DNA of 64,000 nucleotides, from positions 17,668 through 81,667 of the forward strand of contig JAGLRN010000025.1 in assembly GCA_023136265.1 (NCBI GenBank), written 5' to 3'. This document shows, piece by piece, positions 1 to 64,000 of this stretch. Position 1 is the stretch's first letter. Every line of letters begins with the position of its first letter. The translations under genes and the position numbers were made by a program. The DNA is from Thermoplasmata archaeon. Its GTDB lineage: Archaea > Thermoplasmatota > Thermoplasmata > RBG-16-68-12 > JAGMCJ01. The notes under the pieces are model-generated. The model ran no database searches, was not told the DNA's origin, and was given only the letters and a program-made list of their open reading frames with translations.

Positions 1-3000
1 TCTCGAAGGAAACCATGCTTGGGCTGATCTCCACGCTCTGCCCCTCGATTCCCAGGAAGTACGCGCCCTTGTCAAGCCCTCTCTTGATCTTCCAGGCCGA
101 CTGGGATTTGAGCAGCGTCTCAATCTTCCTGGCCCAGAACCTGTATTTCCCCAGGATCATGTCCAAGTGGGGGATGGCCTCAATCTTGAGCCCGTCCCAT
201 TCATCGCCCACGGGGACTGTTTCCAATCCCCTTATGTTGGCTTCGCCCTTGATCACTCTCTCAAAAGTCTCCACCGTTTCCCTGATTTCTTGAGTGTCTG
301 GAAGCACGGCAACGAGAACGGGAACGTCCGAATCCACTACCTTCTCAGACCGAGCCGTCTCGACCGCACTAGTGATCCCGTTTATAAGGGCCAGGTAGTC
401 CCTGAGCTTCTCCTCGTCATCCAGCTCTCCGACTTCGGATTTGAGGATTTCCACGCTGAGCGCAGAGAAGGCTTCGTCCCGGGTCATGCCGGGAGGCATC
501 TCTCCCTCCTCCCCCTCTGCCGTTGGTATTGACTCAGCCACCTTCTTCCAGATGTCCTCGTAACCCATTTCCTCTATTTCCTTCGTTATGTCGGAGATGA
601 GCTTTTCGGCTTCGTCCCTGGCGAGAGCGGGCTCGGGGGTTCTTCCAAGACCGAAAGCTCTGGATATCACACTGTCATCGAGAGCGCCGAGCTCTGCACC
701 CGGGAACTCACTCATGAAGAGTAGCCTCCTTACGATCTCTCGGATTCCCTCCAGTCCTTCCATGCTCCCGTTCCAATCGAGGAGGACCCCACCGTAGGTC
801 CCCTCTATCTCCTTCAGAATCTCGATTATGTAGAGCGACAGCAACCTGGGTTCATCTCCCATGACGACGGCGGCAAGGTGGACGGACTTCCCTCTCTCTA
901 CTAGGACCTTGCTCTCTCCGAAGTCGAGTTTGGAAAGACCGGTGCTTCCCTGCTGTGAGAAGGAGTCCTTCACGAAGCTCTGAACCGCCCCGATCATGGT
1001 GCTGAACTTCTTCTCGTTCAGGTCTTCCCTGTACTTCCTGGATTCGCGTACGACCAGGTTGCCCTGATTGTGTATCAGGAAGACATCCTCAACGAGATAT
1101 GTTCCGGCATTCTCGACATTCAAGTTCTCTTGGGCATATGTCTCGTAGTTCTTGTCGTCAAAGGGACGCCTGTAGGATATGCTTGCATCGATCGGTATTT
1201 CACCCGACTTTTTGGGCTTTATGCCCACATCGAGGTGCTTCTTCTCGTTGACATCCATTTCGGATATGGGTTCAAGACCCTTCACTTCGAAGTCACCGTC
1301 GAGCCTGACCTCAACATCCTTTGCTCCCAGGTTTCCTCTGTTCTCAACTTCGACACGATACCGGTTCCACGCATCCTCCTGGAACCCTTTCTTCGGCAGA
1401 CGGACATGGAGCCTGGGCCTCTTGTCCTTCAGGAACTCATCGATCTTCTCTCCGGCAGAGCTCTCGACTGCCATGATGATGCGCTCCAGCTCGTCCAGAT
1501 TCCCTTCATCTAGAATGGACCGAGCGTCGGACGTCAGTTGCGTTTCTTCTTCAACGCCCAGACCTGCTTCCTTCGCCCTGTTCACCAGAGTAACGATTTC
1601 ACTGAGGCGTTTTTCGGCCTCGGCGAGGAGAAGCTTCTTCTTGATTTCCTCAACAGGGGATTCGAGCCGCTCGAGGTAAGCCTCCATCTTGTCAATGTCG
1701 TCCGATTCGAGTACTTTCCTTGCATCCACCATGAGGCCATTGGCCTCGGTAACGTCGAAGCCGACCTCACGGGCTTTGGCCACAATGGAGGTCAGTGAAT
1801 CTACTCTCCTTTCGATCTCGCCCTTCCAGCGCTTGTTCCTCGACTTCTCAACAACTCCTCCTACGGAGGCGAGTAGGCTTGAGACCTCATCGACATCGGA
1901 AGACTGGTAGGACGATTCAGCAGACCTGAGAAGACGCTCGGCCTCGAAGACATCGAGACCTTCCTGCTTAGCTGCCTCCACAAGGAGTCTTGCTTCGCGC
2001 ATATTCTTCTCGGATTCGAGTCTCTCGATTTCCAAGCCGCCCCTGCTTATGATGTCCTTTATCCTGTCGATAATAGACGTGATTGTCGCAAACTGCCCGG
2101 TGTTAATCGCCTGCGTGGCTATCTCAAACAGCTCCTCTGCTTCATTCATCCTTATTCCAAGCTCATTGGCCTTGTCGACTATTTCCTTGGCAGCTGCAAG
2201 CTGGTCCTCCACCATTGCTATGTATTGGACTCTCGCCGAATTGGCGCTGTCCTCCGCCTCTCGAACGAGATCCCAGGCATTCTTCCAGTCTTGCTTGTCC
2301 ATGTTTTCCATAGCGTCCTGAATCAGTATCTCGGCCTCTGTGATGTCGGCTCCCGCTTTCTTCGCCTCCTCAATGGCGCCAATAGTCTGGACAACCCTGC
2401 TCTTTTCCAGTCCGACGAGGTCGGCGCCAGCGGCGTCGGAGACGTACATCAGTCTCCTGATAATTTCATCTACCCCCTCGAGCTCCGTGAGCAGGCCACT
2501 CCAGTTCTCCAGGACATCACTGTAATGCCCTTCAATCTCGCCTATTATCTCGACCATGTGAAGCGGCAGGAAGACGGGTTCGTCTCCCGCCACAACGCAG
2601 GCGAGGTACACGTGAGACCCTCTCTCGATGACGATCATACTGTTCCCGAAATCGAGCCTTTTAAGCCCTCCTTCACTTCTCGTCCTGAAGGAATCCTTGA
2701 CGAATTCCTGCACAATGGTAAGCATGCCGGAGAAGATGTCCTCATCGATGTCCTCGCGGTACTTCCTAGTTTCATGTCCTATGAGCCTCCCATCGAGGTG
2801 GACTAGGAAGACATCCTCCACCACATACGTCCCGTAGGACTTGATGGAGAGCTGTTTCGTCTCGTCGTGGCCGAAGACCTGATTATCGAAGGGCCTCTGG
2901 TACGAGACAGACATGTCGACAGGGAGATCTCCTTCTTTCTTGGGTTTGACTCCCACCTCTATAGTCTTCGTCTCATTGGGATCTATCTCCGAGATTGTCT

Positions 3001-5269
3001 CTAGACCCCTGACTTCGAAATCACCTTCGAGTTTGATGTCGATGTTCTCGGACCTGAGGTTACCCTCGTTGATTATCTCCAGAATCAGGCGGTTCCATAC
3101 GTCCGCCTCGAATCCCTTCGTAGGCATGTTGACAAATACCTTTGGATATTTGTCTTTGATGAAATCCTGAATCTTCTTTCCGGCTGACACCTCCGCTCTC
3201 CGAATAAGGTCCTTCGCCTGTACGATTTCCTGCTTCCCCAAGTACTCGTCTGCCATGCCAAGGAGCGCCTGCGCGTGTTCGATGTCGATGCCCATCGCCT
3301 TGGCTCCTGCAATCATCGTGGCTATACCCTGGCTCTTGGCTCCGAACCGCTCAATGATCTTCTCCTTCTCGGCCTCCCCCACTATGTCCCGAATCCTTCT
3401 GGAAAGCTCCATGACGGCGTCGTAATTCTCTTCGAAGAGGGCATCTCTTGCATCTTTCAGGAGGTCATTCGCATCTGAGACATCGGCCCCCATTCTCTCA
3501 ATATCATCGATTGCGAACGATGCGCCCTCCAGTTCGTCCTGAGCCTTCGTGATGATATACAACCTCTTTGCCTTCTTGGCGGAGAGTTCAACTTTTGGAA
3601 CGTAGGCCTCGATCTTCTGGAATTCCCCCCTCTCGAAGTCGGCGGACGCCTTGCGGTAGAAGGTTTCCGCTTCATCTACCTCCAGACCCAGCTTCTTCGA
3701 GTCGGTGATCATCACTTCCATTCTGAGAAGGCCGCCCTTTGCCAGGTCAACGACTCTCTCCTTCTTCGCCCTGTCAACGAGATTCCGCGCAATCTCAGCG
3801 TACTGGAGTGCTTCGTCGATATGGCCCTCCTCAAGAGCTCTGAGTCCGTTCCTAACCGTTTCTCCTGCGGCTCCGATGTTGAGGTTCTCTTTTCTGGCCT
3901 CTTCTGCCTCCTTCTTGGCCTTTTGCAGGAGGTCCCTTGCAGCGACCGTGAGGGACTCCTTCAGACTCAGCGCCATCTCTTCGATTTCCGAGAGTATCTT
4001 CTCGGCCTTGGCCAGGTCTCTTACCTGGAAGGCCTGTTTCACTTCCTCGAATAAGTCCTCGACATAGGAGATGTCGACTCCGACCTTTCGAATCTCGTCA
4101 ACGATCTCCTTGATGTCCCCCAGTCTTTTCGACGCACCGAGCATTTGGATGGGAATGTCCTCATCCGTGGCTCCGAGTTTCCTCTTCTCCTTCGTGAGCC
4201 AGATTCTAAGTTGAGACAGGTATCTGCGAGCGCGCCTATTGTCGCCCTTCTCCAGAGCTTCGCGCGCTTTCTCGGCTATGCCATCGGCCCGCGTTATGTC
4301 AACCTCGATTGACTTGATGTACTCGATCTCCTGGCACATCGATTTGAGAGCGCTCTCGATTTCATTCCGGCGCGTCGCGCGATCCGCCTGTTTCCGAGCC
4401 TCCTTCGTCAGAGCCTTCACGTCATCGAATTCCCGCTTATGGAGAGCGGTCTCGGCCTGGCGGAGAGTCTCCTCGATTTCGCCAGTGTCCGCCCCTGTAG
4501 CCCTGGACGAATGCAGGGATTCCTCCGCTTTTTCGATGAGGTCGGAGGCTCTTTTGAACCGCTTGACCTCGTTGACCTCGGTGCGGGCTAGCTTCAGATA
4601 TTCCTGGACTTCCCCATAGACAGCCCTTTCAAAGGACTCCTCGGCGCTCCTGAAGTATTCTCTGGCGACATCGATGTCTGCCCCGATTTCGTAGGCATAG
4701 TCGAGTTTTGGCTTGAAGTTCTGAATCATCACGCGGGCTCTTCTATTCCTCTTCGCCTCTGTGGCTTGCTTCTTTGCCTTCCTCACGAACTCGACGACAT
4801 CACCGTAGATGCCGCTTTCGAGAGCGATGTACGCCTTCTTGATGAGGTCGTGAGCTGTCGTGATGTCGGCACCGAGCTCTCGAGCCTTGTCGACGATGAG
4901 CTCGGCATTGAGAATCATGAGCTCTTTTTTCCTTTTCTCATTGGCCTCTCTTGACTTCCGAAGAAGGATCTTCGCCTTCCCCTCCGCCTCCTCGAAGTTC
5001 TCCTCTGACGCTATCCTTCTCACGTGGTCCAGAGCCACCTGTATGCTGGCGATCTCTGCACCGCTCTTCTTGGCGGACCTCAATGCTTTTTCCACGCTGG
5101 AGATGAGCACCAGGACTCGCTTTTTCGCTGTGACGGCTCCAGTTTCTCTTCGAGGAACCTTCTCCTTCCCCGTCTCTGTGAGGGAATGACCGCAGTAGTT
5201 GCAGAATCTGCTACCCGCTTCCAGCTTCGCCTCGCAACGGGGACATCCTATCCTCTTCTCGTCTCCCAT
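1..5269 (-). CDS. Very large zinc-ribbon / coiled-coil repeat protein with two internal copies of a ~270-aa module and an IleRS-C-terminal-like segment (3' end outside window)
   Basis: Reverse-strand translation is open from ATG at 5269 (MGDEKRIGCPRCEAKLEAGSRFCNYCGHSL...) to the window edge (...GAYFLGIEGQSVEISPSMVSFE). N-terminal CxxC...CxxC zinc ribbon, many helical repeats, two copies of GTYLVEDVFLIHNQGNLVVRESRKYRED / GTYVVEDVFLVHLDGRLIGHETRKYRED. ORF track shows only antisense ORFs here. Confidence 0.88.
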   Translation of the reverse strand, partial: MGDEKRIGCPRCEAKLEAGSRFCNYCGHSLTETGKEKVPRRETGAVTAKKRVLVLISSVEKALRSAKKSGAEIASIQVALDHVRRIASEENFEEAEGKAKILLRKSREANEKRKKELMILNAELIVDKARELGADITTAHDLIKKAYIALESGIYGDVVEFVRKAKKQATEAKRNRRARVMIQNFKPKLDYAYEIGADIDVAREYFRSAEESFERAVYGEVQEYLKLARTEVNEVKRFKRASDLIEKAEESLHSSRATGADTGEIEETLRQAETALHKREFDDVKALTKEARKQADRATRRNEIESALKSMCQEIEYIKSIEVDITRADGIAEKAREALEKGDNRRARRYLSQLRIWLTKEKRKLGATDEDIPIQMLGASKRLGDIKEIVDEIRKVGVDISYVEDLFEEVKQAFQVRDLAKAEKILSEIEEMALSLKESLTVAARDLLQKAKKEAEEARKENLNIGAAGETVRNGLRALEEGHIDEALQYAEIARNLVDRAKKERVVDLAKGGLLRMEVMITDSKKLGLEVDEAETFYRKASADFERGEFQKIEAYVPKVELSAKKAKRLYIITKAQDELEGASFAIDDIERMGADVSDANDLLKDARDALFEENYDAVMELSRRIRDIVGEAEKEKIIERFGAKSQGIATMIAGAKAMGIDIEHAQALLGMADEYLGKQEIVQAKDLIRRAEVSAGKKIQDFIKDKYPKVFVNMPTKGFEADVWNRLILEIINEGNLRSENIDIKLEGDFEVRGLETISEIDPNETKTIEVGVKPKKEGDLPVDMSVSYQRPFDNQVFGHDETKQLSIKSYGTYVVEDVFLVHLDGRLIGHETRKYREDIDEDIFSGMLTIVQEFVKDSFRTRSEGGLKRLDFGNSMIVIERGSHVYLACVVAGDEPVFLPLHMVEIIGEIEGHYSDVLENWSGLLTELEGVDEIIRRLMYVSDAAGADLVGLEKSRVVQTIGAIEEAKKAGADITEAEILIQDAMENMDKQDWKNAWDLVREAEDSANSARVQYIAMVEDQLAAAKEIVDKANELGIRMNEAEELFEIATQAINTGQFATITSIIDRIKDIISRGGLEIERLESEKNMREARLLVEAAKQEGLDVFEAERLLRSAESSYQSSDVDEVSSLLASVGGVVEKSRNKRWKGEIERRVDSLTSIVAKAREVGFDVTEANGLMVDARKVLESDDIDKMEAYLERLESPVEEIKKKLLLAEAEKRLSEIVTLVNRAKEAGLGVEEETQLTSDARSILDEGNLDELERIIMAVESSAGEKIDEFLKDKRPRLHVRLPKKGFQEDAWNRYRVEVENRGNLGAKDVEVRLDGDFEVKGLEPISEMDVNEKKHLDVGIKPKKSGEIPIDASISYRRPFDDKNYETYAQENLNVENAGTYLVEDVFLIHNQGNLVVRESRKYREDLNEKKFSTMIGAVQSFVKDSFSQQGSTGLSKLDFGESKVLVERGKSVHLAAVVMGDEPRLLSLYIIEILKEIEGTYGGVLLDWNGSMEGLEGIREIVRRLLFMSEFPGAELGALDDSVISRAFGLGRTPEPALARDEAEKLISDITKEIEEMGYEDIWKKVAESIPTAEGEEGEMPPGMTRDEAFSALSVEILKSEVGELDDEEKLRDYLALINGITSAVETARSEKVVDSDVPVLVAVLPDTQEIRETVETFERVIKGEANIRGLETVPVGDEWDGLKIEAIPHLDMILGKYRFWARKIETLLKSQSAWKIKRGLDKGAYFLGIEGQSVEISPSMVSFE

Positions 5270-5434
5270 CGAATCGCACAGCCTCTTCCTCCATAAGTTG
5301 TTGGAAGCCGTGTATAAATGTGACTGCCTTGTTATCAGACTTGATACTTCCAGGTGTTCCGAATGAAATCACTTTTTGGCAGGAGAAATGAGATCGCAGG
5401 AATGCATCTCTCGGGGCTACCGACGATTGGCAGA

Positions 5435-5456
5435 GTTAACCTTAAACAAGGTTAAC
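5435..5456. repeat. Perfect 9-bp inverted repeat GTTAACCTT-aaac-AAGGTTAAC in a divergent intergenic region
   Basis: Read directly; lies between the minus-strand giant gene and the plus-strand ribosomal operon. Confidence 0.85.
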
Positions 5457-5503
5457 CTGAATTCACTAGCTTGCGAGTGACTACTGGCCACAGTGCACAA
5501 GTG

Positions 5504-5510
5504 TTATATA
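5504..5510 (+). promoter_or_regulatory. Candidate TATA box (TTATATA) for the ribosomal protein operon
   Basis: AT-rich TATA-like heptamer in an otherwise GC-richer spacer, ~150 nt upstream of the uL3 start. Confidence 0.4.
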
Positions 5511-5658
5511 GGGCTGCTATCATCTGACTGACGCTCTGCCTTGGCCAGACGCTATGGGAGAACAAAGAACCCAGCGATATGTCCCACTCCTTTTGGGGCG
5601 TACCTGAGGCGCCACGGTCAAGGACCCAACTCGGAGCGTCGGAATCGGAGAAGCAAGA

Positions 5659-6657
5659 ATGCCGAAAAGACACAGGCCCAGACATGGCTCCATGGGGTAT
5701 TCTCCCCGCAAGCGTGCCGCGAGTGAGGTCCCGAGATTCTCATCTTGGCCCGATATTAGCGATGGCCCTAGAATCCAGGGGTTCGCAGGATACAAGGCCG
5801 GAATGACTCATGCGCTTGTCGTGGACTACAGAAAAACGAGCACGACCAGTGGCCAGGAGGTTCAGATCCCTGTCACGGTAATCGAGGTCCCTCCGATGAA
5901 GGTCGCTGCTGTACGACTATACAAGGAAACGCCTTACGGCCTCAAGACTATCACCGAGATCTGGTCCCAGAAGCTTGACAAGCAGCTCAGAAGGAGGCTC
6001 CCAGTACCGAAGAAGTATGATACTGACAAGGCGTGGAAGGAGGTTGACCCGGTCAAGGTGGACGAGGTCAGAGTGCTCGTGTACACACAGCCATATCTGG
6101 TCACAGGCGTTCCCAAGAAATCGCCTGATATCATGGAGAACAGAATCGGTGGAGGGACGATTGAGGAGAGGCTTGAGTACGCGAGGAAGATCATCGGCAA
6201 GGACATCAAGATCGAGGATTTCACCAGAGAAGGGGACGTCATTGACGTCGCAGCGGTGACAAAGGGCAAGGGCTTCGGCGGCCACCACAAGAGATGGGGA
6301 ACGAAGCTCCTCTCGCACAAGGACAGCAAGAAGCGAAGAGGCGTCGGAACGACCGGGACATTCAGACCGGGATACACGAGGCCGACTGTTCCGCAAGCTG
6401 GCCAGATTGGATACCACCAGAGGACGGAGTACAACAAGAGGGTCCTCAAGATGGGAGAGAACGGAGAGAGAATCACACCGGAAGGAGGATTCCTCTCGTA
6501 CGGCGCCGTGAGGAATGGCTACATCCTCCTTCACGGTTCGGTCCCAGGTCCGACAAAGAGACTCGTGAGACTGAGGAATGCGATAAGACCAACCGTTGCA
6601 CCCGTTGACAAGATTGATCTTGAATACATATCAACAACATCGAAGCAGGGAGCTTGA
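5659..6657 (+). CDS. rpl3: Ribosomal protein uL3
   Basis: MPKRHRPRHGSMGYSPRKRA...GFAGYKAGMTH...KGKGFGGHHKRWGTK; first gene of conserved archaeal order. Confidence 0.97.
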   Translation: MPKRHRPRHGSMGYSPRKRAASEVPRFSSWPDISDGPRIQGFAGYKAGMTHALVVDYRKTSTTSGQEVQIPVTVIEVPPMKVAAVRLYKETPYGLKTITEIWSQKLDKQLRRRLPVPKKYDTDKAWKEVDPVKVDEVRVLVYTQPYLVTGVPKKSPDIMENRIGGGTIEERLEYARKIIGKDIKIEDFTREGDVIDVAAVTKGKGFGGHHKRWGTKLLSHKDSKKRRGVGTTGTFRPGYTRPTVPQAGQIGYHQRTEYNKRVLKMGENGERITPEGGFLSYGAVRNGYILLHGSVPGPTKRLVRLRNAIRPTVAPVDKIDLEYISTTSKQGA

Positions 6658-7436
6658 TGGCGAAGAAGAAGATGAAGGACAACGAAGTGAATGTCTACTC
6701 GGTCGAGGGCAAGGTAGTCAAAACCATCGAGCTTCCAGAAGTGTTCATGACCAGCATCAGGACTGACCTCATACGGAGGGCGGTGGTCTCGGCTCAGGCC
6801 AACAGACGGCAGTCATACGGTCCGAACCCCAGGTCAGGCATGAGACATGCGGTCTCCACGTGGGGAAAGGGTCGAGGAGTCTCCCGTGTCCAGAGGATGA
6901 CAGGGCAGCGCACGGCGGCGGAATCTCCGGGTACCGTTGGCGGCAGAAAAGCGCATCCGCCAAGACCCGACCATGACTGGTCGAAGAAGATAAACAAGAA
7001 GGAGAGGATGATGGCAAGGGCATCGGCTCTCGCCGCGACAAGGGACACCGGGCTCGTGACAGGGCGCGGACACATCTTCGAGGCTGATCTGACGCTTCCA
7101 GTGGTTGTCGAGGACGACATCGAGGTCCTGAAGACGACGCAGGAAGCGACTGAGCTTCTCAGATCCGTCAAGGTCTATGATGACGTGCTCCGTGCGAGTA
7201 AGAAGAAGATCCGGGCGGGCCGCGGAAAGATGAGGGACAGGAAGTACAGACGGCCCAGGAGTGTTCTCGTTGCCCTCTCATCCAGCTCAGAATCGAGCCG
7301 CGCATTCACCAACATACCGGGCGTGGATGTCTCCTCTTCGAAGCAGTTGAACACGGAGATTCTTGCTCCTGGAGGAGAGCCGGGAAGGCTCGTTCTCTTC
7401 AGTGAGAGCGCTCTGGAGGAGTTGAGAGCATGGTAG
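6657..7436 (+). CDS. rpl4: Ribosomal protein uL4
   Basis: RRQSYGPNPRSGMRHAVSTWGKGRGVSRVQ...; ATG at 6657 overlaps the uL3 stop. Confidence 0.97.
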   Translation: MAKKKMKDNEVNVYSVEGKVVKTIELPEVFMTSIRTDLIRRAVVSAQANRRQSYGPNPRSGMRHAVSTWGKGRGVSRVQRMTGQRTAAESPGTVGGRKAHPPRPDHDWSKKINKKERMMARASALAATRDTGLVTGRGHIFEADLTLPVVVEDDIEVLKTTQEATELLRSVKVYDDVLRASKKKIRAGRGKMRDRKYRRPRSVLVALSSSSESSRAFTNIPGVDVSSSKQLNTEILAPGGEPGRLVLFSESALEELRAW

Positions 7437-7720
7437 ATGGTCGCGAGTTCGAGGTTCTCCTGCATCCCTACGTCACGGAGAAGACGATGACTGGCATCGA
7501 TGGCTCGGCGAAGCAGGACCTCAAGGATGGGAACAGGCTGGAGTTCATAGTGAAGAGATCCGCGACCAAGGGGGAAATCAAGGAGGCCTTTGAGAGTCTC
7601 TTCGAGGTCAAGGTGGAGAAGGTCAACACGAAGATAAGAAAGGATGGAAAGCACGCGATAATCAAGCTCAAAGAAGGCTATTCCGCAAAGGATGTTGGCG
7701 ATAGGATCGGGGTGTTCTAA
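7430..7720 (+). CDS. rpl23: Ribosomal protein uL23
   Basis: HPYVTEKTM...KNRLEFIVKRSATKGEIKEAFESLFEVKVEKVNT-type uL23; order. Confidence 0.96.
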   Translation: MVDGREFEVLLHPYVTEKTMTGIDGSAKQDLKDGNRLEFIVKRSATKGEIKEAFESLFEVKVEKVNTKIRKDGKHAIIKLKEGYSAKDVGDRIGVF

Positions 7721-8422
7721 ATGGGGAAGAGACTAAGGTCGCAAAGAAGGGGCAAAGGCTCCCGCACGTACTCCTCACCCAGCCACAGGCATAGGGGACC
7801 GGTTAATCTGCCCAAGCTGGATGATCTTGATGGAGTGGTCGTGGACCTCGTCCATTCCCCGGGCCACACCGCCCCGCTCGCCAAGGTTAGGTTCGGTGAG
7901 AAGGAAGTGCTCATGCTTGCCTCTGATGGCCTGCAGGTCGGTGAGACCGTTAGCATCGGGAAGGTCTCGGTAGAGCGAGGTCATATCCTCCCACTGAGTA
8001 GGATCCCGGAGAGCACTCTCGTTTTCGATGTGGAGTCCAAACCAGGAGATGGAGGGAAGTTCGCCCGCTCGGCTGGGACTGCCGCCATGATTGTCAGCCA
8101 CGGTGCGGAGACGGTCATAAGGCTCCCGTCGGGGAAGTACAGATCATTCGATCCTAAATGCAGAGCCATTGTCGGCGTCGTTGCCGGAAGTGGAAGAGGA
8201 GAGAAACCCTTCGCAAAGGCAGGTAAGAAGGTGAACGCCTACAGGAGCAAAGCGAAGGCTCCATTCAGGACGAGCGGGGTCGCGATGAATCCGGTGAACC
8301 ACCCCCACGGAGGCGGCAGCCACCAGCATGTGGGCAAGCCGAGCACTGTCTCGGCCAACGCGCCACCAGGGAGAAAGGTCGGAAGGTTGTCCCAGAAGAA
8401 GAAGAAGAAGAGGAGGAATTGA
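7721..8422 (+). CDS. rpl2: Ribosomal protein uL2
   Basis: MNPVNHPHGGGSHQHVGKPSTVSANAPPGRKVG signature. Confidence 0.97.
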   Translation: MGKRLRSQRRGKGSRTYSSPSHRHRGPVNLPKLDDLDGVVVDLVHSPGHTAPLAKVRFGEKEVLMLASDGLQVGETVSIGKVSVERGHILPLSRIPESTLVFDVESKPGDGGKFARSAGTAAMIVSHGAETVIRLPSGKYRSFDPKCRAIVGVVAGSGRGEKPFAKAGKKVNAYRSKAKAPFRTSGVAMNPVNHPHGGGSHQHVGKPSTVSANAPPGRKVGRLSQKKKKKRRN

Positions 8423-8423
8423 G

Positions 8424-8888
8424 ATGGCAAAGACAAAGACTTCAGGTTCCTCAAAAGCCGCCAGAAGGCGCTTGAGAAAGAAGAAAGGTGCTATTGAGGT
8501 TCGAAGGAAGAAGGAGTTCGCATACAGAGGATTCAGCCTTCCAGAACTGCAGGAAATGCCCTTCGACCAGTTCGTCGAGCTACTGCCAGCAAGAGCGAGA
8601 AGGACCATCACCAGAGGGCTCAACGACGAGCAGAAGACGCTCGTGGACAAGATCAGAGCAAGCGAAAAGGAAGTGCTGAGAACTCACAGAAGAGAGATAA
8701 TCATCCTCCCTGACTTCGTCGGAAAGAGGGTAGACGTCTATAACGGGAAAGAGTTCGTCAGGGTCGACATCAAACCAGAGATGATTGGCCACTATCTTGG
8801 CGAATTCGCCCTCACCCGGAAACCCGTGAAGCATTCGGGCCCGGGCGTGGGAGCTACACGATCATCCAAGTACATGCCACTGAAGTAG
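8424..8888 (+). CDS. rps19: Ribosomal protein uS19
   Basis: ATG at 8424 (MAKTKTSGSSKAARR...); ...VYNGKEFVRVDIKPEMIGHYLGEFALTRKPVKHSGPGVGATRSSKYMPLK. Confidence 0.96.
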   Translation: MAKTKTSGSSKAARRRLRKKKGAIEVRRKKEFAYRGFSLPELQEMPFDQFVELLPARARRTITRGLNDEQKTLVDKIRASEKEVLRTHRREIIILPDFVGKRVDVYNGKEFVRVDIKPEMIGHYLGEFALTRKPVKHSGPGVGATRSSKYMPLK

Positions 8889-8895
8889 GAGGAGA

Positions 8896-9345
8896 ATGAT
8901 GGGTTACACCGCAACACCGGAAGAAGAAGACATCGCGAAGGCAATCGGGAAGGAGATTCCAATATCACCGAAGAAGTCCGTGGAAGTTTGCACAGCACTA
9001 AGGGGAATGAACGTCGAGGACGCGAAGGAGCTCCTCGAGGAGGTCATCGAGAAGAGGAGAATCATCCCCTACAGAAGATACAGAAAGACGATTTCCCACA
9101 AGAAGGGCGGAGTGGCGGGAGGCTACCCAGTTCGCGTTGCCAAGGCCATACTCAAGATTCTCGAGGATGCGCAGTCGAACGCGGAGGTGAACGAGCTCGA
9201 CCCGGAGACAATGAGAATCGAGGTCATTGCTGCCCATCTCGGTCGGCGGACGGAGGGATTCAAGGCGAGAGCGCGGGGAAGGAGCACGAGTTGGAACAAG
9301 GAGACGGTCAACATCGAGGTCATACTCAGGAGCGAGGAGGATTAG
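8896..9345 (+). CDS. rpl22: Ribosomal protein uL22
   Basis: SPKKSVEVCTALRGMNVEDAKELLEEVI...; order between uS19 and uS3. Confidence 0.94.
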   Translation: MMGYTATPEEEDIAKAIGKEIPISPKKSVEVCTALRGMNVEDAKELLEEVIEKRRIIPYRRYRKTISHKKGGVAGGYPVRVAKAILKILEDAQSNAEVNELDPETMRIEVIAAHLGRRTEGFKARARGRSTSWNKETVNIEVILRSEED

Positions 9346-9346
9346 C

Positions 9347-10180
9347 TTGGCGAACGAGAGGAAGATTGTGGAAGAAAAAATCCGCAGGATACTCCTGAAG
9401 GAGCACCTCATGGCGAGGACGCGGAGAGCAGGCTTCGGCGGTCTGGACATTCAGAGGACTCCGATGGGATACAGGGTTACACTCGTCACTGAGAGACCTG
9501 GATTGGTCATTGGACGGAAGGGAGCTACGATTAAGCAACTCACTCAGGCGGTCGAGGCGAAATTCGGGTTCGAGAATCCCCAGATCGAAGTCCAAGAGGT
9601 TGAGAATGCTAGCCTCAACTCGCAAATCATGGCCGAGAAACTGGCGAGTGCCCTCGAAAGAGGCTGGCACTTCAGGAGGGCGGGCCACTCAACGGTCAGG
9701 AGGATAATGGGATCCGGGGCCAAAGGATGCCTTGTGGTCATCTCGGGCAAGATAACAGGCCAGCGGCACAGGATGGAGAAGTTCAAGGCTGGGCACATCA
9801 AATTCTGTGGTGAACCCAAGCAGCTCTGGATGAGAGAGGGATTCGCCATCGCCAAGGTCAAACTCGGAGTCATTGGAGTGAAGGTACAGATCATGGACCC
9901 GAGAGCGAAACTTCCAGATGAAATCGAAATCGTCGACAGGGAACCGGAAGCCGAGGCCGAAGAACCTGCGGCAGAGGAGCCGACTGAGGTCGAGGATGCC
10001 CCTAGAGCCGAAACAGAACCCCCTCCAGACAAGGAAGTCTCGAACAAGAAGGCCCAACCAGAAGAAGTGAAGGACGAAGCGGAAACCAAGGAGGTTGAAG
10101 ATGGCACTGCTGAGGACGAGCGAGATAAGGGAGATGAACATAGAGGAGAGGCAGAAGAAGCTAAAAGAGCTCAGGAATGA
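9347..10180 (+). CDS. rps3: Ribosomal protein uS3 with long acidic C-terminal extension
   Basis: TTG start at 9347 (MANERKIVEEKIRRILLKEHL); KH motif VIGRKGATIKQLTQAVE; C-terminal tail EPEAEAEEPAAEEPTEVEDAPRAETEPPPDKEVS... Confidence 0.95.
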   Translation: MANERKIVEEKIRRILLKEHLMARTRRAGFGGLDIQRTPMGYRVTLVTERPGLVIGRKGATIKQLTQAVEAKFGFENPQIEVQEVENASLNSQIMAEKLASALERGWHFRRAGHSTVRRIMGSGAKGCLVVISGKITGQRHRMEKFKAGHIKFCGEPKQLWMREGFAIAKVKLGVIGVKVQIMDPRAKLPDEIEIVDREPEAEAEEPAAEEPTEVEDAPRAETEPPPDKEVSNKKAQPEEVKDEAETKEVEDGTAEDERDKGDEHRGEAEEAKRAQE

Positions 10181-10334
10181 CCTCATGCACGAAAGAGGAG
10201 TCGCAGCCATGGGCGGTGCCCCAGCAAGTCCAGGTAGGATTAGGGCGATTAGGTCCAACATATCACGATTACTCACGATAATCCGGGAAGAGGAGACGAA
10301 AGAGAAGGAGGCAGTCAAGGAGGATAAGAAATAA
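10101..10334 (+). CDS. rpl29: Ribosomal protein uL29
   Basis: [33 protein letters not shown]; overlaps uS3 by 80 nt in another frame. Confidence 0.93.
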
Positions 10335-10633
10335 TGGCTGGGATCTGCCCAGTTTGTGGGCTTCCACAAGAATTGTGCATGTGCGAAGAGATAGCAAGGG
10401 AACAGCAGCGCATAAGGATCTACAGTGACAGGAGGCGTTATGGAAAGGTGGTCACAATCGTCGAGGGAATCGATGCCGCCGACATCGACGTCGAGGACCT
10501 GGCAAAGAGGCTGAAGACGAAGTGCGCTGCAGGCGGCACAGTGAAGGGAGGACGAATCGAGCTCCAGGGAGAACACAAGAAGAAGGTCAAGCTTGCCCTG
10601 GAGAAAATAGGGTTCACAGTCGAGATCAGATGA
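10334..10633 (+). CDS. Translation initiation factor aIF1 (SUI1 family)
   Basis: [50 protein letters not shown]-terminal [13 protein letters not shown]. Confidence 0.94.
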
Positions 10634-10634
10634 T

Positions 10635-10898
10635 GTGAAGAGGTCTACGATGCTCCACAAACATGAGCTGATAGGGCTGGAAGCAGAGATCATCAGCTCG
10701 ACTTGCAGTACCCTTGTCGGGTTCAGGGGGACTGTGGTGGACGAGACCAAGAACACCATAGTGATTGAGGTGAAGGACGTGGAAAAGACGATACCGAAGC
10801 GGGGAACGCTGTTCAGGTTCCATATCGACGGAGGCATTGACATAGATGGAGCGAGACTCCTCCACCGTCCGGAAGACAGGACAAAACGAGCGAGGTGA
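10635..10898 (+). CDS. rnp1: RNase P protein component 1 (p29 family)
   Basis: LIGLEAEIISSTCSTLVGFRGTVVDETKNTIVIE...; conserved position between SUI1 and uS17. GTG 10635 or ATG 10650 start. Confidence 0.9.
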   Translation: MKRSTMLHKHELIGLEAEIISSTCSTLVGFRGTVVDETKNTIVIEVKDVEKTIPKRGTLFRFHIDGGIDIDGARLLHRPEDRTKRAR

Positions 10899-10901
10899 AG
10901 C

Positions 10902-11240
10902 ATGCAGAAGAAGAAGGCGAGAGACATCGGAATCGACGTTCCCACTCCAAAGAAGAGTTGCGACGACGCATACTGTCCTTTCCATGGGAATCTTCCGGTA
11001 AGGGGTCAGATCCTGGAGGGGAAAGTGAAGTCCGACCGGATGAAGAACACAATAGTCGTGGAAAGGGAGTACATCAGGCTGATACCGAAGTACGAGAGAT
11101 ACGAGAAGCGGACAAGGAAATACCTGGCTCACAGCCCCCCATGTCTGGAGGTCGAGCTCGGAGACAGGGTGGCGATAATGGAATGCCGCCCGCTCAGCAA
11201 GACGGTCACATACGTTGCGATCGAGAAGAGGGAGGATTAG
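10902..11240 (+). CDS. rps17: Ribosomal protein uS17
   Basis: [47 protein letters not shown]. Confidence 0.96.
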
Positions 11241-11244
11241 CCGA

Positions 11245-11643
11245 ATGAAGGGGATAGCCGGAAGACAGACAAGAGGTCTTCCAAAAGGAGCGTATCTGAG
11301 TTGCATAGACAACACGGGAGCGAGGGTCGTCCAGATCGTGGATGTCCCCAAATACCACGGCACGTTGAGACGGTATCCGAGCGCAGGAATCGGCGATCTA
11401 CTTGTTGTCAGCGTGAAGAAGGGGACGCCTGAGATGAGGAAACAGCTTGTGTATGCTGTCATAGTCAGACAGAAAAGGCCGTTCAGAAGGTCGGACGGAG
11501 TGATGGTCCAGTTTGAGGACAATGCCGTGGTGATTACGACGCCCACGGGCGAGACGAAGGGCACGGACATCAAAGGTCCCGTTGCGAGGGAAGCCGCCGA
11601 GAGATGGCCTCGCATCGCCGCGACGGCGTCGATTATAGTATGA
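11245..11643 (+). CDS. rpl14: Ribosomal protein uL14
   Basis: ATG at 11245; [20 protein letters not shown]...[27 protein letters not shown]. Confidence 0.97.
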
Positions 11644-11653
11644 GGGTGTGAAG

Positions 11654-12028
11654 ATGAAAAGCGGGAAGGCGAGAAAGCAAAGAAAGGATCTGTACACAGC
11701 CTCCTGGCATAAGAGGAGGAAGAGGATGTCTGCGCACCTGTCCGAGAAGTATCTCGGAGACGAGAAGAAGGCCTACCCGCGCGCGGTACCCATCCGCAAA
11801 GGGGACACCGTGCGCATCACCCGTGGGGCCGACAAAGGTCACGAAGGCAAGGTTGCCACGACGGATACGAAGAGCATGACGATTACAATCGAGGGCCTGA
11901 CGAGAAAGAAGGCGGACGGTACTCAGATCGGAAAGAAGATCCATCCGTCGAACTTGACAATAACGAAGCTGGATCTCTCCGACCCTATGAGGAGAGAGAA
12001 ATTCGAAGCGTTGGGAGATAGAGAATGA
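11654..12028 (+). CDS. rpl24: Ribosomal protein uL24
   Basis: VPIRKGDTVRITRGADKGHEGKVATTDTKSMTITIEGL KOW motif; ATG at 11654 (upstream GTG 11648 possible). Confidence 0.95.
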   Translation: MKSGKARKQRKDLYTASWHKRRKRMSAHLSEKYLGDEKKAYPRAVPIRKGDTVRITRGADKGHEGKVATTDTKSMTITIEGLTRKKADGTQIGKKIHPSNLTITKLDLSDPMRREKFEALGDRE

Positions 12029-12735
12029 AGAAACATCTGAAGCGACTGGCATCACCAAGGAGCTGGATGATTCCGAGGAAGAAACACAAGTGGGTGACAA
12101 GACCTAGACCAGGACCCCACGGCATGGAAGAGTCGATTCCCCTGCAACTCATCCTGAGGGACATGCTCCACTACTGTGACAGTTCCAGGGAAGCTAGAAT
12201 ACTCCTTTCCTCGAGAGGCGTCCTGGTAGACGGGAAGCCCGTGAGGGATCTGAAGAGAGGCGTCGGTCTGATGGACGTTCTCTCGTTCGAGCAGAAGAAG
12301 GAGCACTTCAGGATGCTTATCGACACGAAAGGTAGGCTTCAACTAGTTGGAATAGACGCCAAGCAGGCAAAGTGGAAGCTCTCAAGAATCGAGGGGAAGA
12401 CGACTGTGAGAGGCGGAAGGATTCAGCTCAATCTGTACGACGGCAGGAACATCCTCCTCGACAAGAATGCATACAAGCCCGGGGACGTCTTGAAGATCAG
12501 CGTTCCTGACCAAAAGATAAAGGATCACTACGAGTTGACGAAGGGAAACATCGCCCTCCTTGTCGGTGGAAAGCACGTTGGAGAGTTCGCCAAGCTTGAG
12601 GAGTATGGAAAAACCAGAAACCCGAGGGAGAACGAGGTCATGTTCGAGGAGGGCTTCAGCACATCCCTCAGGAATGTCTTCGTCGTAGGGAAGAAGGCCC
12701 CTGAAATCAAGATACCAGAAACAAAGGTCGTCTAG
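12025..12735 (+). CDS. rps4e: Ribosomal protein eS4
   Basis: MKKHLKRLASPRSWMIPRKKHKWVTRPRPGPHGMEESIPL; S4e signature. Confidence 0.97.
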   Translation: MKKHLKRLASPRSWMIPRKKHKWVTRPRPGPHGMEESIPLQLILRDMLHYCDSSREARILLSSRGVLVDGKPVRDLKRGVGLMDVLSFEQKKEHFRMLIDTKGRLQLVGIDAKQAKWKLSRIEGKTTVRGGRIQLNLYDGRNILLDKNAYKPGDVLKISVPDQKIKDHYELTKGNIALLVGGKHVGEFAKLEEYGKTRNPRENEVMFEEGFSTSLRNVFVVGKKAPEIKIPETKVV

Positions 12736-12743
12736 GCGAAGGT

Positions 12744-13253
12744 GTGAGTGACGTGAGAGACTTGAGAATCGAGAAAACCGTGGTCAACATCGGCGTGGGC
12801 GAGGCAGGAGAGAGACTCCTCAAGGCTCAGAAGGTCCTGGAGATGCTGACAGGCCAGAAGCCAGTGGAGACCATTTCGAAGACGACGAACAAGGATCTTG
12901 GCATAAGAGAGGGCATGCCGATAGGGTGCAAAGTGACGTTGAGAGGCGAGAGGGCTGAGGATTTCCTCAAGCGGGCCCTTTGGGTGAAGAACAACAAACT
13001 CGCAAAGTACAACTTCGACCCTGAGGGGAACTTCTCGTTTGGCGTTCCTGACTACACGGAGTTCGAGGGGATGAAGTACAATCCCGAGATCGGAATCTTC
13101 GGGATGGACGTCTCCGTGAGTCTCAAGCGGCCTGGTTACAGGGTGACCAAGAGAAGGAGAAGAGCGTCAAAGCTCCCAGTCAGGCACAGAGTGACCCGTG
13201 AAGAAGGGGTTCAATTCATACAGGACACGTTTGACATTGAGGTAGTCGGATGA
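12744..13253 (+). CDS. rpl5: Ribosomal protein uL5
   Basis: [59 protein letters not shown]. Confidence 0.96.
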
Positions 13254-13396
13254 AACCGAAGAAGGAGTTCGGAAGAAAGAGAGGCTGCAAGCGATGCGGG
13301 CGCAAGCGAGGCATAATCAGAAGGAGCAGAATCTATCTCTGCCGCCAATGCTTTCGCGAAGTTGCCTTCGAGCTCGGCTTCCGGAAGTACTCATAG
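13250..13396 (+). CDS. rps14: Ribosomal protein uS14 (zinc-binding, 48 aa)
   Basis: ATG at 13250: [48 protein letters not shown]; absent from ORF track because short. Confidence 0.95.
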
Positions 13397-13795
13397 GTGA
13401 TAAGCGTGCAACATGACCCATTGAACGATGCCATGATTCGCATAAAGAATGCGGAACTCTCTGGGAAGAGGAAGTGCATGATCAGGCCATCCTCCAAACT
13501 CATCGCCAGGGTACTCAAGGTGATGCAGGAGAATAGGTTCATCAGGAAGTTCGAATATGTAGAGGATGGTAAATCTGGGATATTCGAAGTGGAACTCAAC
13601 GGAAACATAAACAACTGCGGTGTCATAAAGCCCCGCTTCTCCGTGAGGAGGGTGAACCTTGAGAAGTACGAATCGAGGTTTCTGCCCGCCCAAGACTTCG
13701 GTGTCCTCATCTTGACGACGACGGAAGGTGTACTATCTCACTCGAGAGCGAAGGAGCTGGGTGTCGGCGGAAAGCTGCTTGCGTTTGTGTATTAG
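13397..13795 (+). CDS. rps8: Ribosomal protein uS8
   Basis: DPLNDAMIRIKNAELSGKRKCMIRPSSKLIARVLKVMQENRFI...LTTTEGVLSHSRAKELGVGGKLLAFVY. Confidence 0.97.
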   Translation: MISVQHDPLNDAMIRIKNAELSGKRKCMIRPSSKLIARVLKVMQENRFIRKFEYVEDGKSGIFEVELNGNINNCGVIKPRFSVRRVNLEKYESRFLPAQDFGVLILTTTEGVLSHSRAKELGVGGKLLAFVY

Positions 13796-13804
13796 GGGAT
13801 ATCA

Positions 13805-14365
13805 ATGCCAGTATCAGGAAAGGTTGAGGAAAGAATCGGAATCCCCGACGGTGTCGATGTAACGGTCGAAGAGGATGACGTCACTGTCTCCAGCCAAGGC
13901 TCCACCGTCGAGAGACGTTTCGCCCATCCCTTAGTCTCGGTTGTCAAGGATGGAGATGAAATCGTGGTGTTATGCGGGTACCCGAAGAAAAAGGAAGCGG
14001 CTTTGGTGGGGACGTTTGCATCTCATATAAGAAACATGATACTGGGCATGGCGAAGGGATTCGAGTGCACAATGAGAATCGTCTACTCTCACTTCCCAAT
14101 GAAGGTCTCCGTAAATGAGGAGCGGAAGATCGTGCTGATTGAGAACTTCCTGGGAGAAAGGCATCACAGGACGGCCAGGATAATGGGCGAGACCGAGGTT
14201 TCGATTAAGGGGGACACAGTGATACTGAAGGGGAACAACAAAGAGGACGTGGGTCAGTCGGCCGCGAATATCGAGCAGGCGACGAAGATTAGAGGATTCG
14301 ATCCTCGAGTCTTTCAGGACGGTGTCTACGTGACAGAGAAACCCAGGGTGCAGGAGAATGAGTGA
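13805..14365 (+). CDS. rpl6: Ribosomal protein uL6
   Basis: IGIPDGVDVTVEEDDVTVSSQGSTVERRF...; order. Confidence 0.96.
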   Translation: MPVSGKVEERIGIPDGVDVTVEEDDVTVSSQGSTVERRFAHPLVSVVKDGDEIVVLCGYPKKKEAALVGTFASHIRNMILGMAKGFECTMRIVYSHFPMKVSVNEERKIVLIENFLGERHHRTARIMGETEVSIKGDTVILKGNNKEDVGQSAANIEQATKIRGFDPRVFQDGVYVTEKPRVQENE

Positions 14366-15017
14366 GAAGAGGGCTAAGAAGGTCGAGAGAAAGGCAGAAC
14401 TGCCAACGCTGACAGAGATAGGTAAGGCCAGAAAGGCTGAGCTCATCGAGATGTGCGAGTCTCAGGGCCTCGATACGGAAGGGACAGTCGCTGAACTCAG
14501 GAAGAGACTGAGGAGCCGTCTGAAAGAGGAAGAAGAGGAAATCGAAATCGTAGAGGAAGAGGCGGTACGACCAAAGATAAAACCCGTTCTGGATGACGAG
14601 ACAAAGATGCTTCTCAAGCTCAGGGAAAGACAGAAGCGGAAGAGACCCGCGTTCAGGAGACAGGAGTGGTTTAGATACAAGAAGTTGGGCAAGAGCTGGA
14701 GGAAACCACGCGGCCTTCATTCAAAGATGAGAAAGGGGTTGAAGTACAGACCCAAGATGGTGTCGGTCGGATATCGATCACCGCGAAAGGTCAGAGGACT
14801 CCATCCTTCAGGCTTTAGGGATGCCCTCATCCACAATGTGAAAGAACTAGAAGTGCTTGACCCGAAGACCCAAGCGGCCCGCATCGGGCACTCAGTAGGG
14901 ACTAGGAAGCGTGTTGAGATTGAGGCAAGAGCGGACGAGATTGGAATCCGCATACTGAACAGGAGCATGGTTCATGAACCTGAAGAATCAGAGGAGAATG
15001 GCAGCCAGTCTTCTTAA
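14358..15017 (+). CDS. rpl32e: Ribosomal protein eL32 with N-terminal SAP-like extension
   Basis: C-terminal RPAFRRQEWFRYKKLGKSWRKPRGLHSKMRKGLKYRPKMVSVGYRSPRKVRGLHPSGF; N-terminal LTEIGKARKAELIEMCESQGLDTEGTVAELRKRLRSRL. Confidence 0.95.
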   Translation: MSEKRAKKVERKAELPTLTEIGKARKAELIEMCESQGLDTEGTVAELRKRLRSRLKEEEEEIEIVEEEAVRPKIKPVLDDETKMLLKLRERQKRKRPAFRRQEWFRYKKLGKSWRKPRGLHSKMRKGLKYRPKMVSVGYRSPRKVRGLHPSGFRDALIHNVKELEVLDPKTQAARIGHSVGTRKRVEIEARADEIGIRILNRSMVHEPEESEENGSQSS

Positions 15018-15429
15018 GTGCGGGGTCAATAGAGTGTGGATCGACCCGCTCCGAATGGAAGATGTAGCCGATGCCATAACAAGGACAGACATCCGAATCC
15101 AGATTGATGCAGGAGCGATAAAGGCAAAGCAGAAGAGAGGAATCTCAAGAGGCAGGACAAGATACTACAGGGACCAGAGAAAGAAGGGCAGAGGCAGAGG
15201 CCAAGGAAGCCGGAAGGGCACCAGCAAGGCCAGGAAGCCGAAGAAGGAGAGGTGGATTCAGACGATCCGACCGATAAGAGAGAGACTGCGTGAGCTCCGA
15301 GACGAGGGGAAGATAGAGGTATCGACGTACAGGAAATTCTATCTCCAGGCGAAGGGCGGGGTCTTCAAGAGCAAATCACATCTCGAGACCCACCTCAGGT
15401 CAGGCGGATATCTTAAGGAGGATGAGTGA
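14974..15429 (+). CDS. rpl19e: Ribosomal protein eL19
   Basis: MNLKNQRRMAASLLKCGVNRVWIDP...AIKAKQKRGISRGR; overlaps eL32 by 44 nt. Confidence 0.96.
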   Translation: MNLKNQRRMAASLLKCGVNRVWIDPLRMEDVADAITRTDIRIQIDAGAIKAKQKRGISRGRTRYYRDQRKKGRGRGQGSRKGTSKARKPKKERWIQTIRPIRERLRELRDEGKIEVSTYRKFYLQAKGGVFKSKSHLETHLRSGGYLKEDE

Positions 15430-15932
15430 TGGTCAGGGGTCCGAGAAAGAGGGTGGCCTTCCGGAGGAGACGCAATGGAAGGACGGACTACAGGCTCAGG
15501 TCGAGATTGCTGAGGTCCGGTCTACCCAGAGCTGTCGTCAGAGCCTCCAACAGGAGCACGGTGGTCCAAATCATGAGTTTCGATCCGCGTGGTGACAGAG
15601 TGCTCAGCTCGGCGGTCTCGACCGAGCTCAGGAAGCTAGGTTGGGAGAAATCGACATCCAACATCCCGGCAGCCTATCTCACGGGATATCTGGCAGGGAA
15701 AAGGGCGCTTGAGAGTGGCATTGAGGAGGCGGTGCTCGATATGGGCTTGCACGTGCCTACGAAAGGATCCAGGATTTTCGCTTCTCTGAAGGGTATGTTG
15801 GACGCCGGCCTCCGGATACCCTGCGGCGAGGAGATACTTCCAAGTGATGAGAGGACAAGGGGAGAACACATCGGTGAGGACACTGTCAAAGCGTTTGAGG
15901 CGGTGAAGTCCAAGATGGAGGATGACAAATGA
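15429..15932 (+). CDS. rpl18: Ribosomal protein uL18
   Basis: [51 protein letters not shown]. Confidence 0.96.
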
Positions 15933-16702
15933 GACGTGACAGGCCAGACTGGCAACCCAAGACAAGACTCGGGAAGATGGTTCTCCGCGGGGAGATATCG
16001 AATATGCGGGAAGCACTGGATACAGGCTTTCCGCTCAAGGAGCCGGAGATAGTGGACATACTGCTCCCTAATCTCGGAGATGAGGTTCTTGATGTTAACA
16101 TGGTCCAGAGGATGACAGATAGTGGACGGAGAGTCAACTTCGTCATCGTGGCCGTCGTCGGCAATGAAGACGGTTACGTCGGGCTCGGAAGGACCAAGGG
16201 GAAAGAGGTCGGCCCGGCAATAAGAAAGACGATAGATGCTGCGAAGCTCAACGTCGTCGAAGTGAAGAGGGGTTGCGGATCATGGGAATGCGGGTGTGGA
16301 AGAGCCCACTCCCTTCCGTTCCAGGTCAAGGGCAAGAGCGGGTCGGTCGAGGTCGTTCTGAAACCCGCACCGAGGGGCATCTCCCTCGCCGTGGGAGGTG
16401 TCGCAAAAAGCATACTCAGGCTGGCCGGCATAAGGGACGCCTGGGGATTCACCAAGGGACACTCAAGGACGACGGTGAACTACGCTTTCGCCGCGTTTGA
16501 TGCACTGAAGCAGACGGGTGCCATGAAGATGTCCCAAGAGCAGTCCAAGAAGCTCTGCATAGTCTCTGGGCCAATTGAGATTCGGGCAGAAGATGACACG
16601 CTGGAACCACCCGTGGTGACCGAGGACGAACCGAAGGAAAAGGAGAAAACCTCGGAGGCACAGGGAAAGGAAGGAGAGAAAGCAAAGGAGAAGTCTGAAT
16701 GA
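15929..16702 (+). CDS. rps5: Ribosomal protein uS5
   Basis: [75 protein letters not shown]. Confidence 0.97.
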
Positions 16703-17175
16703 CATATGCGGTCATCAGGGTCAGGGGCACTATAGAAATCTCGAAGGACATCGCCGACACGATGAAATTCCTCAGGCTGAACAAGCCGAACCACTGTGTC
16801 GTTATCCCAGAGAATCCCCAATACAAGGGGATGCTTCAGAAGGCGAAGGACTACATCACATGGGGCGAGATTCAGCCAGAAACACTGGCTAGAATGCTTG
16901 TCACGAGAGGCGCGGTCGCTGGCCAGAAGGTAACTGACTCATACGTCAAGAAGAACTCCAAGTACAAATCAGTAATCGCGTTTGCGAAGGCTGTCGCAAA
17001 AGGAGATGAGGCCATGGGTTCGCTGAGCGGGCTCAGTCCCGTCATGCGACTCCATCCGCCGCTGAAGGGTTTCGAGGGCATCAAGAAGCCATATACGCTT
17101 GGGGGCTCTCTCGGATACCGAGGGGAAAAGATAAATGACCTGTTGACCAGAATGCTGTTCGTTCACGAGGACTAG
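16699..17175 (+). CDS. rpl30: Ribosomal protein uL30
   Basis: [58 protein letters not shown]. Confidence 0.96.
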
Positions 17176-17177
17176 GA

Positions 17178-17627
17178 ATGGGAAGAACATCAAAGCTCAG
17201 AGGGAAGAGGACTCACGGAAGAGGCAAGAAGGCCGGTAGGGGCGCAGGCAAGCGAGGGGGCAGAGGTAACGCTGGCCTTCACAAGCACAAGTACATGACT
17301 ACAGTCAAGATGAAGGACCCCCACTTCGGTGACTACGGCTTCAGGAGACATTTCAGTCTCCTGGTGAAGAAGAACACAATCAATCTCGCAGAAGTCGAGG
17401 AGAGGCTCGACGAGATCATACTGGAAGGGTTCGCAGAAAAGTCCAAGAACCTCGTCACTGTGGACCTGGGAAAGATGGGGGTAGACAAGCTGCTTGGGCG
17501 AGGGCATGTCAGGATGAAGATGAAGATAGTCGTTAACGAAGCGTCTGAATCTGCCATCCGAAAAGTCCAGAAGGCGGGAGGAGAAGTAGTCATACCAGAA
17601 ACGGAGGAATCGGAGAGGAACGACTGA
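17178..17627 (+). CDS. rpl15: Ribosomal protein uL15
   Basis: SKLRGKRTHGRGKKAGRGAGKRGGRGNAGLHKHK. Confidence 0.96.
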   Translation: MGRTSKLRGKRTHGRGKKAGRGAGKRGGRGNAGLHKHKYMTTVKMKDPHFGDYGFRRHFSLLVKKNTINLAEVEERLDEIILEGFAEKSKNLVTVDLGKMGVDKLLGRGHVRMKMKIVVNEASESAIRKVQKAGGEVVIPETEESERND

Positions 17628-19198
17628 TGGTCGAAGAGGGAAAGAGCAAGTTGTACGCCCTGAAACCCATCACGGACAGGCTCCCCGCGGTTGCGAAGCC
17701 TGTTGGACACGTCCACTTCAGGACCAAGATGCTCTGGGTCGTTCTCATCCTCGTTCTGTACTTCGCCCTGACCAACGTATTCATCTACGGCCTTGACCCC
17801 CAAGAAACCATAGACGTATTCGCGAGTCTCAGAGCCATCCTCGCTGGGGCACAGGGCTCGCTGATGCATCTGGGCATAGGTCCAATCGTGACCGGGTCCA
17901 TCATAATGCAGCTCTTCGCGGGATCGAAGATCATCAAGCTTGACCTGACCAACGACGAAGACAAGTCCGTGTACCAGGGCACACAGAAGCTCCTCGTCAT
18001 CATCATGATAGTCGTGGAAGCCATACCGCAGGTCTTCGGCTTCCTTCACCCTTCGGGGGACTTCGTTTCGAGAATGGAGGGGTTCGCCCCAGGACAGGGA
18101 ATGCTAATGGCGAACTCTCTGATAGTGGGCCAGCTGGTCATCGGCAGCTATCTGGTCTTCCTGATGGACGAGGTCGTCTCGAAATGGGGCATAGGAAGCG
18201 GCGTCAGCCTGTTCATTGCTGGCGGAGTCTCTCAGCAGATCTTCGTCGGTACGTTCAACTGGATCCCCACTGAGGCCGGTGGAGTACCCCCGGGTACCAT
18301 ACCAAAGACAATGTGGTACCTGAACAACATGAGCGTTTCTGGTGTTTCCCAGGGAGGTTTTGAGCAAATCCTTCTCCAGGATCCAAATCCTGTGATTGCC
18401 TTGGTCGGGACTATGGTTATCTTCCTCATCGTGGCATATGCGGAGTCCATGAGAATCGAGCTTCCCTTGGCGCACGGCGCTGCCCGTGGTGCTAGGGGGA
18501 GGTATCCGATACGTCTCATCTACGCATCCAACATACCGGTCATACTGATGGCAGCCGTGCTGGCAAACGTGAGCATGTTTTCCCTCCTCTTCTGGAACAA
18601 CCCGGACTGGCCCTTGGTCGGACAGAATTGGATGATTGGTTCATACCCAACGTCGGCAGCGGACGCGGAAGCTTTAGGTATCTCGCGTACGACGCCCATG
18701 ACGGGAGTAGCCTACTACCTCTCGACCGTGATGGGTGTGAGTGATTGGCTCCTCCCGCTTTTAGGTCCAGACAGGTACGAGCACCTCCTTAGAGGCCACA
18801 CGTACCTGCAAGTGATCGCTCACCTTCTAATCTACGTGACGGTGATGATCGTAGGCTCGATAATCTTCGCCAAGTTTTGGATCGAGACTACGAACATGGG
18901 ACCGGAGGCGGTCGCCAAGCAAATCGAGGGTAGCGGAATGCAGATTCCAGGGTTCAGGCGGGACCCGCGGGTTCTCAGGAGAGTGCTGGAGAGGTATATC
19001 CCTGTGGTGACTGTCATTAGCGGAGCGGCTGTCGGCTCCTTGGCCGCGGGTGCAGACCTGCTGGGGACGGTCGGAAATGCCAGCGGAACGGGGGTCCTGC
19101 TAGCTGTGGGCATATTAATCCAGTTCTACGAGGCGATGGGCAGAGAACAGATGATGGAGATGCACCCGGTCTTAAGAGGGTTCTTCGGCTCGGAATGA
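17627..19198 (+). CDS. secY: Preprotein translocase subunit SecY
   Basis: 523-aa multi-TM protein directly after uL15; DEVVSKWGIGSGVSLFIAGGVSQQI; SecY-type TMs. Confidence 0.97.
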   Translation: MVEEGKSKLYALKPITDRLPAVAKPVGHVHFRTKMLWVVLILVLYFALTNVFIYGLDPQETIDVFASLRAILAGAQGSLMHLGIGPIVTGSIIMQLFAGSKIIKLDLTNDEDKSVYQGTQKLLVIIMIVVEAIPQVFGFLHPSGDFVSRMEGFAPGQGMLMANSLIVGQLVIGSYLVFLMDEVVSKWGIGSGVSLFIAGGVSQQIFVGTFNWIPTEAGGVPPGTIPKTMWYLNNMSVSGVSQGGFEQILLQDPNPVIALVGTMVIFLIVAYAESMRIELPLAHGAARGARGRYPIRLIYASNIPVILMAAVLANVSMFSLLFWNNPDWPLVGQNWMIGSYPTSAADAEALGISRTTPMTGVAYYLSTVMGVSDWLLPLLGPDRYEHLLRGHTYLQVIAHLLIYVTVMIVGSIIFAKFWIETTNMGPEAVAKQIEGSGMQIPGFRRDPRVLRRVLERYIPVVTVISGAAVGSLAAGADLLGTVGNASGTGVLLAVGILIQFYEAMGREQMMEMHPVLRGFFGSE

Positions 19199-19200
19199 TC

Positions 19201-20118
19201 TCATCTGAGTAGAGCGAGGAGCAATGCCTTCTGCGCGTGGAGGCGGTTCTCGGCCTGGTCGAACACGATTGATTGGGGGCCATCGATCACTTCACCGGTT
19301 ATCTCCTGTCCGCGGTGCGCGGGAAGGCAGTGCATTATGAGGCAGTCGGGTGAGGCCAGCGCAACCAACTCCGAGTTCACTTGGTAGTCGCTGAGGGCCT
19401 CGAGCCTCTTCTTGACCTCCCCCTCGTCGCCCATTGAGACCCATACATCCGTATAAATCACGTCGGACTCGTGGACTGCTTCCTTCGGGTCCCTCAGAAT
19501 ATCGCACGTGGACCCTGCTCGCGAAGCCAGCCTTTTAGAATCTTCGACGATGCCCTGATCCGGCTCGTATCCCTCAGGACAGGCAACCGAGATATCGATG
19601 CCGATGAGTGAGCACGCGAGTAGAAGAGAGTTGCATACGTTGTTTCCATCACCGACATAGGTCAGCTTCAGTCCCCTGGGTGTCCTCCTCTCAGTGATCG
19701 TCACGATATCCGCCAGGGCCTGGCAAGGGTGCTCCAGATCGTCGAGTGCATTGATCACCGGGATGGATGAATTGCTCGCCAGATCGAGAACCATCTCGTG
19801 GTCAGAGGCCCTGTAGGCGATGCAATCAACGTACCTGCTCAGTGTTCTCGCCGTGTCTGGAATCGTCTCCCCCCTCCCAAGCTGCATATCCTGCGGATTG
19901 AGGAACAGCGATTTCCCGCCCAGCTGGTTCATTGCGACCTCAAAAGAGACGCGTGTCCGGGTGCTGCTTTTCTCGAATATCAGTGCTAGCGTCTTACCTT
20001 TCAGAACCTCGTCAGTCTCACCTGACCGGCATCCCTTCTTCAGGTCGAGCGCCGACTGAACCAGTTCTGCGAACTCGTCCTCCGCGTCGAGCACCGAGAC
20101 GTAATCCTTTTGCATCAT
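19201..20118 (-). CDS. argF: Ornithine carbamoyltransferase
   Basis: EKSSTRTRVSFEVAMNQLGG, HPCQALADI, CLIMHCLPAHRGQEI signatures. Confidence 0.95.
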   Translation of the reverse strand: MMQKDYVSVLDAEDEFAELVQSALDLKKGCRSGETDEVLKGKTLALIFEKSSTRTRVSFEVAMNQLGGKSLFLNPQDMQLGRGETIPDTARTLSRYVDCIAYRASDHEMVLDLASNSSIPVINALDDLEHPCQALADIVTITERRTPRGLKLTYVGDGNNVCNSLLLACSLIGIDISVACPEGYEPDQGIVEDSKRLASRAGSTCDILRDPKEAVHESDVIYTDVWVSMGDEGEVKKRLEALSDYQVNSELVALASPDCLIMHCLPAHRGQEITGEVIDGPQSIVFDQAENRLHAQKALLLALLR

Positions 20119-20232
20119 CGGGTCCTAGATGTCACAGGCTAACAATAAGTTTTCGACACGACAGAGAATATCGGCATTGATAACACAATACAAATCCTTA
20201 TATGATTTCAAGTGTTCGGAAAGACCCGAGGA

Positions 20233-20805
20233 ATGAGCATTGGGGGAATCCCTTTGAAAAAGAAGATGAAGATGAAGATATGCATGGTCGGCGAAGGTGC
20301 AGTTGGAAAGACCAGCCTGATTCGAAGGTTCGTTCTCGATGAGTTCGACGACAAGTATCTCCAGACCCTGGGGACCAAGGTCTCCAAGAAGGAAATCGTT
20401 GTGGACGTCAAGGAAAAGGATGTGGAGCTTCAGATCGACATGACGATATGGGACATAATGGGTCAGAAAGGATTCCGAGAACTCCTGAAGGAAGCGTATT
20501 TCTACGGAGCCAAAGGCGTAATCGCGGTCTGTGATATGACCCGTAAGGACACGCTTTCCGAGCTGGACGACTGGATCGAGGGAGTCTACAGCGTGACCGG
20601 GAGGGTTCCGATAGAGTTCCTCGCGAACAAGGTTGATCTGAAAGATGATGTGGCCATCGACGAGAATGACCTAGAACAGGCAAGCCGGGCCTACGACTCA
20701 AGGTTCTTCTACACGAGCGCCAAGACCGGTGAGAACGTAGAGGACGCGTTCAAGGAGCTGGCCGAAAAGATATCCCGCACGAAGCTGGGAGAGCTCGAGG
20801 ACTAG
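20233..20805 (+). CDS. Ras/Rab-like small GTPase, paralog 1 (Gln in G3)
   Basis: G1 GEGAVGKTS, G3 WDIMGQKGF, G4 NKVD, G5 TSAKTG; no C-terminal prenylation Cys. Confidence 0.92.
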   Translation: MSIGGIPLKKKMKMKICMVGEGAVGKTSLIRRFVLDEFDDKYLQTLGTKVSKKEIVVDVKEKDVELQIDMTIWDIMGQKGFRELLKEAYFYGAKGVIAVCDMTRKDTLSELDDWIEGVYSVTGRVPIEFLANKVDLKDDVAIDENDLEQASRAYDSRFFYTSAKTGENVEDAFKELAEKISRTKLGELED

Positions 20806-20886
20806 TATCAACGCTGATAATCTCGTAGAAACCTATATCTGAGAACTTCCGTCTTTTTCAACCGCATCCATAGGGGATGGTGACAG

Positions 20887-21435
20887 ATGTTCGAAAGTAG
20901 CGACACCATGAAAATGAAGATATGCTTGGTGGGCGAGGGAGCGGTCGGCAAGACGAGCCTCATCAGGAAATATGTGCTCGATGAGTTTGATGACAGGTAC
21001 ATATCCACTCTGGGAGCGAAGATCACGAAGAAGGAACTGATGTTTGAATACCCAGACAATGGCGGCGAGCTTCGAATTGACATGACGATATGGGACATCA
21101 TGGGAGAGAAGGGCTTCCGCGAACTGCTCAAAGAAGCGTATTTCCACGGTGCACAGGGGGTCCTCGCGGTCTGCGATGTTACAAGGAAGAACACTCTACC
21201 TGAACTAGAAAGCTGGATAGCCGCTATCGAGACTGTCACCGGAAAGATACCTATCCGGTTCCTGGCCAACAAGGCGGACCTAAAGGACCAACTCACATTC
21301 ACTGAGAGTGAATTACGCGAAATGAGTGCCAAGTATCAGTCTGCCTACCTTTTCACAAGCGCCAAGACGGGCGACAATGTGGACAAGGCCTTCATCGAGA
21401 TTGCCGACGCAATCGCGAAGAGAAAGGTCGCCTAG
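20887..21435 (+). CDS. Ras/Rab-like small GTPase, paralog 2 (Glu in G3)
   Basis: GEGAVGKTS, WDIMGEKGF, NKAD, TSAKTG. Confidence 0.92.
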   Translation: MFESSDTMKMKICLVGEGAVGKTSLIRKYVLDEFDDRYISTLGAKITKKELMFEYPDNGGELRIDMTIWDIMGEKGFRELLKEAYFHGAQGVLAVCDVTRKNTLPELESWIAAIETVTGKIPIRFLANKADLKDQLTFTESELREMSAKYQSAYLFTSAKTGDNVDKAFIEIADAIAKRKVA

Positions 21436-21528
21436 TCTGAGAATACAGACTGATAATCAACATTGATAGCCGTACAAGAAGTGCTATTTATCGTGCGGAT
21501 TATTCGTAGAGGCGAAGGAGGCACCAAA

Positions 21529-22077
21529 ATGAGTGACGTCAGAAACATCAAGATGAAGGTCTGTCTCATTGGAGAGTTTGCCGTCGGCAAGACGAGTCTG
21601 ATACAGAGATATGTCTACGACACTTTCAGTGATAGGTACATACAGACGATTGGTGCGAAGATCACGAAAAAGGCCCTATTGCTCCAATATCCTGAGCGGA
21701 ACACGAATCTTGATGTCGACCTAACGCTTTGGGACATCATGGGGGAGAAGGGGTTCCGAGAGCTCCTCAAAGAGGCGTACTTCTACGGCGCCCAGGGTCT
21801 CTTGGCGGTTTGCGATATGACAAGGGAAGACACGTACTACGAACTCCCCACGTGGATCAGCGCTGTAGAGAGAATAGCAGGATCCGTTCCCATTGTCTTC
21901 TTGGGAAACAAGGTGGATCTCACGGAGTCCAAGACCGTAGAGGAAAACGACATGAAGATGATCGGAGATTCCTACGACTCGTCATATCTTCTGACAAGCG
22001 CGAGAACGGGAAGGAACGTGGAGACCGCATTCATGAGAATCGCAGACAAAATCGCGGGAAAGGATGTCCTTGCATAG
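21529..22077 (+). CDS. Ras/Rab-like small GTPase, paralog 3 (Glu in G3)
   Basis: GEFAVGKTS, WDIMGEKGF, NKVD, TSARTG; ATG at 21529. Confidence 0.91.
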   Translation: MSDVRNIKMKVCLIGEFAVGKTSLIQRYVYDTFSDRYIQTIGAKITKKALLLQYPERNTNLDVDLTLWDIMGEKGFRELLKEAYFYGAQGLLAVCDMTREDTYYELPTWISAVERIAGSVPIVFLGNKVDLTESKTVEENDMKMIGDSYDSSYLLTSARTGRNVETAFMRIADKIAGKDVLA

Positions 22078-22118
22078 GCTTCATTCTCAATCTCGATAAT
22101 TGCGGGGTAGGGTTCTTA

Positions 22119-22703
22119 ATGGCGTCTTCAGATGTGTTTCCTGCAATGTCTCTGGAATCGAAGGACCTCGAGATAGTGAAGACGAAGATCTGCCTTGTCG
22201 GAGAGGCGGCAGTAGGCAAGACCAGCCTGATTCGGAGGTATGTCCTTGACATGTTCGAGGATCTCTACATAGCTACGCTGGGAGCCAAGGTAACGAAGAA
22301 AGGCTTGCTGCTCCCGAAGCTCGATGGCGGCAACGACATTAAGGTCAACCTGATGATCTGGGACATCATGGGAGAGAAGGGGTTCCGAGAACTCCTCAAG
22401 GAAGCTTACTTCCATGGAGCTCAGGGCATACTGGCAGTCTGTGATGTCACCCGAAAGGACACGCTCCTGGAACTGAAGAACTGGATCGACTCGGTCACCA
22501 AGGTCACCGGCGAAGTCCCCGTAAGGTTCGTTGCCAACAAGATCGACTTGAAGGATGAGGCGCAGTTCGGAGAGGACGATGTGAGGGAGCTGAGCGAGGA
22601 AATAGGTTCATCCTACCTCATGACCAGTGCAATGACTGGAGACGGAGTGGAGCAAGTTTTCGAGGAGATCGCGAGACTCATCGTGAAGAACATTGAGAGA
22701 TAA
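22119..22703 (+). CDS. Ras/Rab-like small GTPase, paralog 4 (Glu in G3, SAM in G5)
   Basis: GEAAVGKTS, WDIMGEKGF, NKID, TSAMTG; ATG at 22119. Confidence 0.91.
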   Translation: MASSDVFPAMSLESKDLEIVKTKICLVGEAAVGKTSLIRRYVLDMFEDLYIATLGAKVTKKGLLLPKLDGGNDIKVNLMIWDIMGEKGFRELLKEAYFHGAQGILAVCDVTRKDTLLELKNWIDSVTKVTGEVPVRFVANKIDLKDEAQFGEDDVRELSEEIGSSYLMTSAMTGDGVEQVFEEIARLIVKNIER

Positions 22704-22843
22704 TCCTCCAGAGTCTCTTTTCTTCGTTCTGTGGTTCGAGAAATCATCTTGCCAGAGTCCGCCGTTCATATACAAACATTTAAGAGGGTGCAGAATTTAT
22801 ATCAGAATTGCCTAGGTATGAGTGCATCCAGATTGGTGAATCG

Positions 22844-24829
22844 ATGAGTGGGGAGCCTACGAACTCTTCAGATGATGAGGACTTGCCTCCGATAGATGAG
22901 TGGATGGTGGGTCAGGACATCGGGTCCACTGCGGAGATTGAGATACCTTCAAGCCTCGTGGAACAGGTGATAGGTCAGGACGAGTCCGTTGTGGTCATCA
23001 AGAAAGCCGCAGAGCAGAAAAGGCATGTGATGCTCATAGGCGATCCAGGGACTGGAAAGTCGATGCTCGCCAACTCCATGGTAGAGCTGCTCTCAAAGGA
23101 GGAACTCCAGGACATTCTCGTCTATCACAATCCGGAGGACCCCAACGAGCCTAGGATAAGGGTAGTGCCCGCTGGCAAGGGAAAGGAGATAGTGAGTGCC
23201 CAGAAAGCGGAGGCCATGCAGAGAAGGGAGCAAAAAGCCTCTCTAATGATGACCATCATGTTCATAATCGTGGGGCTGGCCGTGATGCTCTCCATAAGGT
23301 ACGATTCTGCCACTGGAGCTATCTCCATCGACCCCACACCCCTGATGATAGGCATCTTGATAGCATTCCTGATTTTTATGTTCTCCAGATACACTGGACA
23401 TAGGCAGGAAGCTCAGATGATACCCAAACTGCTGGTGTCCCACGATCCTGATGATCTTCCGCCTTTCATCGATGCCACAGGATCTCATGCCGGCGCTCTT
23501 CTTGGAGATGTTAAGCACGATCCCTTCCAGTCGGGCGGTCTGGAGACGCCGTCTCACGACAGAGTGGACGCAGGTGCAATCCACCGCGCCCACAAGGGCG
23601 TTCTCTTCCTCGATGAGATCAACATGCTAAGGTTGGAGAGCCAGCAGAGCCTGCTTACCGCCTTGCAGGAGAAGAAGTTCAGCATAGTCGGTCAGAGCGA
23701 GAGAAGCTCTGGAGCCATGGTGAAGACGGAAGCGGTGCCTTGCGATTTCATACTCGTGGCGGCTGGGAATCTGGATGCGGTCTCTGGCATGCATCCCGCC
23801 CTGAGGTCCAGAATAAGAGGCTACGGCTACGAGGTCTATATGAAGAGCATCATGAACGACACGCATAGCAACAGAGTGAAGCTCATCAGATTCGTAGCGC
23901 AAGAAGTGTCCAAAGACAAGAAGATCCCTCACTTCGATAAGGGTGCCGTCACCGAGATCCTCCGAGAGGCGAGAAGGCGGAGCGGGAGGAAGGGAAGGCT
24001 GACCTTGCGCTTGAGAGAGCTGGGCGGCCTCATCCGAGTCGCTGGGGACATCGCCACAGAGGATAAGGCTCCGCTCGTCACAGCCGATCACGTTTACAGA
24101 GGAAAGAAGATTGCCAGGTCGCTCGAGCAGCAGATCGCAGACAGGATAATAGAAGACAGGAAGATGTACGCCACATCCATGGTCGAGGGAGAGGCTGTCG
24201 GAGTTGTCAACGGTCTGGCGGTCCTGCACGGTGCAAGCGGCATGGTGGAATTCTCCGGCATCCTTCTTCCGATTGTGGCTGAGGTGACTCCAGCCCAGAC
24301 GAAGGACGGCGGGAAGATAATCGCAACGGGGAAGCTGGGAGAGATAGCCAGAGAATCCGTGCAGAACGTGTCCGCCCTAATCAAGAAGTTCACGGGCCAG
24401 GACATAAGTAATCACGATATTCACGTTCAGTTCGTCGGAAGCAGTGAAGGAACAGAAGGGGATTCCGCTTCCATATCGGTTGCCACGGCTGTGATATCCG
24501 CACTTGAGGATGTGGAGGTCGACCAGAGCGTCGGAATGACAGGGTCGCTGAGCGTCAGAGGGCAGGTCCTTCCGGTTGGTGCCGTGACGGCCAAGATAGA
24601 GGCGGCTGCAGAGATGGGTCTCAAGAAGGTAATCATTCCCAAGTCCAATATGAAGGATGTCCTGCTGGAGGACAAGTACATAGGGGAGATCGAAGTGATC
24701 CCAGTCGAGACGCTCAAGGATGTTCTAGTGCACGCGCTCGTCGGAAAGAGGAAGGAGGGTCTTCTGGAGAAACTGGCTGCGTTGGTCTCGAAATCGACGA
24801 CACCGATCGATAGAGCCATTCCCCAATAA
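22844..24829 (+). CDS. lonB: Archaeal membrane-bound Lon protease (LonB type)
   Basis: Walker [13 protein letters not shown], two TM helices inserted in AAA domain, FLDEINMLR, catalytic region [13 protein letters not shown] and [21 protein letters not shown]. Confidence 0.95.
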
Positions 24830-24841
24830 GAAGGGGTTCAT

Positions 24842-24994
24842 TTGAGCCAGACGGAAAGCTGCGACGAATATGCCTTTCACAAGGAATTGGACAGCGATCT
24901 CGACGACGAATCTTGCGAGCATTGCTCGAAGTACCTGACAGTCTACTGCCCCCACATAGATGAGTTCTTTGAGGAGGGTTTCGATGAGGACTGA
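24842..24994 (+). CDS. Small Cys/His protein (50 aa), putative zinc-binding
   Basis: TTG-initiated MSQTESCDEYAFHKELDSDLDDESCEHCSKYLTVYCPHIDEFFEEGFDED*; sits between lonB and nadM, 3' end overlaps nadM start. Below ORF-track cutoff. Confidence 0.6.
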   Translation: MSQTESCDEYAFHKELDSDLDDESCEHCSKYLTVYCPHIDEFFEEGFDED

Positions 24995-25538
24995 CTCATG
25001 GCCACTCTTCATTGGCAGATTTCAACCTTTCCACAGAGGACACCTGGCCATGGTGAAACTGATACTAGAAGAACACGGCGGTATCAGGTTCGGAATAGGG
25101 AGTTCCCAGTACAAGGATACTGAGAAGAACCCCTTCTCATTTGAGGAGAGGGCCGTGATGATAAGGTCAACGATGGAGAAGGAGGGGTTCGAGGATTACG
25201 GGATCGTGGCAATTGAGGACTTGCACAACGACAAACTGTGGGTCGACCAATTTGCGGATCTCGTCCCTGACCTGCAGGTTGTCTACTCGAATGACCCACT
25301 GACAATCAGACTCCTCCAGGAAAGGGGCTTTGACGCGAGGGTCATGCCCCTGGTGGAGAGGGACGCGCTCTCAGGAACCGAGGTCAGAAAGCGCATGCTG
25401 GAGGACAGAGACTGGGAGGCACTGGTTCCTCCCACTGTTCGAGACGTCCTCGTCGAAGTGGATGGACCCGAGAGAATCCGAAGAACAGCCGGGGAGACCT
25501 CAGATACAGACGAGGACCAGAAGCACGGAGACGGATAG
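24984..25538 (+). CDS. nadM: Nicotinamide-nucleotide adenylyltransferase
   Basis: FIGRFQPFHRGHLAMVK, GIGSSQYKDTEKNPFSFEER, SGTEVRKRM. Confidence 0.92.
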   Translation: MRTDSWPLFIGRFQPFHRGHLAMVKLILEEHGGIRFGIGSSQYKDTEKNPFSFEERAVMIRSTMEKEGFEDYGIVAIEDLHNDKLWVDQFADLVPDLQVVYSNDPLTIRLLQERGFDARVMPLVERDALSGTEVRKRMLEDRDWEALVPPTVRDVLVEVDGPERIRRTAGETSDTDEDQKHGDG

Positions 25539-25952
25539 ACCCGCGAGTATCAGGTGAGATCTTCTCCTTCTCGATTGCCTGGGTCTTCTAGCTCTGCGGA
25601 ACGGAGCGATCCTCTTGCTGTTCCGAGGCACGACGTAGACCCCCTCGCCATCGGTCACGTCCAGGGAGATATGGCTCACGAATCCCACAACGATGGAGAT
25701 GAGGAGGAGACCCGTCCACACGTCACCAGCCACAACCGCGATTGCGACACAAATAGCGGAGAGCAGTGACGTCGTGAAGAAGGAATGAATCGCCGAAGAC
25801 CTCTTCTCATCAGAGCGATGGTCCAAGTCGACAAGAATGGACACGATGGCCGCGTAGAAAGTGAACTCGTTGATGCCTTGGCCGACCAGTGGGAAGCTAA
25901 CCAGTCCCTGAACCGCGGCCGCGAATAGAACATGAATGAGGAGAGTGGGCAT
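25500..25952 (-). CDS. Membrane protein, YdjM/DUF457-like
   Basis: MPTLLIHVLFAAAVQG...SILVDLDH...HSFFTT...GFVSHISLDVTDGEGVYVV; several hydrophobic helices. Confidence 0.65.
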   Translation of the reverse strand: MPTLLIHVLFAAAVQGLVSFPLVGQGINEFTFYAAIVSILVDLDHRSDEKRSSAIHSFFTTSLLSAICVAIAVVAGDVWTGLLLISIVVGFVSHISLDVTDGEGVYVVPRNSKRIAPFRRARRPRQSRRRRSHLILAGLSVSVLLVLVCI

Positions 25953-25956
25953 GCGA

Positions 25957-27660
25957 TCACCCCACGAACAGGATTATGAGAGGGAAAATCAGACAACCCA
26001 TCAAGTGGACTCTCTTGACGCCGACCAGAGGCGGAATCATCCCAAGACACGTGGCAAGGAAAGCGATCACCAGTCCGAGGATCCCGCTCAATAGGAAGAC
26101 CATCCCGACCAGAAGGATCATGATCGTGTAGACCAGCTTCCTGTAGTCCAGATCTGAGCAGGCAAGAGCGAACCTCCGCCCAATCTTCTTCGTGAGGATG
26201 AAGCCCACACACGCTGCAATGACTCCCGAAAGGAGAAGAGTCGCCATTGCCAGAGGAACGAGCTCGATCTCGGTCCACGGCACGAGAGCGTCACCCAACT
26301 CGCTTATCATTGCATTCATGACACCGCTCCTTGCCCTGAGCAACACAAAGAGCGCCAGAAGTGTGAAGAAGCAGCTGGATGTGTTCACCGCCGAGACCGC
26401 GACAATGAAATCCCTCTCCGAATCATCCTTCTTGTCCCGATCGTCCAGCATCTTGGCAATCACAGTCGCCGTTGCGTTGCTGATTCCAGGAAACCAGCCC
26501 GCGACGCATCCCGCCACTGCACCCTTCAGACCTGAGGAGAAACGACCGCGGAAGAGCTCTCCTTCGCTGATCTCCACGCATTGCTCAGGGATTCCGGTGT
26601 TCCTCGCAAGACTCAGAATCAGTGTGGAAAGCCCGAACAACCCAGTGAAGAGAGGGAAGAGGCCGACGGAGCTTTTGTCGATAACGAGTGAAGGGAAAGG
26701 GAACCAGTTGGTTCCAAAGAGGCCGGTCGAAAGAACGACGTATCCCAATAGCCCGGAGACCAGAAACACGCCGAGTGCCCAGATCTTAGTCAGAAGGGCC
26801 TGTCGATACGAGGGAGATGGCTCAACAATCCCCGCTACGTACGCCTTGTCGCCCTCCTTGAGTCTGCACGGTGACTCGAACTCCAATCTCACCGATCCAT
26901 TCCCATTCGAAAGCAGGGCGAATCGAGACTTTCGCCTCAGAATCGTTCCCTCAACAACGACCGCCTTCCAGAAGTGATGCGAGGATGGGGTCCCTGTCCC
27001 CGCTCCTACGAGTTCATGCATCCGCCGGAATTCCCGCTCGTCTCTCAGTATGCCGCCAGAAGTGCAGCGGAGCATGGGCTTGCATCTTTCCATTCTCGTC
27101 CGCTCACTCACGATAAGCAGGGCGACGACCGTCACGAGTATGAGCGGTATCGACCACGAGAGCTTCTCGTAGACGTGAAGCGGACTTCCCATCAGAAACC
27201 TGGCAGGGAACATCAGGCACAGGAAGAAGAACAGTGCAACCAAGCTCCCGAATGCGGACAGGAGGACCGCTTCGTATCCTCTGCCCTTCAGCAGCATTCT
27301 GTGACCTGGCAGGACGGAGAGTGCTGTGTCCGCATCAGGCGCGCCAAGAAACACAGATGGTATGTAGTCGAGGAATGTGTGCGAAACCGCGTTGGCGATG
27401 ATGACGCAGCATATCAGGATGAGGATGTCTGCGTATGTTGGTTCGGCCCAGCCAACGAGAAAGGTGACGAGGGTGGTCAGCTGAGTGTGGAGAGCCACGA
27501 AGGAGGCGGCAACGAGATTCACGTGGATGCCAGGAGTCAAGCCTGTGATCACTCCGAGCGCCGTGCCAACCATTGAGAGGAGGACAACGCACAGCACAAG
27601 CAAGACTGGTTCCATCAGCTTAGTATCGAGGGATTCCAGCTTAACCCTGATTGAAAACAC
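25957..27660 (-). CDS. TctA/DUF112-like multi-TM membrane protein with inserted soluble segment
   Basis: GVITGLTPGIHVN and GWFPGISNATATVIAK TctA-like repeats, >10 hydrophobic segments; start probably at MEPVLLVLC (downstream of 27660). Confidence 0.7.
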   Translation of the reverse strand: MFSIRVKLESLDTKLMEPVLLVLCVVLLSMVGTALGVITGLTPGIHVNLVAASFVALHTQLTTLVTFLVGWAEPTYADILILICCVIIANAVSHTFLDYIPSVFLGAPDADTALSVLPGHRMLLKGRGYEAVLLSAFGSLVALFFFLCLMFPARFLMGSPLHVYEKLSWSIPLILVTVVALLIVSERTRMERCKPMLRCTSGGILRDEREFRRMHELVGAGTGTPSSHHFWKAVVVEGTILRRKSRFALLSNGNGSVRLEFESPCRLKEGDKAYVAGIVEPSPSYRQALLTKIWALGVFLVSGLLGYVVLSTGLFGTNWFPFPSLVIDKSSVGLFPLFTGLFGLSTLILSLARNTGIPEQCVEISEGELFRGRFSSGLKGAVAGCVAGWFPGISNATATVIAKMLDDRDKKDDSERDFIVAVSAVNTSSCFFTLLALFVLLRARSGVMNAMISELGDALVPWTEIELVPLAMATLLLSGVIAACVGFILTKKIGRRFALACSDLDYRKLVYTIMILLVGMVFLLSGILGLVIAFLATCLGMIPPLVGVKRVHLMGCLIFPLIILFVG

Positions 27661-27766
27661 ACTTGTCCGATTGTCTCACATCGAACCTGTATTCCGGAAC
27701 CGTTTGACAGCTGGACGTTTTGTTCAGGAAAGACCTTTAATATCCATTGGCCAATCGTGTTTCAGG

Positions 27767-29182
27767 ATGCACTACCTCGCGAGGAAGCTGTCGGAAGAGA
27801 TGCTGAAGAAGAGGGAAGTCCTTATTGTCACTCACATAGACGCCGATGGAATCACCGCGGGCTCCATTGCCCACAGTTCCCTCACGCGAGCAGGAATCGA
27901 CCACGACATTCTGTTCGTGAAGAGCCTTGACGATGAGGCGGTCGGAAGAATCCTCGAACGAAGCCCTGAGTTCGTGTGGTTCACAGACATCGGTGCCGGC
28001 AGTTACGACCTGATCTCCGAGATTCCAGGAATCGTCACCGATCATCACGTCCCATCGGAATCGTTCGCTGGATGCAGCAGCGGTCGTCTGCTTCCCCCAA
28101 TCCGGGCCGAAGGGCCCAATATGTTGAACCCACACTTGTACGGCCTGGATGGTGCTCTGGACTTGAGCGGAGCGGGAGTAACGTACATCCTCGCGAAGGA
28201 GATGAGCAGCGAGAATGTGCACCTTTCTGGTCTGGCGGTCGTGGGTGCAGTTGGAGATATGCAGGACCAGAACCACAGGCGGCTCATCGGTTCGAACAGG
28301 AGAATACTCAGAGACGCTGAGGAATACGGCTCTGTGAGAATCGATACGGACATCCGGTACTTCGGCAGAGAGACTCGCCCCGTGACCAGGCTCCTCAAGT
28401 ACTCGACCGACCCGTTATTGCCTGGCCTCAACGGCAACCACAGTGCTTGCGTTAGGTTCCTTGAAGAGATCGGGATACCCGTCAAGGCAGGAGATGAGTG
28501 GAGATGCTGGTCCGATCTGAGCTCCTCTGAGAAGCAGAGCCTTGTCTCTGCTCTCGTGACACTGTTGCTGGAATCGGGTCTAGGCCGTGAGCACATCGAG
28601 AGAATCGTGGGGGAGTGCTACACGCTCGTTCGAGAAAAGGAGGGATCGGTCCTCCGCGACGCAAAGGAGTTCGCCACGCTGTTGAATTCTTGTGGCAGAT
28701 ATGACAAGGCAGAGGTCGGCATGGAAATCTGTCTCGGGAACAGAGAGGAGAGCCTCGATGAGGCACTCGGTCTGCTCCGGACGCACAGGAAGTATCTCGT
28801 CGAATCCCTCGAAGTGGCTGCCGACATGGGAATCATCGTGTTGGACCATCTCCAGTATTTTCATGGAGGAACAAGAATAAAAGACACGGTCATCGGAATC
28901 ACGGCGGGGATCATGATGTCCTCTCCCGAGGTTGACAAGTCGCGTCCTCTCTTCGCCTTCGCGCATTCAGACGAGGGAGTGAAGGTCTCTGCCAGAGCAA
29001 CGAAGTCCCTCGTTTCGAGGGGTCTTGACCTTTCCGTTGTCATGAGGGAAGCCGCCGAAACTATGGGCGGGGCGGGAGGAGGTCACAATATCGCCGCCGG
29101 TGCGACCATCCCGTACAACAGAGAAGATGAGTTTCTCGAACTGGCGCAGAACATCATTATGAACCAAATGAGACCCGAGTGA
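27767..29182 (+). CDS. DHH/DHHA1 phosphoesterase, RecJ-like
   Basis: VTHIDADGITAGSIA, TDHHVP, C-terminal GGAGGGHNIAAGATIP; ATG at 27767. Confidence 0.88.
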   Translation: MHYLARKLSEEMLKKREVLIVTHIDADGITAGSIAHSSLTRAGIDHDILFVKSLDDEAVGRILERSPEFVWFTDIGAGSYDLISEIPGIVTDHHVPSESFAGCSSGRLLPPIRAEGPNMLNPHLYGLDGALDLSGAGVTYILAKEMSSENVHLSGLAVVGAVGDMQDQNHRRLIGSNRRILRDAEEYGSVRIDTDIRYFGRETRPVTRLLKYSTDPLLPGLNGNHSACVRFLEEIGIPVKAGDEWRCWSDLSSSEKQSLVSALVTLLLESGLGREHIERIVGECYTLVREKEGSVLRDAKEFATLLNSCGRYDKAEVGMEICLGNREESLDEALGLLRTHRKYLVESLEVAADMGIIVLDHLQYFHGGTRIKDTVIGITAGIMMSSPEVDKSRPLFAFAHSDEGVKVSARATKSLVSRGLDLSVVMREAAETMGGAGGGHNIAAGATIPYNREDEFLELAQNIIMNQMRPE

Positions 29183-29188
29183 GGCTCC

Positions 29189-30301
29189 TCATTTCTTCAG
29201 TCTTCTTATCCCGCCCAGGATGACCGCAACCGATAGAAACGCGACCAGAAGAAGTGCGGTATCGAAGCCAGGGACGGGCTCCTCGTTTTTCACCGTGATG
29301 GACAAGACGTCTGTCTGCGAGTAGGTTCCGGCAATGTCGTAGACCTTTGCGTATATCGTATGGGACCCGTCGGAGAGCGTTGTCGTGTCGATATCGTGCT
29401 GCCATGTCGATGTTCCTTCCACCTCAACCCAGAGCCCGTCATCGATCTTCAGGAAGACCTCGGATAGTGTCCGGCCGCCTGTGCAGCTCCCCTCAACGGT
29501 CAAGTCGCCTGAAACGGTGCCATCCGAGGAATCGGCGATCGTGGTCACTGGAGGTTCCCCGAACATGACATTGACTGACTGATAGATCCCGCCATCTGAA
29601 TCCACCTGAAGAAAGGCCGCGGCACCCATGTTCTCGACGATCCACGAGCCGTCCAGTGCGAAGGTCACCGACTGGGTCGTTGGGGAACTCACCAAATCCA
29701 CCGAAGTCTCGTTGTAAGCCCTCATGGTGTAGTTGTAGATCTTACCACCAACCTCCAGGATGTTCTCGAACAAGACGACTCTGAGAAAGAGATTCTGGCC
29801 CGCCAGCGATTCGCTGCTATCCATTGACGCGTTGAGCGTTGCAGATCCGCTGCCCAGGTCGTATTTGAGTCCCATGCTCACCGGTGTATCAACCTGAAGG
29901 CTCTCCTGGACAAAGGTGAGATACCTGTCGAAGGCCTCTTCGTAAGATGTCGCTCTGTCACTTTTGAACTCACCATCGAGGAATAGAGAGGGGAGCCCGG
30001 AATCTCCATACGTGTGCCAACGAGCATCCGATTCATTGGTTCTCAACGGGTCCGTCAGGGTCACGTGATACTGAATGACGGACAGTCGTTCAGGACCGAT
30101 GACTCTCAGCAGTCTGTCGGCAACCGCATCGGCGTATGGGCAGCCTGAGCACCAAGTTGCCGTGAGCAACTCGAGTGTGACGGTTCTATCGCCATTCGAT
30201 CGCGTTCCTGGCGGGTCCGCCGATACGCTCTCATGCGCCTGAGTGACTGTCAGCAACAAGCAAACAAGGCTCAGGACCGCAACTACTCTCAGGAGATTCA
30301 A
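29189..30301 (-). CDS. Secreted thioredoxin-fold (Omp28-like) protein with PGF-type C-terminal anchor
   Basis: Signal peptide MNLLRVVAVLSLVCLLLTVTQA; TATWCSGCPYAD CxxC; C-terminus PVPGFDTALLLVAFLSVAVILGGIRRLKK. Confidence 0.75.
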   Translation of the reverse strand: MNLLRVVAVLSLVCLLLTVTQAHESVSADPPGTRSNGDRTVTLELLTATWCSGCPYADAVADRLLRVIGPERLSVIQYHVTLTDPLRTNESDARWHTYGDSGLPSLFLDGEFKSDRATSYEEAFDRYLTFVQESLQVDTPVSMGLKYDLGSGSATLNASMDSSESLAGQNLFLRVVLFENILEVGGKIYNYTMRAYNETSVDLVSSPTTQSVTFALDGSWIVENMGAAAFLQVDSDGGIYQSVNVMFGEPPVTTIADSSDGTVSGDLTVEGSCTGGRTLSEVFLKIDDGLWVEVEGTSTWQHDIDTTTLSDGSHTIYAKVYDIAGTYSQTDVLSITVKNEEPVPGFDTALLLVAFLSVAVILGGIRRLKK

Positions 30302-30631
30302 GTTCCCACCGTATCCTGGCGATAAACAGGCAATCGGTTATTAATAGTCCACGTCTGTGATTGCTCTCCCTTGACCCGTGTCCCCTCTACTGGAGATATG
30401 ACATGGGACGATCCAAATATCTGAAGGCAGTAGGGCGGTGCGGACTGATCGAAACCCTCAATCCGAGAGGCCCCTATCTCGGTCATCACGTCAGCGGCGG
30501 TATTCGTGTCATTGAACCCGGGGAATGCCGAAATCATACCCACTCCTCCACCCTTTGACGCCAGTCTCAACCGAGGTATTCTGGAATCCTATGGATGCTA
30601 TGCAATGTTTGTCGCGAAGTTGTCGCGCCCG

Positions 30632-33600
30632 CTAGTCGCCATCATCTACTTCGGGTGGTGGAAGCATCTCCGAGGGCACCTTGTAGCCCTTCTTCGACAC
30701 GACTATGTCGACGGAAATCCCGACGATGAGAATTACTAGGTTGACCACTAATCCCACCGTAATCCAGTTGCCTCCTTCAGGCACTCTCAGGATACCCGTC
30801 AGACTGGAAAGGATTGCGATGGCGATCTCAAGCAGTGATAGAGGAAGGGCAAGGATGGCGATCGTGAACATCCTGTCTCGAGAGAATTTCCTCAGAAGTG
30901 CATCCTGGTCGAGAGGACTCAGTTTCTCTCCTATGGGTTGACTCCTCATCTGCCTTCTGTACACGTCAATCTCCTCATCCGGCATGTCTTCCGGTATCGG
31001 AACGAATCTGTCGAGAGGTCTCACGTATCCGACGAGGATTCCGAGAAGAACAAGAATGATGGCAAGGATCAGGGCAAGGAGGGGTTTCCAGTTGTACTCT
31101 TCCTCCTCTTCAACGACCTCGATTATGTAGGAGAGCACGTTGTTGGTCTCGTTTGCCTCGGATATGGAGTCCATGTAGTCCACGTGGAAGACGACAACGT
31201 AAGTTCCAGCCTTCTCGGGAGCCCTCCAAGTGGCTTCGATCTCAGCTGTCATCCTGCCTACAATCAGCGTTCCCTCCACTTCCCTGGCAAACGGGAGACT
31301 GGACATCGTATCGTTGTAGAACGCGTTGTCGAACGGGCCTCCGGTAGTGTAGTTCCCTATGTTGACTATGGAGGCTGAGAGAGTGAGGGTTTCACCTGCC
31401 TTGGCTGGATGGGGCCCGTCATAGGGAAGCCCGTTGATCTTAGGACCCACTGCCACGAGGTCAGGTGGGAGTGGGGTCACAATGAGGACGACCTCGAGCA
31501 CATTGTTTGCTTCGTCTACCTCGAGAACGTCATCGTAGAAATCGACCTCGAAGACAATGGTGACGTTCAGATAGTCCATGGGGGCGTGCCAGGTGGCGTT
31601 GTGCCATTGTGATAATCCTGGCGAGAGCTTTGGAGCGCCCGAGAGGAGGAGTGGATTATTCCTCTCAGTGGAGTTGTAGATGCCGACGTAGAAGCTAGAA
31701 GGCGTCACGTTGGTCCCAGCGTTGACCAAGACTCCGGTCAGGAGAATGGTCTCGCCCCCCGTGACCAAGACTGGATTGGTGTAGTGTACAGTGTTCACAA
31801 GGAAATCAAGAGCCACGAGGTCAGGACCCACCAAGCGGAACAGGATGTTGAACTCGTTGTTGTCCTCATCAGCTTCTGATACATTGTCCAGATGATCAAC
31901 GGAAATGACAACAAGGTAGTCTCCCAAGGACTGCGGAGTCTGCCAAGCGACGTCAATCAGGGAAATGGACGCCGATGCATCCAATGGCCCCAAAGGGCCG
32001 CTCAAATCAAACAGCTGGCCATCTTCGATGTATCCTACGGTAAACATATCGATGGAGAGAGCTCCCTGATTGTGAATGGTCACATCGATGAGAACCTCGT
32101 CGGAGATGTCTACAATAACGGGACCAACCGGGGAATCCGAGTATTCGTACTGGTTGCTGTTCCCGCTCACGTCTATTGTGACATACAGAGGTATCAAGTC
32201 AGGACCCTTGACTACGATGGTCAGTGTGAAAACGTTGTTTGTCTCATTCAGCTCGACGATGTCGTTGGCGGAGTCAGCCACTATCGTGATTAGGTGGAGT
32301 CCTAGGACACCGGGATTCGTCCAGCTGGAGTTAGTCAGGATGCGCTCGCCGGGACCCAAGGACGGACAGAGGTTCGAGTAGAAACCAACGGAGTCAGCGA
32401 AGTACTCCGTTAGGAATGTCCCATTCGTTCCGATGCCCCCATGATTCTCTATCGCTACTTCGATATGGACTATGGATGAGATGTTCACCTCTACGGTTGG
32501 CGTCTCTGGATAAATGTACTGCGTTGTCAGCCCGTCCACCGTCAGATTCACCTGCCACGGGATGATGTCGGGACCTTTGACGATGATTGTCAAGGTGAAG
32601 ATGTTGTTTGACTCGTTCACCTCCACGATCTCGTCCGCAGAGTCTGCGACTATCGTAATAGTGTGCAGGCTCGGGACTCCGGGATTAGTCCAGCTGGAGT
32701 TTATCGGGCTCGTTGCACCGGGACCCAAGGCATCGCTCAGGTTCGAGTGAAAGGCAATTGAGTTGTCCAAGAACTCCGTGAAGAACGTCCCATTCGTTCC
32801 GAAGTTGCCCCGGTTCGCGATCTCGGCTTCCAGGCTAACGACTGAGGTTATGTCCACTTCTATAGTCGGCGTCTGAGGATACGCGTACTGGGTTGTCACG
32901 CCATCAACGGTCAGATTGACCTGGCTCGGGATGAGATCGGGACCGCCGATGACAAGGTGTATCGTGAACGTATTGTTGATTTCGCTTTCCTCCTGGATCT
33001 GGCTTCTATTGTCGACGGTGATGTTGATGTACCGGTCCCCCATGTCAGAAGGGACACTGTACCCGAGAACCCCAAAGGGTCCGTCCGTAGAACCTGGAAG
33101 CAGTGGTGGAACGTTGCTCCATTCGGCAATGTGGTCCTGGATTGGATTCAAGGGACCGTCACCGACATAGTAAAACGAAAGCTGAGTGTCGATGCCCACT
33201 GGGGACTGGAAGACGCCGACATTGCGGACGCTGGCAGTCATGTTCATCAGATCCCCGGGAAAGACGTAGATCGGATCCGAGATGTAGCTCGCGGCCGATG
33301 CGTCAGGATAGGTGAGGCTTGATCCGTCCTGGAGCTCGACTACGATGTCAACTGGCGTCAGGTCGGGAACGTCCACGCCGAAGCAAACGACGAACGTATT
33401 GTTCGTCTCCGAAACCTCACTGATGTTTCCAGTCCCGTCAATCCCGTAATCGACCGTGAGATTCAGGCAGTGATAGCCCGTTTGGTTGGGGATTCGTAGG
33501 TTGGACACAAAGGGACCTGTCGAACTGCCCGCCATGAGCGGACCCACCTGTCCGCTATTGAAGAGTATCGAAACTGGCGGTCCGCCAGATATGCTCCCCG

Positions 33601-34657
33601 TGCTTACGATCACGACGTTGAACTGCGCACCGGTCTCGTATCCACCGACGTTTGTCGCGTTCAGGCTGATGGTTATGTCGTCGCCGGGGTTCACGGGAAT
33701 CACATCAGAATAGAAGGGCGGGATGGTTATTGACGGGTCGGCGTAAGAGTAGTTCCCCGACGGCGTTTCGATCAGGATATCGCTTGGCGAGAGGTCGGGT
33801 CCCTCCACGTAGAAGAGAATCGTCGCGGAGTTGTTGCCCTCGTCGTATTCGGTCACGTTATCGTAGAAATCCACAGTGTAGTTGAGGAGGCATTCCCCGA
33901 CGAAGGGCAGGGCTGGCGCGGTCCAGATCATGCTGAACCTCGTTCCGAGCGGCGCGGAGGATCCTGCATCTATCTCTTGTATCTCCCCGATATGCTCGAA
34001 GGCCCCGCAGGAGTCATCAAGCGTGGCTGTGTTCAAGATTCTTATGAGGGGTGTACCCGCGTTCGTCACGTTGGCCTCGACCAGGTGAGAAGTGCCCGCG
34101 AGAACGACTATCGGGCCTATCGGCACGGCCGGGTCATAGGGACCGGGATACTCGATTCCGTCGACGGCGATGGCGAAAGGCTGGAGGTCGGGTATCGGAA
34201 CGACGACGTCCCACTGTTGAGTGTTGTCCGGATCGTTCCACATTATGATGTTGTCGAGCTCGCCGTAAGGAGGGAACTCACCGGGATCGCCTGTCCCGTG
34301 GCTCGTGGCGTTCGTATCGAGCCCGCCAAAGGCAGTTGCATCCAATTGGACGCGGTATGTGTCACCGTTGCTCCAGTTGACGTCCCGCTCAGCCGCCTCA
34401 AGCGTGTACGCGTACCAGCCACCGCTGGTGAGGACCCAACCGGCTTTCGGAAATCGATTCCAAGAACCGCTGTGGAGCACCCAGATGGCGAAGGGCGTGC
34501 TATCTTCCCACGGGAGGCCCTGGAGAGGTGTGTCGTCCCAGAGGAAGATCCTCCCCTCCAGATTCATCTCCTCAGGTTGGCCTGTTGTTGATTGTGCCAG
34601 CGTCACGATCGTAAGGAGCACGAGGAAGGACACCGCAATCGACCGCAGCTTCATCAT
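30632..34657 (-). CDS. Giant secreted/membrane-anchored CARDB-repeat protein
   Basis: Signal peptide MMKLRSIAVSFLVLLTIVTLAQS; ~8 repeats beginning xPDLxPxxxxV with (V/S)E(x)NETNN blocks; C-terminal TM helices and cytoplasmic tail. Confidence 0.85.
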   Translation of the reverse strand: MMKLRSIAVSFLVLLTIVTLAQSTTGQPEEMNLEGRIFLWDDTPLQGLPWEDSTPFAIWVLHSGSWNRFPKAGWVLTSGGWYAYTLEAAERDVNWSNGDTYRVQLDATAFGGLDTNATSHGTGDPGEFPPYGELDNIIMWNDPDNTQQWDVVVPIPDLQPFAIAVDGIEYPGPYDPAVPIGPIVVLAGTSHLVEANVTNAGTPLIRILNTATLDDSCGAFEHIGEIQEIDAGSSAPLGTRFSMIWTAPALPFVGECLLNYTVDFYDNVTEYDEGNNSATILFYVEGPDLSPSDILIETPSGNYSYADPSITIPPFYSDVIPVNPGDDITISLNATNVGGYETGAQFNVVIVSTGSISGGPPVSILFNSGQVGPLMAGSSTGPFVSNLRIPNQTGYHCLNLTVDYGIDGTGNISEVSETNNTFVVCFGVDVPDLTPVDIVVELQDGSSLTYPDASAASYISDPIYVFPGDLMNMTASVRNVGVFQSPVGIDTQLSFYYVGDGPLNPIQDHIAEWSNVPPLLPGSTDGPFGVLGYSVPSDMGDRYINITVDNRSQIQEESEINNTFTIHLVIGGPDLIPSQVNLTVDGVTTQYAYPQTPTIEVDITSVVSLEAEIANRGNFGTNGTFFTEFLDNSIAFHSNLSDALGPGATSPINSSWTNPGVPSLHTITIVADSADEIVEVNESNNIFTLTIIVKGPDIIPWQVNLTVDGLTTQYIYPETPTVEVNISSIVHIEVAIENHGGIGTNGTFLTEYFADSVGFYSNLCPSLGPGERILTNSSWTNPGVLGLHLITIVADSANDIVELNETNNVFTLTIVVKGPDLIPLYVTIDVSGNSNQYEYSDSPVGPVIVDISDEVLIDVTIHNQGALSIDMFTVGYIEDGQLFDLSGPLGPLDASASISLIDVAWQTPQSLGDYLVVISVDHLDNVSEADEDNNEFNILFRLVGPDLVALDFLVNTVHYTNPVLVTGGETILLTGVLVNAGTNVTPSSFYVGIYNSTERNNPLLLSGAPKLSPGLSQWHNATWHAPMDYLNVTIVFEVDFYDDVLEVDEANNVLEVVLIVTPLPPDLVAVGPKINGLPYDGPHPAKAGETLTLSASIVNIGNYTTGGPFDNAFYNDTMSSLPFAREVEGTLIVGRMTAEIEATWRAPEKAGTYVVVFHVDYMDSISEANETNNVLSYIIEVVEEEEEYNWKPLLALILAIILVLLGILVGYVRPLDRFVPIPEDMPDEEIDVYRRQMRSQPIGEKLSPLDQDALLRKFSRDRMFTIAILALPLSLLEIAIAILSSLTGILRVPEGGNWITVGLVVNLVILIVGISVDIVVSKKGYKVPSEMLPPPEVDDGD

Positions 34658-34726
34658 TGCCCTCCAAGAAGCGTTGTCGGCGCTTGGCTTCTCTCCAGCA
34701 CAACGGAAGCTCATATCGATACAACC

Positions 34727-37700
34727 TCAGACTCCGGCAAACCCAAAGACCACATCTGATGAAACGTTGATCTTCAGGGTGACGAACATCGCGAATTCCC
34801 TGTCGTAGACTCCTGCCTCCATGGCCGGAATATGGGGAACCCACCTCGACTCGGACTGCTTGAACCAAAGGACTACAAGCGCGTCCGTGATGTAGTCAGC
34901 GTAGTAAGAAACGTTATGATAGGCGTACTGCCCGTTCGAGAATGGTTTCAAGGGAAGCGAGATGGCTTGATAACCCTGCGTGAAGCGCCCAATCCATATG
35001 CCTGAGCTGTAGCTACCAGAACCCGTACCAAGCGAGGCGTTCAGCGGGAAAATCATGTAGTAGAACTCGTCATATGGCTCGAAGATGGCGTTCACGTGAT
35101 CCACGCTGACCACGGGGCCCGCCGGAGGCACGTAGGAACTGTACAGCGACCAGTAATCCAACCCTGGCTCTCCATAGAACCCTACTCTGCTGTTCGAATA
35201 GTAAATGTCATACGCGTCAGAGCCAATGGGCTGTTGCCAGACGATCCTGATGTTATTGCCCACGATGCCGAGCTCCAGGTTCTTGGCGTTTCCCGTGTGG
35301 TCAAAGCCGCCGAAGAGGAGCTCATCGTACCTGATCATGGTCCCAGGCAGACCCACGAATGTGAAGCGCACGTCGGACCCGAGTTCCACCACACAGCCTT
35401 CCCCCACCTCAATTGCCCGGGTAGGATCGCCACTGCCAGGAACCCTCAGCCAACGCTCCGCCTCCATGTATTCGAGGTAGCCCGCGCCGAGCGCGGTCCT
35501 ATATTCGTCCGTCGTGTCTATTCGAGCGGCCCCGTCGTACTCGACCCATGGGAAGTATTCCAGGGGAATCGAGAACGTGTTGAATCCTGCGGAGAAAGTG
35601 TTGGTCCATGCACCAGCTGTGTTACTGGTCTCACTGACATCGCTCTCGTTCGCGTTCGCCGCTCTTATCAGGTAATAGTACTCACCGTCATGGCTGGCTG
35701 CTCCTCCCGCCTCTGGATCCACCCAATCGGTCGTCCCCGCTGGAACCTCGTCATACGCCGCGGCGGGAGACAGGTCGGGGAACCCGTTCTGTGTCTGTGA
35801 CCTGAAGATGAGGTAATGGTCCAGTTCTGGCCAGGGAACCTCGACCCATCTGAGACCTACGTCGGCTCCACCGTCCCAGTATGTCTCCACGTGCTTGGGC
35901 GGGGCGGTGTAGTATGTCACCGTAATCAAGACGAGAGGGAAGGGGACCGTGGTCTGGTTGCCATCCCATTTCACATATGCAACGCGGGCATCAGGATAAA
36001 CTCCCACGGGATTAGTGCCAATGAGGTCGGAGGTGACATCGTACTCAACCTCCCAAGTCTCATTAATCAACAGTCTACTGATATTCCACTGCATGAATGT
36101 GTACAAGCCTCTGCTGCCAATGAAGTGTGGCAGCTTGGGCAGGCCTGAGACAGGATCTCGGAAAGAGCCAGTCACGATGTGTATGTAGGACGGAAGGACG
36201 TCCTCGATCATCGGGAAGTCATCGGAGACATCCAAGTCCCGACCCGCCACCTGGTCGACTATCGTTCCGATCTGCTGGTAGATGCCTACCAGATCCTCGG
36301 GCGTCTCAGCATAGAAGTACTCACCCCCGGTTATGGCGGCGATGTTCTGGAGCATGCCATGGTCGGCGTCTAAACCTAAGCCAATCGTATAGATGACCAC
36401 GTTGTTGGCCGCAGCGTTCTGAGCCTCAGTGACGGGATCGAGGCCTGAACCGCTCCGCCCGTCTGTTAGAAGAATACATACCCAGATATGGTTTGGGTCA
36501 GCGTCCGACACGAGGTCATTCCAGCATGCATTTATTCCAGTTCCAACTGCGGTTCCTCCGCCAGCAACAAGAACACTGTCTATGTCCGCCTTGATCTGCG
36601 GGTAATTCGTGCTGAGCGGGTTCCTTCGCGTCACAACCGTATCGAAGAATATCACCGCGCCTTGATCGGGAAACTTCATGTCGTCGACGTAGCTCTTTGC
36701 GCCTAGCTTGGCATAATCGAATTTCGTGGGTGGCTCGGGTGGATTGGTTTGCTGGTTCATGCTGCCAGACTTATCTATGAGGAAAATGACATCCTGGGGA
36801 ACGGATTTGACTACCCCAGAGCCCTGGCCTGTGACAGTTAGCCGGACAGTCGCGACGGTCGGATAGCCAGGACCCGCGCTTTCGTGGAAGATTGTGGACG
36901 GTGCCACGCTTTTCACTGGCTCGATGTGGGGGTATACCCTCACGAGAAGGCTTGCGCTGTCCGACGCCAGTGTGGTTGACGAGGCTGTGCCAGTGACAAT
37001 GACCGACTGATAGCTCCCGACTGGGGGACTTGAGGGGATGTTCACACCGATTTTGAACTGCAACGTTTGTTCCGGGCTGAGAAGTCCAGAGTCCGGGATG
37101 CCGTCACCGTCTCCAGGGGAATCCAATAGAGGGAAGATGCCATTGTCCTGAAGTATTTCAATCGTCCAATTGTTCGGTGTACTCGTCAACGTTATGTCGA
37201 TGTAGTCCGAGACAAGTTGCTTATTAGTCACCGTCAGATTCAGGAGCAGTCGTTCTCCGACCTCCCCATGAGTCTCATAGTCGGGACCCAGCACCACAAG
37301 CGGGAGCGTCGGAGCCATATCGAATTTCCAACCTGCATTTGCGGAGCTGAGGTCATCGTAGCCATTCGACGTCCCATTCCCGTTGGGGACCCGGGTCATG
37401 GAGAAACCCTGTGTATGAGGAGAGCTCCATCCTGCCATGTCGAGCAGCTGTCCAGTTGAATCGTAAAGGTAGACGTTATCCGCCATAGAACTCAAGGAGT
37501 CGAAGAATCCCGAGTTCATTGGATACCTCAGCACGTAATAGGGATTGGCCTCAGTAAGGACGATTCCACCCACAAGATAATCCTGATTGCAGACAATCGA
37601 ATAACCCATGAGGTCGACAGACCCGGCGCCTCTGTAGTACGTCTCTACGAATGCTTCATCAGGAGCATTTGGATAGAACAGAACCTCATTGAGCACAACT

Positions 37701-39436
37701 TCTGGGTTCCCAACGACGCCTGGAACGCTGTTGTCTGCTCCGAATGTCGGAACCTCTTCCCGGACCCATTCATCCGTGTAGCCGTCGCCCACCCTGCGCC
37801 TCGAAACGGACTCCCCCCAAAGAGGGTCAGGTGCTGTTCCCATCTGACCATATCCGACTTCGTCTATGAAGGTCATGCTCACGGGGTCAAACAGGAAAAG
37901 TCTGGAGCCTTGGTCGTCCAGGTCGAGTGGAATGACCAGGTCCGCAGAAGGGTCGTCGCCAAGCGTCCTGTACTCAAGCGAAGGTATAGTCCCTAGTGCC
38001 GTCAAGGAATAGAGCTGGGTATCATCGACTTGAAGTACATATCCGTTCAGGTCAACTGGTTTGAAGCCGAAGTTGTATATCTCCACGAGTTCCGCGTTGT
38101 TGGGTGCATCCCTCAGCTCGGTCATCAGGATCTGCCCCATATCGTAGGATGAGAAGTAAACCTCGTTGAAGATACCGCTTCTGAAATCGTCCCAGGAGAT
38201 GAACACGCCAAATGTCCCAGTGGCAATCGACGGATAGAATTGGGATGAGGAGTCGTCCGAGGGATCCACATTTTCGTCTGTGTCATCAACACGGATATCA
38301 TTGTTGTTGAGGATCCCGTCTCCCCACGTGATACCCCCATCCTCCGAATAAGAAGAGAAGATGTCCTGATCTCCGGCCCTGTTGTCGCTCCACGCGACGT
38401 ACAGACCTCTGGGCCCCGAAACGATCGCCGGGGCTGTGTACGATGATGAAGACAGGTAGTCATCCACTCTGACTGGAGTGGACCAAGTCAGGCCGTCGTC
38501 GTTGGAGTTCGAATAGCTAATCTCTCTCTCGCCCATCGGGCTCTGATAGTCCCACACAGCGTGAAGAATCCCATTCATGTCGGTCGTCACGTGAGGGTAT
38601 CTGGAAACGGAGTTGAGCGGTCCCGCGAAAACAATCCGAGGGGCCCACGTGGAACCGTAATCATAGGAACCCGCTATCCAGAGTGTGACAAGCCCGCTCA
38701 GATCCTGCTTCCAGGACACGAAGACCACGTCACCGACAGTAGTCAGGGAGGGGAATGAGTTCATCGCATCTTGGTCAGAGACCTGGACTTCAGAGTCGAA
38801 ACTCAAACCGCCATCCACGGACTTCGATATGAAGATGTGGTTGTAGGAGGCATCGCGGTCATCAAACCAGGCAACATACACGTTGCCCGACGAATCGACG
38901 ACCACATCAGGCTCGAGACAACGCACGTCCTGGACTGCCGTGTCAATCCTTGTTGGCGCCGCCCAGGTCGATCCCGAATTGACGGAAAAAGTGGCGAAAA
39001 TGTGAACACCACCGGCCGTAGACGACTCCTGCCAGACGACGTACACTCTGTCGTTAAAGGCGCCTCCGGTCCTGTCAATTGTCATTGAGGGTAAGCGGGC
39101 GTTTGCACCAAACACGCCCGAATCGATTCTCCTGGATGATGACCAGGACAATCCCTGGTCAGTCGACTTGGAGTAGTGGATGCCGTAGTAGTTAGTCCTG
39201 TCGTCAGACCAGACGACATGGAGGTCTTCGTTTCCATCAACCCCAATGTCAGAGCTCCGAGAGTTAGCGGAGCCGTCATCCACTTTCTGATTCGGGCGAC
39301 TGAAGGAGATGCCTAATGTTGTCTCGGGATTATCATCGCTCGCGACAACAACGAGACTCGTTACGAGCAGAGTAATGGTAAGGACTCCAAATAACCTGGA
39401 ATAATCACGCCAAATGCTGGATGCCGCGTCCTTCAT
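34727..39436 (-). CDS. Giant secreted protein: BNR/sialidase-like repeats, lamin-tail domains, von Willebrand A domain
   Basis: Signal peptide after MKDAASSIWRD; repeated VVWSDDR..SKSTDQGLSW; NNAELVEIYNFGFKPVDLNGY; vWA QDVIFLIDKSGSM with MIDAS DxSxS. Confidence 0.82.
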   Translation of the reverse strand: MKDAASSIWRDYSRLFGVLTITLLVTSLVVVASDDNPETTLGISFSRPNQKVDDGSANSRSSDIGVDGNEDLHVVWSDDRTNYYGIHYSKSTDQGLSWSSSRRIDSGVFGANARLPSMTIDRTGGAFNDRVYVVWQESSTAGGVHIFATFSVNSGSTWAAPTRIDTAVQDVRCLEPDVVVDSSGNVYVAWFDDRDASYNHIFISKSVDGGLSFDSEVQVSDQDAMNSFPSLTTVGDVVFVSWKQDLSGLVTLWIAGSYDYGSTWAPRIVFAGPLNSVSRYPHVTTDMNGILHAVWDYQSPMGEREISYSNSNDDGLTWSTPVRVDDYLSSSSYTAPAIVSGPRGLYVAWSDNRAGDQDIFSSYSEDGGITWGDGILNNNDIRVDDTDENVDPSDDSSSQFYPSIATGTFGVFISWDDFRSGIFNEVYFSSYDMGQILMTELRDAPNNAELVEIYNFGFKPVDLNGYVLQVDDTQLYSLTALGTIPSLEYRTLGDDPSADLVIPLDLDDQGSRLFLFDPVSMTFIDEVGYGQMGTAPDPLWGESVSRRRVGDGYTDEWVREEVPTFGADNSVPGVVGNPEVVLNEVLFYPNAPDEAFVETYYRGAGSVDLMGYSIVCNQDYLVGGIVLTEANPYYVLRYPMNSGFFDSLSSMADNVYLYDSTGQLLDMAGWSSPHTQGFSMTRVPNGNGTSNGYDDLSSANAGWKFDMAPTLPLVVLGPDYETHGEVGERLLLNLTVTNKQLVSDYIDITLTSTPNNWTIEILQDNGIFPLLDSPGDGDGIPDSGLLSPEQTLQFKIGVNIPSSPPVGSYQSVIVTGTASSTTLASDSASLLVRVYPHIEPVKSVAPSTIFHESAGPGYPTVATVRLTVTGQGSGVVKSVPQDVIFLIDKSGSMNQQTNPPEPPTKFDYAKLGAKSYVDDMKFPDQGAVIFFDTVVTRRNPLSTNYPQIKADIDSVLVAGGGTAVGTGINACWNDLVSDADPNHIWVCILLTDGRSGSGLDPVTEAQNAAANNVVIYTIGLGLDADHGMLQNIAAITGGEYFYAETPEDLVGIYQQIGTIVDQVAGRDLDVSDDFPMIEDVLPSYIHIVTGSFRDPVSGLPKLPHFIGSRGLYTFMQWNISRLLINETWEVEYDVTSDLIGTNPVGVYPDARVAYVKWDGNQTTVPFPLVLITVTYYTAPPKHVETYWDGGADVGLRWVEVPWPELDHYLIFRSQTQNGFPDLSPAAAYDEVPAGTTDWVDPEAGGAASHDGEYYYLIRAANANESDVSETSNTAGAWTNTFSAGFNTFSIPLEYFPWVEYDGAARIDTTDEYRTALGAGYLEYMEAERWLRVPGSGDPTRAIEVGEGCVVELGSDVRFTFVGLPGTMIRYDELLFGGFDHTGNAKNLELGIVGNNIRIVWQQPIGSDAYDIYYSNSRVGFYGEPGLDYWSLYSSYVPPAGPVVSVDHVNAIFEPYDEFYYMIFPLNASLGTGSGSYSSGIWIGRFTQGYQAISLPLKPFSNGQYAYHNVSYYADYITDALVVLWFKQSESRWVPHIPAMEAGVYDREFAMFVTLKINVSSDVVFGFAGV

Positions 39437-39615
39437 AGGTCCTCCTCCAAGGAAGATCCGCAGAACAAACGGTAGGTTCGCGCCTCCGTCTCTGCCCACT
39501 ATGCCAATTAATGGCATGGCGTGTATATATATTTTCCCTGCCAGCCCCCAGGTCACATCCGCCCTCGAAGTTGATAAATATCTTCTTGCCCATCGTTCCC
39601 CGAGGAGCTGGAAAC

Positions 39616-40050
39616 GTGACCAAGGAAATCCCGGCCTCGTCCGAAGATATCCAAGACATACTTCAGAAGTCGCAAACCATTGCCGTGGTGGGGATGTCTA
39701 ACAAGCCGGAGAGAGCCAGCTATCAAGTGGCAATGTATCTGAAGAATGCCGGATATGACATCGTCCCCGTCAATCCTGCTTACCCTGAGATCGAGGGAAT
39801 GAAGAGCTATCCCGACGTCGAATCCGTACCAGGGAACGTGGATGTCGTCGACATCTTTCGAAGACCGGAGTTCGTTGAGCCTATCGTCGAATCAGCAATA
39901 AGGAAGGGTGCACGAGTCGTGTGGATGCAGGAGGGCGTTGTCAACCCGAAGGCTGCAGAGAGGGCGAAGGAGGCCGGACTCCGGGTCGTCATGGACAGGT
40001 GCATGATGAAGGAGCATCACAGGTTGATGGCCCATGGGACAGGGCAATAG
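39616..40050 (+). CDS. CoA-binding domain protein (YccU-like)
   Basis: GTG at 39616; TIAVVGMSNKPERASYQVAMYLKNAGYDIVPVNP...VDIFRRPEFV...VVWMQEGVVNPKAAERAKEAGLRVVMDRCMMKEH. Confidence 0.88.
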   Translation: MTKEIPASSEDIQDILQKSQTIAVVGMSNKPERASYQVAMYLKNAGYDIVPVNPAYPEIEGMKSYPDVESVPGNVDVVDIFRRPEFVEPIVESAIRKGARVVWMQEGVVNPKAAERAKEAGLRVVMDRCMMKEHHRLMAHGTGQ

Positions 40051-40073
40051 TGCCTTCACACGCAAGAAGGAAG

Positions 40074-40175
40074 TGGGCCCGCCGAGAATTTCAGGCCCTC
40101 GCGAGAGCAAGAGCCTTTTGAACTCGAGTTACCAGCACCCCAAGCTGGAAGGATACCAAACTACCCCACGGGCCC
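40074..40175 (-). tRNA. tRNA-Pro(GGG) with predicted 29-nt intron in the T-loop (intron 40088-40116)
   Basis: Sense strand GGGCCCG TG GGGT AGTTTGGT ATCC TT CCAGC TTGGGGT GCTGG TAAC TCGAG TTCAAA[AGGCTCTTGCTCTCGCGAGGGCCTGAAAT]T CTCGG CGGGCCC A; acceptor 7 bp, anticodon stem 5 bp, T-stem 5 bp once the insert is removed (73-nt mature). Confidence 0.85.
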
Positions 40176-40214
40176 TGACCGTGCATGGGACTGTAGAACA
40201 AAAAGGCTTCGCAT

Positions 40215-40406
40215 CTAACCGAATGGCAGGACATCATCAATCGTGTCAGCATTCGAAAGCAGCATCCGGCGGCAACAATAGCGGGTCAGTCCAAGAGAAT
40301 CGAGAACCTCCTGCGGATCCTCGCCCATCCCGATTTTCTTCTGGTACTCTTCCCACTCAGAGGCAACGACCCTTCCGCAGCTGAAACATCTCACAGGTAT
40401 TATCAC
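40215..40406 (-). CDS. rpoN: DNA-directed RNA polymerase subunit N (Rpb10 homolog)
   Basis: GTG at 40406: IIPVRCFSCGRVVASEWEEYQKK...LDSLGLTRYCCRRMLLSN. Confidence 0.95.
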   Translation of the reverse strand: MIIPVRCFSCGRVVASEWEEYQKKIGMGEDPQEVLDSLGLTRYCCRRMLLSNADTIDDVLPFG

Positions 40407-40410
40407 AGAA

Positions 40411-40809
40411 TCACCTATAGGACTTCTGCCTTTTCTTCCTTGCGCCTCTGCCCATCGGCTTCTTGGGCATTTTCCTTCTTGGATCGCTTGCGAGCAGGGT
40501 CCTGTCCCGTTCCTTGTAGAGCGATTCCAGCTCCTTGCTCTCGAGATATGCCACGATGCCCCTAGCAATAGCGGTCCGTGTCGCATCCGCCTGACCCATG
40601 ATGCCCCCGCCCTGCACGTTGACCTCGATGTCCAGTTTCTTGATCTTATCTCCGGCCATGACGATGGGTTCAAGGATCTTCTGGCGGGCCAGTTCCGGAC
40701 TCAAGATCTGGACTGGCCTCTTGTTCACCCTGACCAGGCCCTTCCCTGGCTTGATTGTGGCTCGCGCAATCGCCTTCTTCCTCTTTCCGCTTGTCTGGAT
40801 GACTTTCAT
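40411..40809 (-). CDS. rps9: Ribosomal protein uS9
   Basis: MKVIQTSGKRKKAIARATIKPGKGLVRVN...KPMGRGARKKRQKSYR. Confidence 0.96.
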   Translation of the reverse strand: MKVIQTSGKRKKAIARATIKPGKGLVRVNKRPVQILSPELARQKILEPIVMAGDKIKKLDIEVNVQGGGIMGQADATRTAIARGIVAYLESKELESLYKERDRTLLASDPRRKMPKKPMGRGARKKRQKSYR

Positions 40810-40817
40810 TGGACCAC

Positions 40818-41231
40818 CTAGAACTTGGCCCCGAGCTTCCTTGAGAGGTCGCCGACCTTCGTGTACTGGCACGTCAGTTTCCCGAGGGCCTCCTCGATCC
40901 TCTCCAAAGTGGACTCGGCATACGAGTCAGGAACGCCTATGTATACTCTCAACCTCTTGAACGCTTCCCTTCCTCTGGGCTTCTGGTAGGGGATCATGCC
41001 TCTGATCGTTCTCGTTACAATCTTGTCCGGCATTCTCGGGAAAAAGGGACCTGACGTCTGGCTACCTATGTCCCTAATCTCCTTGTATTCGTTGAGGACG
41101 GATACCCTGTCCCCCGAAATGACCGCGAGCTCGGCATTGACCACAACGATTTCCTCCCCTTCGAGAAGCCTCTTGGCTATAACGCTGGCAAGCCTGCCAA
41201 GCACGGAGCCAGTCGCATCGATCACTGCCAT
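40818..41231 (-). CDS. rpl13: Ribosomal protein uL13
   Basis: DATGSVLGRLASVIAKRLLEGEEIVVVNAE...RTIRGMIPYQKPRGREAFKRLRVYIGVP. Confidence 0.96.
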   Translation of the reverse strand: MAVIDATGSVLGRLASVIAKRLLEGEEIVVVNAELAVISGDRVSVLNEYKEIRDIGSQTSGPFFPRMPDKIVTRTIRGMIPYQKPRGREAFKRLRVYIGVPDSYAESTLERIEEALGKLTCQYTKVGDLSRKLGAKF

Positions 41232-41234
41232 GGT

Positions 41235-41597
41235 TCACCTCATTATTCTAACGCCACTTCCCTTCGGGTTCTTGTTCATGAGCTCCTCAATCGTCAGAAC
41301 GAGGCCCCCGGAGTCCGTGATCTTCCTCCTTGCCACTTCGGAAGCGTGAAAGGAGGCCACGGTCACAGGCCTGTCTATGTTGCCAGAACCGAGAAGCTTG
41401 CCGGGGACGAGAATGACTTCCCCCTTCTTGGCGTATCTGGATATCCTGCTGATGTTCACTTCGGCCCAATTCCTCCGAGGTTTGCTCAGCCTGCAAGCTG
41501 TGTCCTTCCAAATGGGTGCTTTGTTCTCATAAGAGTGTCTCTTCAGCTCCTCTATGAGTTCCAATAATCTGGGGTTGGACTTCCCACTGCCAGGCAT
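41235..41597 (-). CDS. rpl18e: Ribosomal protein eL18
   Basis: KSNPRLLELIEELKRHSYENKAPIWKDTACRLSKPRRNWAEVNISRI...VLVPGKLLGSGNI. Confidence 0.95.
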   Translation of the reverse strand: MPGSGKSNPRLLELIEELKRHSYENKAPIWKDTACRLSKPRRNWAEVNISRISRYAKKGEVILVPGKLLGSGNIDRPVTVASFHASEVARRKITDSGGLVLTIEELMNKNPKGSGVRIMR

Positions 41598-41723
41598 CGG
41601 ATATCCTCTGAGGAGGGTCTAAAGAAGGGTCTTCATATAAACCTTTTGTCCATCCGGATTGGGAGAAATCGACATGCCAGACTAACGTTTTTTCGGGCTT
41701 CGAGCGGCCCATTGGAGATAGCT

Positions 41724-41743
41724 CCGGGACCTAAGTGTCCCGG
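41724..41743. repeat. Perfect 7-bp inverted repeat CCGGGAC-ctaagt-GTCCCGG in divergent intergenic region
   Basis: Read directly between eL18 (-) and the 41867 gene (+). Confidence 0.8.
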
Positions 41744-41804
41744 GCAACGGGGTTCTCGGTGCGATCGGAGGTCGCAAACGAGCTTTTCTTGGGGACATTA
41801 TCAA

Positions 41805-41820
41805 AAACTATAAATATAAA
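41805..41820 (+). promoter_or_regulatory. Candidate archaeal TATA region (AACTATAAATATAAA)
   Basis: Strong TATA-like stretch ~50 nt upstream of the ATG at 41867. Confidence 0.55.
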
Positions 41821-41866
41821 TGCGCGCCAAATAGTAAGACCTTCGAGTTAACAGTCTGGTGGAGTA

Positions 41867-42889
41867 ATGATACGTTTCGGTCCTGCGGGCATTCCCCTAT
41901 CGTGCAAAGGGAGAACCTTGCGAGATGGAATCGAGGACGTCCATAACCTGGGTCTGACCGCGATGGAAGTTCAGCTGGTCAGAGTGGGGCTCCTTGAACG
42001 ACATCCCACTGAGGAAGAGGTCGGTCTTATAGCGAGGGACTTGCCGAACGAGCTGGTAGTTGAGATCATCAGGACGGAGGGATCGAGGGAGAGAGTGATT
42101 GCCAACCTCGACGCCGAGGTCAAGAAGGGGGACGTCCTTCGCATTCTGGCATCGGGCATAGCGAAGGATTATCACGAACTCGCCGAGCTGGGGAGGCTAT
42201 CCAGGGACCTCGACATAGAGCTGAACCTTCACGCACCGTACTACATGGATCTCATCGGCGTAGAGGAGGTGCCAGAGAGGAGCGTGGACAGCGTAAAATG
42301 GGGCGGGCTCCTTGCCAATGAAATGGGAGCAAAGGTCGTGGTGACCCATCTCGGTCTCTACGGTGACCTGACGAACAGGCAAGCAAGCATAAGACTCCGG
42401 AAGAACCTAGATTCGATTCTCAAATGGTTCAGGTCAAGGAGAATCAAGACCAAGCTCGGGCTGGAGTCCAGCGGAAGACAGGAGGTGTTTGGGAGCGTGA
42501 AGGAGATCATCTCCCTCTGCGAGAAGTACAAAGGTGTCGTTCCCGTGCTCAACTTCTCACACATACACTCGCGGGAAGGTGGCTCGCTGAGGACCAGCGA
42601 AGACTTCCAGAAGCTCTTCAACAGGTTCAAGAAGTACACGAAAGGCCACTTCCACACGCATTTCTCTGGAGTGGAACATGCGGACGGGAACGAGCTGAGA
42701 TACACGCCAATCAAGAAGGGTGATCTCAGGTTCGAACCTCTCGCTGAATGCATTCTGGACAACAACTATGACATCACACTGATCTCCGGTTCCCCACTCC
42801 TGGAACATGACGCGATGTACATGAAGGTCATGCTGGAGAGGGTCTTGGCCAGGAGAGTTGCGAAGTCCGCCAAGGGGGGAAAGAAATGA
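41867..42889 (+). CDS. Endonuclease IV / AP endonuclease family 2-like TIM-barrel protein
   Basis: MIRFGPAGIPLSCKGRTLRDGIEDVHNLGLTAMEVQLVR...LNLHAPYYMDL...VVTHLGLY...GLESSG...FSHIHSR...HFHTHFSG. Confidence 0.85.
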   Translation: MIRFGPAGIPLSCKGRTLRDGIEDVHNLGLTAMEVQLVRVGLLERHPTEEEVGLIARDLPNELVVEIIRTEGSRERVIANLDAEVKKGDVLRILASGIAKDYHELAELGRLSRDLDIELNLHAPYYMDLIGVEEVPERSVDSVKWGGLLANEMGAKVVVTHLGLYGDLTNRQASIRLRKNLDSILKWFRSRRIKTKLGLESSGRQEVFGSVKEIISLCEKYKGVVPVLNFSHIHSREGGSLRTSEDFQKLFNRFKKYTKGHFHTHFSGVEHADGNELRYTPIKKGDLRFEPLAECILDNNYDITLISGSPLLEHDAMYMKVMLERVLARRVAKSAKGGKK

Positions 42890-43437
42890 CCAACAGGGCA
42901 AACGAGTCATCGCAATACATAGCGAAGAAGATAACCGAGATCCTCGCGAACGGGGATGAGAAGTCCATCGAGGAGGTCATCAGGCTCCTGCTGACCTCGG
43001 ACAAGGTGTTCATCTACGGTGCTGGCAGGTCCGGTCTGATAGGAAAGGCCTTCGCCATACGCCTGGTTCAGCTCGGTCTCAAGGTCTTCTTCATCGGTGA
43101 GACAACGACCCCAATCGTTGACGACACTGATGTTGCGCTGATTATCTCGAACACAGGCGAGACTATGTCAGCGATCCAGACGGCGAACATCATCAGGCGC
43201 GTCGGGGCGAAGGTAGTAGTGATAACCAGCAAGAAGCTTTCCAAGCTCGCACACGCGGGTAACGTAGTCGTCACTCTGGATCCCGAGCCAGATGATGGCA
43301 CCGCGGCTCTCGCCCCACTTGGCACCCTTTTCGAGGATTCAACACTCATATTCTTGGATGGGATCATTGCGCAAATCATGGAGAAAAGGAAGGAAACGGA
43401 GTCCAAGATGAGAGGCAGGCACGCTATCTGGGTTTGA
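42886..43437 (+). CDS. SIS-domain protein, 6-phospho-3-hexuloisomerase-like
   Basis: VFIYGAGRSGLIGKAFAIRLVQLGLKVFFIGETTTP...SNTGETMSAIQ...LAPLGTLFEDSTLIFLDGII. Confidence 0.88.
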   Translation: MTNRANESSQYIAKKITEILANGDEKSIEEVIRLLLTSDKVFIYGAGRSGLIGKAFAIRLVQLGLKVFFIGETTTPIVDDTDVALIISNTGETMSAIQTANIIRRVGAKVVVITSKKLSKLAHAGNVVVTLDPEPDDGTAALAPLGTLFEDSTLIFLDGIIAQIMEKRKETESKMRGRHAIWV

Positions 43438-43850
43438 GCGGGAGCTTCTTTCTTCATCCTTCCGTATGGATCTTCATATTCCTCCCAGTAGACGGCGAAA
43501 GGTGCGACCACGCATTCCTCCCCAGAGAGCGTGAAGGCCTCGATTTGCAGCTCCAACGGGTCCAGGACGATTGCGAAGGGGAACTCCTCCCGGAACATCC
43601 GCCGCTGCGTCTCGATGTCCTTGGGCGACATGAAGCAGGTGTATCCAGGGTGGGAGTGGTACCAACCAACGATGACGTAGTCGAAATCTGCCTTGTCGAG
43701 GCGATCGAAGAGCGCTTCGAACCCGTTCCTGTCGAAACTCACGGAGATGCCCGTTGCCTGGAGTTACGTTGTAACTGCGTCCTTGACTATGGCGTAGGCT
43801 TTGCCCAAATGAGCGAAGACATCGCCCAGAAGCAGCCCCATGACATGCAC
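43068..43850 (-). pseudogene. Rpn11-like JAMM/MPN+ metalloprotease reading frame interrupted by in-frame TAA (43764-43766)
   Basis: Same frame: [97 protein letters not shown]; JAMM HSHPx7SxxD-type motif intact. 3' part runs antisense through the SIS gene, so the true 3' end is uncertain. Could also be read as intact ORF 43068-43742. Confidence 0.7.
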
Positions 43851-44096
43851 CTAGCCGCCCTCGGGGTCAGGTATCAGCTCGACCACGTCACCCTCGCGAA
43901 TCTCCGCATCCACAATCGTGGATTGCCCGCGCAGTACCGTCTTGCCCCGCCAGAGAACATAGGCACCGGGAGAGACCTCCCAGTAGCTGGCCGCGCTCTC
44001 GATTATCTCTTCCACGGTATTCTCGGCCTCCAACTCCATCTCGACCGAGGACCCTGTTTCCGCGTTCTTCACCGTGATTCTCGTTGTCACAACCAC
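43851..44096 (-). CDS. Ubiquitin-like beta-grasp protein with C-terminal Gly-Gly
   Basis: MVVTTRITVKNAETGSSVEMELEAENTVEEIIESAASYWEVSPGAYVLWRGKTVLRGQSTIVDAEIREGDVVELIPDPEGG*; ubiquitin-like strand/helix spacing and exact terminal GG. Confidence 0.8.
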   Translation of the reverse strand: MVVTTRITVKNAETGSSVEMELEAENTVEEIIESAASYWEVSPGAYVLWRGKTVLRGQSTIVDAEIREGDVVELIPDPEGG

Positions 44097-44259
44097 TCCC
44101 CCGTGAGGTTATTGCCTGAGGCGGTCTTAAAGGTTTTCGGAACTGACACATCTAGCGTTCGACGTGATTGGGGCAATCTGGATTCTTTGCGATCTCGAGG
44201 GTTTCGGCAACGTTTCTGAACCCGTAGATGTGCGTACGACTATCGTTCGGACCGATGTT

Positions 44260-44958
44260 CTATTTGCGACCGCGCTCGATCATTCCCATAATCAACAGAC
44301 ATGCCAGCAAGACCCTGCGGTCGAAATCCGGAGGCACGCTCATGCAGTTCAAATCCCAGATGTCTCCTATGATCTTGAACCTCTGATCGATCGCCGCGAC
44401 CGGAACGCCGTGCAACTTGAAGGTCATCTTCTCGGGGATCAACGCTCCACCGGGTACGTATTTCCTAGCTAGACCACGTCCTTTCTCTTCGTATATTCCA
44501 CCGATGAGCTGGTCGTGGGCGTTGTAGACCTCCCACTCGTCCCTCACGAACATCGAAGCCAAGGCCTTCCTCTTGATGAAGCCCAGAGTGGTGTTCGTCT
44601 GAGAGTCGATGACCGCGAAGGTCGCCCAAACATCCAGTATCTGCTGTTGCTTGATTCTGAAGAGCTCCTGCTTCATTTTCTCGTCAGTGTAGATCCTGAT
44701 GTCCTCCTTCAGCCTGAACATTTTCTGCTTTGCGAACCCCAGGGTCCTTCCTCTTCGGTCCTCGATCCAGTACTTGTTCCACACGGTCAAGACCTTCTTC
44801 CTGATGCTGTAGGCATTCTGAAACCATATGGCTGCGGAAGATGGGGGCTGTTGCGGCGTAGGCTTGGCTTGGATGTATTTCTTGCACTGATAGCAATACC
44901 ATTTACCATACTTCTTCACCCAGGTCAGTTGACCTTTGCATGTTGGACACACGCTCAT
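44260..44958 (-). CDS. Zinc-ribbon + LURP-one/tubby-C-like (scramblase-like) domain protein
   Basis: MSVCPTCKGQLTWVKKYGKWYCYQCKKY then repeated YWIEDRRGRTLGFAKQKMFRLKEDIRIY / FAVIDSQTNTTLGFIKRKALASMFVRDEWEVYNAHDQLIGGIYEE. Confidence 0.65.
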   Translation of the reverse strand: MSVCPTCKGQLTWVKKYGKWYCYQCKKYIQAKPTPQQPPSSAAIWFQNAYSIRKKVLTVWNKYWIEDRRGRTLGFAKQKMFRLKEDIRIYTDEKMKQELFRIKQQQILDVWATFAVIDSQTNTTLGFIKRKALASMFVRDEWEVYNAHDQLIGGIYEEKGRGLARKYVPGGALIPEKMTFKLHGVPVAAIDQRFKIIGDIWDLNCMSVPPDFDRRVLLACLLIMGMIERGRK

Positions 44959-45093
44959 GTATCACCCTCCCTTATTCCCTTCTCAAGCTACGTTGACTCG
45001 GGCTTGTTCCCTCCAGCCCGAAGTCGTAGGAGAATCCCCCACCTTACTTATATTCCTATCCCTCATTCGTCTGTGGGCCCGTGAATTCGCTCA

Positions 45094-46269
45094 GTGATGG
45101 CCGAAAGGCGAAGGATTATTACTCGTGAGTTCATTGGGAAGGCGAATCCGATGCCAGAAGATTTCATTGTCACGCCATGGGAGGTCAAGGGCGAGATCGA
45201 CTACGACAAGCTAGTGGAAAGGTTCGGAACTCAGTTGATCTCCCAGGAGATTCTGGATAGACTGGAGAAGCATGCTTCACCTCTGCACCACCTCTTGAGA
45301 AGAGGGATCTTCTATTCGCATCGCGACTTCGATCGAATCCTGGACGAGTACGAGAAGGGCAATGGCTTCTTCCTGTACACTGGTCGAGGTCCCTCGGGTC
45401 ACATCCATCTGGGCCACTTGCTGCCTTGGATTCTCACGAAATGGCTTCAGGACAACTTCAAGATCAAGTTCTACTTCCAGCTGACAGACGATGAGAAGTT
45501 CATGTTCGATGATCGCCTCACGAGAGAGGACACCAAGAAGTACGCTTACGAGAACATGCTGGATGTCATTGCCTTGGGATTCGATCCCAAACTGACGAGG
45601 ATATTCCTGGACACTGAGCTGATTCACACGCTCTACCCGATAGCGATTGACGTCGCCAGGAGGATCAATTTCTCTAAGGTCCGCGCGGTCTTCGGCTTCG
45701 ACAGCAGCCACAACATCGGAAGCATCTTTTACACGAGCGTTCAGGCGGTTCCCTGTTTTCTCGAGTCGGTGCTCGAGGGCAGGAACATCGCTTGTCTGAT
45801 TCCCTGCGGGATTGACCAGGACCCTCATTTCAGAATCGCCAGAGATGTCGCTCCCTTGCTCGGATACTACAAGCCAGCGCTCCTGCACAACAAGCTTCTC
45901 CCGAGCTTGGCGGGTGGAGACAAGATGTCCGCCTCGCTTCCCCACACGAGCGTGTTCACGACGGACCAACCTGATGACGTAAGGAAGAAGATCGTCAACG
46001 CCTTCACAGGCGGGCGGGTCTCCGTGGAGGAGCAGAAGAGACTGGGAGCCAGTCCGGACATCTGCACGGTCTATCACTATTACATGCACTTCTTCATGCC
46101 AGAGGATGATGAGCTGAGAGACATCTATCTCAAGTGCAAGGGCGGCGAGATCCTCTGCGGGGAATGCAAGCAGATCCTCACCGAAAAGATCAATGGGTTC
46201 TTGAAGGAGCACCAGCAGAAGCGTGAAGAAGCCAAGGACAGGATCGAGGATTTCATACTCCGGGACTGA
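45094..46269 (+). CDS. trpS: Tryptophanyl-tRNA synthetase
   Basis: FLYTGRGPSGHIHLGHLLPW; GGDKMSASLPHTSVFTTD. Confidence 0.96.
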   Translation: MMAERRRIITREFIGKANPMPEDFIVTPWEVKGEIDYDKLVERFGTQLISQEILDRLEKHASPLHHLLRRGIFYSHRDFDRILDEYEKGNGFFLYTGRGPSGHIHLGHLLPWILTKWLQDNFKIKFYFQLTDDEKFMFDDRLTREDTKKYAYENMLDVIALGFDPKLTRIFLDTELIHTLYPIAIDVARRINFSKVRAVFGFDSSHNIGSIFYTSVQAVPCFLESVLEGRNIACLIPCGIDQDPHFRIARDVAPLLGYYKPALLHNKLLPSLAGGDKMSASLPHTSVFTTDQPDDVRKKIVNAFTGGRVSVEEQKRLGASPDICTVYHYYMHFFMPEDDELRDIYLKCKGGEILCGECKQILTEKINGFLKEHQQKREEAKDRIEDFILRD

Positions 46270-46295
46270 AAAGAATAAATCGCAAGTGACCATTC

Positions 46296-47831
46296 GTGAT
46301 TGTGATGGATGTCGACGACCTAATGGACGAACTGAGCCTCCTCGAGAAGAGAGTCCTTCTCGCGTTCGGAGATGTCAGCTCGGCCGCTCCGGAGGAGCTT
46401 CTGAAGCGCGGAAGGTTCGCGGAGCTCGTCGAGGTCATGAACGCCTCCTCCTGGCTCCAGTCCAAGGGACTCGTCACGATAACTGAGAAGGTCATCAGCT
46501 ACTACTCTCTGGCCAAGAAGCAGTGGGCGACGAAGAGCCTTCCCGAGAGAAGAGCGCTGAAGGCACTGAGGAAAGCCAGGGGAAGGACCGACCTCGGAAC
46601 ACTCCAGGAGAGGGCACGGCTCTCACCGAAGGAGGTTCGGATTGCCATTGGATGGATGAAGAGAAAGGCGTGGGCGACCATAGAGAAGGAAGACGGAGGC
46701 ACGGTTCTGATCATCACCGAGCACGGAAAGAGGGCCGTCACCGAGAAGGGCAGGGACGAGGAGCTCATTCAGCGCCTCTCAGAAGGAGAGCTGTCCGAGA
46801 GCGATGTCGACGCCGCAACGATCGGAATGCTGCTGAGAAGGCAGGATGTGGTCAGGGAAAGGGAAAGAGTCCTCCGCGAGATCTCGCTCACTGACCTGGG
46901 AAAGGAGTGCATACAGAAGGGCATCAAGATGGGAGAGGAGGTTGCACAGCTGACACCTGAACTGCTGCAGACGGGGAAGTGGAAGGAAGTCAGCTTCAGG
47001 AAGTACGATATAGATGCCTTTGCTCCGCCGGTCTCTGGCGGGAGGAAGCATCCCCTTGTGGAGCACATCAGAAAGGTCAAGCGCATCTTCGCGGAGATGG
47101 GCTTCGAGGAGATCGAGGGCGACTTCGTCGAGCTCAGCTTTTGGGACTTCGATGCGCTCTTTCAACCCCAGGACCACCCGGCTCGGGACATGCAGGACAC
47201 GTTCTACCTGTCAGAGCCAAGGACACTGCCTCTTCCTCCGGAGGAGCTGGTCCAGAGAATCAAGGAGATGCATGAATCCGGCGGGGACACCGCCTCGGAA
47301 GGCTGGAAGTACGACTGGGACGTCGACGAGGCCAGGAAGGCGATACTGAGAACACACACAACGGTGAACACGCTCAGATATCTCTCAGAGCACCCGGACC
47401 CGCCAATCAAGGTCTTCTCCGTCGGCAGAGTCTTCAGACGGGAGGCGATGGACTCGAAGCATCTTCCCGAATTCATCCAGGTCGAGGGAATCGTCATGGA
47501 GGAAGGGGCCAATCTCGCAATGCTCATCGGCGTGCTGAAGGAGTTCTACAGGAAGATGGGATATGACAAGATCAACATCAGACCGGGCTATTTCCCGTAC
47601 ACAGAGCCTAGCCTGGAAGTGGAGATGTACTTGAACGGGGAGTGGGTCGAGCTCGGCGGTGCCGGGATACTCAGACCAGAAGTCACTCGTCCGTTCGGTG
47701 TGAAGCATCCTGTTCTTGCCTGGGGACTCGGACTCGAAAGGCTGGTCATGGCCCTAACAAGCACTGCCGACATGCGAACAATATACGTGAGTGATATCGA
47801 GTGGCTGAAGAAAGCCAAACCCATATTCTGA
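46296..47831 (+). CDS. pheS: Phenylalanyl-tRNA synthetase alpha subunit
   Basis: HPLVEHIRKVKRIFAEMGFEEIEGDFVELSFWDFDALFQPQDHPARDMQDTFYL; GLGLERLVMALTS. Confidence 0.96.
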   Translation: MIVMDVDDLMDELSLLEKRVLLAFGDVSSAAPEELLKRGRFAELVEVMNASSWLQSKGLVTITEKVISYYSLAKKQWATKSLPERRALKALRKARGRTDLGTLQERARLSPKEVRIAIGWMKRKAWATIEKEDGGTVLIITEHGKRAVTEKGRDEELIQRLSEGELSESDVDAATIGMLLRRQDVVRERERVLREISLTDLGKECIQKGIKMGEEVAQLTPELLQTGKWKEVSFRKYDIDAFAPPVSGGRKHPLVEHIRKVKRIFAEMGFEEIEGDFVELSFWDFDALFQPQDHPARDMQDTFYLSEPRTLPLPPEELVQRIKEMHESGGDTASEGWKYDWDVDEARKAILRTHTTVNTLRYLSEHPDPPIKVFSVGRVFRREAMDSKHLPEFIQVEGIVMEEGANLAMLIGVLKEFYRKMGYDKINIRPGYFPYTEPSLEVEMYLNGEWVELGGAGILRPEVTRPFGVKHPVLAWGLGLERLVMALTSTADMRTIYVSDIEWLKKAKPIF

Positions 47832-48122
47832 CTACATTTGGGAAGTCTTGGATCTCCCCTGAAGACTGATCTTGTAGGACATCCTCAGGATCTTCAAAAC
47901 ATAGCTGGCTCGATTCAAGGCTTCGAGCGTCTCCAAGACCCGGCCCGAGTCATCGACGTTGAACTCCCTTTCCGATAGCGGATAGACGAGCTTGTCCCCT
48001 CGAACCCTCCAACCATAGGGACGTGTTGCGGAAACAACCGACCGCGGTGGATTCTTCGTTCCCTCAAGCCTCAACTCCAGATAGGCGCCAGATATCATGA
48101 TCGCAACCATTACGAAGAGCAT
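47832..48122 (-). CDS. Conserved-looking hypothetical protein (~90 aa)
   Basis: LELRLEGTKNPPRSVVSATRPYGWRVRGDKLVYPLSEREFNVDDSGRVLETLEALNRASYVLKILRMSYKISL; convergent and abutting pheS. Confidence 0.5.
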   Translation of the reverse strand: MLFVMVAIMISGAYLELRLEGTKNPPRSVVSATRPYGWRVRGDKLVYPLSEREFNVDDSGRVLETLEALNRASYVLKILRMSYKISLQGRSKTSQM

Positions 48123-48235
48123 TCTGAGCCATTAAGCCACTTTCGTCAGGATTATCATCCGTGATAATCTGGTTTCCGACTCCTGACCAAACTTTTATCT
48201 CGGTGTTGTCAATACGGCACTTGAGAGGACTGCTC

Positions 48236-48727
48236 ATGAAAGAAGTCGAGGAAGAAATCGCCGACGGCGAGAGGCTATTGGGGATGTACCAATACGATGA
48301 GGCGCTCAAGCATTTCAACAAGGCAACGAAGATGGCCCCGGAGAACGCGAGGGGATTCTTCGGCAAGGCGGAGGCGAGCATTGGGAATCCGAAGGCCAAA
48401 CCCGAGAAGATCGCCGACCTCTACAAGAAGGCGATAGAGCTGGAACCGGACAACCCTCAGTACATTGAGGCCTACGCTTCTTTCTGCATGGACGTTGGAA
48501 GATTCAATGAAGCAGAGCAGTTCTACGTCAAGGCCAGCGAACTCGATTCGGAAAGCGCGCCGTACTACCTTTCGGAATTCGCCATTCAATACTATCTAAA
48601 GGCACCCATAATAATGGAGAGGTTCCTCGATGAGAAGACGAAGGACATGATAGCCTCGAAGTCGCTGGAGTATCTGTTGAGGGCGTTGGGCATAGAGCGC
48701 GACGAGGCGCTCCGACTACTGAAATAG
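48236..48727 (+). CDS. TPR-repeat protein
   Basis: MKEVEEEIADGERLLGMYQYDEALKHFNKATKMAPENARGFFGKAEASIG...LYKKAIELEPDNPQYIEAYASFCMDVGRFNEAEQFYVKASELDSE. Confidence 0.8.
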   Translation: MKEVEEEIADGERLLGMYQYDEALKHFNKATKMAPENARGFFGKAEASIGNPKAKPEKIADLYKKAIELEPDNPQYIEAYASFCMDVGRFNEAEQFYVKASELDSESAPYYLSEFAIQYYLKAPIIMERFLDEKTKDMIASKSLEYLLRALGIERDEALRLLK

Positions 48728-48895
48728 GCGTGTCCTCGGTCTCTCCTGTTTTTCGGGCTTTTGCCTCTTGGAGAGGCACGCCTTGCACGTGGTCATGCGG
48801 AAATCGAAATCGTTTCTGCACACGGGCTTTCCACAGAATGAGCATGTGTGCGTCGCGGGAGCACCGCAGATGTGACATATGGATATCAGACTCAA
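48716..48895 (-). CDS. Small zinc-finger protein (59 aa)
   Basis: TTG start at 48895: MSLISICHICGAPATHTCSFCGKPVCRNDFDFRMTTCKACLSKRQKPEKQERPRTRLFQ*; CxxC-x6-CxxC-x4-C-x8-CxxC pattern; AT-rich TATA-like stretch just upstream. Confidence 0.65.
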   Translation of the reverse strand: MSLISICHICGAPATHTCSFCGKPVCRNDFDFRMTTCKACLSKRQKPEKQERPRTRLFQ

Positions 48896-48935
48896 CGTGG
48901 GTGTATGGGATTAGCGGAATAAACCTTTGCGGGAG

Positions 48936-49802
48936 CTATCCCCGCAGTTCTCCCAGAGTGGTTACCCTCTCTGCGAAGGCGTTGTGCTTGTGGATCGATT
49001 CCTCGCTCTCGCTCTTGACCTGGACCTGAACCCAGTCGGGCAAGTCCTTGAACGCCTCCAGAATGTGCGCCAGGACCCCTCTCACGACGTCCTCGACGAA
49101 TCTCGGGTTCGAGTGTGCCCGTCTGACGAGCTCCGCCTCGTCCTCCCTTTTCAGTATCTCATACGTCGGGCTGCTCATCGATCTCTCCACTATGTGCACA
49201 AGGTCATCTGCCTCAACGGTCATACCCTCTGGAACGTCCATCATCACGAATGTCTTGTTTCTCTGATTGTGAGTGATGGCTTGCTCCACCCTTAAACCGC
49301 TGGTGCTGCCGCTGATGGTCTCCATGGCACAGGGACACGTGGTCATGCCAACGACCTCGACTCCGATTGATTTCTTGGTTCCTGGCTCCTCACCGCCGCG
49401 GGCTTCGGCCCTGGCAACGAGCTTGTACCTCTCGAGGCTCTTCGTCCCCAGCGGGGTCTCCTTCTCCAAGAAGTAGTACGCGCTGGCCCTGGCCTCAGAG
49501 TAAGAGGCGTACTCATGCCGCTCAAGGAGTTTCCTGCATATCATCAGTGAGAGGTCCTCCAGGCCAGCGACCGGCTGCCTGACGGAGCTGTCAACGATCT
49601 CGCCGATGGCCTCCAGGTTCCTGGACATATGGCTGCCCTTCATTGAGGAGGGCAGGTCAACAAAAACGTCAAGGTCGACGGTGAGTGTTGTCGCTCTATC
49701 TGGTCTCCTCACTCTCACGGGCTTCTTGACGTCCGTAACGCCGACACGAGTGAGGATGAACTTGTTATCGGACCGTTCGTTCTGAATATCTCTGGAAGCC
49801 AT
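48936..49802 (-). CDS. mptA: GTP cyclohydrolase MptA (FolE2/COG1469 family)
   Basis: VDLPSSMKGSHMSRNLEAI; VEVVGMTTCPCAMETISG; start MASRDIQ at 49802. Confidence 0.93.
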   Translation of the reverse strand: MASRDIQNERSDNKFILTRVGVTDVKKPVRVRRPDRATTLTVDLDVFVDLPSSMKGSHMSRNLEAIGEIVDSSVRQPVAGLEDLSLMICRKLLERHEYASYSEARASAYYFLEKETPLGTKSLERYKLVARAEARGGEEPGTKKSIGVEVVGMTTCPCAMETISGSTSGLRVEQAITHNQRNKTFVMMDVPEGMTVEADDLVHIVERSMSSPTYEILKREDEAELVRRAHSNPRFVEDVVRGVLAHILEAFKDLPDWVQVQVKSESEESIHKHNAFAERVTTLGELRG

Positions 49803-49836
49803 TGTCTCCCCCGCAAATATGACTGCCTCCCTTAAA

Positions 49837-51210
49837 TTATTTCTCACTGATTCTCTCCTTTCTGGCCTTCATCGGTTCCCTGACGTAGAGCATGATCAAC
49901 GTCAGAGTGATGAACCCGAGGATCGCTGAGATGATGAATGGAACTCCCTCCCCGGGCAAGACGAAAGGAGGGATGCCGAAGAAGCGGCCCTCAAAGGCCA
50001 TGTAGACGGCCCCACCTATCGGGGCGCCGATTATCGCCCCCACGTTGAACATCGTCTGCATCATTCCTATCAATCTCCCTCGGACGGCCTTAGGGATTAT
50101 GTCCACCTGCAAGGCTCTCAATGCAGGCTGACTGATCTGGAAAGCGAAGAATCGGAATGCCAGCACGCCACTGATGGCCACAAGACCGTAGAGATAAGGA
50201 TCCGCAAACGAGTTCGCCCTCCCCAATGCCCGTAAAGGCAGGAGCCCAATAAACGGAAGAATCAGCATAGAGAACCTTGCCAGATAACCGCCCAAGAGAA
50301 GAACAGGTTTTCGTCCGATCTTGTCCGCCTGTCTCCCAGCAGGGATGTTCGCAATCATTCCAATCGCACCAGTAAGGCCGATTATTATGCCAATCAGATA
50401 CACCTCGATATCGATGACGTCCTTCATGAAGAGAACCGTGACAAAACTCAGTATGCCCATGCTGAACCCATTGACCAACGCGTTGAGGTAGAGAATCCTG
50501 AGCTCGAAAGATGTCCTCGAGTCCAGGACGGTCTTATGCTTTGTCCTTGAACTCCTGTCCCCCTTCTTGCGCTTCTCTGGCTTGATCACATCCTCAACCG
50601 TGGCGAAGAAGAGGCCCGCCGCGATAAGAGACAGAATCGCGAGGACGTAGAAGGGAAACCGATAGCTCGAGAGCGTATCCAGGCCTAGGACGTTCTGCCC
50701 CATGAAAAGGAGCAGCCCGCCAATGAGGGGGCCGAGAACCCAGCCCGAATTGGACGCAAATATGTAGAATCCCATCGCCTGTCCCCGTTGCCTCTCGGGC
50801 ACGGAGTCCACAAGTAGAGCTTCGCCTACTGGCCAGACCATTGCGGACGCCACACCCTGAAAGGCGCGGACGAAAATCAGACCGACCCAGTCCCCTGGGA
50901 GAGTGAAAAAGAAGGCGAGAAATGCATACATCACGGCCCCTACACCGATTATCCCCTTCCTCCCGATTCTGTCCGATAGGTTGCCGAACGGAGTGGCCAG
51001 GAGAGCACGAGTTACCATGAAAGAAGACAGGAGTATCCCGATTGCGATGACGTCGGCGCCGAGGAACTCGGCATAGAAGGGCAGAAACGGTGCGATCAGC
51101 CCGAACCCGAGGCTGATGAAGAAGGCGAGCGTTGACAGAACATAGAGGTTGACTTTCCTCTGCCTTTCCCCTACAGAAGTAGTTGTGGGCACTGCGAGGA
51201 GGATATCCAA
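49837..51210 (-). CDS. MFS transporter
   Basis: 12-TM pattern; FGNLSDRIGRKGIIGVG and RQADKIGRKPVLLLGG loop motifs. Confidence 0.9.
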   Translation of the reverse strand: MDILLAVPTTTSVGERQRKVNLYVLSTLAFFISLGFGLIAPFLPFYAEFLGADVIAIGILLSSFMVTRALLATPFGNLSDRIGRKGIIGVGAVMYAFLAFFFTLPGDWVGLIFVRAFQGVASAMVWPVGEALLVDSVPERQRGQAMGFYIFASNSGWVLGPLIGGLLLFMGQNVLGLDTLSSYRFPFYVLAILSLIAAGLFFATVEDVIKPEKRKKGDRSSRTKHKTVLDSRTSFELRILYLNALVNGFSMGILSFVTVLFMKDVIDIEVYLIGIIIGLTGAIGMIANIPAGRQADKIGRKPVLLLGGYLARFSMLILPFIGLLPLRALGRANSFADPYLYGLVAISGVLAFRFFAFQISQPALRALQVDIIPKAVRGRLIGMMQTMFNVGAIIGAPIGGAVYMAFEGRFFGIPPFVLPGEGVPFIISAILGFITLTLIMLYVREPMKARKERISEK

Positions 51211-51248
51211 CCGCGTATAAAAGCCCGATTTGGCGGGCTCTTCCTAGG

Positions 51249-51668
51249 CTACTCCCCGACCATCTGGACGATAAGCTTCCGGCTTCTCCGCTTGTTGTCG
51301 AGCTCCACGAATACGATCTGCTGCCACGTCCCCAGAAGCAGGTTCCCATCCACGAAGGGCACTGTCAGGCTCGGCTTCAAGAACGCAGCCCGAACGTGGC
51401 TGTGTCCGTTGCCATCATGCCACATCTGCTCGTGTCCGTATTCCATGTTCTTCGGGAAGAGCCTCTCCAAAGCATCGGGGATATCCCTCAGAAGGCCTGG
51501 CTCATACTCGATCGTCGTGACCGTGCTTGTGGAACTCCTCGTGAAGATGCAGGCTATCCCGCTGTTCATCCCACAATCGGAAACGACCCGTCTGACATCC
51601 TCCGTCACGTCGATAATGTCAACCTCACCCTGGGTACTGAGCTCAACTGAACCAGTGACTACTGTCAA
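51249..51668 (-). CDS. YjbQ/UPF0047 family protein
   Basis: GIACIFTRSSTSTVTTIEYEPGLLRDIPDALERLFP...WHDGNGHSHVRAAFLKPSLTVPFVDGNLLLGTWQQIVFVELDNKRRSRKLIVQ. Confidence 0.92.
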   Translation of the reverse strand: MTVVTGSVELSTQGEVDIIDVTEDVRRVVSDCGMNSGIACIFTRSSTSTVTTIEYEPGLLRDIPDALERLFPKNMEYGHEQMWHDGNGHSHVRAAFLKPSLTVPFVDGNLLLGTWQQIVFVELDNKRRSRKLIVQMVGE

Positions 51669-51716
51669 ATCATCACCAAGCTTGCATGGGCTGGAGAGAT
51701 AAAACGGTGTCGCACT

Positions 51717-52520
51717 CTAGTCGGTGTCGAAGGCTCTGAACTCTTCCGGATACGACTGGATTTCTCCCTGGGCCTCGAGTGGAGGGAGAGGGGAGAGCCT
51801 GCTCTCCCCCGATTCCTGAACGTCAACCGCCACCTGTATGCTCCTTGCCATCACCACGACCTCGTCTTCGAGCACTGTCAGGAAGGTCCTCGATATCCTC
51901 TCCACAACGCACTCTATCAAGCCGGCGATCACACCGTTCAGAACGGAGAAGGCCCCGGTCAGCGGTACGTCCGTTCCGAACTTGAGAAGTGAGTCGTTCT
52001 CCAGCACGATCGTGGAGTCCGAAGCGGTGCGTAGCTCCCGCAACCCCTTCTCAGCTGTGGTGTCTCGGCCCTCCACGGAGAAAGGCATCACGGGGATTGA
52101 GATGACGACAGCGCCGGAATCGCGGATGATTCCGGAGACTTCGGGAGCGCAGCCAGTTCCTATGCCTCCGCCCAACCCGACAATGAGGAATGCAATGTCA
52201 GCCCTGATCGCAGAAGAGATGCTGTCCCTAGCGGCACGAGCAAGGTCCCTTCCCACATCGGGAACGCCCTTTGCACCTCTGGAATGCTCCGGACCCTTCC
52301 CTAAGCGGATCTTGATGTCGGAGACGACGCTACTGAGACTCTCCTCGTCGGAGTTGATGGCGACTGTCTCATATCTTAGCCCGGACCGTTCCCGAACCTG
52401 ACCGGCGATGTTGCATCCCGCACCGCCGCACCCAACGATGACGATTCGGGGCTCTGGCAGATCTTTCGATAGTATTCCCATGACGTGGTTCACGATTTCC
52501 TGTTCTGTTACTGCGCTCAT
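51717..52520 (-). CDS. Truncated FtsZ/tubulin-superfamily protein (GTPase domain only)
   Basis: MSAVTEQE...IVIVGCGGAGCNIAGQV, VAINSDEESL, GLGGGIGTGCAPEVSGII, ISIPVMPFSVEG, ENDSLL; ends at ~268 aa without recognisable NxDxxD T7 loop or C-terminal domain. Confidence 0.88.
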   Translation of the reverse strand: MSAVTEQEIVNHVMGILSKDLPEPRIVIVGCGGAGCNIAGQVRERSGLRYETVAINSDEESLSSVVSDIKIRLGKGPEHSRGAKGVPDVGRDLARAARDSISSAIRADIAFLIVGLGGGIGTGCAPEVSGIIRDSGAVVISIPVMPFSVEGRDTTAEKGLRELRTASDSTIVLENDSLLKFGTDVPLTGAFSVLNGVIAGLIECVVERISRTFLTVLEDEVVVMARSIQVAVDVQESGESRLSPLPPLEAQGEIQSYPEEFRAFDTD

Positions 52521-52672
52521 CGGTTGCCTCCAAAGGTGTTTGCACGGAAATCTGTGTCCCGAAGGTTTGCATCCCATCCCTTCAGTGAGCAGTGCTTCAC
52601 GGCCCTCGCCGTTCCCATCTTTCTGGCTAGCGTTTGAGTCGCACAGACTTCCGCGCCTTGCACGTCCTTTGT

Positions 52673-53056
52673 CTATCGTTCGAGAAGCTCTCTTTTGTCG
52701 CCGAAATCAACCGAGACCTCCGTCCCAGAGGCTATTCCCATTGTCCTCTTGTGTTCGTCGAGCCTTTTCACGTTCTCTGGGGAGAGGAATTCCTCGATGC
52801 ATTTGAGAACCACATATTCCCGAGAGAGGAAATAGCCGTCCCTGATCAAAGCATCGATGAACCCGAGGTACTTCGCTGGTATTTTCACCGATATCTCTTC
52901 CTGGGTCTTCTCCGTGCTGTCAATGAAGGCCTCTACAGCCACCCTCAGGAACTGGGACCGATTCGAGAATTCCTTGCTCTTCAGCAGGAAAGAATCCATC
53001 CTTTCCAGGTTGTCTTTCTCCAGTCTGAGGGTCACGCGTTCGTTGATTTCCTTCAT
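52673..53056 (-). CDS. Ribbon-helix-helix regulator with two RHH-like segments
   Basis: MKEINERVTLRLEKDNLERMDSFLLKSKEFSNRSQFLRVAVEAFID + EEISVKIPAKYLGFIDALIRDGYFLSREYVVLKCIEEFL. Confidence 0.8.
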   Translation of the reverse strand: MKEINERVTLRLEKDNLERMDSFLLKSKEFSNRSQFLRVAVEAFIDSTEKTQEEISVKIPAKYLGFIDALIRDGYFLSREYVVLKCIEEFLSPENVKRLDEHKRTMGIASGTEVSVDFGDKRELLER

Positions 53057-53231
53057 TGAGCCACCGCCTGCCCTCGAGGAGGTATGACTTGGGTCATACA
53101 AATCGAGAACATAAGGACGTGTTGCAGACGGTATCTGCAGGACGGTATTTAATAATATCGTGATGTGTCTTATCCCGTAGGACAAGGCGAAAGCCTTTTT
53201 TCCGCCCTGGGATTAGTGGGTGAGAACCGAC

Positions 53232-56108
53232 ATGAAAACCGACGAAATACTAGCCATGGAGTCGAAGTGGCAGAAGAAGTGGGAGGAGTCCGGCGCTTTC
53301 GAGGCCGACGCCCGCGAAGGTCAGCCGAAGTTCTTCCTCAATGTCCCGTACCCATACATGAACGGATACCTCCATTTGGGGTTCGGGGTCACGTTTCTGC
53401 ACGCGGAGATCCTGGCCAGGCACCTGCGGATGAAAGGGTACAACGTGCTAATGCCACAGGCATTCCACTGCACGGGCCTGCCGATTGTCGCGGCGGCCAA
53501 CAGAATCTCCGAAGGAGAGGAGATGCAGTTCCGAATCATGAGAGACATGGGCATCCCGCAGGACGAAATCATAAGGTTCAAGGATCCCGTCCATTGGACG
53601 CAGTACTTCCCGCCGCAGGCAATGAGCGACCTGAAGAGCCTTGGAGCGTCCGTTGACTGGAGAAGGTCATTCATCACCACTCACCTGAATCCCTTCTACG
53701 ACAGTTTCGTCAAGTGGCATTTCAGAAAACTGAAGGACAATGGCTTCGCGCGTCTCGGAGAACATCCGGTCATCTGGTGTCCGAAGGACGAGGCCCCGGT
53801 GGGCGACCATGACAGATTGGAGGGCGAGGGCGAGACCCCCGCTGAGTTCGTTCTTCTGAAGTTCCCGACCGATGGGAAGTTCCTCTTGGCCGCGACGCTG
53901 AGACCCGAGACGGTCTACGGGCAGACAAACCTCTGGGTGGATCCTGACGTGGAGTACAAGGAGGTGCGAGTCGGATCCGAGATCTGGGTGGTCAGCGACG
54001 AAACCGTGAAGAAGCTGGCGGAGCAGAAGAAGGACGTCGAGATTGTTGGTTCCGTGAACGGCAGGGACCTCGTAGGGAAGATGGTCAGAGCGCCCGAGAT
54101 AGGGTCGGAGATACCGGTCCTTCCATCGAAGTTCATAGACCCGGCAAAGGGCACGGGAATAGTGACGAGCGTGCCTTCGGACGCCCCCGACGATTGGATA
54201 GCACTCAAGGATTTGCAGGAAGATGACGAGACCCTCGCCGAGTTCGTTTTGGACCCTGACGAGATCAGGAAGATAGAACCAATCGCGATCATCACGTCCG
54301 AAGGATGGGGGCCCCTCCCAGCAGTGGAGATCGTAGACCGCATGGGAATAGAGAACCAGATGGAAAGGGACAAGCTCGAGAAGGCGAAGGACGAGATATA
54401 CAGGACAGGCTACTACACAGGGGTCATGAACGAGGACTGCGGGGACATCTCTGGAATGAAGGTCGAGGAGGCGAAGGACGTAATCAAGCGGAAGATGATC
54501 GAGGCGGGTGAGGCCGATATCTTGTACGAGCCCAGCGGGGAGGTCATCTGCCGTTGCCTGACACCAGCCGTCGTCAAACTCGTTCGCGATCAGTGGTTCC
54601 TGGACTACGGGGATCCGGAGTGGAAGAAGCTCACCTACGAAGCTCTGGAGAAGATGAAGCTGTTCCCGGAAATCTCGAGGAGGCAGTTCGAGTACGTCGT
54701 GGACTGGCTGCGAGAGTGGGCGTGTGCCCACCACCACGGGCTCGGCACGTACCTTCCCTGGGACGAGAGCTGGGTGATCGAGTCGCTTTCCGACTCCACC
54801 ATCTACATGTCATACTACACGTTCTGCCACCTGTTCCCTGACGAGAGCGCTGACAAGGTCGATGATGATTTCTTTGACTACGTCCTGTTCGAAAGCGGGG
54901 ACGCGAAGTCGGTTGCGGAGAAAACGGGAATCGATGTGGGAACGCTGGACGCGATGAGGAAGGAGTTTCTCTACTGGTATCCCTTCGATCTCAGAAACTC
55001 GGGCAAGGACCTGATCCAGAACCACCTCGTGTTCTGCATATTCAACCATGTCGCGATATTCCCCCAAGAGTGCTGGCCGAGAGCCTTCGGAGTGAACGGG
55101 TTCGTAAAGCTGGAAGGACAGAAGATGTCGAAATCCCACGGGAGAGTGATCTACATAAGGAAGGCGATAAAGGCCTGGGGCGCCGATGCGACACGAATCA
55201 CGCTCGCGCAAGGCGGGGAAGGGCTTGATGATCCCTCCTTTGACGGGGATTTCGCCGACTCCGTCGGAAGGAAGCTGCAACTGTGGATGAGGTTCGCACT
55301 TGGTGATCATAGAACTCGAAGTGACGTACGACAGACAGACAGATGGTTCAGATCGATAATGAACGGAGCTCTGAGGAAATACAACGAAGCCATGGGTCTC
55401 CTTAACCTGAGGACAGCGTTGAAACACGCGTATTTCGACCTTCAAGGAGACTGGAACTGGTATCTCAGGAGGTGCAACGACATCCCCAACTCGGAGCTTC
55501 TGGCAGACTTCGTTGAGCTGCAGACAATGCTTCTTGCCCCCTTCGTTCCACACGTGTGCGAAGAGATATGGGAAGGAATCGGAAGGGAGGGTTTCGTATC
55601 GCTCGCCAGACTCCCTGAGATTGATGAAGACAGCATCAAGGTGGAACTGGAGGCGTCCGAGAAGTTCTTCCGGAACACGCTGGATGATGTGAGGCAGATT
55701 ACCAGGGCGACGGGCATGAGCCCCGCGCGGCTTGTGTTCTACACTCATCCGAAATGGATGGCGAACATTTTCGAGGTCGCTGTCGGATTGAAGAAGGAGG
55801 GCAGACTCGAAGTCGGAGTCCTGATGAAAGAGGCCATGAAGGATGACCTCGTAAGGGCGAGTTCGAAGCAGGCCTCCAAGTGGGCGCCCAAGCTTGTGGA
55901 CCAGGTCACCAAGATGAAGCCATCCGATGTCGAAATGTTCTCTCAGTGCATCAACGAGAGAGACTACTTGGAGGAGTCGAAGGACTTCCTGGAAAGGGTG
56001 TTCAAGTGCGAGGTCTCGATATTCACCGCGGATGACCCGGAACGACACGATCCCGGGTCAAGGGCCACGGGCGCAAGGCCTTGGCGCCCCGCAATCTCCA
56101 TCGAATAA
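53232..56108 (+). CDS. leuS: Leucyl-tRNA synthetase
   Basis: YPYMNGYLHLGFGVTFLHAEILARHLRMKGYNVLMPQAFHCTGLPI; EGQKMSKSHGRVI; archaeal-length. Confidence 0.96.
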   Translation: MKTDEILAMESKWQKKWEESGAFEADAREGQPKFFLNVPYPYMNGYLHLGFGVTFLHAEILARHLRMKGYNVLMPQAFHCTGLPIVAAANRISEGEEMQFRIMRDMGIPQDEIIRFKDPVHWTQYFPPQAMSDLKSLGASVDWRRSFITTHLNPFYDSFVKWHFRKLKDNGFARLGEHPVIWCPKDEAPVGDHDRLEGEGETPAEFVLLKFPTDGKFLLAATLRPETVYGQTNLWVDPDVEYKEVRVGSEIWVVSDETVKKLAEQKKDVEIVGSVNGRDLVGKMVRAPEIGSEIPVLPSKFIDPAKGTGIVTSVPSDAPDDWIALKDLQEDDETLAEFVLDPDEIRKIEPIAIITSEGWGPLPAVEIVDRMGIENQMERDKLEKAKDEIYRTGYYTGVMNEDCGDISGMKVEEAKDVIKRKMIEAGEADILYEPSGEVICRCLTPAVVKLVRDQWFLDYGDPEWKKLTYEALEKMKLFPEISRRQFEYVVDWLREWACAHHHGLGTYLPWDESWVIESLSDSTIYMSYYTFCHLFPDESADKVDDDFFDYVLFESGDAKSVAEKTGIDVGTLDAMRKEFLYWYPFDLRNSGKDLIQNHLVFCIFNHVAIFPQECWPRAFGVNGFVKLEGQKMSKSHGRVIYIRKAIKAWGADATRITLAQGGEGLDDPSFDGDFADSVGRKLQLWMRFALGDHRTRSDVRQTDRWFRSIMNGALRKYNEAMGLLNLRTALKHAYFDLQGDWNWYLRRCNDIPNSELLADFVELQTMLLAPFVPHVCEEIWEGIGREGFVSLARLPEIDEDSIKVELEASEKFFRNTLDDVRQITRATGMSPARLVFYTHPKWMANIFEVAVGLKKEGRLEVGVLMKEAMKDDLVRASSKQASKWAPKLVDQVTKMKPSDVEMFSQCINERDYLEESKDFLERVFKCEVSIFTADDPERHDPGSRATGARPWRPAISIE

Positions 56109-56143
56109 GGATAATATAGTGAGTGCGCTCTCAGTCACCAGAT

Positions 56144-56217
56144 GGGCCTGTAGCTTAGCTAGGTTGAGCGATCGGCTCTTAACCGATAGGTCAAGGGTTC
56201 GAATCCCTTCAGGCCCG
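56144..56217 (+). tRNA. tRNA-Lys(CUU)
   Basis: GGGCCTG TA GCTTAGCTAGGTTGAGC G ATCGG CTCTTAA CCGAT AGGTC AAGGG TTCGAAT CCCTT CAGGCCC G; complete cloverleaf, anticodon CTT. Confidence 0.95.
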
Positions 56218-56223
56218 TACTAA

Positions 56224-57558
56224 TTGCGGTACGAAACCATTATATTGGGGTTAACTGATAGTCTCATCGTGACGAAGCGGAAGGGAAGAGGAACTGCTTA
56301 CAAGTCGCTACTCGAAGACAAAGAGGTCAAGCGCTGGTATGACAACGTGGCAAGAGGTTCCATCGTGACTGCTGATGTCTATTTGCGTCGATTGGGCAAC
56401 TTCTGCAGAGGCCACGAGCTCACGCCAAGAAAGTTCGCTGCAAAATCGAAGAAGGAACTCTACAAGGTTCTTTTGGACTACGTGACCGAGTTGGAGGACA
56501 AGGAACTGACAGGTTCATACATAACGTCGATACTGAAGGCACTCAGATCCTGGCTTGGCCACAACGACAAGGTCATACAGAAGAAGATCAAGGTCAGAGA
56601 CTCTGGGATTCATCCTACATTGAAGGACGAGAGAGTGCCAACTCCTCAGGAACTCAAAGGGATCTTTCTTTCTGGAGACAAGAAGACCAGGGTCATGTGT
56701 GCTCTGGTGGCACATTCAGGATTGAGGATACAGACACTGGGCAGCTACACAGGAGACGATGGACTTGTCGTTGGTGATCTTCCTGAGATGAAGGTAAAGG
56801 GCGATTCGATTGCTTTCGAAAAGACACCGACCATAGTCGTGGTCAGGCATGAACTGAGCAAGGCTGGACAGAGGTACTTCTCATTCCTGTCCGAAGAGGG
56901 TTGCGAATATCTGAAGGATTACCTTGAGGAGAGACTCCGCAATGGAGAGAAGATGAAGATGGATTCTCCCATTCTCACGCCAAAAACTGCCAGGAAGCCT
57001 TTCATATCAACGACCAAAGTCTCACACGCGATTAGGGGAGCCATAAGGAAATCTGGCTTTCAATGGCGGCCCTACGTTCTCCGATCCTATTTCGACACAC
57101 AGCTCATGCTTGCAGAATCGAAGGGGTGTGTCCTCCGTGATTACAGAACTTTTTGGATGGGGCATGTGGGAGACATTGAGCATAGGTACACCACTAACAA
57201 GGCCAAACTGCCTGCTCAGGTCGTTGAGGATATGAGGGAAGCCTACAGTAGGAGCCAGGAATTCCTGCAGACAAAGGTCCCCGAACTTCCCAAAGAGGAA
57301 GAGCTGAAGCGAATATTCCGCACAGAGCTGTTGCGCATGTCCGGGTTCACTGAGGAGGAGATAGAGAAGGACTCGCTCTGCAACATCTCAGATGAGGAAC
57401 TGAGAGACATCATCAGGAACCGTCTGGTCGGGGCCAATCCAAACAACAATCATCAGAAGGTCGTGGGCGTAGATCAAGTCGAAAAATATGTTGCCGAAGG
57501 ATGGGAGTTCGTGACAGCCCTTCCGGACAACAGAATCATCCTCCGATATCCCTCTTGA
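56224..57558 (+). CDS. Tyrosine recombinase/integrase of a tRNA-Lys-associated integrative element
   Basis: R-box HSGLRIQTLG, YVLRSYFDTQLM, FWMGHVGDIEHRYTTNK; begins 7 nt after tRNA-Lys. TTG 56224 or downstream GTG start. Confidence 0.85.
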   Translation: MRYETIILGLTDSLIVTKRKGRGTAYKSLLEDKEVKRWYDNVARGSIVTADVYLRRLGNFCRGHELTPRKFAAKSKKELYKVLLDYVTELEDKELTGSYITSILKALRSWLGHNDKVIQKKIKVRDSGIHPTLKDERVPTPQELKGIFLSGDKKTRVMCALVAHSGLRIQTLGSYTGDDGLVVGDLPEMKVKGDSIAFEKTPTIVVVRHELSKAGQRYFSFLSEEGCEYLKDYLEERLRNGEKMKMDSPILTPKTARKPFISTTKVSHAIRGAIRKSGFQWRPYVLRSYFDTQLMLAESKGCVLRDYRTFWMGHVGDIEHRYTTNKAKLPAQVVEDMREAYSRSQEFLQTKVPELPKEEELKRIFRTELLRMSGFTEEEIEKDSLCNISDEELRDIIRNRLVGANPNNNHQKVVGVDQVEKYVAEGWEFVTALPDNRIILRYPS

Positions 57559-58093
57559 AAAGGTGAAGCCAGATATCTAGCTTTGCAAGAAATTCCTCAG
57601 CTGTCAGCTTCTCATTCTCCGCCATGAGAACCTCTCGAAGAACGGATGATGAAGGAAGTTTTTCTGAAGCAAAGCGACGCAGACTCGAGGTCTTGATGAT
57701 TCTATTCTCGGGTGAGGGCTGGCTATCCTCATTCTCACTGTGGGTGACCTCGGTTCCAGCCTCTGGCATGACGATATCCCTCCTTGGGGTCCTTTCTTGG
57801 ACCATCGGGTAGACCTCGATCTCACTCGTCTCAATGAATGCACGTCTTCTTGGCACGCGTTTACGTGCCTTCCTAGTCCATCTTCTTGGGACGATAGCAA
57901 GCGGCGTCTCAGACTGTGCAACGCTCATAGAACGCGTTTCTGCGGGCTTGGCGGCGAAACTGGTGAAGACCACCTTGACCTCCCGTTCGGGAACACGACG
58001 CAGGCCTTTTCTACGAACTCGCGCCCTCCTAATAATGGTCGTGTCTTTCTCTGATTGAGACTTCTCCTTACAAGTATCATCAGATTCCGTCAT
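57536..58093 (-). CDS. Hypothetical basic protein, element-associated
   Basis: MTESDDTCKEKSQSEKDTTIIRRARVRRKGLRRVPEREVKVVF...LTAEEFLAKLDIWLHLFKRDIGG; 3' end overlaps integrase 3' end. Confidence 0.6.
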   Translation of the reverse strand: MTESDDTCKEKSQSEKDTTIIRRARVRRKGLRRVPEREVKVVFTSFAAKPAETRSMSVAQSETPLAIVPRRWTRKARKRVPRRRAFIETSEIEVYPMVQERTPRRDIVMPEAGTEVTHSENEDSQPSPENRIIKTSSLRRFASEKLPSSSVLREVLMAENEKLTAEEFLAKLDIWLHLFKRDIGG

Positions 58094-58229
58094 TCGTCAG
58101 ACCTCGTACCTGGAGCTATGTTTCTGTCGCAGTTCGCACGACGTCGCGGTGTTGGACATTCCATCCCCTCCTTTTGATCTGCCTCCACTGCCGTCACAAC
58201 ATTGCCGATATCTCCAGTCCAATCGTGGC

Positions 58230-59748
58230 CTATTCCGCATCATCCTGATCCTCTTCCTCGGGATGACGCCAGAAGTAGCATCCAGTGTCGTTGCAGTTCT
58301 GGCAATTTTCGTCGCAATGTGTGCCTGATGGATAACGGCGTTCGCAATCAAAGCCCTCACAATGTCTCTTGTCGCAATCCTTTGGCGCTTCCGTGCACCT
58401 GATCCTGCAATCATCAAACTTCTCACAGGTCTTGCAGAATCCATCGTTCTCGCACCTATCCCCGCAAGCATCGAAACTGCAATAGTTGCAGAGCCCATCA
58501 CAGAATCTTCCAATGCAATCCGCTTCTTGGCAGGTCATGCATGCCTCCTCTTTAGGGATGCCATCACACATCTCCACAAACTCCTCCCCACCTTCGTCTG
58601 TCGACTCCTGTTCTTCCGGGATGGCATCTTCTTCGTTGTCATTCTCTTGAGGCACCTTTTCCTCTCGTCCAGTCTTTCTTCCGTCATTCCCATCCATTGA
58701 CTTCACCACACAATCTTTGCATTCCGCATTCTTCCTATTGTCCATTCGACACTCATTCAGACACTTCTCACTGCAGAGGTATTGATGACAATAGCCAGGT
58801 ATCACGACAAGGTGGTTCGGAACCCTCCTGCCGCACATGAAGCACGCTTTTGAATTGGGACAATCGTGTCCCTCAAAGCAGCCTCTTCGGTAGTCGGTGC
58901 AAAGAACCTCTTGGCAGAAATCGCAGCGGACCGGAGATAATGACGGTTGCAGGCACCTCGCACACGTTTCCTTTGGTTCCGAAACGCTGGGTTTGGCGCT
59001 CCTAACACTCTTATCTCGAGGAGGCATCCGCCTCGAAGGACGGTCAAGCCCCTCGCTTGAGAGAGCAGCGTCGGTCTTGAGAGGTTCGACATTCCGTGAT
59101 TGCTTCGGAGGCGGTTCCGTGACAACCTCCTCTGCTCTTCTCTTGAATATCGTTTTCTTCTCGGGCTTACTGACTTCAATTCTGCTTTTTGGTTGGTCGG
59201 GAAATCGGGTGGTTCTTTCCGATGGAGGCGGAGGAGGAGAAGGTTGCTTCGAAGCCGTCGTTTTCTTATCAGGAATCACTACACTTTTCCAGGATTTGAG
59301 ACCCGGCTTTGTCGTAAGGATGCTGTAGTTGCCTGGTCCATATCTGCTCAATTCCTGAAGACTCGGGGCGTGATCTAGGGTTCCGACATGCCTTAGCTTA
59401 CCCATATGATCTCTCCTACGAACGAGCCACTTTTGATTCGGCAGGCTCGAAACATCGGACGGCTTGGAATCCCTTCGCTTGCCCGAATCGGCACCGTCCC
59501 TTTCCTGGAAAATACGAAGCAAGAGCAGAAGTTCTAGCACGGTACAGAGGCCCGAGACTCGGTGCGAAGTGGCTTGGAACTGCCCTTGGAGCCAGCCAAT
59601 CCCGAGCCCGAGGCCCGAGATGCCAATCAAGAACCGAGGTCTTCTTCTGCATTTGACCGAAGACGGCTGAGGCTTGAGGAGTCCCTTCTCACGAGTGCAA
59701 TTCCTGCTTGAAGAGTCGCTGCTAGTGATTTCCCCGAGTGAGGTCATG
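58230..59748 (-). CDS. Cys-rich protein with AN1-like zinc-finger region and ~30-Cys C-terminal array
   Basis: MTSLGEITSSDSSSRNC...; ETCARCLQPSLSPVRCDFCQEVLCTDYRRGCFEGHDC; C-terminal CMTCQEADCIGRFCDGLCNYCSFDACGDRCENDGFCKTCEKFDDCRIRC...; start from ATG at 59748. Confidence 0.72.
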
Positions 59749-59842
59749 CTATACCACCTAAATACTTCCGAGGACTTAAATATTCGTATGCGATTCACCA
59801 AATAGGTATTAGATTCATACAGAAGACAAAGGGGTGTTACAA

Positions 59843-60997
59843 ATGGGCCGAGGTAAAGGATTGAAGGAGATTCAGGATTTCAACAGACAGCCCTACCGAA
59901 CGATAATCGAAATGTTCAAAGACATCGGAAACGAGCCGCTGACCTTCAGAGAGTTGCGCTTCCTGCTTCTGGAGAACCACGAGCTGAACAGGCTGTCGCA
60001 CGGTGGCAAGATTCGGCAGGAGATTCTCAACAGGCGCTTGAGATTCCGTGGTGGAGAAATGCCTCTTGAGGAAGTTAGAAGTAAGCTGCTCGAAGAAGAA
60101 AAGGTGCTACTGAATACGACGGGGCGAAACAAGGGCAGACCCATGACGGTCAACGGATTGAATCGGTTGCTGCAAACAATGAAGAACGATTCAAAACCCA
60201 AAGTCCTGGAGAAGATCGAGGAGACATATCGATTGTCCGAACTACCCCTTCTTCAGCTCTCACGTGCGATCCGTGAGGAGAGAATCCTGAGATGTCCAGA
60301 TGAGAAGATAAGTCAGCTTCGTGGCGAAATGATAACAGTGTACAACGTTGTGGCCGACTCTGATCTGGAGAGAGAGTTTGAAGGAAGGGAAGGCGAGACG
60401 CACAGGCAGCTGAGAACCTTCACAAATGAAGTAGTAAAAGTGTGGGCCAGGCAGAAAATCAGTTCATTCGCTGAGAGACTCAAGGCCATTAGAGACATTC
60501 AAGATAATGGCAACTTCCTGGGGTATTGCCACGAAATGGTCACATGGTTCATTGGAAGCCTGGGCCTCGATGAAGATGATTTCAAGGATGACCTTTGTCT
60601 GATAGAGGAATTGGCTTCAGACGATGAGACAAAGAAAGTGGCACGAATCTATCGACGGAACGTCAATGCCTGCAAGCGGAAGCTCAAAGAGAAGAGGGTG
60701 GAATTCATGTTCCCTTACTCCGAGAAAGAGGGGGAGCCCAAACCTGAAGAGCGAAAGAGAGACGTATCATTGATCAGCGCAATACGTATGGTCTCGGCAG
60801 TACGGAACATACCAGTAAGTGATGCCATAAGACAAATGGTTAGGGAAGGCAAGATGGGTAAGACGGATGGAGATTGGCTACTCATGGAGCAGAATATGGG
60901 GGAGCTATACAGGAGACACGGGCTATGGCAGCTTCTCAGCTCAAAGACCTTCGACGATGAGCCCATCATAGTCATAGACACACGCTTGATTCACTAG
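59843..60997 (+). CDS. Hypothetical protein (384 aa), element-associated
   Basis: MGRGKGLKEIQDFNRQPYRTIIEMFKDIGNEPLTFRELRFLLLENHELNRLSHGGKIRQEILNRRLRFRGG...; divergently transcribed from the Cys-rich gene. Confidence 0.75.
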   Translation: MGRGKGLKEIQDFNRQPYRTIIEMFKDIGNEPLTFRELRFLLLENHELNRLSHGGKIRQEILNRRLRFRGGEMPLEEVRSKLLEEEKVLLNTTGRNKGRPMTVNGLNRLLQTMKNDSKPKVLEKIEETYRLSELPLLQLSRAIREERILRCPDEKISQLRGEMITVYNVVADSDLEREFEGREGETHRQLRTFTNEVVKVWARQKISSFAERLKAIRDIQDNGNFLGYCHEMVTWFIGSLGLDEDDFKDDLCLIEELASDDETKKVARIYRRNVNACKRKLKEKRVEFMFPYSEKEGEPKPEERKRDVSLISAIRMVSAVRNIPVSDAIRQMVREGKMGKTDGDWLLMEQNMGELYRRHGLWQLLSSKTFDDEPIIVIDTRLIH

Positions 60998-61258
60998 CCT
61001 CAAGATGTTGCACAGAGATATGACTCGGAAGTAGAAGCGACTAGCCAAAATTCTTTTCCCCGCATATTCCAAGGGCGACCCAACAATGTCGTCGTTCTCA
61101 TTGAAGCACGACAACCAGGGCTTCTTCCTGAGGCGCTGCTGTGACGGGCCTGCAGTCAGACATTTCGCCAACATTCTTCGAGAGAGCAAGGGTTATATGC
61201 AGCCTGGTCCGTTTGTGGCTCTCGAAACGCGCAGTCCTCTGGGAGGAAGGACTCGTGA

Positions 61259-62365
61259 ATGGAGGGAAGGATGATGGAAACTGGATCTGCGCCCGGCGAT
61301 TTTGGTGTCGAGTGCGCGAACAGAATCCGCAGTCGCGTGTTGGAGGTTTTGGAAGCAAAAGGCCTCATTCCGCCTGTGGACTCTCCATCAGAGTGGTACG
61401 ACCACTGTCGCCAACTCACCAACCCAGTTCAGGACACCCTGCAGACAAGAGGGATTCCAGGCCCCCCAGGGTTTCCAGATTTCGCGCGTTCAGAGCATCC
61501 GGAACTTCATAAGAACTTCCCAAATCTGCTCACATTCGGTCACTCCATCGCCGGCCTCTTTCACCGCCTATTCGATGGGGTTCTGGAGTCGAAAGAAGTC
61601 GTGCAACTTGCTGGAGCTCTGTTCAACGTTGCAGTTTGTTCAGTTGATAGGATTTGGGATGTCGAGCAGGAGCATCGCGCCCTTCTCGAGGGCCGCATCA
61701 CTAAGGATAAGGTTACAGCAGCTCTGACTGCGCCGTCCTTGGATTCTCCCGTCTTCTCCCAAGGATTGGGCAGACGGACCGCGCTTCTGCCGGCCTTCAC
61801 ATTTTGGGCTCTCGACGCATACGTCTCCAATATCCGCCGTCTGTTAAGTCGATCATCTTTCGAGAAGTCTGCTCGGAGGGCTCTGTCGGAGAGCATCGTT
61901 CGATTGCTCCAAGGACATGCCAGGTCCGCCCAAATCCAGATCGAGGACTCGAGTCCCGGTGTGGACGTCCGCGAAACGCTGCGTGAAGTGGGTTCCGGGC
62001 CCTTTCGGGTCATCGCGCAGGCGTCAATCATGACCCTGAAGGAGTGCGACGAGTCTACCTGGAATCGGCTTTCAGAGGAAAGCCTAAGGATTGGCGACAT
62101 ATTCCACTGGATAGACGATCTGGATGACCTAGTTGAGGATATTACGCGACGGAGGTGGAACTCAGGCTGGCTAGACTTCGTGGAACGGGGAGGCGAGATA
62201 AGAGATGAGCAGGGATGTACGAGACCTACCCAGGAGTTGCTCCATGAGTTTCGGGATCTGGGGATAGCGGAATCTGTGGCAGAGCGGATTGTCCGCCGAA
62301 CATCCGTCTTGGATCAGGCTGGTAAGAAGGAGGTCTCTTATTGGATATGGAGGTGGCTCTCATAG
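61259..62365 (+). CDS. Divergent class I isoprenoid-synthase-like protein A
   Basis: All-helical character; Asp-rich SVDRIWDVEQEH and FHWIDDLDDLVEDITRRRWNSGW; start ATG 61259 or 61271. Confidence 0.6.
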   Translation: MEGRMMETGSAPGDFGVECANRIRSRVLEVLEAKGLIPPVDSPSEWYDHCRQLTNPVQDTLQTRGIPGPPGFPDFARSEHPELHKNFPNLLTFGHSIAGLFHRLFDGVLESKEVVQLAGALFNVAVCSVDRIWDVEQEHRALLEGRITKDKVTAALTAPSLDSPVFSQGLGRRTALLPAFTFWALDAYVSNIRRLLSRSSFEKSARRALSESIVRLLQGHARSAQIQIEDSSPGVDVRETLREVGSGPFRVIAQASIMTLKECDESTWNRLSEESLRIGDIFHWIDDLDDLVEDITRRRWNSGWLDFVERGGEIRDEQGCTRPTQELLHEFRDLGIAESVAERIVRRTSVLDQAGKKEVSYWIWRWLS

Positions 62366-62444
62366 CATCTCGGAGGCTTGGCCGTTGACAGGGGCGAGGT
62401 CGTCGATTGCGACATCTTCAGCGCACGAGGAGGTTCGGCGTAGG

Positions 62445-63425
62445 ATGATCCTTGCCATCGAGCAAGGAGGCCTTCGAATGGACCCTCATTCCTGTGAGGC
62501 GTACCATGTCCAGCGAAATGCGGTTGGAATCCCCTTCGCGGCCGAGATCGTACAACGCTTGGAGGACCACCACACCCCTGAGACGGACATAGAGATATCT
62601 CTTCTGGAAAGCATCCCGACGATGACCGCATTTGCCTGTACTGCCACAGATGCACTGTATCGTCTAATAGCTACACGAAATGACCATCGTAGTGACATCC
62701 GACGCATCTTCAGCCTGTTCATCGTCGGTTCGGCCGTTTTCGATCATATCTGCGACAGAGAGGACTCCCTGTTTCCGGAATTGGTTGAAAGGATTTCGGA
62801 GCAAGAGTTGAAGTCGGCCCTTGGTGGTGAGGCGACAATCTCCTTCACCAAGCCTGGAGACCGCGGCCTCTTGGCCTACGTGACTATGCTCGTAGAGGAC
62901 CAGCTGCGCATCTGCCACGAGTTGTTGAGCAGGACAAACCAGCAAGAAGTAGTGATTCACCTTGAAGCTTTCAACGAGACGATGATTCAAATCTACCGCG
63001 CCGAACTCCTATCCCGCCCCGACACCAAAGTAAGGGGCACCGTCCCCAAGACCGTGCAGCGTGTTTGGACAGAGCCCCTGTGGGCGGCCAGCCTGCTAGT
63101 TGCTCTCACGCCGGATATTCGGCCTGGACTCAATCTCAATGAACTGCATTCGAAGATTACTGCGGTAGGTCGCCTTTTCTCTCTCATCGATGACATCGTC
63201 GACCTTCAGGAGGATTGGTCAACGGGCAGCCGTAATTTCGTTCTGGAACGAGTTCGGCCCCACATAATCTCAGCGGAATCCTCGATGAATCCTCTCTGGA
63301 AGACCCTCCTTTCGGACGAGGTGTGGACACCCTACATGAATGAGATTACCTCTCTCGTCTCGTACGTTTCCGATCCCCTCTACGAAGAAGACCTAGCGTG
63401 TTGGCTCTACTCGTGGCTTGCATAG
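62445..63425 (+). CDS. Divergent class I isoprenoid-synthase-like protein B
   Basis: AVFDHICDREDSLFPELVERI and LFSLIDDIVDLQEDWSTGSRNFVLERV; C-terminal ACWLYSWLA parallels VSYWIWRWLS of protein A. Confidence 0.62.
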   Translation: MILAIEQGGLRMDPHSCEAYHVQRNAVGIPFAAEIVQRLEDHHTPETDIEISLLESIPTMTAFACTATDALYRLIATRNDHRSDIRRIFSLFIVGSAVFDHICDREDSLFPELVERISEQELKSALGGEATISFTKPGDRGLLAYVTMLVEDQLRICHELLSRTNQQEVVIHLEAFNETMIQIYRAELLSRPDTKVRGTVPKTVQRVWTEPLWAASLLVALTPDIRPGLNLNELHSKITAVGRLFSLIDDIVDLQEDWSTGSRNFVLERVRPHIISAESSMNPLWKTLLSDEVWTPYMNEITSLVSYVSDPLYEEDLACWLYSWLA

Positions 63426-63567
63426 GAGGTCATCTCTCCACATCACACGTCTGAGAGGCGTCTGGGACGGGAGCCCAAATGGCCGGGGTACGATGAGTTC
63501 CGTCGGCAGTCCTATGGTCCTGGCTAATGCCAGCGTCTACTGTGTCTGGTTCCGCTCCCGTGGCAAA

Positions 63568-64000
63568 TCATATTGTTATGCGGATGTCGTCCACGACATA
63601 TACACTCGGGAATGCCTCCGTGATGGTCGGTGGGGCGAAGAAGCACAACTTGTAGAGATCTGTGAAACCACTGCTCAGGAAGGCCTTGTGGGAGACAACT
63701 ACATTGTCATCGATACATATCGAGTATTTCCGTGTATCCATGTTCACTTCAATATGGACGAAGTGCGCTTTGCCTGGGTCATAGGAGCCTTCTATCCGGA
63801 CATACGAGTCTCCTTCCCTGCGGTGATATGAACCATCGAAGAGCTTCAGGGAGAGGGCGGCATCTCCGCTCTCTGATCGAACGGAGATTGCCATCCCCGC
63901 AATCAAGTGCTGGGGAATCGTTTCACCGTGAGCCCTAAACTCCACAAAACCCTTGCCTGAGGTGTATGGCATTTGCCCACCGTAGGGAGCGATGTCTCCA
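63568..64000 (-). CDS. Concanavalin A-like/LamG-like beta-sandwich protein fragment (5' end outside window)
   Basis: GDIAPYGGQMPYTSGKGFVEFRAHGETIPQHLIAGMAISVRSESGDAALSLKLFDGSYHRREGDSYVRIEGSYDPGKAHFVHIEVNMDTRKYSICIDDNVVV; open to the window edge. Confidence 0.5.
   Translation of the reverse strand, partial: GDIAPYGGQMPYTSGKGFVEFRAHGETIPQHLIAGMAISVRSESGDAALSLKLFDGSYHRREGDSYVRIEGSYDPGKAHFVHIEVNMDTRKYSICIDDNVVVSHKAFLSSGFTDLYKLCFFAPPTITEAFPSVYVVDDIRITI

Follow-up and report, generated by a model that had tools for sequence, protein, structure and literature searches.

Within the 64,000 nt of Thermoplasmata DNA analysed here (the window), the minus strand encodes a half-length FtsZ paralog of 267 amino acids (half-FtsZ; 51717..52520), called through PF00091, TIGR00065, alignment, AlphaFold and orthologs. 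The open reading frame runs from an ATG at 52520 to 51717, with a Shine-Dalgarno-like GGAGG (52527..52531, minus strand) 6 nt 5′ of the ATG. An in-frame upstream ATG at 52577, giving a protein that begins MGCKP, was rejected as the true start because the resulting extension lacks conservation across families, and what they do share there is DNA or RNA sequence and not protein. On the same strand, 152 nt upstream, lies a gene for an RHH protein (52673..53185, minus strand; profile matches to RHH_1 and RHH_8, with weak CdrS similarity), and the two genes probably form one transcript. The intergenic leader between them contains a 15-mer, AAGGGATGGGATGCA (52568..52582, minus strand), which is the perfect reverse complement of the loop of a hairpin sRNA encoded elsewhere in the genome and the predicted target site of that sRNA. 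This site is enclosed by a leader helix found by helix scan, P1, with its 5′ strand GCGCGGAAGTCTGTG at 52642..52656 and its 3′ strand CACAGATTTCCGTGC at 52542..52556 (both minus strand). An intact YjbQ gene (51249-51668) begins about 50 nt 3′ of the half-FtsZ stop. Elsewhere in the window, at 56143-57558, an integrase-like gene (weak PF00589) comes immediately after a tRNA-Lys(CTT), a pair that suggests an integrated element.

The half-length FtsZ protein

FtsZ is thought to need both of its domains for polymerisation and GTP hydrolysis. In a domain search, half-FtsZ matched PF00091 over residues 25-181 (1.9e-27), while PF12327 (FtsZ_C) was absent; TIGR00065 covered residues 23-211 only, at 153 bits against an equivalog cut-off of 295. 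The sequence-only reading had proposed that motifs T1 to T6 are kept and that the T7 loop and the entire C-terminal domain are missing, and all three points were borne out. Aligned to the canonical FtsZs of the same genome, the protein has T1 as GCGGAGCN, T2 as NSD, a T3-like GAKG, T4 as GLGGGIGTG, T5 as PFSVEGR and T6 as LENDSL. At T7, the canonical 'KPGLVNLDFNDIRTIM' aligns with 'RTFLTVLE-DEVVVMA', so that the NxDxxD position after H7 reads TVLE-DE and the loop is lost. The AlphaFold model (45 aligned sequences, mean pLDDT 78) has the FtsZ N-terminal fold and, where canonical H7 meets T7, a single 50-residue helix followed by a disordered tail. The layout is thus a GTPase domain at residues ~23-185, H7 with its extension at 187-236 and the tail at 238-267. 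Foldseek of this model returned FtsZ structures, the best being M. jannaschii 1w5a (TM 0.65, ~200 columns); M. jannaschii FtsZ also provides the nearest solved structures, with an alignment that stops at about residue 217. The tail had been described as short and acidic; it is short, but only mildly acidic. A tail motif (e.g. PVAFDDNGFIGLR) is conserved at the half-FtsZ end in the sister families f4, f5 and f2 (families of the class are numbered f1 onwards) and is weak in the genus of the window, and the tail in f8 resembles HADLDPMFSGFGPSMFG.

These features place half-FtsZ beside several known proteins without making it one of them. Canonical archaeal FtsZ1 and FtsZ2 (M. jannaschii, PDB 1w5a) share its GTPase fold and T1-T6; unlike them, half-FtsZ has no T7 NxDxxD and no FtsZ_C, its H7 is prolonged into the 50-residue helix, and it falls in a separate clade. 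The chloroplast protein ARC3, which regulates FtsZ assembly, likewise has an FtsZ-like GTPase domain without a full FtsZ C-terminal domain; ARC3 is a plant protein with a middle region and MORN repeats, and differs from half-FtsZ in these extra regions and in origin. The FtsZ-like Tubulin_2 (PF13809) proteins are members of the tubulin superfamily that also lack FtsZ_C and carry large extensions (Makarova and Koonin; PMC9871819). The half-FtsZ domain is PF00091 instead: the domain search of the window protein gave no PF13809 match, and Tubulin_2 matched family members weakly (15 of 45). In a literature search of open-licence full texts, no paper on the half-FtsZ family or its sRNA was found.

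The genome is a 120-contig assembly, and a truncated pseudogene, or a frameshift or assembly error that hides a C-terminal domain, had to be considered. The same stop-ended gene occurs in five assemblies of the genus (this one and four others) at 90-93% identity. Its dN/dS within the genus is 0.09-0.20 over the whole gene, and half-FtsZ is thus under purifying selection. Together with the intact neighbour 50 nt downstream and the presence of the gene in at least 20 families, the orthologs and the dN/dS refute such an artefact, to which we attach next to no probability.

Half-FtsZ and other FtsZ genes across the Thermoplasmata

Relatives of half-FtsZ were sought class-wide with a family profile, in genomes that are mostly metagenome-assembled. 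Frames of ~240-320 aa without FtsZ_C were found in f1-f6, f8, f11, f13, f17, f20, f23, f24, f25, f29, f30 and f32, and further half-FtsZs, in f14, f21 and f33, were reached through the operon and the sRNA site; the clade spans 20 or more families of the class. PF00091 matches all 45 aligned members (up to 7.7e-44), none of which is listed with FtsZ_C, and the aligned members keep the nucleotide-contact motifs and have lost T7 along with FtsZ_C. A tree of 43 GTPase domains, an analysis that had been proposed from the sequence, puts all 28 half-FtsZs on the same side of a branch with support of 91/79 that recurs in 90% of bootstrap trees, so that a single origin fits. Half-FtsZ is a dedicated, class-wide gene family. 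Conservation of the nucleotide face has exceptions: the f14 proteins have a degraded T4 (GGVFGSRVAP or GGTFGSRVAP), the f21 protein has no T1 and the f4 proteins have lost T3, and a GTP-timed mechanism therefore cannot hold for all half-FtsZs.

Two observations on gene context and domain fusion were made along the way. An ATP-NAD-kinase-like gene lies 3′ of the half-FtsZ gene in f24, f8 and f33 (L073:6902-8002; L166, L282, L336), its identity in the latter two families coming from reading the translation only. In a Methanophagales MAG (JAUWNY010000047.1), a 465-aa protein (L081:3363-4757) joins a PF00091 domain (1e-42) to a SIR2-like PF13289 domain (2.5e-14); it has no FtsZ_C, branches beside the half-FtsZ clade and is possibly a defence or NAD-cleaving protein with the FtsZ domain as sensor.

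A search of the window's genome for full-length FtsZ, also proposed from the sequence, found four canonical FtsZs, a tandem pair on contig C33 and single genes on C28 and C30. The genome also encodes a divergent two-domain FtsZ-like protein (L006:1270-2184, on C110) without T7 and with an altered T4, GGYTGTW, and SepF lies on the same contig. Several canonical FtsZs accompany half-FtsZ in most genomes. The family f11, probably Methanomethylophilaceae (gut methanogens), differs in this respect. By HMM detection in high-completeness genomes, PF12327 went undetected in 42 of 43 sampled f11 genomes, the lone match being weak (5e-4, in G146). Class-wide, 53 genomes have no PF12327 match, 42 from f11 and 11 from f22, a split obtained for unlisted rows by arithmetic. 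Half-FtsZ is still encoded in nearly all closely examined f11 genomes (with a weak PF00091 match, 6.6e-15, in G053); several of these also hold a degenerate two-domain FtsZ relative without T7 (L286-L291), and SepF gives a weak match or none in many of them. As a separate observation, the f22 genomes G059, G068 and G128 (99% completeness) gave no match to PF00091, FtsZ_C or SepF; these archaea therefore probably divide without FtsZ.

The leader and a predicted hairpin RNA

An RHH gene occupies the same position relative to half-FtsZ in f1, f2, f5, f8, f14, f17, f20, f21 and f33, as judged by reading translations in f8, f14, f17, f21 and f33; RHH profile matches upstream in f24 and f30 are very weak. 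This order recalls the cdrS-ftsZ2 operon of haloarchaea, in which an RHH gene lies directly 5′ of an FtsZ-family gene (PMC7439475, PMC8406309), and the window shows the same arrangement, with both genes on one strand. The window operon differs in that its FtsZ is half-length, its leader is structured and carries a predicted sRNA target, and its RHH protein scores far under the CdrS cut-off (28.5 bits against 100 for NF058555).

Helix P1 was assessed by an ungapped helix scan with shuffles. Its position is fixed within the order while its sequence differs by family (f2-f6), for example GCCAGAAAGTTTGG/CCGAACTTTCTGGC in f2 and GAGCCAGGCGGTCCGC/GCGGGCCGCCTGGCTC in f5. Shuffles seldom equal the leader helix for many, though not all, sequences, and for some GC-rich leaders this per-sequence test has little power. 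MAFFT alignment of the leaders followed by folding gave no consensus structure, and a search of 4227 Rfam models gave no riboswitch or known RNA match in the half-ftsZ leader.

The 15-mer within the leader recurs across the 21 relatives compared, all of which have one or two exact copies per genome (three in one), and a reversed-pattern control had no match in any of the 21. One copy lies in the half-ftsZ leader, with one or two changes in f2 and f3. The second, on the opposite strand, forms the apical loop of a hairpin RNA gene, which in the window's own genome is GGGGAGUUUUGGGCUAGUUCGUUAGAG[UGCAUCCCAUCCCUU]CUGACAAGGCUGGCCCUCCCUUUUCUAUUUUUU (loop in brackets; G000:C74:25630-25705, minus strand). 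Upstream of this gene is a BRE/TATA-like archaeal element, and its 3′ flank is T-rich in many genomes; we infer that it may be an independent transcription unit. A covariance model predicted the sRNA in 161 of 300 class genomes and 59 of 91 genera, and its loci match none of the 4227 Rfam models (E up to 1). Across 56 sequences, both-side changes occur in 12 of 21 stem pairs and make up 53 cells where shuffled controls give 15 (0/500), a count from an alignment fitted to the model's structure, which favours structure somewhat; all slid versions of the stem score far lower. At loop columns 29-43, 55-56 of the 56 sequences agree, and co-change between loop and target therefore cannot be seen. 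The f8 genomes also contain a second, shorter hairpin with nearly the same loop (L243, G091:C1:1681235-1681296).

The window leader and its own sRNA loop are exactly complementary over 16 nt (the 15-mer and the preceding G), with a predicted duplex energy of -32.9 kcal/mol. Exact leader-sRNA complementarity is longest, at 22 nt, in G019 and G013; most examined leaders of f1-f6, f13, f20, f24, f25, f29, f30, f32 and f11 have 11 nt or more, although several f11 leaders have 9-12 nt only. Outside f8 the site mostly precedes the start by ~50-200 nt. For families with no site near the half-ftsZ start, a broader scan located one within the operon, 370 nt 5′ of that start in f17 and directly 5′ of the RHH start codon in f8. 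In f14, f21 and f33, scanning for the site exposed RHH/half-FtsZ pairs that the protein profile had missed; that the site predicts the gene in these families is the strongest argument for a link between sRNA and operon. The link is less certain in f7, f9, f12, f16 and f18, which also have the sRNA, and in f16 and f23 (G046, G069) the best sRNA site follows another RHH gene. A comparison of self and cross duplex energies did not discriminate and is confounded by GC content. Other sRNA targets at up to two mismatches within the order are scattered, with no consistent gene. Near-copies of the site with two mismatches occur in two genomes of the same genus (G000:C92, L295; G004:C65, L302), about 80 nt 5′ of a related gene that encodes a helix-turn-helix-like sequence.

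Possible roles of half-FtsZ and its RNA

In an FtsZ filament, each subunit sets its nucleotide face against the T7/C-terminal face of its neighbour, whose T7 completes the GTPase site. Half-FtsZ was suggested at the outset to be a nucleotide-binding FtsZ-like regulator or capping subunit. Its anatomy, with the nucleotide face whole and T7 and the C-terminal domain gone, and the canonical FtsZs of its own genome agree with that suggestion; the action itself, like the GTP binding and the partner, is inferred from sequence. In the mechanism we propose, half-FtsZ would bind GTP and dock, through its nucleotide face, onto the T7/C-terminal face of a full-length FtsZ. Lacking a T7 and a C-terminal domain itself, it could not receive a further subunit by the canonical route. 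It would thus join one filament end and halt growth, acting as an end cap or low-valency regulatory subunit. The bound GTP would be hydrolysed solely by the partner's T7, with release to follow, so that binding would be self-limiting. The amount of such a protein would need control, which the operon order, after the RHH gene, and the structured leader could supply: the leader would present an exact antisense target, and the loop of the trans-encoded hairpin RNA would pair with it near the translation start. Repression of translation is the more likely effect of the sRNA on half-FtsZ, because the f8 site directly precedes the RHH start codon; outside f8, leader remodelling is equally possible. 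We give about even chances to this reading as a whole, in which a GTP-binding FtsZ paralog that does not polymerise by itself tunes FtsZ filaments and is dosed post-transcriptionally by a trans-acting sRNA.

Several observations sit poorly with a filament cap. No canonical FtsZ partner is detectable in f11, nucleotide motifs are degraded in f14 and f21, and T3 is lost in f4. There is a smaller yet real chance that half-FtsZ is a separate switch, with GTP or nucleotide-free, that resembles ParA or MinD, dimerises or binds another partner through its long H7 helix and tail, and merely inherited the FtsZ fold. The single 50-residue helix and the tail motif conserved in several families would suit such a switch, as would the retention of half-FtsZ in f11 where canonical FtsZ goes undetected, and the upkeep of the operon in f14 and f21 despite degraded GTP motifs fits a switch better than capping. 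Most members, however, keep the nucleotide motifs, and half-FtsZ sits beside several canonical FtsZs in most genomes. The RNA half of the proposal has a different competitor, in which the 15-mer acts at the DNA level as an operator, perhaps one bound by the RHH protein encoded next to it, and the sRNA locus is just a second regulated site. RHH proteins bind DNA, the RHH gene adjoins, and the Haloferax RHH regulator CdrS recognises a defined motif in DNA, for instance upstream of ftsZ1 (PMC8406309). We regard an operator as improbable, given that the site falls within a structured leader, 3′ of the RHH gene, that the other copy coincides exactly with the loop of a hairpin element that has a putative promoter of its own and a covarying stem, and that the two copies are complementary as RNAs.

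The filament-tuning reading, with its sRNA, would have bacterial parallels. Trans-acting sRNAs of bacteria expose an invariant loop complementary to an mRNA leader and have their own promoter, as predicted here; unlike them, the candidate is archaeal and class-wide, has one principal conserved target operon and matches no Rfam family. The paired sRNA would provide a concrete archaeal case for post-transcriptional control of a division gene, and the predicted pairing of 16-22 nt is testable by two mutations. Selection of half-FtsZ across a whole archaeal class makes a separate role of the nucleotide half of FtsZ testable in its turn, and its persistence without a recognisable canonical FtsZ raises the question of how those archaea divide. 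A bolder proposal, which we offer tentatively and think unlikely in its full form, is that f11 lost canonical two-domain FtsZ, leaving half-FtsZ, with at most a degenerate two-domain relative, as the remnant of the FtsZ division machine, and that one ancient trans-acting sRNA doses half-FtsZ across the class. If true, cell division in these archaea would be subject to a conserved RNA switch.
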